In this document: positions 1 to 35,817 of the stretch, piece after piece
Layout: each line of letters opens with the position of its first letter
Position numbering within the stretch: the first letter of the stretch is position 1
NCBI GenBank assembly: GCA_036004685.1
Contig: DASYRE010000008.1
Coordinates: 1 to 35,817 of the forward strand
DNA length: 35,817 nt
Reading direction: 5' to 3'
Source: Candidatus Polarisedimenticolia bacterium
GTDB lineage: Bacteria; Acidobacteriota; Polarisedimenticolia; Gp22-AA2; AA152
Notes under the pieces: generated by a model
What the model was told of the DNA's origin: nothing
Database searches by the model: none
The model's input: only the letters and a program-made list of their open reading frames with translations
Translations under genes and position numbers: made by a program

Positions 1-1086
1 GAGGGGCGCCTCGAGGTGCGGCCCGGCTGGAAGGCCATCTCATGGTACCCGGGCGAGACCCTGCGCTGGATTTTCCGGTTCCTTGCCTATGGAGCCTTTT
101 TCCTTTTCATTCTCCGATATCTTCCGGATAGCGCTGCCCGCAAACGTCTCCCCTGGCTCTTGCTCGTGCTGGGTTTCGCGATCGCTTTGCTCGGGATCGT
201 CCAGCACTTTCGCTGGAACGGGAAGATCTTCTGGCTGATCCCGGTGTATCAGGGTCACCCGTTCGGCCCGTGGGTGAACAGCAATCACTTCTCGGGATAC
301 TTGGAAATGGCCCTGCCTCTCGGCGCCGCGGTTCTGGGTCACTCCTCCGGCCGACGCCGGCACCGGAGACAGCGCCGGAGCCGGATCCCTCGACTTCTCC
401 TGGTCGTCTTCTTCCTCGCGGTGATGGGGGTTGCGCTGGTGATGGCCGGCTCACGGGGAGGGCTCTTCTCGACCTTCGTCGTCGCGGGGTCCTATGCCGC
501 GATCCATCTGGCGCCCCTCGGCCGGAAGAGCCGCCGCCCTCGTCTCGCCGTTTTGCTGGCGTTTCTTCCGCTCCTGCTGGTGGTCGCGGTGGGCATCCTG
601 TACACCTTGTATGGCGGCGAGCTGATGAGACCTTCCGATCCGGAGGTGGGTCTCGAGCCTTCTTTTTCGGCCCGCCTCCATGCGTGGAAGGCGATTGGAC
701 GGATGGTGGCGGCCAACCCCCTGACTGGCACGGGCCTCGGAACCTTCGCCCTGGCTTTTCCGATCTTCAAGACATACGGAGATACCTCCATTTGGCAGCA
801 GGCTCACAACGACTACCTCCAGGTTCTCGCCGAGAGCGGTGCCATCGGACTCGCTCTTCTGGCCGCCGGGGTCCTGTGGATCGCATGGCGCTATGTAAGG
901 CCGATTTTTAAACAGCCGATGCGCCGTCAGGATCCCGTCACGCTGGGCGCCGCATTCGGAACAGCGATCCTGCTGCTCCATTCTCTGGTCGATTTCAACC
1001 TGCAGATTCCCTCCAACGGACTCCTCTTCGTCCTCTGCGCGGCTTTGATGGTTCGGGGTCTCACCCCCGGCCGGGCAGGGGAATGA
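1..1086 (+). CDS. Wzy/O-antigen ligase-like membrane protein, 5' truncated
   Basis: The frame is open from the first base, so the gene begins upstream; the GTG at 16 is unlikely to be its start because the family usually has several more N-terminal membrane segments. The visible part has about eight hydrophobic segments. The signature of the Wzy_C/O-antigen ligase superfamily is present: a VNSNHFSGYLEM stretch near residue 95, and later GTGLGTFALAFP followed by AHNDYLQVLAESGAIG, the periplasmic-loop region where these enzymes carry their catalytic residues. Such proteins polymerise lipid-linked oligosaccharide units or transfer glycan to an acceptor at the periplasmic face of the inner membrane. 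Sequence alone does not separate polymerase from ligase. A second, divergent family member lies at 7660-9045. Confidence 0.85.
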   Translation, partial: EGRLEVRPGWKAISWYPGETLRWIFRFLAYGAFFLFILRYLPDSAARKRLPWLLLVLGFAIALLGIVQHFRWNGKIFWLIPVYQGHPFGPWVNSNHFSGYLEMALPLGAAVLGHSSGRRRHRRQRRSRIPRLLLVVFFLAVMGVALVMAGSRGGLFSTFVVAGSYAAIHLAPLGRKSRRPRLAVLLAFLPLLLVVAVGILYTLYGGELMRPSDPEVGLEPSFSARLHAWKAIGRMVAANPLTGTGLGTFALAFPIFKTYGDTSIWQQAHNDYLQVLAESGAIGLALLAAGVLWIAWRYVRPIFKQPMRRQDPVTLGAAFGTAILLLHSLVDFNLQIPSNGLLFVLCAALMVRGLTPGRAGE

Positions 1087-1153
1087 CCCCGGCCGCCGCC
1101 TTCCGCGGCGCCCCCCGTTTCGCCGGAAGTCCTTGGCGGACGGCAATATCCCA

Positions 1154-1182
1154 TTGCAGCCCACTCCAGGTTCCCGTATATT
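1154..1182 (+). promoter_or_regulatory. sigma70-type promoter for the TPR/carbamoyltransferase operon
   Basis: TTGCAG (1154-1159), a 17-base spacer and TATATT (1177-1182) form a good sigma70-like promoter in the 167-base gap between the truncated ligase gene and the TPR gene. Transcription would begin near 1189. This placement suits translation from the GTG at 1254, which has a Shine-Dalgarno sequence, better than from the GTG at 1206. Genes to 15574 follow with gaps of at most about 75 bases and could share this transcript. Confidence 0.55.
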
Positions 1183-1253
1183 GATGGATTACTGCGCATT
1201 CAATCGTGGGCCGGCGGCCTGGCGTCGCAAGACGCCAGGAGGAGAGGGGGAGC

Positions 1254-2555
1254 GTGATCCGTAGCTATCGGGGCCGGGGTCCGGTGGCCTGGGCGTTGCT
1301 CATCGGGGTCATCGTGTTTACCGCCTGGCAGGTGGCCGTGGCGGAGCTCAGACGGGACGCCCGAAAGGCCTTTTGGACGGGCCAGATCGATGAGGCGCTC
1401 GAGCGCTACGAATCCCTCCAGCGCTGGGACTTGACGAGCTTCAAGGGGATTCAAGGGGAGCGCGACGTCTACACGCGCGTCCTCGAGAGCCCCGAGGCCC
1501 TCGGCCCGGCCCTCGGGATTGACGCGGCGGAGGCGGCAAAACGATGCGCCGAACGCCTCGGACGCCTGGCCGGAAAAGCTCCGTTGGATCCGGAGACGTG
1601 GGGGGGGGTGGCGGACTTCTTCGGCGCTCTGAAACCGGAAAACCAGCGCCGAAGAACCTATTCCCTCCAGGACATCTCGGTGCGCCCCGAAGAGAACCTC
1701 GAGCCCGAGGACGTCCTTCAGATCCGCGCGTTGGAGCTGGCCCAGCGGGTCGATCCGAATGCGGTCTTTTTTGGGGACTCGCTTGGAGACGTCGCCTGGA
1801 ATCTTGGGCTCAGGTCGCTCGCCTTGTCGGTCTACGGAGACTCCGTCCGGTTGATGCCCGACGCGGGGCGGCACCCGTTCCTGGATGCCTTGACTCTCGA
1901 TCCCGATCTCCAGGAAACGGCCATTCACGCCTTCGCCAAAGCGGTGGAAGAGCCTCGCAAGGCAGAGCCCGAAAGGGTCTACCGCCACCTGGGGTTTTTC
2001 CTCATGCGGCTGGAGCGATGGGGGGAAGCCCGGAAAGCCTTCGGGGGCGCCGAGCGTGCCGCGCGGGCCGGCAACAACTACATCTCCTTGCAGGCCGCCG
2101 CCGCCGCCGGCGATGGCAAGACCCAGGACGCGATACGGCTCTACCGCCGCTCGCTCGCGCAGGATCTCCTGTCCCCCGAAGGGCGCTTCCGGATCCATTT
2201 GAACCTCGGGGAGATGCTCGAGCTGACGGGCCAACACCAGGACGCGATCCAGCAGCTGCGCAGCGCCCTGACCCTGAATCCGAGAGATCCCCGGGCTCTC
2301 GCGACGCTCGGGAAGATCTACGAATCGCTGGGATGGATTGACGACGCCGCCGAGCAGTACGAGAAAGCGGCCGATTCGAGCGAGGATCGCATCGCTCCGC
2401 TCGCGAGCCTCGTGGAATTCTACCGGCGCGTCGGGCTGCCCGCTCGGGCGCTGTATCCGGCGAGGAAGCTCGTCAAGCTCCAACCGGGCGAGACGGTGTA
2501 TCGAAAGCAACTGGAGCAGATCCAAGACGAAATCCTTAAGGATGCCGGGCCTTGA
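1254..2555 (+). CDS. membrane-anchored TPR-repeat protein
   Basis: From the GTG at 1254 the protein is 433 residues. This start is preferred over the GTG at 1206 because a purine-rich AGGAGAGGGGG precedes it. An N-terminal hydrophobic helix (about residues 10-27) would anchor it in the inner membrane with the rest in the periplasm. The C-terminal third contains tandem tetratricopeptide repeats, seen as NLGEMLELTGQHQDAIQQL and TLGKIYESLGWIDDAAEQY with a further degenerate unit. TPR proteins are common scaffolds in exopolysaccharide and exosortase-type loci, but nothing gives the partner. A run of nine G lies inside the gene at 1600-1608. The end is separated from the carbamoyltransferase start by only 22 bases. 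Confidence 0.8.
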   Translation: MIRSYRGRGPVAWALLIGVIVFTAWQVAVAELRRDARKAFWTGQIDEALERYESLQRWDLTSFKGIQGERDVYTRVLESPEALGPALGIDAAEAAKRCAERLGRLAGKAPLDPETWGGVADFFGALKPENQRRRTYSLQDISVRPEENLEPEDVLQIRALELAQRVDPNAVFFGDSLGDVAWNLGLRSLALSVYGDSVRLMPDAGRHPFLDALTLDPDLQETAIHAFAKAVEEPRKAEPERVYRHLGFFLMRLERWGEARKAFGGAERAARAGNNYISLQAAAAAGDGKTQDAIRLYRRSLAQDLLSPEGRFRIHLNLGEMLELTGQHQDAIQQLRSALTLNPRDPRALATLGKIYESLGWIDDAAEQYEKAADSSEDRIAPLASLVEFYRRVGLPARALYPARKLVKLQPGETVYRKQLEQIQDEILKDAGP

Positions 2556-2577
2556 CGAGACTTCTTTTGAGGAAAAG

Positions 2578-4230
2578 GTGAGCGACGCATACGTCCTTGG
2601 AATCAGCGGCGGAATCCGTTCGGGTCATCACGACGCGGCAGCGGTCCTTTACCACGGCGGGAAGCTCGTGGCCGGAGGGGAAGAGGAGCGCTTCCTGCGG
2701 ATCAAGCACGCCGAAGGGAGGCTTCCGGAGAATGCCATTCGCTTCTGTCTGGCGCGCGCCGGCATCACCCTCAAAGAGGTCAAGACGGTGGCCTACGGTT
2801 ACGCCACCGTGCCGGGCATGCAGGCGCGTCTTCGGGACTACCTGGAGTTGAAATTCGGCCACTCTCCGGCGATTCGGCTCGTCCCCCACTACCTCGCCCA
2901 CGCCGCCAGTGCCTATCGGGTCTCTGGGTTCGAAGACGCCATGATCCTGAGCGCCGACGTGTCGGGCGACTCGGTCTCGACCCTTCTTTCCCGGGGTCAG
3001 GGAGAGCGGATAACCGCCCTCAAGACGATCGCGCGTCCCAATTCCCTCGGGTTGTTCTATTCGATGCTGACACAGATTCTGGGATTCCAGCGCGACAACG
3101 ACGAATACAAGGTGATGGGCCTGGCCTCGTATGGCCGAAACGAGGTTGATCTGTCCTGGCTGCTGCGACACGAAGCGGGCGACTATCGGCTGAACCACGA
3201 GGAGTACCTGGTCTCCGTGGGGCAGAGCCAGGCTTTTCCCTCGAAACAGGAGGGCATCTACACGGAGAGGCTGGTGAAACGGCTCGGCCGTCCCCGCCTG
3301 AAAGAGGAACCGCTCACCCAGGCTCACATGGATCTCGCCTACAGCGCCCAAAAGACCTTGGAGCGAGCGGTCGTCGACCTGGTGACTTGGCTGCACCGGG
3401 AGACCGGCTCACGGAATCTCTGCATCGCCGGAGGGGTCGGGCTCAACTGCGTCATGAACCAGCGGCTCCTCGCGCTGCCTTTTGTCGATCGGATCTACGT
3501 ACAGCCGGCGGCCAGTGACGCCGGGACGGCCGTGGGCGCCGCCCTGGAGGTTCTGGCCGAGCGGGGCGTCGCCCCGGAGAGGATGGATCACGTCTACCTG
3601 GGTCCATCCTTCAGCAACGAAGAGATCGCCAGGACTCTGGACAGCTTCAAGGTGCCCTACCGGCGGGAGGAGGACGTCTGCCGATTCGGCGCCGAGAAGA
3701 TCGCGCAGGGGGCCATTCTGGGCTGGTTTCAGGGGGCCATGGAGTTCGGTCCGCGGGCTCTCGGAAACCGCTCCATCCTGGCCGACCCTCGGGACCCGGG
3801 CATGAAGGACCGGATCAACGCCACCATCAAGTTCCGGGAGGACTTCCGCCCGTTCGCTCCCGCCGTGCTCGAGGAGAAGGTCGAGGAGTATTTCGTTGGC
3901 GGCGTCTCTTCCCCGTTCATGACGCTGACGTTCGACGTTCAGGAAGAGCAGAAGGAGCGCATCGCCAGCATTACCCATATCGACGGCACCGCCCGGATCC
4001 AGACCGTAAGCGCCGCCACGAATCCCCGGTTTCATCGGCTCATCTCGGAAGTCGGGAGGGTCACGGGCATCCCCATGGTCATCAATACCAGCTTCAACGT
4101 GAAGGGCCAGCCCATCGTGACGACGCCCCGGGACGCCATCTCGACCTTTTACATGACCGGCATGGATCACCTGATCCTGGGGGACTACGTGCTTTCCAAG
4201 GAAGCGACCCCGCTTCCCGCGGCGAGGTAA
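2578..4230 (+). CDS. carbamoyltransferase (NodU/CmcH/TobZ family)
   Basis: A 550-residue protein from the GTG at 2578, preceded by GAGG at a suitable distance; an in-frame ATG at 2542 is possible but poorly placed. The N-terminal Kae1-like domain opens with GISGGIRSGHHDAA and has the metal-binding HxxxH (HYLAH, about residue 103) followed by ILSADVSGDS. A second nucleotide-binding motif, CIAGGVGLNCVMN, lies near residue 282. The C-terminal domain has the family hallmark GAMEFGPRALGNRSILADPR near 390 and INTSFNVKGQPIV near 505. Family members transfer a carbamoyl group from carbamoyl phosphate, through carbamoyl adenylate, to a hydroxyl on a sugar or antibiotic. Among glycan genes the likely substrate is a sugar of the polysaccharide, which is inference. 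Length is normal for the family. Confidence 0.93.
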   Translation: MSDAYVLGISGGIRSGHHDAAAVLYHGGKLVAGGEEERFLRIKHAEGRLPENAIRFCLARAGITLKEVKTVAYGYATVPGMQARLRDYLELKFGHSPAIRLVPHYLAHAASAYRVSGFEDAMILSADVSGDSVSTLLSRGQGERITALKTIARPNSLGLFYSMLTQILGFQRDNDEYKVMGLASYGRNEVDLSWLLRHEAGDYRLNHEEYLVSVGQSQAFPSKQEGIYTERLVKRLGRPRLKEEPLTQAHMDLAYSAQKTLERAVVDLVTWLHRETGSRNLCIAGGVGLNCVMNQRLLALPFVDRIYVQPAASDAGTAVGAALEVLAERGVAPERMDHVYLGPSFSNEEIARTLDSFKVPYRREEDVCRFGAEKIAQGAILGWFQGAMEFGPRALGNRSILADPRDPGMKDRINATIKFREDFRPFAPAVLEEKVEEYFVGGVSSPFMTLTFDVQEEQKERIASITHIDGTARIQTVSAATNPRFHRLISEVGRVTGIPMVINTSFNVKGQPIVTTPRDAISTFYMTGMDHLILGDYVLSKEATPLPAAR

Positions 4231-4233
4231 GAA

Positions 4234-5640
4234 ATGCCCGAAGACCCAGCCGGCCGCATGACGCACGGCGCCTGGCGCAAGCTCCGCGGCCTTCTCGAGG
4301 GGAAATCCGCCGGGTCCGAGCAGAGCCCGATCGGCGGGCCGAAATTCCTGAGAGACAGCGCCACGACGTTCCTGACGGCGGTGCTGGCTCTTGGGATCGG
4401 CACGATCCAGGCGGCCGTCGTCGCCCGCACTCTTCTGCCGGAAGGGAAGGGAGCCCTCACCGCCGCCCTGATTCTGCCGCAACTCCTGGCAATCCTGACG
4501 CCGTTGGGCCTGAACTGGTCGGCGACCTACCATCTTGGCCGCCGGACCTTCGACCGCGAGAGGCTGATGCGATCGGTCCTGACGGCGCTGCTTCTGCTCT
4601 CCGCAGGCGCGATGATCCTCTGCCTGGGGGTGGGTTTCGCATTGCGCGGCGTTCTGCTTCCCGGGGTGCCCCGCTCGGCCTTCCTGCTGGCCGTGCTGCT
4701 CCTGCCGACGCAGGTTTTCCTGCTCTCGCTCGGCGGACTCTTCCGCGGGGAGATGCGAATCCTCGAGGCGAACCGGATGGATCTGGCGCGCAGCGGCCTC
4801 ATGTTCCTCGGGATCCTCGTGGCGATTCGAGTCCTGCGGCTTGGAGTGATCGGAGTAGTCCTCGGGCAGCTGCTGGCCGAGATTCTGGTCATCATCATGG
4901 CATTTCGGCGTCTGCGGGGCGTTCCGGCCCGACCGCTTCTGAACGGCGAAATCCTCAGAGAATTGACTGGATACGGGCTGAAGGTCTACAGTTTTACGAT
5001 CCTTCTTTATTTGAATTACCGCTTCGACCTGTTCATGGTCCGGTACCTGCTGGACCTGAGACAGACCGGCCTCTATGCGACCGCCGTCAGCCTGGCGGAG
5101 ATTCTCTGGATGGTTCCGACTTCGCTGGGATGGGTGCTCTTCCCGAGCATCGCGAGATCGGGCGGCGCGGAGAGGGACCGCTTGACGCTGGCCGTGTGCC
5201 GGAACGCATTCTGGGTGATGCTGGTTCTGTGCGGAGTCCTGGCGCTGAGCCGGAATGCCGTGCTGCGCCTGTTCTTCGGCGAACCGTTCCTGGCGGCGTC
5301 TCCGGCGCTGCTCGCGATCCTTCCCGGAATTCTTGCGATGGCCATCCAGCTGGTGCTCGGATCCGATCTTTCCGGCCGGGGCCATCCGTTGCCGGTGACG
5401 CTGGCGGCCGCTTTGGGCCTCGTGACCAACTTCCTTCTGAACCTGCTCTGGATTCCGCGATACGGGATCGTGGGCGCGTCCCTGGCCTCCTCGGTCTCTT
5501 ACAGCATCATCGCGCTGGTCGTCATCGTCGCCTTCCTGAGGATCTCGGGGGCGAAGGTCCGCGATGCCTTCGTCCTTCGCCGTGAGGATTGGGGCCGGGT
5601 CGCCGGCGTGTTCTCGAAGATGAGGGAGGCGGCCGCTTGA
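4234..5640 (+). CDS. Wzx-type polysaccharide flippase (MATE/MOP superfamily)
   Basis: A 468-residue polytopic protein with about 12-14 hydrophobic segments after a 35-residue polar N-terminus, with the spacing of the polysaccharide transporter family (lipid-linked oligosaccharide flippases of the MOP superfamily). Visible family features include VARTLLPEGKGALTAALILP in the second segment region, a central YSFTILLYLNYRFDLFMV, and a C-terminal LLWIPRYGIVGASLASS. It would move undecaprenyl-diphosphate-linked repeat units from the cytoplasmic to the periplasmic leaflet, supplying the Wzy-like proteins on either side. The ATG is three bases after the carbamoyltransferase stop, with GAGG overlapping the end of that gene, suggesting translational coupling. 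Confidence 0.9.
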   Translation: MPEDPAGRMTHGAWRKLRGLLEGKSAGSEQSPIGGPKFLRDSATTFLTAVLALGIGTIQAAVVARTLLPEGKGALTAALILPQLLAILTPLGLNWSATYHLGRRTFDRERLMRSVLTALLLLSAGAMILCLGVGFALRGVLLPGVPRSAFLLAVLLLPTQVFLLSLGGLFRGEMRILEANRMDLARSGLMFLGILVAIRVLRLGVIGVVLGQLLAEILVIIMAFRRLRGVPARPLLNGEILRELTGYGLKVYSFTILLYLNYRFDLFMVRYLLDLRQTGLYATAVSLAEILWMVPTSLGWVLFPSIARSGGAERDRLTLAVCRNAFWVMLVLCGVLALSRNAVLRLFFGEPFLAASPALLAILPGILAMAIQLVLGSDLSGRGHPLPVTLAAALGLVTNFLLNLLWIPRYGIVGASLASSVSYSIIALVVIVAFLRISGAKVRDAFVLRREDWGRVAGVFSKMREAAA

Positions 5641-5700
5641 TCGCTCCCGCTCGAGCGACAGATCCGTTCATCCACGCGGCGGCTCGGCCGCGCCGCGCGG

Positions 5701-5705
5701 GGAGG
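5701..5705 (+). promoter_or_regulatory. Shine-Dalgarno sequence deciding the amidotransferase start
   Basis: GGAGG (5701-5705) lies 8 bases before the GTG at 5714 but only 2 bases before the GTG at 5708. The later start also puts cysteine directly after the initiator methionine, as class II glutamine amidotransferases need. Confidence 0.7.
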
Positions 5706-5713
5706 CCGTGGCC

Positions 5714-7660
5714 GTGTGCGGATTAGCGGGAATTCTCTCGTTCCGGGGGGCGCTTCCGGAGCAAACCGATGCGCGATTGCGGGCGTCGGCCGATGCGCTC
5801 CGGCACCGCGGGCCGGACGACCAGGGGTTTTACCGGGAAGGGGAGATCGGTCTGGCATTCCGCCGCCTCTCGATCTTGGACCTCGCCGGGGGCCACCAGC
5901 CCATGTCGAACGAGTCCGGCACGGTGCAGGTGATCTTCAACGGTGAGATCTATAACTATCGCGAAATCACTCGAACCCTCGAGGAACGGGGGCACCGCTT
6001 CCGCACGCGCTCGGACACGGAGGCGATCGTCCACCTGTACGAGGAGGCGGGAGAGGACTTCGTCCATCAGCTGCGCGGGATGTTCGCCATCGCCATCTGG
6101 GATTCCCGGTCTCGCAAGCTGATTCTCGTGCGGGATCGACTCGGCATCAAGCCGCTCTTCTACCGGTCGACGTCTCAGGAGCTCGTGTTCGCCTCCGAAT
6201 TGAAAGGGATCCTCTCGACGCTGCCGCTCTCCGTCCGGAGGCTCGACGAAGAGAGCCTCGCCCGGTACTTCCGCTTCCTGTATCTTCCGGGCGATCGCAG
6301 CATCTTCGCGGGAATCCACAAGCTCCGGCCGGCTCACCTCATGATCTGTCAGGACGGGAAGGTGTCCATCCGCCGTTATTGGAACCTTCCGCCGGTGGAT
6401 CCCGCCCCCGGTTTCGACCGCGCGGAAGCCGTGGAGCGTCTTCGAGCCCTCCTCGAAGAATCGGTCCGGCTCCGCCTGATCAGCGACGTGCCGCTGGGAG
6501 CGTTCCTCAGCGGGGGAATCGATTCGAGCTGCGTCGTCGCGCTGATGAAGAAAGTCTCGAAGGATCCGGTCAAGACCTTCACGATCGGCTTCGAGGAGGA
6601 GGAATTCAACGAGATTCCGATTGCGCGGAAGGTGGCGAAGGCGCTCGGCACCGAGCACTGCGATCTCGTCGTCCGCCCCGAGGCCATCGGGTTGGTGGAG
6701 AAGGTCATTTCCGCCTTTGACGAGCCCTTTGGCGATCCCTCCGCCATTCCGACTTATCTCGTCTCCCGGCTCGCTCGCGCCCAGGTCACGGTGGCGCTCT
6801 CGGGGGACGGAGGCGACGAGCTGTTCGCCGGCTACAACCGCTATCAGAGCCTGACGCGCTTGGATTCCTTGCGCCGTCTGCCGCGCGGGATGAGGCGTGC
6901 GGGAAGCTTCCTGCTGGGGAAGGTCGGGGCGGCGAGCTTCTCGGCGACCAGGCTGTCCGGGGCGCTGCGGCGCAGTCTGGACGTCTTTCCGCAGGACTAC
7001 ATCGATTCGGTGAATTTCCTTTTCGATCGGCGGGCGGCCGCCGCGGTGACGCCGGCCTGGAGGGAAGCGGCGGCTAAAGTCGGATGGGAAGTTTCCGTCG
7101 ACGGCTGGTCCGACCCGGTTGACGGGGCGCAGCGGATCGATCTCCACAATTATCTTCCGGAGGACATTCTCGCCAAAGTGGACCGCATGAGCATGGCCTG
7201 TAGTCTCGAGGGGAGGGTCCCGCTGCTGGATCACCGCGTCGTGGAGTTCGTCGCCTGCCTTCCTCCCGCATGGAAGCGCGAGAGCCGGCCGAAGTCTCTG
7301 CTTCTGGAGGCGGCGGGCCACGATCTTCCCCACGAAACCTGGAACCGACCCAAGAGAGGATTCGGGATTCCGCTCTCCCACTGGTTCCGGAACGAGCTGC
7401 GCGATTATCTGAAGGATCTCTTCCTGGGAGAGACGGCGCGCCGGCGAGGATTCTGGGATCGTCGAGGGATGGAGTCGCTCATTTCCGCTCACCAACAGGG
7501 AGCTTGGGACTTCTCGGAGCAGCTCTGGGCTTTCCTGACTCTCGAGCTCTGGCACCGGAAGTACCTCGATCCGGCGAATCCCTATCCCGGATTCTCCGAC
7601 TCGCTTCCTCCGGTGCTCGACGCCGATGCCGGGCAGGTCCCGATCCGGAGCGTGCCGTAA
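5714..7660 (+). CDS. asnB: asparagine-synthase-like glutamine amidotransferase
   Basis: The GTG at 5714 gives MCGLAGILSF, whose Cys2 becomes the N-terminal nucleophile after methionine removal; the earlier GTG at 5708 would bury it. The class II glutaminase domain (about 1-200) shows RHRGPDDQGFY and FNGEIYNYREI. The synthetase domain carries the PP-loop FLSGGIDSSCVVALM near residue 265 and ALSGDGGDELFAGYNRY near 363. At 648 residues it matches the long AsnB proteins of extracellular polysaccharide and exosortase loci. Those are thought to amidate a carboxyl group, possibly of a uronic acid or amino-acid substituent, with ammonia from glutamine; classical asparagine synthesis cannot be excluded. 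Its stop overlaps the next start by one base (TAATG). Confidence 0.92.
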   Translation: MCGLAGILSFRGALPEQTDARLRASADALRHRGPDDQGFYREGEIGLAFRRLSILDLAGGHQPMSNESGTVQVIFNGEIYNYREITRTLEERGHRFRTRSDTEAIVHLYEEAGEDFVHQLRGMFAIAIWDSRSRKLILVRDRLGIKPLFYRSTSQELVFASELKGILSTLPLSVRRLDEESLARYFRFLYLPGDRSIFAGIHKLRPAHLMICQDGKVSIRRYWNLPPVDPAPGFDRAEAVERLRALLEESVRLRLISDVPLGAFLSGGIDSSCVVALMKKVSKDPVKTFTIGFEEEEFNEIPIARKVAKALGTEHCDLVVRPEAIGLVEKVISAFDEPFGDPSAIPTYLVSRLARAQVTVALSGDGGDELFAGYNRYQSLTRLDSLRRLPRGMRRAGSFLLGKVGAASFSATRLSGALRRSLDVFPQDYIDSVNFLFDRRAAAAVTPAWREAAAKVGWEVSVDGWSDPVDGAQRIDLHNYLPEDILAKVDRMSMACSLEGRVPLLDHRVVEFVACLPPAWKRESRPKSLLLEAAGHDLPHETWNRPKRGFGIPLSHWFRNELRDYLKDLFLGETARRRGFWDRRGMESLISAHQQGAWDFSEQLWAFLTLELWHRKYLDPANPYPGFSDSLPPVLDADAGQVPIRSVP

Positions 7661-9045
7661 TGAGCTCCCTGAAAAGCCTTTCTCTGGCCGATTCTCTTTC
7701 GTATCCTTCGAAGGTCCAGATCCTGGGCCTTGCCGCGGTGGGCACCTTGGTGGCCGGGTTCCTCTATCTGGGATTCCCCGTCACCAACCTTCCTTGGCTC
7801 ATCGTCGGCGGGATCCTGGCTCTCTTGACCTTGCGATCCCCTGTGATCGGACTGACCTTCGTCCTGGCCTCCCAATATGCGCCGTTCGCCGTCGGCGGTC
7901 TCACCGTCGTCCAAATCGCGGGCCCTTTGGTGGCCCTGATAGCGCTCCTCTGGTACGCGGCCAACAAGCGCGGGATCGTCCTCGGGAACACGACCCTCCC
8001 CATGATTTTCCTGATATTCCACCTGCTCTACTCTTTGAATTTCACCAAGAATGCGGCGCTGACCTGGTCTTCCTTGCGCAAACTCTCCTTCAACATCATT
8101 TTCTGCGTGCTGATTGTGAACGTGGTGAACTCCTACCGGAAGCTCCGCCTGCCTCTGTGGATTCTCACAGGCATGGGAGCCCTGAATTCGCTGGCCGCTT
8201 TCTACCAGGTAGCCGTGGGGAAGACCATCGACAATCGGGCCAGGGGACTCCTGGAAAACGAGAACCAATTCGGCGAAGTCGCCGCGATGACCTTCTTCGT
8301 CCCGTTCTACTTTTTCCTGAACGGTACGCGGCGATGGGAAAAGGCTCTCGGTTTTGGTCTGAGTGTCCTGCTCATGGGAGGAATGATCCTTTCGATCTCC
8401 CGGGGTGCGATTATCGCGTTTGTCGGCGGCATCTGCATGGTCGTGATTCGCGAAAGGCGATCCTGGCGCCGAATCCTGTTCTTCGCTGTCCTGGGCGCCT
8501 GTGCCTATCCCTTGCTGCCCCAGCATTTCTCCCACCGCTTCGAGAAAATCGGGAGCGAACTGAGGGGAACGGTCGTCCTGTCGCAGCGCCACGGGCTCTC
8601 GGTCCGCGGCTACTACAACAAGGCGGGTCTCAAGATATGGAAGGCCAATCCCGTTCTGGGCGTGGGGCTCGGAAACTACGGCTATTACTATATCCAGCCG
8701 GAGTTCAACCCGGGAATGCCGGGAGTCCACACCCTTCCTCCTCACAATCTCTACGTCCAGGCCCTGGCGGAAACCGGAACACTCGGTTTCCTCTTGCTTT
8801 GCTGGTGGATTCTGCAGGCTGGCTACAATTACATGAAAGCGGAGCAGCGAGCCCCGCCTCCCGAGGACCTCACGTATCTCCGTGCCGCCGAAACCCTGAC
8901 GTTGCTGATGCTGATTGCAGCCTTCGCTTCCGGAAATCTGCTGTTCACCCACACTGGGGTGGTGCTGTCCCTGAGCTACGTTTGCCTGAGGGCCTCCGAG
9001 AACGACCCGGCGGCGACTCCGGCTCCGACGAGCTCGTCGTCGTAG
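7660..9045 (+). CDS. Wzy/O-antigen ligase-like membrane protein
   Basis: A 461-residue polytopic membrane protein starting at the ATG within TAATG, so translation is coupled to the amidotransferase. About ten to twelve hydrophobic segments surround a long periplasmic loop. Signature parts are RGLLENENQFGEVAAMTFF near residue 193, a hydrophobic ILSISRGAIIAFVGG, and NPVLGVGLGNYGYYYIQPEF followed by LPPHNLYVQALAETGTLGFL near 365, the Wzy_C pattern. It is likely the second polymerase or ligase acting on lipid-linked glycan in the periplasm. Having this one and the gene at 1-1086 in one locus could reflect one polymerase plus one ligase, but roles cannot be assigned from sequence. Confidence 0.88.
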   Translation: MSSLKSLSLADSLSYPSKVQILGLAAVGTLVAGFLYLGFPVTNLPWLIVGGILALLTLRSPVIGLTFVLASQYAPFAVGGLTVVQIAGPLVALIALLWYAANKRGIVLGNTTLPMIFLIFHLLYSLNFTKNAALTWSSLRKLSFNIIFCVLIVNVVNSYRKLRLPLWILTGMGALNSLAAFYQVAVGKTIDNRARGLLENENQFGEVAAMTFFVPFYFFLNGTRRWEKALGFGLSVLLMGGMILSISRGAIIAFVGGICMVVIRERRSWRRILFFAVLGACAYPLLPQHFSHRFEKIGSELRGTVVLSQRHGLSVRGYYNKAGLKIWKANPVLGVGLGNYGYYYIQPEFNPGMPGVHTLPPHNLYVQALAETGTLGFLLLCWWILQAGYNYMKAEQRAPPPEDLTYLRAAETLTLLMLIAAFASGNLLFTHTGVVLSLSYVCLRASENDPAATPAPTSSSS

Positions 9046-9073
9046 GACGCCGCAAGACGAGGACCAGAATTCG

Positions 9074-10528
9074 ATGGGAACCTGGCAGGAAGCCATCTAT
9101 CGGCGCGCCCCGATTCCTTTGCAGAACACCCTTCTGACTCTTCACGGATGGCGGCTGCGCCGCGCCCGCTTCGGCGAGGGATACCGTCGATTAAGGCGGG
9201 AGTTCGACGCCCTGGAGGCCGCTTCGCGACCGCAGCAGAAGGCGTATCAGGAAGAACGGCTCGCCGCGTTGATACGGCATTGTTACGAGAACGTCCCCTA
9301 TTACCGTCAAGTGATGGACGAGCGGAAGCTGCGTCCCGGCGATGTCCGGTCGATCGAGGATCTCGCGAAGCTCCCCATTCTCGAAAAGGAGGACTTGCGC
9401 CGCAACTTCGAGGCGCTGGTCTCGCGCGTCGCGAACCCCCGGCGCTTGAGACGGGCTCACACCAGCGGCACGACGGGCTCGCCGCTGGAATGTTACTGGG
9501 ATGATTCGGTGGATTGCGCGACCAACGCGGCGCTCTGGTCGCACCGATCCTGGGCTGGTTTCAGCTTTGGCCGCCCCTACGCCGCCCTCCTCGGACGGAT
9601 AATCGTCCCCGACCGGCAGCACGCGCCGCCTTTCTGGCGCGCCAACCGGGCCTGGAACCAGCTGTTTCTTTCCTCCTTTCATCTCGACGAGCGCACGGTG
9701 GATTCCTACCTCGAAGCCATGCAGTCCTTCGGGACGGAGGCCCTCGACGCCTATCCATCCACCGCGTACTTGCTCGCCTGTCACCTCCGATCCCGCGGCA
9801 GGACGTTGCCGTTGAAGTGCGTCTTCACCTCGGCGGAGACCCTCCTGCCGATCCAGCGAGAGGTCATCCAGGAACGCTTCGTCTGCCCGGTCTACGATTA
9901 CCTGGGAGAGGCGGAGCGGGTTCTTTTCGCCGGAGAATGTCCGTCCGGCGAGGGGATGCATCTGTTCAGCGGATATGGAATCGCGGAGATCGCCGACGAC
10001 CGCGGCGCGCCGCGTCCTGAGGGAGAGGCGGGTCACCTGATCGTGACGGGGCTGCACAACTACGCCATGCCGCTGATTCGCTACCGGCTGGGCGATGTCA
10101 GCGCGGTGCGGGGCGAGCGTTGCGGATGCGGGCGCACGCTTCCTCTCATGGATCCCGTGACCACCAAGGCCGAGGACATCGTGGTCACGCCCGAAGGTCG
10201 GCACGTCAGCGCTTCGACGCTCACGCATCCTTTCAAGCCCATGAAGAACGTCCTGGCCTCCCAGATCGTCCAGGAGACTCTGCACTCGCTGATCATCCGC
10301 ATCGTGCGTCGCCCTGCTTACACGGACGACGACACGAGAATCCTGGTGTCGGAGTTCCGCAAGCGCGTCGGCGATACGATGAAGATCGAAGTCGTTTTCG
10401 TGGACTCCATCCCGCGGGGACCCCGGGGAAAGCTGCGATGGGTCATCTCGAAAGTCCCGCTTCGCTTCGGCGTCCAGACGAGCAAGAACCTCTTCGCCGA
10501 GTCGGACGCCGAGCAGAAAGCCGGATGA
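9074..10528 (+). CDS. PaaK/CapK-like AMP-forming adenylate ligase
   Basis: A 484-residue member of the ANL superfamily related to phenylacetate-CoA ligase PaaK and capsule protein CapK. The adenylate-binding P-loop HTSGTTGSPLECY is at about residues 131-143. Further family features are the acceptor-site region DAYPSTAYLLACHLRSRG (about 227-244), HLFSGYGIAEIADDRG and the hinge-like AEDIVVTPEGRHVSAS near 370. Relatives in polysaccharide loci are presumed to activate an organic or amino acid as an acyl adenylate for attachment to glycan, but the substrate is unknown. It lies 28 bases after the ligase-like gene and directly before a FemAB-like transferase, a plausible acceptor of the activated group. 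A GAGGA at 9058-9062 is the only visible ribosome binding site and is rather distant. Confidence 0.87.
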   Translation: MGTWQEAIYRRAPIPLQNTLLTLHGWRLRRARFGEGYRRLRREFDALEAASRPQQKAYQEERLAALIRHCYENVPYYRQVMDERKLRPGDVRSIEDLAKLPILEKEDLRRNFEALVSRVANPRRLRRAHTSGTTGSPLECYWDDSVDCATNAALWSHRSWAGFSFGRPYAALLGRIIVPDRQHAPPFWRANRAWNQLFLSSFHLDERTVDSYLEAMQSFGTEALDAYPSTAYLLACHLRSRGRTLPLKCVFTSAETLLPIQREVIQERFVCPVYDYLGEAERVLFAGECPSGEGMHLFSGYGIAEIADDRGAPRPEGEAGHLIVTGLHNYAMPLIRYRLGDVSAVRGERCGCGRTLPLMDPVTTKAEDIVVTPEGRHVSASTLTHPFKPMKNVLASQIVQETLHSLIIRIVRRPAYTDDDTRILVSEFRKRVGDTMKIEVVFVDSIPRGPRGKLRWVISKVPLRFGVQTSKNLFAESDAEQKAG

Positions 10529-10535
10529 GGCTGCC

Positions 10536-11594
10536 GTGATCGAGTTCGAGGAGGTGAAGCAGGTGTCCGCCGCGACCTGGGATCAGTGGCTCGAGGCCAC
10601 CGGTCGGGCGCGTTTCTATCATTCTTCCGGCTGGCTGAGATTTCTGGACGCCACGCAGCCGGGCCGGACCCTGCGGGCCCGCATTCTGGAGAACGGCCGT
10701 CCCATCGGTTACTTCGCCGGCAGGCTCCTCTCCAAATACGGACTGAGGATCCTGGGCAGCCCGCTGCACGGATGGACCACCCATTACATGGGCCCCGTCC
10801 TGAATGCCGACTGCGCCTTCTCCGCGGAGGCGTTTCTCGCCATGCACCGGTGGGTCTTCGGGGAGCTTGGATGCGCCCATTTCGAGCTGTTGACGCCCGA
10901 CCTGCCGCCCGGCACCGCCAAGGATCTCTCCTATGAAGATCAGGGCTTTCAGAGCTTCCTGCTCGACCTGAGGCCCGGCGAAACTGATCTGTTCGGGCGC
11001 TTCAACAAAGGGTGCAAATGGTCCATCCACAAAGCCCAGCGGGAAGGCGTGAGGGTCGAAGAGGCCCGCGATGAAGGGTTCGTGGACGATTATTACCGGC
11101 AACTCGAGGACGTCTTCGCCAAACAGCGGCTCGTCCCGACGTACGCGCGCGCGCGCGTCGAGGCGCTCTGGCGATGCGCGCCGCGGGATCGGCTCCTCTG
11201 TCTGAGAGCGTTGCGCGACGATGGGGCATGCATCGCGACGGCCATCGTCACCTATGACCGGCGGTGCGCCTACCTCTGGGGCGCTGCGAGCTGGCGCCAG
11301 GAGCAGAAACGATGTCCGAACGAGCTCCTTCAGTGGGAGGCGATGAAGCGGCTCAAACAGCTGGGCGTCCCGGCCTACGATTTCGGCGGGGGAGGAGAGT
11401 ACAAGGCCAAGTACCGGGGGACGCGCATTCACGTGCCCTGGTACTCGCGAAGCCGCTACCGGTTTCTCGCCCGGCTGCGGGACGTCTATCGGGACGCCTT
11501 CTACGGCCGGCAGCGCCTGAAGGGGTGGCTCGGCGGGCTCAAGACGGGACAGGATCGCCGGGAGATCACGGCGGGGGCGGTCGGTGGATCGTAG
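10536..11594 (+). CDS. FemAB-like GNAT-fold transferase
   Basis: A 352-residue protein of the FemAB/Acetyltransf_6 type. The central FNKGCKWSIHKAQREGVRV matches the RKAEREG-type motif of this group, and the C-terminal half has AIVTYDRRCAYLWGAAS and VPAYDFGGGGEYKAKYRGTR, the conserved end of the second GNAT fold. FemABX proteins transfer amino acids from aminoacyl-tRNA to peptidoglycan precursors; homologues in exosortase-type polysaccharide loci have unproven acceptors. Its GTG start lies 7 bases after the adenylate ligase stop, and its end overlaps the methyltransferase by 11 bases. An aminoacyl or acyl decoration of the glycan is the best contextual guess. Confidence 0.82.
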   Translation: MIEFEEVKQVSAATWDQWLEATGRARFYHSSGWLRFLDATQPGRTLRARILENGRPIGYFAGRLLSKYGLRILGSPLHGWTTHYMGPVLNADCAFSAEAFLAMHRWVFGELGCAHFELLTPDLPPGTAKDLSYEDQGFQSFLLDLRPGETDLFGRFNKGCKWSIHKAQREGVRVEEARDEGFVDDYYRQLEDVFAKQRLVPTYARARVEALWRCAPRDRLLCLRALRDDGACIATAIVTYDRRCAYLWGAASWRQEQKRCPNELLQWEAMKRLKQLGVPAYDFGGGGEYKAKYRGTRIHVPWYSRSRYRFLARLRDVYRDAFYGRQRLKGWLGGLKTGQDRREITAGAVGGS

Positions 11595-12483
11595 GAGGTC
11601 CTGCGTCGTCTGCGGAACCGCGCCGCGAGAAAGCGAGGGCGACGCGCGGGGCGATTATCATTGCCCGGCATGCGGTCTGGCGTGGAGCGGCGCGGCGCCA
11701 CCACCGGACCCCGCCGCCGAGTGGGAAAGCGACTATTACCGCGACGCGGCTATGGTGAAGCTCCACCAAGCCAGGAGATCGGCCATGGAGGCGATCGCCG
11801 CGCGTCTCTGCGCTCTCCGTCCCGAGCGGGGACGGCTCCTGGACGTCGGTTCGGGCCTCGGGTTCTTGATGGATTCCGCGGCGCGCGCCGGGTGGGAGGT
11901 GGAAGGAGTCGAAGCCTCGCCCACGGCGGCCGCATGGGCCCGAAAGTTGACCGGGGCGAAGGTGACCGAAGGCCTCATGGAGGCCGCCGACCTTCCGGCG
12001 GAGGAGTTCGACGCCGTCACCATCGTGGATACGCTGCGCCACGTTCCGGACCCGATGGCGCTGCTGCAATCGGCGCGCCGCGCGCTGCGTCCGGGGGGAT
12101 TGCTGATGGTCCGGGAAATCAACCGGAATATCCAGCAAGCGGGCGCGCGCCTCCTGGGGCGGAAAGCCCAGGCCGCCCCGGCTGGACCCCGCAAGGCTTT
12201 CGAATATGCCCAGCGATTCTCCTCAAAGAGCCTGCGGCACGCCCTGCGATTGGCGGGATACGTGGAGTGCTGGGCCGAGCCTTCGCCCCTGTTCCGCGAG
12301 AAGGGCTCCGGCGCGGGCACCGCGCTGCCGCTCCTCAAAGACGGCGTAGGATGGGCCTGCGAGGCGATCTACCGGGCCTCCGGGAAGCGTCTCGTCGTAA
12401 GTCCGAATCTCCTGGCCTTCGGCAGGACGCCGCGCCAGCGGGAGCGTGCCGCTCCGGGCGCGGCGGGAAGGAGGATCGCTTGA
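11584..12483 (+). CDS. zinc-ribbon SAM-dependent methyltransferase
   Basis: A 299-residue protein starting at a GTG inside the end of the previous gene. The N-terminus has a four-cysteine zinc-ribbon pattern (C7, C10, C27, C30), typical of sugar- and glycan-modifying methyltransferases. The class I Rossmann domain follows: motif I RLLDVGSGLGFLMDSAARAG near residue 82, an acidic end of beta 2 in GVEAS, and FDAVTIVDTLRHVPDPMALL, the post-II region. The PGGLLMVREI motif is clear near 155. It would methylate a sugar or a lipid-linked intermediate in the cytoplasm using S-adenosylmethionine; the exact acceptor cannot be read. The stop TGA overlaps the deacetylase start TTG. Confidence 0.85.
   Translation: MDRRRSCVVCGTAPRESEGDARGDYHCPACGLAWSGAAPPPDPAAEWESDYYRDAAMVKLHQARRSAMEAIAARLCALRPERGRLLDVGSGLGFLMDSAARAGWEVEGVEASPTAAAWARKLTGAKVTEGLMEAADLPAEEFDAVTIVDTLRHVPDPMALLQSARRALRPGGLLMVREINRNIQQAGARLLGRKAQAAPAGPRKAFEYAQRFSSKSLRHALRLAGYVECWAEPSPLFREKGSGAGTALPLLKDGVGWACEAIYRASGKRLVVSPNLLAFGRTPRQRERAAPGAAGRRIA
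12468..12474 (+). promoter_or_regulatory. Shine-Dalgarno sequence deciding the deacetylase TTG start
   Basis: AAGGAGG ends 5 bases before the TTG at 12480. The frame has no ATG or GTG near the conserved N-terminus, so this site fixes an unusual TTG start that overlaps the upstream TGA as TTGA. Confidence 0.75.
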
Positions 12484-13253
12484 GATTCCACGTCCTCCGA
12501 TATCACGGACTGTATCGCGATCCCGAGGAGATTCGCGGACGGCCTCCCCAGGAATACGTGTCGGTGGATGATTTCGTCCACCAGGTCCGATGGATCCGGC
12601 AGAACGGCTACGCCATGCTTACCTTGAGAGAGTGCCGCGAGCGGGCCGAGCGCGGCCGGCTCCCCGAGAAAGTCGTCTGTCTGAGCTTTGACGACGGAAA
12701 GGAAAGCAGCCTGCGCCTCGCGGTTCCCGTGCTGGCCCAGGAGGGAGGGGTCGCCACCTTCTTCATCGTCCCAGCCTGGCTCGGAAGGAAAAACATCCTG
12801 GTTCCCTCGGAGGTCAGGGACCTGGCATCCCTGGGGATGGAGGTCGGCTCGCACTCGCTGAACCATCCCTTCCTCACCGAATTGGGATCCTCGGATCTGG
12901 ATCGGGAGATCGCCGGCTCGAAGGATTTTCTCGAAGACCTCCTCGGTCGCAGCGTGGATTGCTTCTCCTATCCGTTCGGAGACGCCAACGCCAAGGTGCG
13001 CGACGCCGTCGAGAAGGCGGGTTACCAGGTCGCCTGCGGGACGCGCCGGGGCTCGAACCTCCTGCCGCCCGACTGGATCTACCTGCGATGCTGGGGAATG
13101 CACCGGCGAGTCCGCGGCGCCGATCTGCGAGGGATGCTGGATCGCGCCGGACCGTCGCTGGGTGAGACCGCCGCCGAGATGGTCAAGCGGGTCGTCGGAA
13201 TGCGACGCTACGCCCGGTGGACCGAGCGCTGGCGCCGGCGAGAGGTCGAGTGA
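12480..13253 (+). CDS. polysaccharide deacetylase (carbohydrate esterase 4 / NodB family)
   Basis: A 257-residue protein from a TTG start overlapping the methyltransferase stop. The NodB homology domain has motif 1 LSFDDG (residues 69-73, with the catalytic-base and metal Asp pair D71-D72), motif 2 HSLNHP (metal His125 and His129) and motif 3 SYPFGDAN (about 163-170). All three metal ligands expected of CE4 enzymes are present. These hydrolyse N- or O-acetyl groups on sugars. There is no signal peptide or membrane segment, so it may act on cytoplasmic lipid-linked intermediates, as proposed for several exopolysaccharide loci. Its stop is three bases before the first glycosyltransferase. Confidence 0.92.
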   Translation: MRFHVLRYHGLYRDPEEIRGRPPQEYVSVDDFVHQVRWIRQNGYAMLTLRECRERAERGRLPEKVVCLSFDDGKESSLRLAVPVLAQEGGVATFFIVPAWLGRKNILVPSEVRDLASLGMEVGSHSLNHPFLTELGSSDLDREIAGSKDFLEDLLGRSVDCFSYPFGDANAKVRDAVEKAGYQVACGTRRGSNLLPPDWIYLRCWGMHRRVRGADLRGMLDRAGPSLGETAAEMVKRVVGMRRYARWTERWRRREVE

Positions 13254-13256
13254 GCC

Positions 13257-14411
13257 ATGCCGGAAGCCCTCGGCCAATTCCTCTTCCTGTTCTCTTTGCT
13301 GCTCCTGGCTTACATCCACTTCGGCTATCCGGCGCTTCTCTGGACGCTTGGCCGAATCCGTCCCCGGCCCGTGCGGCGCGACGACATCACCCCGGTCATC
13401 GATCTCGTCATCGGGGCCTTTAACGAGGAGGCCGTCCTCGCCAAGAAGCTCGAGAATTGCCTCGAGCTCGACTATCCGCGGGACCGTCTGAACCTCATCG
13501 TGGCGTCGGACGCGTCGACGGACCGGACCCACGAGATCGCGCGGCGCTTCGAGAGCCGCGGCGTGAAGCTGGTGGTCGCTCCCCGCCGGCGGGGAAAGGC
13601 CGCCAACTTCCGCGAACTGGTGCCGTCGCTTCGCGGAGACCTCATCCTTTTCTCGGACGCGGGAAGCCTGTACCGGAGCGACACGCTTCGCAAGATCTCC
13701 AGGAACTTCGCCGATCCGGAGGTGGGGTGCGTGGGCGGACGGATACGCTACGTCAATCCCGGAGAGACCTCCGTGACCCAGGGCGAAGGTCTCTACTGGC
13801 GGTACGAGGTGTTCCTGCGAAAAGCCGAGAGCCTCATCGGATCCGCCGTGGTGCTGAGCGGGGCGGTCTACGCAATCCGTCGCGAGCTTTACCGGGCCGT
13901 CCCGGATCACCTGCCCGACGATTTCATGAGCCCCATGAACGTCCTGGATCAAGGCCGCCGCGTTATCTACGACACCGACACGGAAATCCTGGAAACGATG
14001 GCCACCTCCCCCCGGACCGAAATCGCCACGAAAACGCGGATCATCTCCCGTAATTTCACGGCCCTGCGATCCATGAAGCGGCTTCTGGATCCGCGTCGCG
14101 ATCCCCTCCTCGCGGTGCAACTCCTCTCCCACCGGCTTCTCAGGTGGTTCGTGCTGCCGATCGCTTTGATGCTCCTGCTCTCCAACCTGATGCTGATCCA
14201 TCGTCCCGTCTACGCGGCGCTCCTGGCGGGGCAGATCCTCTTTTACCTGCTGGCTCTGGCCGGATTCCTGCTGAACCGGGCGGGCAAGCGCTCGAAGGTC
14301 GCCTTCCTGCCGTTCTATTTCGTCCTGGTGAACCTCTCGGCGGCGCTGGCCCTCGGACGGCTCCTGTTGGGGCACCGGGTGAGGGGAGTGTGGGAGCCGG
14401 TCGAACGATGA
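13257..14411 (+). CDS. family 2 membrane glycosyltransferase, first of tandem pair
   Basis: A 384-residue processive-type GT2 enzyme. An N-terminal membrane helix (about 8-28) precedes the GT-A domain with DLVIGAFNEEAVLAKKLENC, IVASDASTDRTHEIARRF and FSDAGSLYRSD, where the acidic motif reads DAG rather than the common DAN or DXD. GEGLYWRYEVFLRKAE then lines the acceptor side, and TKTRIISRNFTAL stands where QxxRW normally sits. Three or four C-terminal helices anchor it in the membrane. It adds a sugar from a nucleotide-sugar donor to a lipid-linked or growing glycan. The next gene is a close paralogue, and the two overlap as ATGA. Confidence 0.9.
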   Translation: MPEALGQFLFLFSLLLLAYIHFGYPALLWTLGRIRPRPVRRDDITPVIDLVIGAFNEEAVLAKKLENCLELDYPRDRLNLIVASDASTDRTHEIARRFESRGVKLVVAPRRRGKAANFRELVPSLRGDLILFSDAGSLYRSDTLRKISRNFADPEVGCVGGRIRYVNPGETSVTQGEGLYWRYEVFLRKAESLIGSAVVLSGAVYAIRRELYRAVPDHLPDDFMSPMNVLDQGRRVIYDTDTEILETMATSPRTEIATKTRIISRNFTALRSMKRLLDPRRDPLLAVQLLSHRLLRWFVLPIALMLLLSNLMLIHRPVYAALLAGQILFYLLALAGFLLNRAGKRSKVAFLPFYFVLVNLSAALALGRLLLGHRVRGVWEPVER

Positions 14412-15574
14412 CTTCGATGGCGGAATGGCTGTTCTGGGGGTGCGCCGGGATGACGGCCTACTCCTACGCCGGCTATCCCGTTCTCCTGACATTGTGGACG
14501 AGCTTGCGGGGGGAGACGCCGGAAGATGAGGCCCCGGGGGATCGACCGCTGCCGCGGTTATCCCTCATCGTGCCCGCCTACAACGAAGAACAGGTCATCG
14601 CCCGGAAGATCCGCAACAGCCTCGAGCTCGACTATCCGGAAGCGCTCCTCGAGATCGTCGTCGTCTCCGACGGATCGAGCGACGCCACCGAATCGGTGGC
14701 GCGGGCCGCGGCAGGAGGGCGGGTGCGGCTCGTGTTCCTCGAGAATCGGCGCGGCAAGACGGCATGCCTGAACGCCGTCCTGCCCGACCTGCGCGGCGAA
14801 ATCCTGGTGTTCACCGACGCCAACGCCTATTTCCGTGCCGACGCCCTGAGGAACCTGGTACGACGCTTCCAGGATCCCAGGATCGGCTGCGTGATGGGGC
14901 AACTGGAGTACTTCCGGGAAGGCCCGCTGAACGCCTCGCTCGGAGAAGGACTCTACTGGCGGTACGAGAATTTCATCAAGGACCGCGAAAGCCGCCTCGG
15001 CTCCACGATCGTCGGAAACGGGGCCATCTACGCCATGCGCCGCGTCCTTTGCGCGCCCCTTCCGGAGCGGGTCGAAGCGGACGTGGCCAATCCGCTGCTC
15101 GCGCTGCGCGGCGGGTATCGCGTGGTCTTCGAGAGAGCCGCCCGTTGCCAGGAGCGGGCGGCGAGCACGGTCCGGGAGGAATTCTGCCGAAAGACGCGGA
15201 TCATCACGAACCAGATCACCACCTATCTGCACGGCGCGCGCTGCTTCTCGCCCCTCCCGGCGATGGCCTGGTTCCAGATCATCAGCCACAAGGTGCTTCG
15301 CTGGATGGTTCCGCTCTTCCTCACCGGGATCTTCGTCGCGTGCCTGGCGGGAGGAGGCGGACCCTTCTGGAGCTCTCTGCTCGGTCTCCAGGCGCTGTTC
15401 TATGCGATGGCCCTGGCGGGCTGGATTCTCGAGTCGCGCGGGAGAGCGCTGCCGAAGCAGATCTTCCTTCCCTATTATTTCTGTGCGGTCAACGCCGCCT
15501 CGGTGAAAGGAATCGCCGACTTCCTCCGCGGACGGCACCCCGTCGTCTGGGAGAAGGCGGCGAGCACCCGATGA
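14408..15574 (+). CDS. family 2 membrane glycosyltransferase, second of tandem pair
   Basis: The ATG at 14408 overlaps the stop of the first glycosyltransferase and gives 388 residues. The layout repeats the first copy: N-terminal helix (5-25), SLIVPAYNEEQVIARKIRNS near 50, VVSDGSSDATESVA, FTDANAYFRADALRNL with a conventional DAN motif, GEGLYWRYENFIKDRES near 178, FCRKTRIITNQITTYL and three or four C-terminal helices. Long identical nucleotide blocks in the two genes show they arose by tandem duplication. The second copy presumably adds a different sugar or linkage. The C-terminal region after the last helices ends FLRGRHPVVWEKA, also echoed in copy one. Confidence 0.9.
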   Translation: MTSMAEWLFWGCAGMTAYSYAGYPVLLTLWTSLRGETPEDEAPGDRPLPRLSLIVPAYNEEQVIARKIRNSLELDYPEALLEIVVVSDGSSDATESVARAAAGGRVRLVFLENRRGKTACLNAVLPDLRGEILVFTDANAYFRADALRNLVRRFQDPRIGCVMGQLEYFREGPLNASLGEGLYWRYENFIKDRESRLGSTIVGNGAIYAMRRVLCAPLPERVEADVANPLLALRGGYRVVFERAARCQERAASTVREEFCRKTRIITNQITTYLHGARCFSPLPAMAWFQIISHKVLRWMVPLFLTGIFVACLAGGGGPFWSSLLGLQALFYAMALAGWILESRGRALPKQIFLPYYFCAVNAASVKGIADFLRGRHPVVWEKAASTR

Positions 15575-15617
15575 GACACCCGGAGCCAAACCTCAAGGAC
15601 ATGAAGGAGAAGATCTC

Positions 15618-16577
15618 ATGAGAGTCCTGATCACGGGAGGGGCCGGCTTCATCGGCTCGCACCTGGCCGAAGCCTATCTCAGCCGCGGGGACGAGGTCTG
15701 GGTGCTCGACGATCTCTCGACCGGCGGCATCCAGAACATCGAGCATCTGAAAGGGCAACCCGGGTTCCATTACGTCGTGGAAACGGTGATGAACATCCCG
15801 GTTCTCGCGGAATGCATCGACCGCTGCGACCAGGTCCTGCACATGGCGGCGGCGGTCGGGGTCCGGCTCATCGTGGAGAGCCCGGTCAACACGATCGAAA
15901 CGAACATCAAAGGCACCGAGAACGTGTTGATGCTGGCGAACAAGAAGAAGAAAAAGGTCCTGATCGCCTCCACGTCCGAGGTCTATGGCAAGAGCACGAA
16001 GGTGCCTTTCAGCGAGGACGACGACCTGGTGCTGGGTCCGACCATCAAAGGACGGTGGAGCTACGCATGCTCCAAGGCGATCGACGAATTCCTGGCCATC
16101 GCCTACTGGAAGGAGAAGCGGCACCCGGTCGTAATCTGCCGTCTCTTCAACACGGTCGGCCCTCGTCAGACGGGACGATACGGCATGGTGATCCCGACGT
16201 TCGTGCGGCAGGCCCTCTCCGGCCAGCCGATCACGGTGTTTGGAGACGGCACCCAGTCCCGCAGCTTCACCTACGTCTCCGACGTCGTCGGCGCGATCGT
16301 CAAGCTGATGGATTCCGACAAGACGACGGGACAGGTCTTCAACATCGGCAACGGCAGGGAAATCACCATCATGGAGCTGGCCGTCCTCGTCAAGGAGCTG
16401 ACGAACAGCTCCTCGGAGATTCTTCTCATCCCCTACGATCGGGCCTACGAAGAGGGCTTCGAGGACATGCCCCGGCGGGTGCCGGATATCTCCAAGATTC
16501 GCAAGACGATCGGCTACGAGCCCACCCTGAACATCAAGGAAATCCTCAAAAAAGTCATTGAATACGAGCGTGGATAG
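15618..16577 (+). CDS. NAD-dependent nucleotide-sugar epimerase/dehydratase (extended SDR)
   Basis: A 319-residue extended short-chain dehydrogenase. The NAD-binding [10 protein letters not shown] is at residues 7-16, the catalytic Ser/Thr region IASTSEVYG near 115, and the YxxxK pair in WSYACSKAIDEF near 150. VFGDGTQSRSFTYVSDVV and VFNIGNGREITIMEL mark the sugar-nucleotide half. It resembles UDP-glucose epimerases, dTDP-glucose dehydratases and UDP-glucuronate decarboxylases; the exact reaction is not decidable by eye, although it clearly differs from the xylose-type enzyme at 23980-24942. A strong AAGGAGA (15604-15610) sits 7 bases before the ATG. It would supply a sugar donor to the preceding glycosyltransferases. 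Confidence 0.88.
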   Translation: MRVLITGGAGFIGSHLAEAYLSRGDEVWVLDDLSTGGIQNIEHLKGQPGFHYVVETVMNIPVLAECIDRCDQVLHMAAAVGVRLIVESPVNTIETNIKGTENVLMLANKKKKKVLIASTSEVYGKSTKVPFSEDDDLVLGPTIKGRWSYACSKAIDEFLAIAYWKEKRHPVVICRLFNTVGPRQTGRYGMVIPTFVRQALSGQPITVFGDGTQSRSFTYVSDVVGAIVKLMDSDKTTGQVFNIGNGREITIMELAVLVKELTNSSSEILLIPYDRAYEEGFEDMPRRVPDISKIRKTIGYEPTLNIKEILKKVIEYERG

Positions 16578-16600
16578 AGTATATTTCTTTCGATTTCGTT

Positions 16601-16606
16601 TAAAAT
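16601..16606 (+). promoter_or_regulatory. possible -10 element before the phosphoglycosyltransferase fusion
   Basis: The 92-base gap 16578-16669 begins with an A+T-rich stretch unlike its surroundings and contains TAAAAT at 16601-16606. No convincing -35 hexamer lies 16-18 bases upstream, so this is only a promoter candidate. Confidence 0.25.
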
Positions 16607-16669
16607 GAAGCACTTGTTGCAGAGAGGGGGATCCGGCCGTCCGGGAGGCGAGGGTCCGGACGGAGGTCA

Positions 16670-18445
16670 ATGAGCGTCATCGGCGCGTTGTTTGTCGCGT
16701 TCCTGCTCTGCGTCGCGGCGACTCCCGTCGTCATCCACCTGGCCCGCCGTTTCGGGTTCGTCTCCGAGCCCAAGGCCGATCGCTGGCATTCCCGCCCGAC
16801 GCCGCTGCTCGGCGGGACGGTGATCTACGCCGGAGTCACGGCCTCGGTCCTGCTGTTTGGGACGCTGAGCCGCGAGATGATCGGGGTTCTGGTCGGCGGA
16901 TCCCTGATCTTCCTTCTCGGCCTGACGGACGACCTGCTCCAAATCAAGCCGTCCACAAAGTTCCTCGGGGAAATCCTCGCGTCCTGCGTCGTGCTTTACG
17001 CCGGCTTGGGGCTGGATCTGATCCCGAATCCCTTCCTGAACCTGTTCTTGACCCTTCTCTGGTTGGTGGCGATCACCAACGCCTTCAACCTCCTCGACAA
17101 CATGGACGGACTCGCCGTCGGCGTGGCGGCCATCTCCTCCTTGACGACCTTCGTGTTCTCCCTGGTCCAGGGGCTGCCGGAGATCTCGGTGCTCTCGATG
17201 GCCGTCCTCGGAGCCAGCCTCGGATTTCTGCTGTTCAATTTCAATCCGGCCAAGATCTTCATGGGAGACTGCGGGAGCCTTTTCCTCGGATTCACCCTGG
17301 CCTGTACGACCATTCTGGGATCGTGGGAGCAGGCCTCCAACCTGTTCGCAATCCTGGCAATCCCAAGCCTTGCCTTGGGGGTTCCCATCTTCGATACCCT
17401 GCTGGTCACCACGTCCCGGATTCTCTCAGGGCGCAGCGTGGCCGTCGGCGGCCGGGATCACACGTCGCACCGCCTCGTGGCTCTCGGGATGTCCGAGCGG
17501 AAGGCGGTCCTGACCCTCTACGCCTTATGCGTCTTTCTGGGCTCTATCGCGATCTTCAGCCTGCTCTTCAATTTCGTCATCTCCGGCCTCATCACCGTGT
17601 TCTCGATCGTGCTGCTGGCCCTTTTCGGACTTTACCTCGGCCAGGAAAGGGTCTACCGGTACGAGTCGGGTTCCAACGGACGCGAAGCTTCCCGCGTCTA
17701 CAGCAGCTTCATCCGTCACAAGACCAGGATTCTCGAGGTGGCGATCGACACCTGCCTGATATCGCTTGCGCTGGTCTCCGCCTACGCGCTGCGGTTCGAC
17801 GGCACGATTCCACCCGCCCTCTACGCTCAGATTGCCGCGACCCTGCCCGCTCTTCTCTCCATCAAGCTCCTTATCTTTCACTACTTCGGACTGTACCGAA
17901 TCGTCTGGTCCTACATGGACATCGCCGACCTCGGAATCATCGCCAAGGCGGTCCTCACCGGCTCCGTCCTTTCGGTGCTCACCCTGCTGGTCTTGACGCG
18001 CTTTGAAGGATACTCACGGGTCGTCTTCGTTCTGGACGCTTTCCTGCTTCTCGTTCTGGTGACCGGGAGCCGCATGCTGTTCCGGTTCTGGCGCGACTAT
18101 TTCGCGGGACTGCCACGGCTCGGAACGCGCCTGATCATCGTCGGGGCCGGCGATGCGGGCGTGATGATCCTGCGGGAAATCCGCAACAATCCGGACCTCG
18201 CCTATCAGCCGATTGGGTTCATCGACGACGACGCCGGGAAATCGGGGAAGCGCATCCATGGACTTCCCGTCCTCGGCGGACGGGAAAAGCTCAGCGACCT
18301 CGCCTCGAAGAACCGCGTCGATGAGATCCTGATCGCCATCCCGTCGCTTTCGGAAATGGAGCAGAAGCGGCTTGTCTTGCTTTGCGAGCAGACGGGAAAG
18401 CGCTTCCGGGTCATGCAGAGTCTGGGAAAGTCGGTTCTCGGGTGA
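16670..18445 (+). CDS. WecA/TagO-type phosphoglycosyltransferase fused to CapD/WbaP-like TM-Rossmann module
   Basis: A 591-residue protein with two parts. Residues 1 to about 330 are a polytopic phosphoglycosyltransferase: GLTDDLLQIKPSTKFLGE carries the DDxxD-region aspartates, NAFNLLDNMDGLAVG is the NxxNxxDGxDG motif, KIFMGDCGSLFLG follows and GGRDHTSHRLVALG is the histidine loop. Such enzymes transfer a sugar phosphate from UDP-HexNAc to undecaprenyl phosphate, starting glycan assembly. Residues about 345-591 contain four more membrane helices (YALRFDG loop, YFGLYRIVWSYM) and a Rossmann domain beginning LIIVGAGDAGVMILREI near 488, as in the N-terminal halves of CapD/FlaA1 and WbaP. The catalytic epimerase or PglC domain that normally follows is absent. 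The fusion may let a nucleotide ligand control initiation, which is inference. Confidence 0.88.
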   Translation: MSVIGALFVAFLLCVAATPVVIHLARRFGFVSEPKADRWHSRPTPLLGGTVIYAGVTASVLLFGTLSREMIGVLVGGSLIFLLGLTDDLLQIKPSTKFLGEILASCVVLYAGLGLDLIPNPFLNLFLTLLWLVAITNAFNLLDNMDGLAVGVAAISSLTTFVFSLVQGLPEISVLSMAVLGASLGFLLFNFNPAKIFMGDCGSLFLGFTLACTTILGSWEQASNLFAILAIPSLALGVPIFDTLLVTTSRILSGRSVAVGGRDHTSHRLVALGMSERKAVLTLYALCVFLGSIAIFSLLFNFVISGLITVFSIVLLALFGLYLGQERVYRYESGSNGREASRVYSSFIRHKTRILEVAIDTCLISLALVSAYALRFDGTIPPALYAQIAATLPALLSIKLLIFHYFGLYRIVWSYMDIADLGIIAKAVLTGSVLSVLTLLVLTRFEGYSRVVFVLDAFLLLVLVTGSRMLFRFWRDYFAGLPRLGTRLIIVGAGDAGVMILREIRNNPDLAYQPIGFIDDDAGKSGKRIHGLPVLGGREKLSDLASKNRVDEILIAIPSLSEMEQKRLVLLCEQTGKRFRVMQSLGKSVLG

Positions 18446-18531
18446 GCGCAGGCCGACGTCGTGGAGCCGCCCCCGCGACGGCGGGCACCGGCCAAGGCCT
18501 TATTGGGAAAGGGTTTCCGAGGCGTCGCGAC

Positions 18532-18560
18532 TTGACAGCAAGGCCCGCGACGGGTAACAT
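18532..18560 (+). promoter_or_regulatory. near-consensus sigma70 promoter before the barrel gene
   Basis: TTGACA (18532-18537), 17 bases, then TAACAT (18555-18560): a near-consensus promoter in the gap after the fusion gene. Transcription would start near 18567. It conflicts with use of the overlapping TTG at 18532 as the start codon of the barrel gene. The AGAGAGGA at 18572-18579 lies just downstream. Confidence 0.6.
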
Positions 18561-20007
18561 ACCGGCTTCCCAGAGAGGAACCCTTCGGACTCACCGGCGG
18601 TTTCCGGCGAGGCTTTCTTTTCAAGGGATCTGCTTCCTGCTCGTCCTTCTCGTCGCGCCCTGCGTGGCCTTCGCGCAGGGACAGGGGAACGAGGAAGAGC
18701 TCCTGCCCATTCAGATCGGGAGGTTTCTCCTGTACCCTTCGATCGATTTGATCTATGAGCACGAGACCAACGTTCGAAGAACGAATGAGGACGATCCTCT
18801 TTTCGCGCCGGTCTCAAGCAGCGTCCGGAACATCCGTCCCGGCTTTCGCTTCGAGATTCCGTTCGAAAGGGGCTCCGGGACCGTGGATTACCAGGCGCAA
18901 TTTCAGGATTACACCGACGCGGAGCTCGGGAACGCGAACGGGGTGAGCCAAGCTCTGGATGCCCACTTCCAGATCCGGCTCACTCCGGTCCTGAAAATGA
19001 AGGCCGCTCACAAACTGGTCCGCGGAGTCAGCCAGCTTCCCGAGGTCGATCCGGGCGGAGAGCTCCGCTTCGGGACGCGCCCCTTCGTGGTCAGCGCAAC
19101 CGCCGCCGTTTTTTCCGCCGAGTTCACCCCGGTTCAGAGCCTCGAGCTCGGGGCGGCTCGCAATACGACGACCTTCAGCGGCGGCTCATCGAGCGATTTT
19201 CTTTATGACGTGGAATCCAAGACGTTGTCTTCTCGATACGTCATCACCAGCAGCCCTGAGAACCAGTATTACCTCGCGTTCAACGTGCAGCGGACGCAGC
19301 AGAACCGGGGAGTCTTCTCGGCTCTCCAGCCCACTGATTTCCAGCGGCGCTATGCCGGCGTCGGCCTGCGGCGCCTGATCGCGCCGGATCTCACCAGCGA
19401 GCTGTGGGTCGCCTACGAGAGGACCCGCTTCACCGGGGACATCCGAGGGGTTCCCTTTCACGGAGTCTCGCTGGAGGGTGAGCTGATCAGCCAGGTCACG
19501 GTCACCTCCCAGGCGCGCCTCAAGCTTCGGCGGGGACCTCTTCAGTCCTTCTTCAACGTCAACGCGTACTACCTGAACGAGATGATTCAGCTCGCCTTCG
19601 AGCAGAAGCTCGGCTTGAAACTCGCGGCGCGGTTCCAGGGAGGCTACCAGCGCAACGGCTACCCCGAAGCCATCCGGGTCGCGGCCGTCACTCCCGCGGA
19701 GCAGGCTCTCGACAATGATGGGGACGGACTGGTCGACGAGTATGAATTCCTTGTCCCCAGCGAGGGAGTGAAGCGGAAGGACACGGTTCGAAACCAATCC
19801 TTCGAGCTCTTGTACGACTTCATGCGGGGCTTGCAGCTCGCGCTCGGCGTCCACCGGGATTCGGCGCGCTCCAACATCCGCGCCGTCGGCTGCAAGAATA
19901 CCGCCGTGGGACTCACCAATTGCCCTTCAACCGACCAGATCGTCTACGATCTCTTTGATTACGACAATACGGGCGTCACCGCCTCGCTCACGTTGGGATG
20001 GAAATGA
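18532..20007 (+). CDS. outer-membrane beta-barrel protein of the polysaccharide export locus
   Basis: About 490 residues if the only in-frame canonical codon, TTG at 18532, is used. A signal peptide is clear: basic RRFPARLSFQG, hydrophobic ICFLLVLLVAPCVAFA, and cleavage before QGQG. The mature part alternates polar and hydrophobic residues in many amphipathic strands and ends TASLTLGWK, as barrel proteins do. It resembles the putative porin / PEP-CTERM-associated outer-membrane proteins found in exopolysaccharide loci, which may form or assist the outer-membrane exit. An EF-hand-like loop is encoded at 19711-19746. The true start is uncertain because no ATG, GTG or TTG occurs between the promoter's expected start site and the signal sequence. 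It overlaps the Wza-like gene by ten bases. Confidence 0.8.
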   Translation: MTARPATGNIPASQRGTLRTHRRFPARLSFQGICFLLVLLVAPCVAFAQGQGNEEELLPIQIGRFLLYPSIDLIYEHETNVRRTNEDDPLFAPVSSSVRNIRPGFRFEIPFERGSGTVDYQAQFQDYTDAELGNANGVSQALDAHFQIRLTPVLKMKAAHKLVRGVSQLPEVDPGGELRFGTRPFVVSATAAVFSAEFTPVQSLELGAARNTTTFSGGSSSDFLYDVESKTLSSRYVITSSPENQYYLAFNVQRTQQNRGVFSALQPTDFQRRYAGVGLRRLIAPDLTSELWVAYERTRFTGDIRGVPFHGVSLEGELISQVTVTSQARLKLRRGPLQSFFNVNAYYLNEMIQLAFEQKLGLKLAARFQGGYQRNGYPEAIRVAAVTPAEQALDNDGDGLVDEYEFLVPSEGVKRKDTVRNQSFELLYDFMRGLQLALGVHRDSARSNIRAVGCKNTAVGLTNCPSTDQIVYDLFDYDNTGVTASLTLGWK

Positions 20008-21248
20008 GAAAAACGCCGGAACGACAGGCCACCGGATGGAAGGCGGAGCGATCCGCCATCCTCTTGAGCTGCCTGATGGCCGTCGCGGTTCCGTGGGACA
20101 CGGGCGTCCCGGCCGCCGAGGCGATTCGGGCGAGAGATCTGTCCGTGCGGCGCGGCGCGGCCGATTTGATCCAGCTCTCCTTGAAGACCACCGGTCCGGT
20201 TCCCAGCTCCCGTTGCGAGTTTCGGCGGGAGAATGGCCTGGAGCGGCTCGTTCTGGAGCTTCCGGGAGTCGAATCGGGATTGAAGCCCAGCTACGAATTC
20301 GCCGAGCTCATGACGGGGTCCATCCGGGTCACGACCGTCTCGACGGGCGCCGACCCGGGTCTTCGGGTGGAGATTCCGGTGCAGGGGCTGTCGCTGCGGG
20401 GATGGGAGACCAGCCGGGAGGGCATTGAGGTATCGCTTTCAAGATCCCCGGCCCTCGGCGCGAGCGTGCCGGCACCCTCCGGCCCCGTGGCCGCCGGAGG
20501 CTACCGGCTGGGCCCCGGAGACCGCATCGAGATGGCGGTTTATGGGCATGACGACATGAAGCAGACGCTCCAAGTTCTTTCGGACGGCAGCCTCGTTCTC
20601 CCGCTGGCGGGCGTGATCCCGGTCTCCGGCAAGACGCTGGAGGAGGTTCGCCAGGATCTCGAGAAGCGGCTGAAGGACTACCTGGTCGACCCGCAAGTCA
20701 GTCTGGACATCAAGGAATACCAAAGCCAGCCGGTGAACGTCGTGGGAGAGGTCGAGAAGCCCGGCCAGTACTTCCTGAAGGGCCCCACGACTCTCGTGGA
20801 CATCATCGCCTTGGCCGGGTGGATGAGCAAGGAGGCGGGAAGCGACGTCATCATCACTCGCCACGAGAGCGTTCCCGGTAAAGCCGGCACGATCCGCCAG
20901 ATCGTCATCAAGAAGGAGAACCTCCTGGGCGGCGGGATCGAGTACAACCCTACCATCCAGGCCGGGGACGTCGTGACGGTCGGTCCTCGTCAGTATTTTT
21001 ACATCCGCGGAGAGGTCACCAAGCCCGGGCAGCTCGTTCTCGAGGACCACCCAACGGTGATGAAGGCGATCAGCCTGGCGCTCGGCTTCACCCCCTACGC
21101 CCGGAAGGGCGGGATCCATATCCTCCGTACCGTCAATGGGGTCCAGACGCGGGTCGACGTCGACCTGAAAGCCATCGAGGAGCGAAAGCAGCAGGACATC
21201 CCGCTGCTTCCCGACGACGTCATCGTCATCCCCCGGCGTCGGATATGA
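19998..21248 (+). CDS. Wza-like polysaccharide export protein with N-terminal AMIN-like domain
   Basis: A 416-residue periplasmic or outer-membrane export protein. After a signal-like hydrophobic segment (about 20-38, ending AAEA), residues 45-150 resemble an AMIN domain: LIQLSLKTTGPVPSSRCEF, LERLVLELPGV and GLRVEIPVQGLSLRGWE follow the beta-sandwich pattern seen in PilQ and AmiC. The polysaccharide export domain starts at YRLGPGDRIEMAVYGHDDM (about 169) and continues with SDGSLVLPLAGVIPVSG. Two SLBB-type regions follow, VNVVGEVEKPGQYFLKGPTTL and FYIRGEVTKPGQLVLEDHP. No lipobox cysteine is visible, unlike E. coli Wza. A second possible start is the ATG at 20004, which overlaps the upstream stop. 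It probably forms the trans-periplasmic exit with the kinase and barrel. Confidence 0.88.
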   Translation: MEMRKTPERQATGWKAERSAILLSCLMAVAVPWDTGVPAAEAIRARDLSVRRGAADLIQLSLKTTGPVPSSRCEFRRENGLERLVLELPGVESGLKPSYEFAELMTGSIRVTTVSTGADPGLRVEIPVQGLSLRGWETSREGIEVSLSRSPALGASVPAPSGPVAAGGYRLGPGDRIEMAVYGHDDMKQTLQVLSDGSLVLPLAGVIPVSGKTLEEVRQDLEKRLKDYLVDPQVSLDIKEYQSQPVNVVGEVEKPGQYFLKGPTTLVDIIALAGWMSKEAGSDVIITRHESVPGKAGTIRQIVIKKENLLGGGIEYNPTIQAGDVVTVGPRQYFYIRGEVTKPGQLVLEDHPTVMKAISLALGFTPYARKGGIHILRTVNGVQTRVDVDLKAIEERKQQDIPLLPDDVIVIPRRRI

Positions 21249-21270
21249 GCCGGCTCCACTGCGGTTCCGC

Positions 21271-21298
21271 TTGCTTTTCAGCTTCTTCGGCGTATGAT
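21271..21298 (+). promoter_or_regulatory. sigma70-type promoter for the Wzz-kinase gene
   Basis: TTGCTT (21271-21276), a 16-base spacer and TATGAT (21293-21298) precede the kinase gene in a 94-base gap. Start of transcription near 21305 would leave a leader of about 38 bases holding the AGGAAGAG Shine-Dalgarno sequence. Confidence 0.5.
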
Positions 21299-21342
21299 TC
21301 GTTATTACCTAAATCCTAAGAAAGGAAGAGAAAACCGGCGCT

Positions 21343-23487
21343 ATGGAAGCACCTGTCCGACCTGTTTCGGCTGAGAAGAAGGAGATCCATCTCCGCGATT
21401 ACTGGGCCACGATACGACGCTGGCGGTGGACTGTCATCGCTGCCTTCGTAATCGTTTTCACCCTGGTGGCCCTGTTCACTTTCCTCCAGCCGCCCGTCTA
21501 CCGGGCCAGCGCGAAAATCGAGATTCAGCCCTCCACGCGCCGGGTCGCCCCGGTCGCCGACGTCTCCGAGCTCGGCAGCACGGGCTACGGCTGGTTCTCC
21601 GAGGACCGCTACTACAACACGCAGTTCGAGGTCATCAAGAGCCGCGCCGTCGCGGAGAAGGTTTTCGACCGTCTCAACCTGTGGAGCGATCCGCGGTTCA
21701 AGGGGCTCAAGGATCCCATCGACGCGTTCAAGAGCTCGGTCATCGTCGAGCCGGTGGAATTGACCGGCATCGTGGTGATCTCCCTGGAGGGCAACGATCC
21801 CGAAAAGACCGCTCTCTGGGTGAATACTCTTGCCGACGTCTACGTCGAGCGCAACATGGACATGGCCCTGAAGGCCACCGACCGCGCCATGAAATCCCTT
21901 CTCCAGCAGATCGAGCCGCTCCGGGGAAAGCTCGTCAAGAGCCAGGAAGAGAGTTTTCACGTCGCCGAGAAGCAGAAGATTTTCGTTCCCGAGGATCAGC
22001 AAAAGATGATGGTCGGGACGCTCACCAGCCTCCAGAACGATCTCACCGAGACGCAGATCGGAATTGCCAAGCAGGAGGCAGTGATACGACGAATCGAGGA
22101 GGTCGGCCGGGAAGGAGGTTCCTACCTCACCATTCCCGAGATCGCCAAGGATCCGATCATCGAGGGTCTCTACAAGGATCGCATCGCCTTGGAACAAGAG
22201 ATCCAGAAGCTTCTGAGCATCTTCAAAGAGAAGCACGTCACGGTCGTCGAGAAAGAAGCCGAGCTGGCCCGGCTCGACCAGCGCATCGCCGCGGAATGCG
22301 ATCGGATCGTGGCGCGCATCAAGACCGAATACGCCATCCGCAACGATCATGAGCGGAAGGTCCTGGCCCAGATCGAAAACGCCAAGAGCGAATCGCTCGA
22401 CATGACGCAGAGGGCCTCGACGTACGAGCTGGCCCGCGGTGACGCCGCGGAGACCCGCAAGATCTACGATTTGATCAGCAGCCGCTTGAAGGAGATCAAC
22501 CTCAGCTCCCAGCTCCTGAACAACAACATCCGGGTCTTGGACAATTCCCAGGTGCCGCTGGCCCCCGTCCGTCCGCGCAAGGCACTGAACCTGGTGATCG
22601 GCGCGCTCAGCGGACTTCTGCTCGGGGTCGGCCTCGCGTTCTTCCTGGAGTATCTCGACAACACGGTACGGACGTCGGAGGATGTCGAGCAGTATTTGAA
22701 GCTTCACATCCTGTCGATCATTCCGAAAATGACGGACGAGAGCAGCTACGCGGTCCGGGAGTCGCTGCAGACCCTGCGGACCAGCCTGCTGTTCTCCCGA
22801 AAGAGCCGCAGCAAGAACCTCGTCCTGTTCACGAGCGCCGGGCCCCAGGAGGGGAAGAGCACAACTCTCGTCGCCCTGGCGAAAACCATGGCCGCGTCCG
22901 GGGAGCGCGTCGCCGTGCTCGACTGCGATCTGCGCCGCCCCACGATCCACGTCCACCTCGACCTCGACAAGCGCCACGGAATGACGAATTTCATCCTCGC
23001 GCCCGAAACCGAAGGATGGCACAACTACTTGAAGAACTCGAAGATTCCCAATCTCTACGCCATGACGTCCGGACCGCTTCCTCCCAACCCGCCCGACATC
23101 TTCGGAAACGACCGCTTCACGGCGATGCTGACCGAGCTCAAGAACGATTTCGACTGGGTTTTCATCGACTCTCCGCCGGTCGCCTCCCTGACCGACTCGA
23201 TCCTCCTCGCCTCCATGACCGACATGGTCGCGATCGTGATCCGGCACAACCAGACCGACAAGGAGCTCGTGCGACGCTGCGTGGCAAACGTCCGGAACGT
23301 CAACGCCAACGTGATCGGCGCGGTCCTTAATCACGTGGATCTCGAGCGCTCGAGCTACCGCGATTACTACTACGCCGGCTATTACTACTACGGGGAGGGG
23401 AGAGGCTCGAAGAGCAAGGGAAGCCAGGTAAGATCCGCTTCCGGGAAGGGCGCCGACGTGCCCCTGGAGGAAAGGGCGGCTCGCTGA
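21343..23487 (+). CDS. Wzz/Wzc-type chain-length regulator and BY-kinase
   Basis: A 714-residue polysaccharide co-polymerase fused to a bacterial tyrosine kinase, the single-polypeptide form usual in Gram-negative bacteria. The N-terminal Wzz domain has a membrane helix (about 33-52) and VYRASAKIEI. A long coiled-coil region (about 180-400) and the GNVR-like VLDNSQVPLAPVRPRKALNL lead to a second helix near 420. The kinase has Walker A GPQEGKST (about 500-507), Walker A' AVLDCDLRRPTIH (about 524) and Walker B VFIDSPPV (about 605). The C-terminal tyrosine cluster, eight Tyr within twelve residues near 672-683, is the autophosphorylation tail. It sets chain length and works with the Wza-like exporter. 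A terminator follows at 23582. Confidence 0.95.
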   Translation: MEAPVRPVSAEKKEIHLRDYWATIRRWRWTVIAAFVIVFTLVALFTFLQPPVYRASAKIEIQPSTRRVAPVADVSELGSTGYGWFSEDRYYNTQFEVIKSRAVAEKVFDRLNLWSDPRFKGLKDPIDAFKSSVIVEPVELTGIVVISLEGNDPEKTALWVNTLADVYVERNMDMALKATDRAMKSLLQQIEPLRGKLVKSQEESFHVAEKQKIFVPEDQQKMMVGTLTSLQNDLTETQIGIAKQEAVIRRIEEVGREGGSYLTIPEIAKDPIIEGLYKDRIALEQEIQKLLSIFKEKHVTVVEKEAELARLDQRIAAECDRIVARIKTEYAIRNDHERKVLAQIENAKSESLDMTQRASTYELARGDAAETRKIYDLISSRLKEINLSSQLLNNNIRVLDNSQVPLAPVRPRKALNLVIGALSGLLLGVGLAFFLEYLDNTVRTSEDVEQYLKLHILSIIPKMTDESSYAVRESLQTLRTSLLFSRKSRSKNLVLFTSAGPQEGKSTTLVALAKTMAASGERVAVLDCDLRRPTIHVHLDLDKRHGMTNFILAPETEGWHNYLKNSKIPNLYAMTSGPLPPNPPDIFGNDRFTAMLTELKNDFDWVFIDSPPVASLTDSILLASMTDMVAIVIRHNQTDKELVRRCVANVRNVNANVIGAVLNHVDLERSSYRDYYYAGYYYYGEGRGSKSKGSQVRSASGKGADVPLEERAAR

Positions 23488-23581
23488 GCCGTCGGGAGTC
23501 TTGAGGCTCGGTCCTTGCCGGGCGCAGCGTGTCGGCTGCTTTCCCATCCGGAATCGCTGAATCTCACTTCTGAAAGCCAGG

Positions 23582-23603
23582 ATCGCCCGGGCGGGGCGAT
23601 TTT
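23582..23603 (+). terminator. rho-independent terminator of the polysaccharide operon
   Basis: A perfect 7-bp stem, ATCGCCC (23582-23588) and GGGCGAT (23594-23600), with a five-base loop, is followed by TTT. It lies 94 bases after the kinase stop and would end the plus-strand polysaccharide transcript. Confidence 0.7.
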
Positions 23604-23619
23604 ACCGACCTGCCTCTTT

Positions 23620-23642
23620 CCGTGACGACCCGAGCGTCACGG
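23620..23642. repeat. perfect 8-bp inverted repeat
   Basis: CCGTGACG (23620-23627) and CGTCACGG (23635-23642) form a perfect 8-bp stem with a seven-base loop. No U-run follows on either strand, so it is not a standard terminator. It could be a protein site or an RNA hairpin acting together with the terminator just upstream. Confidence 0.5.
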
Positions 23643-23979
23643 CCCTCCTCGGCGACCGGTAAGCTTTTCGATCGTGGCCGAGCCGTCGGGCTCTCCCGGG
23701 ACTCGCGGCCGGCTGCGCCGTCCTCACCGAAGAAAAGCGTCTCCCATACCGGTCGCTCGCGTTGCCGCCCCCCGCGCGCCGGAATCCTGGACGTCTCGAC
23801 GGGTTTCATGCACCCGGTGCCAGCTCGCGGGTCGTTTCGCGGCCATACCTCTCGTCTTACGGATTGGACCTGTACTTTTCCCGAAGCGAGAGCCTCGTCC
23901 CAGAGGATTTCGCGCGGGCGCGGAATCTTAAGCCGGTTTGGCGTGGAACGGGTGAGCGGGACCGGGCTGACGGCAGGAG
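23643..23979. other. gene-poor stretch between the kinase and the minus-strand decarboxylase
   Basis: No start with a ribosome binding site, conserved motif, tRNA fold or repeat was recognised here on either strand. The open frames that cross it run into the antisense of the decarboxylase and have arginine/serine/proline-rich compositions typical of shadow frames in G+C-rich DNA. It is the non-coding 3' side of two convergent transcripts. Confidence 0.5.
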
Positions 23980-24942
23980 TTATCGCTTCGAGACCTTTTT
24001 GCCGAGCCGCGTCCGGAAATCGCGGGCGGTGGCCACAAGGCCGGAGCGCAGCCCCACGCGCGGCTTCCAGTGGAGCAGGCGGTTGGCGAGCGCGATGTCG
24101 GGCTGGCGGACCTTGGGGTCATCGACCGGCAGGGGGCGATAAACGATCTTGCTGCGACTGCGGGTGACCCGGAGAACCTCCTTGGCCATCTCGAGGATCG
24201 TCATCTCGGAGGGATTCCCCAGGTTCACGGGGAGGTGGTATGGCGATTTCAGCAGGCGGTAGATCCCTTCTACTAAATCGGCGATGTAGCAGAAGCTCCG
24301 CGTCTGGCCGCCGTCGCCGAACACGGTGAGCGGCTTTCCCTGAATGCTCTGGGCCAGAAAGCTTGGGATGGCCCGCCCGTCCTGAATCCGCATGCGCGGC
24401 CCGTAGGTGTTGAATATCCGGACAATCTTGGTATCCAGCCGGTGGCTTCGATGGTACGCCATGGTGAGCGCCTCGGAGAAACGCTTCGCCTCGTCGTAGA
24501 CGCCGCGCGGCCCGATGGGGTTCACGTTTCCCCAGTAATTCTCGCGCTGAGGATGGACGAGGGGATCTCCGTAGACCTCCGAGGTCGAGGCCAGGAGGAA
24601 CGAGGCATTCTTCTCCCGGGCCAGGCCGAGGGCCTTGTGCGTGCCGAGCGATCCCACCTTGAGCGTCTCGATGGGATGCTCCAGGTAGTCGATGGGGCTG
24701 GCCGGGCTCGCGAAATGCAGGATGGCGTCGATCGGACCTGCGACGTGGATGAAGCCGGAGACGTCGAGGTCCACGAAACGGAAGCGCGGCTCACCCAGCA
24801 GGTGCGCGACGTTGTCGGGAGAGCCGGTGAGCAGATTGTCGACGCAGATGACTTCCCATCCCTTGAGGAGAAAGTGATCGCAGAGATGGGAGCCGATGAA
24901 ACCGGCCCCTCCGGTGATCAGGACGCGGCGCTTCTTGGCCAA
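23980..24942 (-). CDS. UDP-glucuronate decarboxylase (UDP-xylose synthase family)
   Basis: A 320-residue extended SDR on the minus strand. NAD-binding [15 protein letters not shown] is at residues 10-24. Hallmarks of UDP-xylose synthase are [19 protein letters not shown] near 76, [16 protein letters not shown], the catalytic YDEAKRFSE near 147 and IFNTYGPRM near 174. The enzyme oxidises and decarboxylates UDP-glucuronate to UDP-xylose in the cytoplasm. It starts at TTG (24942-24940), with GGAGAA about six bases upstream and no better codon nearby. It is the only minus-strand gene recognised and has its own promoter (24984-25012). It probably provides UDP-xylose for the neighbouring polysaccharide, while being transcribed separately from it. 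Confidence 0.93.
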
Positions 24943-24983
24943 GACCGATTCTCCGCGGAGTCGCTTCTAGAAAAAGCGCCCCG

Positions 24984-25012
24984 AGTCTAGGGGGAGCGGG
25001 AACGGGTGTCAA
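24984..25012 (-). promoter_or_regulatory. consensus-like promoter of the UDP-xylose synthase gene
   Basis: On the minus strand TTGACA (25012-25007), a 17-base spacer and TAGACT (24989-24984) form a strong sigma70 promoter. Transcription from about 24977 gives a leader near 35 bases. The leader contains the perfect palindrome CTCCGCGGAG (24951-24960), which includes part of the Shine-Dalgarno sequence. Confidence 0.75.
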
Positions 25013-25013
25013 G

Positions 25014-25038
25014 CCAAGTCCGGCGCGGCGCGACTTGG
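25014..25038. promoter_or_regulatory. inverted repeat between divergent promoters (candidate operator)
   Basis: CCAAGTC (25014-25020) and GACTTGG (25032-25038) are perfect 7-bp arms separated by an 11-base G+C-only spacer. The dyad sits exactly between the two divergent -35 hexamers (25007-25012 and 25048-25053), so one bound dimer could affect both promoters. No regulator gene is recognised nearby. Confidence 0.45.
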
Positions 25039-25047
25039 GGCGCTTCC

Positions 25048-25076
25048 TTGACAGGATCCGGGCGTCTTCCTAAGAT
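25048..25076 (+). promoter_or_regulatory. consensus-like promoter of the lpxB-priA operon
   Basis: TTGACA (25048-25053), a 17-base spacer and TAAGAT (25071-25076) match the sigma70 consensus closely. Transcription would begin near 25083, leaving a leader of only about 12 bases with GGAG at 25084-25087 before the TTG start at 25095. Confidence 0.8.
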
Positions 25077-25094
25077 ACGGGTCGGAGCCCACCG

Positions 25095-25780
25095 TTGAAA
25101 TCACCCGAGCCAAGCCTTCGCGATCGCATCGTACTCTTCGCCGTCCCCCGCGTCGCGGCTCTCTTGATTCGGTCGATTCGGTGGACCACCCGCATCCGGC
25201 AGGAGGGAAAGGAGCCGGTCCTCGCCGCGCTCGCCGCCGGCCGCCCCTTCATTCTCGCCTTTTGGCACGGCCGGCTCTTCCTGATGCCGTATGCCTATCC
25301 GGGCCGCCGGATCGCCATCCTCATTAGCGAGCACCGGGACGGGGAGTTCATCAGCCGGACCATGGCCCGCTTCGGTTTCTCGACGGCCCGGGGGAGCAGC
25401 ACGCGCGGAGGATCGGCAGGGCTTCGGGAAATCGTCCGGCGGATTCGATCGGGATTCGACGCCGCCTTCACTCCCGACGGGCCGCGGGGCCCGCGCCACG
25501 TCGTGCAGCCGGGCGTCATCACCGCGGCGCGCCTGTCGGGCGCGCCCATCATCCCGGTCACCTTCTCCTGCTCAAAAAAAAACTCTTCGCGTCGTGGGAC
25601 GGCTTCATGCTTCCCTTGCCTTTCGGACGCGGGGTTTTCCTGTACGGCGAGCCCATCGAAGTGCGCCGTGACGCCGGGGAGGTCGAGCAGGAGGAGGCTC
25701 GGCTCCGTCTGGAAACGGCGTTGAGCCGGCTCACGGCGGCGGCGGACGCCCGGATGGCGTCCCCCCGAAGCTCCGCGTGA
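25095..25780 (+). CDS. DUF374/lysophospholipid acyltransferase-like protein, frame interrupted at A9 run
   Basis: From a TTG start the protein has the acyltransferase-like FWHGRLFLMPYAY near residue 56 and FTPDGPRGPRHVVQPG near 126, hallmarks of the DUF374 family found beside lipid A genes in Gram-negative bacteria. At nine A (25574-25582) the zero frame continues with unrelated sequence and stops at 25724 (209 residues). A -1 shift, or one extra A, instead gives KKKLFASWDGFMLPLPFGR, then VFLYGEPIEVRRD, the expected family end, and stops at 25778-25780 for about 228 residues. That stop overlaps the lpxB GTG as GTGA. The coordinates given cover the shifted frame. The break may be a sequencing error, a mutation, or recoding. 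Acyl transfer to a lipid A or lipid precursor is inferred from family and position. Confidence 0.8.
25574..25583 (+). other. A9 slip site with A AAA AAC heptamer
   Basis: Zero-frame codons read TCA AAA AAA AAC. Nine consecutive A followed by C form an A-AAA-AAC slippery heptamer for -1 ribosomal shifting and an equally suitable tract for polymerase slippage adding one A. Either yields the conserved C-terminus of the acyltransferase. Confidence 0.6.
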
Positions 25781-26958
25781 CGTCCGGGACGCCGCGAATC
25801 TTGATGGTCGCCGGCGAGGCTTCGGGCGATCTCTACGGGGCGCTCCTGGCGCGCGAGCTGTCGGGGCGAAGGCCGGGAATCCGCATCGGCGGAGTGGGCG
25901 GGACGCGCATGGAGGAGGAGGGGATCCCTCTCCTCGCGCACTCACGGGATCTCGCGGTGGTCGGGCTGGTCGAGGTCCTGGCTCACTTCGGGCCGATTCG
26001 GGCCGCGTTCCGTCGCGTGGTCTCCCAGCTTCGCGACGATCCTCCCGATCTCCTCGTGTTGATCGATTATCCCGACTTCAATCTGCGGCTCGCCAAGGAA
26101 GCCCGGCGGCGCGGGGTTCGCGTCGTCTACTTCATCAGCCCCCAGGTCTGGGCCTGGCGGCCTTCCCGGGTCCTCCAGATCGGCCGGACGGTCGATAAGA
26201 TCCTGGTCATCCTGCCGTTCGAAGAGGAGATTTATCGCAGGGCCGGCGTTCCGGTGGAGTTCGTCGGCCATCCCCTCCTGGACATCCTCCCGGAGCCCGG
26301 CGCTCTCGGGCCGAGCCGCCTGCGGTTCAACATCCCCCCGGGACGCCGCGTGGTCGGGCTCCTTCCGGGCAGCCGGCGGCGCGAGATTGAATCTCATCTT
26401 CCCGTCATGCTGGAAGCCGCCGCCGAGCTGCGGCGGCGGATCGGTGATTTTCTCGCGGTCATCCCGCTCGCTTCGACCCTGCGCCGCGGGGATCTGGACG
26501 CTTACCTCGGATCGACCCCGGGAGCGCCCGAGGTGCTCGTCCTGGACGGCCCGCCCGGGGAGGTGCTCAACACGATGGACGCCGCGATGGTAAAATCGGG
26601 AACGGCCACCCTCGAAGCCGGCCTGATGGGCGTCCCGATGGTGGTGGTCTACCGGACGGCCCCGTTGACCTATCTGCTCGCTTCGCTCCTTGCGAACGTG
26701 CGTCAGGTCGGCTTGGTGAACATCGTCGCCGGCAAGGAGTTGGCTCCGGAGCTGGTGCAGCGTCGTTTCACCCCTGAGAGGATCGTGACCGCCATGGAGC
26801 CGATACTCAAGGATCCCGCGCGCGCCGAAGCGATCCGGCGCGACCTTGCCGTTCTCCGGAGCCGGCTGGGGGAGCCCGGCTGCTTCCGGCGATCGGCCCG
26901 CGCGGTGCTCGAGGTCCTCGACGCCGCCGGCGCCCGGCCGTCCGGGGGGGCGCCATGA
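25777..26958 (+). CDS. lpxB: lipid-A-disaccharide synthase
   Basis: A 393-residue GT19 enzyme that joins UDP-2,3-diacylglucosamine to lipid X, releasing UDP, to make the lipid A disaccharide at the inner membrane. The N-terminus has the diagnostic ILMVAGEASGDLYGALLARE (from about residue 8), followed by IGGVGGTRMEEEG, LLVLIDYPDFNLRLA near 91 and YFISPQVWAWRPSR near 115. EFVGHPLLD near 163, LLPGSRRREIESHLP near 197 and the nucleotide-binding KSGTATLEAGLMGVPMVVVY near 272 complete the family pattern. The GTG start overlaps the shifted-frame acyltransferase stop, and the stop overlaps the yicC start as ATGA. Its presence shows that the organism can make lipid A. Confidence 0.97.
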   Translation: MTSGTPRILMVAGEASGDLYGALLARELSGRRPGIRIGGVGGTRMEEEGIPLLAHSRDLAVVGLVEVLAHFGPIRAAFRRVVSQLRDDPPDLLVLIDYPDFNLRLAKEARRRGVRVVYFISPQVWAWRPSRVLQIGRTVDKILVILPFEEEIYRRAGVPVEFVGHPLLDILPEPGALGPSRLRFNIPPGRRVVGLLPGSRRREIESHLPVMLEAAAELRRRIGDFLAVIPLASTLRRGDLDAYLGSTPGAPEVLVLDGPPGEVLNTMDAAMVKSGTATLEAGLMGVPMVVVYRTAPLTYLLASLLANVRQVGLVNIVAGKELAPELVQRRFTPERIVTAMEPILKDPARAEAIRRDLAVLRSRLGEPGCFRRSARAVLEVLDAAGARPSGGAP

Positions 26959-27836
26959 TCAAGAGCATGACCGGATTCGGCCGCGGCGAAGCCTCCGACG
27001 AAGCGGTGCGGTACGAAGTGGAGGTCCGGGGGGTGAATCACCGGTTCCTCGAGATCCGCTTCCGCCTGCCGCAGGAGATTGCGCACTTCGAGATGGATCT
27101 CAGGAGCCACGTCGCCCGGTCCGTCCGGCGCGGGCGTCTGGACGTCACGGTGGATCGCGCTCCGACGCGCGAGCCCGAGACCGTCGTCACGGTCAACCGC
27201 GACATCGTCTCCCGCTACCTCCAAGCGGCCACCGAGCTGGCGCGGGAATTCCAGCTTCCCGGCGCCCTGACGCTGGAATCGGCCCTGGCTCTGCCGGGCG
27301 CGGTGCGGTTCGAAGTCCGCCGGGAAGCGGCCGAGGCGGAACAGGAGACGCTCCATGCGGCGCTGGATCGGGCCCTCGAGTCGTTCGACGCCGCCCGCGC
27401 GGCTGAAGGAGGGAGGATGGAGCAGGACCTCCGCGCGCGCCTCGGTGCCATGGAGGAGGATTTACGACGCATCGAGACGTCCGCCGCCGGCGCCCCGCAG
27501 GAGCTCACGGCTCGCCTCCGAAAGCGCTTAGCGGAGCTTGCCGACGCGATCCCGCTCGACGAGATGCGGCTGGCGCAGGAAGCCGCCTACCTTGCCGGCC
27601 GGAGCGACATCACCGAGGAAATCGTCCGGCTCCGCGCCCATCTGCGCGGGGCGCGGGACCTTCTCGCCGCCGATGGCTCCCCGGTGGGGAAGTCGCTCGA
27701 CTTCCTCGTGCAGGAAATGAACCGGGAGACGAACACGATCGGCTCCAAGTCCGAGAACCTGGAGATCTCCCAGGTCGTGCTCCGGCTCAAATCGGAGGTC
27801 GAGAAGGTTCGCGAACAGATCCAGAACCTCGAATGA
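26955..27836 (+). CDS. yicC: YicC family endoribonuclease
   Basis: A 293-residue YicC-like protein. The start MIKSMTGFGRGE is the conserved family N-terminus, confirming the ATG at 26955. The YicC N-terminal domain occupies about 1-155 (EVRGVNHRFLEIRFRLP near 22). The C-terminal DUF1732 part ends with the near-invariant LDFLVQEMNRETNTIGSKSE and LRLKSEVEKVREQIQNLE. E. coli YicC is an endoribonuclease affecting small-RNA and stress-related stability; the cellular role here is unknown. The usual neighbour of yicC is gmk, and so it is here, with an ATGA overlap. Confidence 0.95.
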   Translation: MIKSMTGFGRGEASDEAVRYEVEVRGVNHRFLEIRFRLPQEIAHFEMDLRSHVARSVRRGRLDVTVDRAPTREPETVVTVNRDIVSRYLQAATELAREFQLPGALTLESALALPGAVRFEVRREAAEAEQETLHAALDRALESFDAARAAEGGRMEQDLRARLGAMEEDLRRIETSAAGAPQELTARLRKRLAELADAIPLDEMRLAQEAAYLAGRSDITEEIVRLRAHLRGARDLLAADGSPVGKSLDFLVQEMNRETNTIGSKSENLEISQVVLRLKSEVEKVREQIQNLE

Positions 27837-28540
27837 GGACGGCGGGCGGCGGGCCCCGGAGAACGGGATTGGAGGAGACGCCCACCCGCAGCGGGATCGC
27901 GTTCGTCCTGTCGGCTCCCAGCGGGACCGGCAAGACCACGCTGAGCCGTAGGCTCCTCACCCGGATCCCGAATCTGCGGTTCTCGGTTTCGTACACCACG
28001 CGGGAGCGTCGCCGAGGGGAGCGCGACGGAGTGGACTATCACTTCGTCTCCCCGGCGCGTTTCAAGGGCCTCCAGCGGCGCGGCGAGTTTCTGGAATGGA
28101 CGGTCCTCGACGGAGCCTGCTACGGGACGTCACGCCGTCAGATCGAGCGGGCCCTCCGCCGGGGCGAGGATCTTCTGCTGGACGTCGACACCAAGGGGGC
28201 GGCCCAGATACGGCGGAGGGTGGCCGGCTCCGTCTTGATTTTCCTGCTCCCGCCGGACTTGGAGGCCCTGCGCCGGCGGCACCGGCGGCGCGGAACGGAC
28301 GAGGCGGCCATGGCCCGAAGGATTGGGCTGGCGCGCCGGGAAGTGGTCGAGTGCGAGAGGTACGATTATCTGGTCCTGAACGAGCGCCTCGGCGAGGCCG
28401 CCCGCGACTTGGAGGCGGTCGTCCGGGCCGAGCGTTGCCGGACGAGCCGCCGGAGACGGAGAATGGAAGCTGTTCAACGACAATTCGGACTTGAACCCCG
28501 ACCCGCCGCGCTCGGCGGCCGAAAGAGGAGGCGAGCATGA
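27833..28540 (+). CDS. gmk: guanylate kinase
   Basis: A 235-residue enzyme that phosphorylates GMP to GDP with ATP. The P-loop SAPSGTGKTTLSRRL is at about residues 27-41, followed by the GMP-binding YTTRERRRGERDGVDYHFV (about 56-74), FLEWTVLDGACYGTSRRQIE near 85 and LLDVDTKGAAQIRRR near 116. A 20-residue basic, glycine-rich N-terminal extension and a basic C-terminus make it somewhat longer than the 200-residue norm; a shorter start at an in-frame TTG (27869) cannot be excluded. The stop overlaps an in-frame upstream ATG of rpoZ (28537). Confidence 0.95.
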   Translation: MRTAGGGPRRTGLEETPTRSGIAFVLSAPSGTGKTTLSRRLLTRIPNLRFSVSYTTRERRRGERDGVDYHFVSPARFKGLQRRGEFLEWTVLDGACYGTSRRQIERALRRGEDLLLDVDTKGAAQIRRRVAGSVLIFLLPPDLEALRRRHRRRGTDEAAMARRIGLARREVVECERYDYLVLNERLGEAARDLEAVVRAERCRTSRRRRRMEAVQRQFGLEPRPAALGGRKRRRA

Positions 28541-28550
28541 TCTTTCCCGC

Positions 28551-28562
28551 AGGAGGTGATCC
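28551..28562 (+). promoter_or_regulatory. extended perfect Shine-Dalgarno sequence of rpoZ
   Basis: AGGAGGTGATCC is a 12-base complement of the canonical 16S rRNA 3' end and stands directly before the ATG at 28564. It decides for that start over the in-frame ATG at 28537, which has its own AGAGGAGG at 28524-28531. Confidence 0.8.
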
Positions 28563-28563
28563 C

Positions 28564-28794
28564 ATGGACTCGGAGGCGATGGACAACAAGTTCAAGTTCA
28601 TCACGGTCGCGGCCGCGCGCTGCAATCAGCTGCAACGCGGCGCCCGGCCCAAGGTGGAGAGTCGCTCCCACAAGAACTCGACGATCGCTCAGGAGGAGGT
28701 CCGGCGGGGCCTCATCGAGTTCCGCGCTCCGGAGGACCTGAGCGAGGAAGCCTCGGGCGCGGATCCCCTGACCCGGGGCCAGGATGCCGGATAG
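28564..28794 (+). CDS. rpoZ: RNA polymerase omega subunit
   Basis: A 76-residue protein with the omega signature: DNKFKFITVAAARCNQLQRG near residue 6, then RSHKNSTIAQEEVRRGLIEF near 35, where the conserved alpha helix of omega contacts beta'. Omega aids assembly and stability of RNA polymerase and in some bacteria helps bind ppGpp. Position between gmk and coaBC is the usual one across many phyla. The start at 28564 has an exceptionally strong ribosome binding site. An in-frame ATG at 28537, overlapping the gmk stop and with its own good site, would add nine residues. The end overlaps coaBC by 11 bases. Confidence 0.92.
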   Translation: MDSEAMDNKFKFITVAAARCNQLQRGARPKVESRSHKNSTIAQEEVRRGLIEFRAPEDLSEEASGADPLTRGQDAG

Positions 28795-29992
28795 CCCGGC
28801 GCGCGAAATCGCTCTCGGGATCTCCGCCGGGATCGGCGCCTACAAGGTGCCCGAGCTGGTCCGCCTCCTCGTCAAGTCGGAGGTCGGGGTCCACGTCATC
28901 CTGACGCGCAATGCCGAGTCCTTCGTGAGCCCGATGACCTTGCAGGTCCTCTCGGGGAGGCCGGTCCTTCGCGATCTCTACGATCCGTCGTCGGGGCCGG
29001 ACATCGAGCACATCGCCCTGACGCGCCGCATCGGCCTGCTTTGCGTCGTCCCGGCCACCGCCTCGGTTCTGGCGCGTTTGGCGCACGGCCTGGCCCTGGA
29101 CTTCCTGTCGACGTTCTTCCTGGCGGTCTCCTGCCCGGTCCTCGTCGCGCCCTCCATGAACACGCGAATGCTCCTCCATCCCGCCACGGAGCAGAACCTG
29201 GCGATTCTCCGGGCCCGCGGGGTGCGGATCCTCGAGCCGGCGCAGGGGCCCCTGGCGTGCGGCGAAGAGGGGAGCGGCCGGTTGCCGGAGCCGGCGGAGA
29301 TCCACGCGGAGATTCTTCGCCAGCTCTCGCGGCGCGAGTTCTGGGCGGGCCAGACGGTCCTCGTCACGTCGGGCCCGACGCGCGAGTACATCGATCCCGC
29401 CCGCATCGTGACCAATCCGTCGACCGGACGGATGGGTCATGCGGTCGCCCTGGAGGCGGCCCTGCGCGGCGCGCGCGTCATCCTCGTCTCCGGTCCCACC
29501 GGCCTGCCCGACCCCTGGGGGGCCGAGGTGGTTCGGGTCGAGACCACCGAGCAGATGCGGCGCGCCGTGCTCGAGGCTCTTCCCCGCTCGACCATCGTCG
29601 TCAAGGCCGCCGCTCCCGCCGACTTTCGGCCGGTCCATTCCTCCCGCGAAAAGCGGGCGAAGAATTCCTTCCCGGCGTCGCTGGCCCTAGAGCCGACCCC
29701 GGACATCCTCGCGGAGATCGCTCCCCTCAAGGAAGGCCGGTACGTGGTCGGTTTCGCCGCCGGGACCGGAGACCTCCTCGAGTCGGCGCGCGCCAAGATG
29801 GATCGCAAGCGGCTCGATCTGGTCGTCGCGAACCTCGTGGGCGAGAAGGACTCGGGATTCGGGTCGGACACGAATCGCGCCACGTTCCTGGGATCGGATG
29901 GATCGGCCGAGGCGCTTCCCTTGCTCTCCAAGCGCGAGGTGGCGGTCCGGCTGATGGATCGGATCGAGTCGGACCGGGGCACGAGGTCATGA
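28784..29992 (+). CDS. coaBC: bifunctional phosphopantothenoylcysteine decarboxylase / phosphopantothenate-cysteine ligase
   Basis: A 402-residue coenzyme A biosynthesis enzyme (Dfp). The CoaC flavoprotein half has GISAGIGAYKVPELVRLL near residue 10, the catalytic-type histidine in DIEHIALTRR near 70, the substrate-binding PSMNTRMLLHP near 123 and GPLACGEEGSGRLPEP near 155 with the active-site cysteine. The CoaB half starts at VLVTSGPTREYIDPARIVTN near 192, continues STGRMGHAVALEAALRGA, and has KAAAPADFRP near 269 and the DLVVANLV motif near 345. It condenses 4'-phosphopantothenate with cysteine using CTP and then decarboxylates the product. The reading frame overlaps rpoZ by 11 bases and the next gene by ATGA. 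Confidence 0.97.
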   Translation: MPDSPAREIALGISAGIGAYKVPELVRLLVKSEVGVHVILTRNAESFVSPMTLQVLSGRPVLRDLYDPSSGPDIEHIALTRRIGLLCVVPATASVLARLAHGLALDFLSTFFLAVSCPVLVAPSMNTRMLLHPATEQNLAILRARGVRILEPAQGPLACGEEGSGRLPEPAEIHAEILRQLSRREFWAGQTVLVTSGPTREYIDPARIVTNPSTGRMGHAVALEAALRGARVILVSGPTGLPDPWGAEVVRVETTEQMRRAVLEALPRSTIVVKAAAPADFRPVHSSREKRAKNSFPASLALEPTPDILAEIAPLKEGRYVVGFAAGTGDLLESARAKMDRKRLDLVVANLVGEKDSGFGSDTNRATFLGSDGSAEALPLLSKREVAVRLMDRIESDRGTRS

Positions 29993-30687
29993 ACGCGGCC
30001 TCCCGGCGGGAGCTGCACCGGCAGCTTCGGGCCCGGCTTCTCTTCGTGAGAGACTCCGGCATCCCGGCGCTGCGCGCCCCGAGAAGAGCCAGCGCCTCCC
30101 GCCGCGGCGCGACGCCCGATCCCGAGCAGTCGCTCACGCGCCTGCGCCAGGAGATCGGAGACTGTACGCGCTGCCGGCTCTGCGAAAAACGAACCCACCT
30201 GGTGTTCGGAGTCGGCAATCCCCGCGCGCGGCTCATGTTCGTGGGCGAGGGGCCCGGGTACGAGGAGGATCGCCAGGGAATCCCGTTCGTCGGAAGGGCG
30301 GGGCAGCTTCTGAACCGAATCGTCGAGGCGATGGGACTACGCCGTGAAGAAGTCTACATCGCCAACGTCGTGAAATGCCGCCCGCCGGAGAACCGGACGC
30401 CGCTTCCCGACGAGATGGCGACTTGCTCTCCCTTCCTCCTGCGCCAGATTGAGGCCATCCGGCCGCAGGTCGTCGTCGCCCTGGGGGGCGTCGCCGTGCA
30501 GAACCTCCTCGGGAGCTCCGCCCCGATCAGCCGGCTGAGAGGGGAATTCCGGAACCTCCCGGACGGAACGCTGGTGATGCCCACCTTCCACCCCGCCTAC
30601 CTCCTCCGCAATCCCGAAAAAAAGAAGGAGGTCTGGGAAGACATGAAGAAGACCATGCAGCAATTGGCCCTCCCGCCGGCTCGATGA
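29989..30687 (+). CDS. family 4 uracil-DNA glycosylase
   Basis: The ATG at 29989 overlaps the coaBC stop and gives 232 residues. Four cysteines suited to a [4Fe-4S] cluster are visible: C59 and C62 in DCTRCRLC, then C130 and C146, with the 16-residue spacing of family 4 enzymes. Motif 1, GEGPGYEEDRQG, is at 86-97, and motif 2, HPAYLLR, lies near the C-terminus. The enzyme removes uracil produced by cytosine deamination. The first 45 residues form a basic extension beyond the typical core. The same protein was once annotated as a phage SPO1 DNA polymerase-like domain. It lies directly before priA (ATGA overlap), giving a small DNA-maintenance unit. Confidence 0.94.
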   Translation: MNAASRRELHRQLRARLLFVRDSGIPALRAPRRASASRRGATPDPEQSLTRLRQEIGDCTRCRLCEKRTHLVFGVGNPRARLMFVGEGPGYEEDRQGIPFVGRAGQLLNRIVEAMGLRREEVYIANVVKCRPPENRTPLPDEMATCSPFLLRQIEAIRPQVVVALGGVAVQNLLGSSAPISRLRGEFRNLPDGTLVMPTFHPAYLLRNPEKKKEVWEDMKKTMQQLALPPAR

Positions 30688-33122
30688 CCTCCCCCTCTCT
30701 CGAGAGGCCGCTCACGGCGCGAGTGGCCCTGCCTCTTCCCCTGGACAAGACCTTCACCTACCGCGTGCCGGACTTCCTGACGGAATCCTGCCGCACGGGG
30801 GTGAGAGTGATCGTCCCCTTCGGCCGGAAGAAGCTGCCCGGCGTGGTCGTGCAGGTGGGAGCCGACGAGGACCGCGCCCTGGACCTGCGCCTCCTGGAGG
30901 GCGTTCTCGACTCCTCGCCGGCGCTCGACTCCGCTTTGCTCGATTTCACGCGATGGATCTCCGAATACTATTTCACGCCCTGGGGATTGGTGCTCAGGGC
31001 CGCCCTTCCGGCCGGCTTGAAGAGCACTACCCGGTCCAAGGTGAGGCTCACGGAGGAGGGGCGCCAAAGCCTGGAAGATCCCTTCGCGATCCTCCCGCCG
31101 GGAGATCGGCGCGTTCTCGATCTCCTGGCTCGCAAGGGACCCCTGCCTCCCGCCCGCGCCAAGCAGGCGGCCCGGGGGACCGGGCAAACCGCTCTGAAAC
31201 GCCTTCTGGCGGCCGGCCTCGTGGCTCCCTTGGACGAGCGGCTCGTAGTCGAGCCGGCGCCCCCCAAGGTTCGATGGGCCCGGCTTGGGGCGCCCCAGGA
31301 GGGGACTCCCCGAGGCCGAAGCCAGAGGCGGATCCTGTCGGTCCTGCAATCGGCTCCCGAAGGCCTGCCGGTCTCCAAGGTGCTGCGCTTGGCGGGGGCC
31401 GCCGCGGCGAGTCTTCACTCCTTGAGGCAGGGCGGGCGGCTGGTCTTGGAGGAAAGGACGCCCTCGGCCGCGCCGGATTCCGCTCGGGCGCCCCAGGCTC
31501 CGCCGGTTCTGTCGCCGGCGCAACGGGCGGCGGTCGACGCGATCCTCGTTTCCCTCCGCCGGAGCGAGTTCCGCACGTTTCTTCTGGAGGGCGTTACCGG
31601 AGCGGGGAAGACGGAGGTTTATCTGGCGGCCGCGGCGGAAGCGATCGCCCGGAGAAAAGGGGTTCTCTACCTCGTTCCCGAGATCGGGCTCACCCCTTTG
31701 CTGGCCCAGACTCTCGCGGCGCGCTTTCCGGGCCAGGTGGCGGTCCTGCACTCCGCCCTGCCGGAACGGGAGCGCCGGGAGGAATGGAAGCGAATTCGCG
31801 ACGGCCGCGCCCCCCTCGTCCTGGGAACCCGCTCGGCGCTCTTCGCGCCGCATCCCGCGCTGGGGCTCGTGGTGATCGACGAGGAGCAGGATTCCTCCTA
31901 CTACCAGTCGGAGTCGCCGCGCTTCAACGCGCGGGACGCCGCCGTCGTCCGAGCGCAGCGGCTGGGCGCGGTCGTGCTGCTCGGCTCCGCCACGCCCTCG
32001 ATCGAGGCGGTCGCCGCGGCCCGCAAGGGGAAGTTCCGGCTGCTGACCCTGCCTCAACGGGTGGAGGCGCGTCCGATGCCTGCGATCCGCCTCGTCGACA
32101 TGCGAAAGGAATTCCAGGAGACGGGGACCCAGAGGCTTTTGTCGCGCGAGCTCGCCGACGCCATCCGGGAGACCCCACGGGCGGGAGGACAGATCCTCCT
32201 CCTCCTGAACCGGCGGGGCTTCGCGACGTTCATCCTGTGCCGGGCTTGCGGAGCGCGACTCAACTGCCCCCATTGCGACATCGCCATGACCTATCATCGC
32301 GCCGAGCAGGCGCTCCGCTGCCATTACTGCAACGCCGATCGGATCCTTCCGGCGCGCTGCCCCGCCTGCCGATCCCCTCATCTTCATCAAGGAGGCGCCG
32401 GCACGGAACGCCTCGAGGAGGCGATCCGCATCGTCGATCCTTCCTTGCGCGTCGCCCGGATGGATCGCGACACCGTGAGGGGACGGGGGCCCGGGGCGCT
32501 CCTGGAGAAGTTCGGGCGCGGCGAGATCGATCTGATGCTCGGAACCCAGATGGTGGCGAAGGGGCACGACTTTCCCGGCGTGACGCTCGTGGGAATCCTC
32601 TCGGCCGACGCGTATCTCGGGCTGCCCGACTTCCGCGCGGCCGAACGAACCTACCAGCTGCTGACGCAAATGGCGGGACGCGCCGGGCGCGGGAAGCGGC
32701 CGGGCCGGGTCCTCATTCAGGCTTTCGCCCCCGAACATCCCGCGCTGCAAGCGGTGGCGCGGCAGGAGCCGCGCGAGTTCTACGATCGCGAGCTGCGCCT
32801 CCGCAAGCTGGCGCGGTACCCCCCCTGGGTGGCTCTGACGCAGATTCGGATCATCGATCGAAGCCTCGAGCGCGGCGAGCGGGAATCGCGCCAGCTCGCG
32901 AAGATGCTGAGAGAGGAGTCAGGCGCGGCGTACGAGGTGCTCGGACCGTCGCTTTCGCCGTTTCCCAGAATCCGCGGCGAGTTTCGCCATCAGATCCTGC
33001 TGAAGGGCCGGAGCCGGAGCGCCATCGCCGCGGGGGTCCGGCGGGTCCTGAGCGCGCGGGCGGGATCGTCGGGAATCCCCCGCGGGCTCGTCGTCGAGAC
33101 CGATCCGGCGAGCCTCCTCTGA
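30684..33122 (+). CDS. priA: primosomal replication-restart helicase PriA
   Basis: An 812-residue PriA that recognises stalled forks and helps reload the replicative helicase. The N-terminal DNA-binding part starts at ARVALPLPLDKTFTYRVPD. Helicase Walker A is LEGVTGAGKTEVYLAAAAE near residue 305, and the Walker B reads VVIDEEQDSSYYQSE near 395, with Gln where E. coli has His (DEEH). Motif III LLGSATPSIEAV follows. Eight cysteines in four CxxC pairs (CRAC, CPHC, CHYC, CPAC; about 519-564) form the two zinc sites. MLGTQMVAKGHDFPGVTLV and YQLLTQMAGRAGRGKRPG are motifs V and VI. Overlaps the glycosylase by ATGA; a terminator follows. Confidence 0.97.
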   Translation: MTSPSLERPLTARVALPLPLDKTFTYRVPDFLTESCRTGVRVIVPFGRKKLPGVVVQVGADEDRALDLRLLEGVLDSSPALDSALLDFTRWISEYYFTPWGLVLRAALPAGLKSTTRSKVRLTEEGRQSLEDPFAILPPGDRRVLDLLARKGPLPPARAKQAARGTGQTALKRLLAAGLVAPLDERLVVEPAPPKVRWARLGAPQEGTPRGRSQRRILSVLQSAPEGLPVSKVLRLAGAAAASLHSLRQGGRLVLEERTPSAAPDSARAPQAPPVLSPAQRAAVDAILVSLRRSEFRTFLLEGVTGAGKTEVYLAAAAEAIARRKGVLYLVPEIGLTPLLAQTLAARFPGQVAVLHSALPERERREEWKRIRDGRAPLVLGTRSALFAPHPALGLVVIDEEQDSSYYQSESPRFNARDAAVVRAQRLGAVVLLGSATPSIEAVAAARKGKFRLLTLPQRVEARPMPAIRLVDMRKEFQETGTQRLLSRELADAIRETPRAGGQILLLLNRRGFATFILCRACGARLNCPHCDIAMTYHRAEQALRCHYCNADRILPARCPACRSPHLHQGGAGTERLEEAIRIVDPSLRVARMDRDTVRGRGPGALLEKFGRGEIDLMLGTQMVAKGHDFPGVTLVGILSADAYLGLPDFRAAERTYQLLTQMAGRAGRGKRPGRVLIQAFAPEHPALQAVARQEPREFYDRELRLRKLARYPPWVALTQIRIIDRSLERGERESRQLAKMLREESGAAYEVLGPSLSPFPRIRGEFRHQILLKGRSRSAIAAGVRRVLSARAGSSGIPRGLVVETDPASLL

Positions 33123-33132
33123 GACCCGGGCG

Positions 33133-33154
33133 AGGGCGCGTGGGGCGCCCTTTT
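33133..33154 (+). terminator. rho-independent terminator of the lpxB-priA operon
   Basis: A 7-bp stem, AGGGCGC (33133-33139) with GCGCCCT (33145-33151), encloses a five-base loop and runs into TTTT (33151-33154). It is 10 bases after the priA stop. Confidence 0.75.
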
Positions 33155-33159
33155 GCAGG

Positions 33160-33165
33160 TATACT
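33160..33165 (+). promoter_or_regulatory. possible -10 element of the second amidotransferase gene
   Basis: TATACT at 33160-33165 follows the terminator and is 38 bases before the start codon, a suitable place for a promoter. No good -35 hexamer lies at the right spacing because that stretch is the terminator stem. Confidence 0.35.
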
Positions 33166-33202
33166 TTGGACGTCACTCCGCCAATTCCCCAAGGGGCCTG
33201 AA

Positions 33203-35104
33203 ATGTGCGGCATCGCTGGAATTCTGCGATTCGACGGCGCCCGCGCCGATCCCGCCCAGGCGAGACTCATGGCGCGCCTGCTGGCCCACCGTGGGCCCGA
33301 CGGGGAGGGCTTGCACGCCTCGGGCCCGGCCGCCCTGGCCCACCGCCGTCTGGCGATCATCGATCTCTCGGAGAGGGCCGCGCAGCCGATGTTCAACGAA
33401 GACGGCACCCTCTGGCTCGTCTTCAACGGCGAGATCTACAATTACCTGGAGCTCCGGCCGTTCCTTCAGTCCCGCCAGCATCGCTTCGCCTCGGACGCCG
33501 ACAGCGAAGTCATCCTTCACCAGTACGAGGAGGAAGGACCCGGATGCACCGCGCGCTTCAACGGGATGTGGGCTTTCGCGCTGTGGGACGAGGGACGGCG
33601 GGAGATGATCCTGTCGCGCGATCGGCTCGGCGAAAAGCCGCTCTACTATTACGCCGACTCCTCGGCGCTCCTGTTCGCCTCGGAGATCAAGGCGCTGCTG
33701 GCGCTGCGCCCTGATCTCTCCGAGCCGAATCCTGCCGAGCTGGCTCGATTCCTGGCCACGGGATGGATGGAGACGGGCGGGGAGACGTTCTTCCGGCACG
33801 TCCGCCAGGTTCCGCCGGGGCACACCCTGCGGGTCTCGATCTCGGGGCAAATGGATTTGAGCCGCTACTGGGAGCTTCCCCGCGACGAAGACGACGAACC
33901 GGTCTCGCCGCGCCGGGCGGCGGCCACCTTGCGCGAGCTGCTGGAGGACTCGGTCCGCCTCCGCCTGAGGAGCGACGTGCCGATCGGGACCTGTCTGTCC
34001 GGAGGCCTCGACTCGAGCTCCGTCGTCGACGTCGAGAGCCGGCTGCTCCAGGGCCGGACGATCCACACCTTTTCGTCGATCTTTGAGGAGAACGGATTCA
34101 GCGAGCGGCCCTTCATCGAAGCGGTCAACGCCGCCTACCCGACGGAAGCGCACCGGACGACTCCTTCCGCCGATTTTCAGGAGATCCTGCCGCGGATTCT
34201 CTGGCATCAGGAATGCCCGCTGGCCGGGCCCGGCGTCTATCCTCAATGGTGCGTGATGGCGCTGGCCCGCGGCAAGGTGAAGGTCCTCCTGGACGGGCAG
34301 GGATCGGATGAGATGCTGGGCGGGTACTTTTATTATTATCCCGAGCATCTCGCCGACCTGTGGGCTCGCGTCGGAACGCCTTCGGGAGCCGTCGCGCTTC
34401 TCGGGGCCGCCGCGCGCCTCCTCCGGCGCCTCTCTCCGGTCGAGGCGGCCCGCGCCCTGTGGGACGGCATGCGGCGCCTGCGGGGCGAGCCGCGGCACGC
34501 CGGCTTCCAAGGAGGATGGCACGCCGATTACCTCGTCCCGGACCTCGCCCGGGAGCTGAGCGAGAGCATCGAGCCCCTGCCCGCCGGACGGGAAAGCTTC
34601 CTCGGCCGGGCCCTGCGGGACGATCTCGTCCGAACGAGCCTTCCCAAGCTCCTGCATTACGAAGACCGCAACAGCATGGCTCACGGCCTGGAGGCCCGCG
34701 TTCCTTTTCTAGACCATCGTCTCGTGGAGTTCTGCATGAAGCTCCCCGGCCGGCTGCGCATCGAAGCCGGCACCACCAAAGCTCCGCTTCGCCGGGCCAT
34801 GAGAGGCCGCCTTCCGTCGGTCATCTCCGAGAGGATCGACAAGAAGGGATTTCCCGAGCCGGTGAGCCTCTGGCTGAAAGGCAGCGGTCATGGGTGGGCG
34901 CGCGAGCTGCTCCTCTCGGAGCGGACCCGGAGCCGGGGAATATTCCGCATGGAGCGCCTGGAAAAAGGCCTCGAGGAGCATCGCGCCGGAGTGTCGCGGA
35001 CCGTGCCGCTGTACCGCGCCTTGACGCTCGAGATCTGGCTCAGGCTCTTCCAGGACGGCGAAGGCGCAGCCCTTTTCGCGGGCGGGAACGCCGCGGAACG
35101 CTGA
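33203..35104 (+). CDS. asnB: asparagine-synthase-like glutamine amidotransferase, second copy
   Basis: A 633-residue protein starting MCGIAGILRF at the ATG at 33203, six bases after AAGGGG (33191-33196); Cys2 is the glutaminase nucleophile. Class II glutaminase features are AHRGPDGEGLHA and FNGEIYNYLELRPF. The synthetase part has the PP-loop TCLSGGLDSSSVVDVE near residue 268 and LLDGQGSDEMLGGYFYYYPE near 364, then HGLEARVPFLDHRLVEF near 493. It differs from the copy at 5714-7660 and is closer in look to the AsnB of glycan loci that also carry DegT aminotransferases. It transfers glutamine ammonia to an adenylated carboxyl, aspartate or a sugar acid. The open frame extends far upstream through priA, but that part is a shadow frame. 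Confidence 0.92.
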   Translation: MCGIAGILRFDGARADPAQARLMARLLAHRGPDGEGLHASGPAALAHRRLAIIDLSERAAQPMFNEDGTLWLVFNGEIYNYLELRPFLQSRQHRFASDADSEVILHQYEEEGPGCTARFNGMWAFALWDEGRREMILSRDRLGEKPLYYYADSSALLFASEIKALLALRPDLSEPNPAELARFLATGWMETGGETFFRHVRQVPPGHTLRVSISGQMDLSRYWELPRDEDDEPVSPRRAAATLRELLEDSVRLRLRSDVPIGTCLSGGLDSSSVVDVESRLLQGRTIHTFSSIFEENGFSERPFIEAVNAAYPTEAHRTTPSADFQEILPRILWHQECPLAGPGVYPQWCVMALARGKVKVLLDGQGSDEMLGGYFYYYPEHLADLWARVGTPSGAVALLGAAARLLRRLSPVEAARALWDGMRRLRGEPRHAGFQGGWHADYLVPDLARELSESIEPLPAGRESFLGRALRDDLVRTSLPKLLHYEDRNSMAHGLEARVPFLDHRLVEFCMKLPGRLRIEAGTTKAPLRRAMRGRLPSVISERIDKKGFPEPVSLWLKGSGHGWARELLLSERTRSRGIFRMERLEKGLEEHRAGVSRTVPLYRALTLEIWLRLFQDGEGAALFAGGNAAER

Positions 35105-35673
35105 CCCGTCTGTCCAACCGCTTTTCTTTCCCATGAAGGGAGCGGCGTGCCTAGCCACCAATCAGAGGCGCCCAATTCGCGGAAGAGCAGGGTGACCCGC
35201 AAGGTGAACAGCGCCGTTTCCGGCGCTCCACGAGGCCCGGAGGCTCGCCTACTACGGTCTGCCCGTCCCGTTGACTTTCTACGTCAAGTTCGGCGTTCCC
35301 GGCACCTTGGCCTGGACGTCGTCCCGAGCTGGCTCGTCTACCTTGGATCTCGCATGGGTTGGCTGCCCCGCTCGGTTCGAGAGCCATGAATGGAATCGAT
35401 ACAACCAGTCCCTGGACGAGAGCGCCGTCCAGCATGGCTTCCGGCGAGTTGGGGTACGATGCTTCGATGATCGTTACTGGCTCTGGGTGATGGCAAAGCT
35501 CGATGCGCTTCCGGCTCCGCTCCACGGCGATGCTCCAAACCAAGCGGCTTCAACGGATTCCTCGATAACGAAGGCCTTCCCAGATCGTTCCAGTCGGCCG
35601 CCGCCACCGATCCCCGAGATCTCGAACCCGCTGTGAGAGCCTTTTGGTGCCGTCCCTTCCGCCGGATCTTGCA
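35105..35673. other. stretch without a recognised gene
   Basis: About 570 bases hold no gene that I can support. An open plus-strand frame runs from just after the TGA at 35205 to 35636 and includes residues such as ESHEWNRYNQSLDESA and YWLWVMAKLD, which look less like a shadow frame, but it lacks a credible start with a ribosome binding site and matches no family that I recognise. A minus-strand frame (35151-35543) is equally unconvincing. The composition is less G+C-rich than the flanks, so a decayed or acquired gene is possible. Confidence 0.4.
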
Positions 35674-35703
35674 TTGACAGTTCGCGGAACCAGCGTATAT
35701 AGT
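35674..35703 (+). promoter_or_regulatory. sigma70 promoter for the DegT aminotransferase gene
   Basis: TTGACA (35674-35679) is followed after 16 bases by TATATA (35696-35701), or after 18 bases by TATAGT (35698-35703). Transcription near 35710 would give a leader of about 60 bases that contains the palindrome ATAGCTAT at 35711-35718. Confidence 0.7.
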
Positions 35704-35768
35704 GGGAGTTATAGCTATCGAGCTCAGGCATTCGCCATGCATTGTCACCCCCTCGGAGAGGTTGGCCT

Positions 35769-35817
35769 GTGTCCGACGCAGTCCCGTTTTTAGACCTTAG
35801 GGCGCAATACCGAGCCC
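35769..35817 (+). CDS. DegT/DnrJ/EryC1/StrS aminotransferase, 5' end only
   Basis: The last 49 bases encode MSDAVPFLDLRAQYRA, starting from GTG at 35769 with GAGAGG (35756-35761) seven bases upstream. The pattern VPFLDLxAQY is the typical opening of pyridoxal-phosphate-dependent sugar aminotransferases of the DegT/DnrJ/EryC1/StrS family, which convert keto-sugar nucleotides to amino sugars. The gene is cut by the window end. With a strong promoter ahead and an amidotransferase gene upstream, it probably opens another glycan-biosynthesis unit. Confidence 0.75.
   Translation, partial: MSDAVPFLDLRAQYRA

Follow-up and report, generated by a model that had tools for sequence, protein, structure and literature searches.

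Polytopic phosphoglycosyltransferases (polyPGTs) transfer sugar-1-phosphate from a UDP-sugar to polyprenyl phosphate and release UMP. They have been tabulated as "PGT only" enzymes, that is, as enzymes that lack additional domains (PMC10942596). The window analysed here, a stretch of 35,817 nucleotides, contains a gene in which such a transferase runs on into a CapD/WbaP-type membrane-Rossmann part, and it raises the questions of whether the two halves make up one genuine protein, where the second half came from, and what it might do for the first.

Architecture of the fused protein

The gene is a single open reading frame that runs from ATG to TGA and encodes 591 amino acids with no internal stop. 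Its parts, in window coordinates, are as follows.

16670-18445, + strand: fused gene, polytopic phosphoglycosyltransferase plus four-helix bundle plus Rossmann domain (open reading frame, Pfam, AlphaFold2, 73-row full-length alignment)
16670-17644, + strand: MraY/WecA-fold catalytic half, residues 1-325, 11 transmembrane helices (PF00953, MraY match, loop charges)
16928-16933, + strand: invariant aspartate pair D87 D88, in the same place as the WecA LDD (73-row alignment)
17078-17110, + strand: NAFNLLDNMDG motif, residues 137-147, replacing the canonical NxxNxxDGxDG (alignment)
17447-17473, + strand: GGRDHTSHR motif, residues 260-268, standing for the WecA DRxHIHHR (alignment)
17678-18106, + strand: four-helix membrane bundle, residues 337-479 (AlphaFold2 helices 337-375, 382-405, 419-443 and 450-479)
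18119-18421, + strand: Rossmann domain (PF13727), residues 484-584 (Pfam, AlphaFold2)
18143-18160, + strand: GAGDAG nucleotide-binding loop, residues 492-497 (108 fusions)
18224-18232, + strand: D519 D520 D521, after the second Rossmann strand (108 fusions)

An earlier note had read this frame as two parts meeting at about residue 345, with both of the module's usual partner domains gone, and that description was borne out. Pfam placed PF00953 at residues 71-217 (E 2e-35; 122.5 bits against a curated cut-off of 27) and PF13727 at residues 429-575 (E 9e-18, above the curated cut-off). Neither PF02397 (PglC-like) nor PF02719 (dehydratase) was among the matches to the 591-residue product, and the C-terminus of the whole fusion family lies at about the same position. 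AlphaFold2, run on a 73-sequence alignment, gave folds for both halves (mean pLDDT 88, pTM 0.84 for the whole protein) with a low-confidence linker at residues 332-337, near the proposed boundary. A frame-shifted dehydratase hidden downstream was ruled out: the next open reading frame, 18382-20007, encodes a beta-barrel protein. The fusion of a WecA-type enzyme with a CapD-type module is thus confirmed as real.

The N-terminal half is a polytopic transferase by its profile score, its MraY fold (Z 35, rmsd 1.9 over residues 1-300 of the model) and its conserved aspartate and histidine motifs. D87 D88, D143/D146, G199 D200 and H264/H267 are invariant in the 73-row alignment, as are N137 and F139-G147 (73/73 rows). 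The fusion has in common with WecA, TagO and MraY the fold, the DD, NxxNxxD and GDxGS motifs and the layout of the cytosolic loops, but it differs from them in its added C-terminal module and in two motifs: the main fusion type carries LLDNMDG and GG[RK]DHxSHR where WecA has DGLDG-type and HIHH motifs, so that its histidine motif reads DHxSHR rather than HxHH. Lysine and arginine are concentrated in the odd-numbered loops of this half, as are the catalytic motifs. The charge pattern and the count of 11 + 4 helices suggest that the catalytic loops and the Rossmann domain lie together on the cytosolic side of the membrane.

The C-terminal half, modelled alone, had Salmonella enterica WbaP (8t53) as its top Foldseek match (E 2e-6), and in the AlphaFold2 model WbaP aligns over fusion residues 348-584. 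Superposition of the two domains together gave a high rmsd of about 10, which we read as the bundle and the Rossmann domain being set at a different angle in the model. The Rossmann part alone matched 3nkl with Z about 17 (16.6 in the full-length model) and Rex repressors with Z about 14. A membrane bundle followed by a PF13727 Rossmann domain is the composition of the CapD/PglF-type module, and the nucleotide-binding signature is intact: among 108 fusions G492, A493 and G497 are conserved in 100% and G494 in 99%, with D519, D520 and D521 at 99, 98 and 88%.

Two known families carry this module. The CapD/PglF/FlaA1-type membrane UDP-sugar dehydratases (PF13727 + PF02719) have the bundle, the Rossmann domain, GAGxxG and DDD in common with the fusion; in those enzymes the module is N-terminal to the SDR domain, whereas in the fusion it is C-terminal to a transferase and the dehydratase is absent. 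The WbaP/WcaJ-type large monotopic PGTs (PF13727 + PF02397) have the module fold in common with it and, like it, pair the module with a UMP-releasing initiating transferase, but their catalytic domain is unrelated, the domain order is opposite and the module sequence is more distant. WbaP also runs on into a beta-hairpin where the fusion stops. Because the protein terminates directly after the last Rossmann strand, the dimerising hairpin of WbaP appears, from length and predicted secondary structure, to be missing.

Distribution, integrity and selection

Nearly all of the 80 best-matching loci in public contigs of other genomes covered both halves. From these we took 73 usable full-length open reading frames of 586-678 amino acids, measured after their starts had been trimmed to the family, with a common C-terminal end point. 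The nearest relatives belong to the same family and share 75-76% identity along the entire protein. Titles of related loci named Omnitrophota, Nitrospirota, Nitrospinota, Tectomicrobia, Deltaproteobacteria/Desulfobacterales, Chloroflexota, Acidobacteria, Oligoflexia and Abditibacteriaceae, and the same domain order recurs in about ten phyla. Within the window's own phylum a fusion match at E <= 1e-100 was found in 41 of 297 sampled genomes, spread over 14 families; 40 of these matches cover both halves. That phylum is probably Acidobacteriota, since the modules of L067, a locus titled Acidobacteria, and of L167, from a genome labelled as being of the window's phylum, are identical. The fusion also occurred in 9 of the 201 genomes of a Chloroflexota draw. 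The survey across phyla that the earlier note called for therefore returned the same order in many genomes.

These dozens of independent single-frame copies leave a negligible chance that an assembly or frameshift artefact joined two genes, the error by which the earlier note's reading could have fallen. The one observation in its favour is the remaining match in the window's phylum, where, in a close relative (G001), contig ends interrupt the fused gene at about residue 373. Both ends hold complementary pieces of one gene (L143 and L144), so the interruption is likely an assembly break and not a split gene. Among computable pairs, dN/dS was alike in the two halves at about 0.03-0.2, many pairs being saturated at silent sites; N-half and C-half are under similar purifying selection.

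Ancestry of the module and a second fusion type

To place the module we compared 109 fusion, 19 CapD-type and 9 Lg-PGT modules, for which partner domains were Pfam-confirmed in four CapD and four Lg-PGT proteins. All trees were quick trees with SH-aLRT support only. In the module tree fusion and CapD modules were grouped at 93 with the Lg-PGTs outside, and CapD/PglF/FlaA1 modules were nearest to those of the fusion in most trees. The deep order of the three groups shifts with sampling, so that closer kinship with CapD/PglF-type dehydratase modules than with WbaP is likely rather than proven. The nucleotide signature agrees with this kinship: GAGxxG and DD are present in 98-100% of the 108 fusions and likewise in CapD, whereas the nine Lg-PGTs sampled show them eroded. 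The earlier label of a "CapD/WbaP-type" module accordingly holds as to the relationship and is refined towards the CapD/PglF side.

A second, rarer fusion type joins a canonical WecA-type transferase, with DGLDG and H-[IF]-HH motifs, to the same four-helix/Rossmann module, again with no dehydratase. It was found at three loci.

L173:3140-5239, - strand: second fusion type, Tectomicrobia genome
L205:1369-3570, - strand: second fusion type, genome of the window's phylum
L206:1249-3483, - strand: second fusion type, genome of the window's phylum

We also considered triple fusions that retain a dehydratase and rejected them: the long open frames behind the idea, such as the 927-residue frame at L173, are the second type plus upstream read-through and contain no dehydratase. 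The N-halves of the second type form a group of their own (support 89), whereas their C-halves, three long-branched rows in quick trees, nest inside the main-type modules (group support 99). From this discordance it appears that the module, or the catalytic half ahead of it, has been exchanged between transferases, in one direction or the other. Its reuse on a canonical WecA-type enzyme lends support to the earlier note's suggestion that the module moves from one initiating transferase to another. For the nucleotide-sensing or scaffold role that the note raised as a possibility, what is seen is the retained nucleotide-binding signature.

The Chloroflexota draw also contained polyPGTs that lack the module but share the unusual DNMDG and DHxSHR motifs (L187-L202); they neighbour the fusion clade with support 81, the fusion clade itself having 99. 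Since these unfused relatives share the catalytic motifs, the module is probably dispensable for catalysis. As for how the fusion came about, a Pseudomonas aeruginosa plasmid carries a CapD gene directly after a polyPGT gene, and the fusion may plausibly have arisen from such a pair, the dehydratase domain being lost afterwards. An SDR upstream of the P. aeruginosa polyPGT was examined as a relative of the SDR in the window and showed no meaningful BLAST similarity to it; the precedent is therefore limited to the polyPGT-CapD order.

The existence of that possible source order would also fit a C-half that is a functionless leftover of fusion with a truncated CapD gene. A vestige would hardly keep a similar length and invariant motifs over about ten phyla, a dN/dS as low as that of the catalytic half, and a place on another transferase, and we reject this very improbable reading of the C-half on the purifying selection.

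Gene neighbourhood and possible roles of the module

The fusion gene sits in an exopolysaccharide (EPS) cluster with a Wzx-like flippase, Wzy_C, glycosyltransferases, export, and chain-length/kinase proteins, of which the following are referred to here.

16-1086, + strand: O-antigen ligase/polymerase-like Wzy_C (cluster context)
4234-5640, + strand: flippase-like Polysacc_synt, Wzx type (cluster context)
15618-16577, + strand: extended SDR of the NDP-sugar epimerase/dehydratase/decarboxylase type, immediately upstream of the fusion (PF01370/PF16363)
18445-20007, + strand: beta-barrel protein (BBP2_2) of the EPS cluster, start uncertain, open frame from 18382 (Pfam)
19998-21248, + strand: polysaccharide export protein, Poly_export/SLBB (domain search)
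21343-23487, + strand: chain-length determinant/tyrosine autokinase (domain search)

The cluster also includes a 503-residue open reading frame at 7626-9137 that matches nothing in Pfam and, at 9074-11594, a PaaK-like CoA ligase-type frame together with a FemAB-like acetyltransferase. This last stretch gave weak XrtA/PEP-CTERM-type matches, and no exosortase was recognised among the EPS-cluster genes scanned.

We propose that the initiating transferase half would start an exported polysaccharide on the cytosolic face of the membrane, that the CapD-type module on the same face would bind a nucleotide or UDP-sugar, and that it would steady or regulate the transferase through dimerisation or feedback, by analogy with the WbaP domain. 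A nucleotide-binding module of this regulatory or dimerising kind is the reading we favour, at about even confidence, because of the precedent set by WbaP: the isolated WbaP domain gains stability from UMP, UDP and UTP, it carries most of the dimer interface, and the enzyme is inhibited by UMP with an IC50 of 4.1 uM (PMC10942596). Every PGT makes UMP, and a one-size-fits-all feedback has been proposed on that ground (PMC10942596). A response regulator activates EpsZ, a WbaP-related enzyme without the hairpin (PMC12802240). For the fusion module, ligand binding, dimerisation and regulation are all predicted by this comparison, and the UMP data for WbaP might not transfer to it, since it is probably more akin to the module of CapD than to that of WbaP.

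The intact dinucleotide-type signature and the similarity to Rex would be compatible with NAD(H) as well, and the Rossmann domain could then bind NAD(P)(H) to sense redox state, or to oxidise or reduce a sugar linked to a nucleotide or a lipid. Rex proteins are NADH sensors, and 3nkl bears the name UDP-D-quinovosamine 4-dehydrogenase. That name may have been inherited from annotation, however, and the WbaP domain is reported to respond to uridine nucleotides; we regard NAD(P)(H) as an improbable ligand.

The SDR gene raises a different possibility, that the module serves mainly as a docking scaffold: it would bring the initiating enzyme together with an SDR that makes the UDP-sugar, or with later glycosyltransferases, for local handover of the donor. 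In the window the SDR ends 92 bp before the fusion, and its nearest solved relative is a UDP-glucuronate decarboxylase (E 4e-61). Of 110 fusion loci with enough flank, 58 have a member of the same SDR subfamily next to the fusion, as against 0 of 32 unfused polyPGT loci; these counts include some duplicate loci and are uncorrected for relatedness. The SDR lies on the same strand, usually upstream and often within or overlapping by a few bases; in four Chloroflexota loci it is on the opposite side of the fusion. Per genome, it was present in 39 of 41 with the fusion as against 62 of 256 others, likewise uncorrected for relatedness. CapD, moreover, carries an SDR covalently on the same module. 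Against docking, about half of the fusions have no adjoining SDR, and the subfamily is widespread without the fusion. Among 20 genomes that lack the fusion, one, of the window's phylum, has the SDR beside a polyPGT, and mostly it is far from any polyPGT; on a Streptomyces plasmid it lies beside an unfused one. The subfamily is thus not exclusive to the fusion, and we consider docking an unlikely main role, though a better candidate than NAD(P)(H) binding. The subfamily is itself highly conserved, and in plasmids of Streptomyces and Legionella its neighbour is a nucleotide sugar dehydrogenase.

Returning to a regulatory or dimerising module, we put forward tentatively, as somewhat short of an even chance, a broader idea: the CapD/WbaP-type membrane-Rossmann module may be an all-purpose control device that can move among the enzymes of committed steps in glycan assembly. 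Monotopic initiating transferases, UDP-sugar dehydratases and no fewer than two lineages of polytopic initiating transferases would all have received it, and these enzymes, unrelated but drawing on one uridine-nucleotide pool, would share one regulator.

We found no description of the combined architecture in the open-access literature, and we call it a new variant because the published table has polytopic PGTs as "PGT only"; Pfam or InterPro may already catalogue it. In the light of the fusion, the published description of polytopic PGTs as single-domain enzymes needs qualification. A third, chemically unrelated, UMP-releasing partner gives a new handle on the puzzling PF13727 module of WbaP-like and PglF-like enzymes, and the fusions, together with their unfused relatives with the same motifs, constitute natural controls for distinguishing feedback by UMP or UDP-sugar from dimerisation and from docking.
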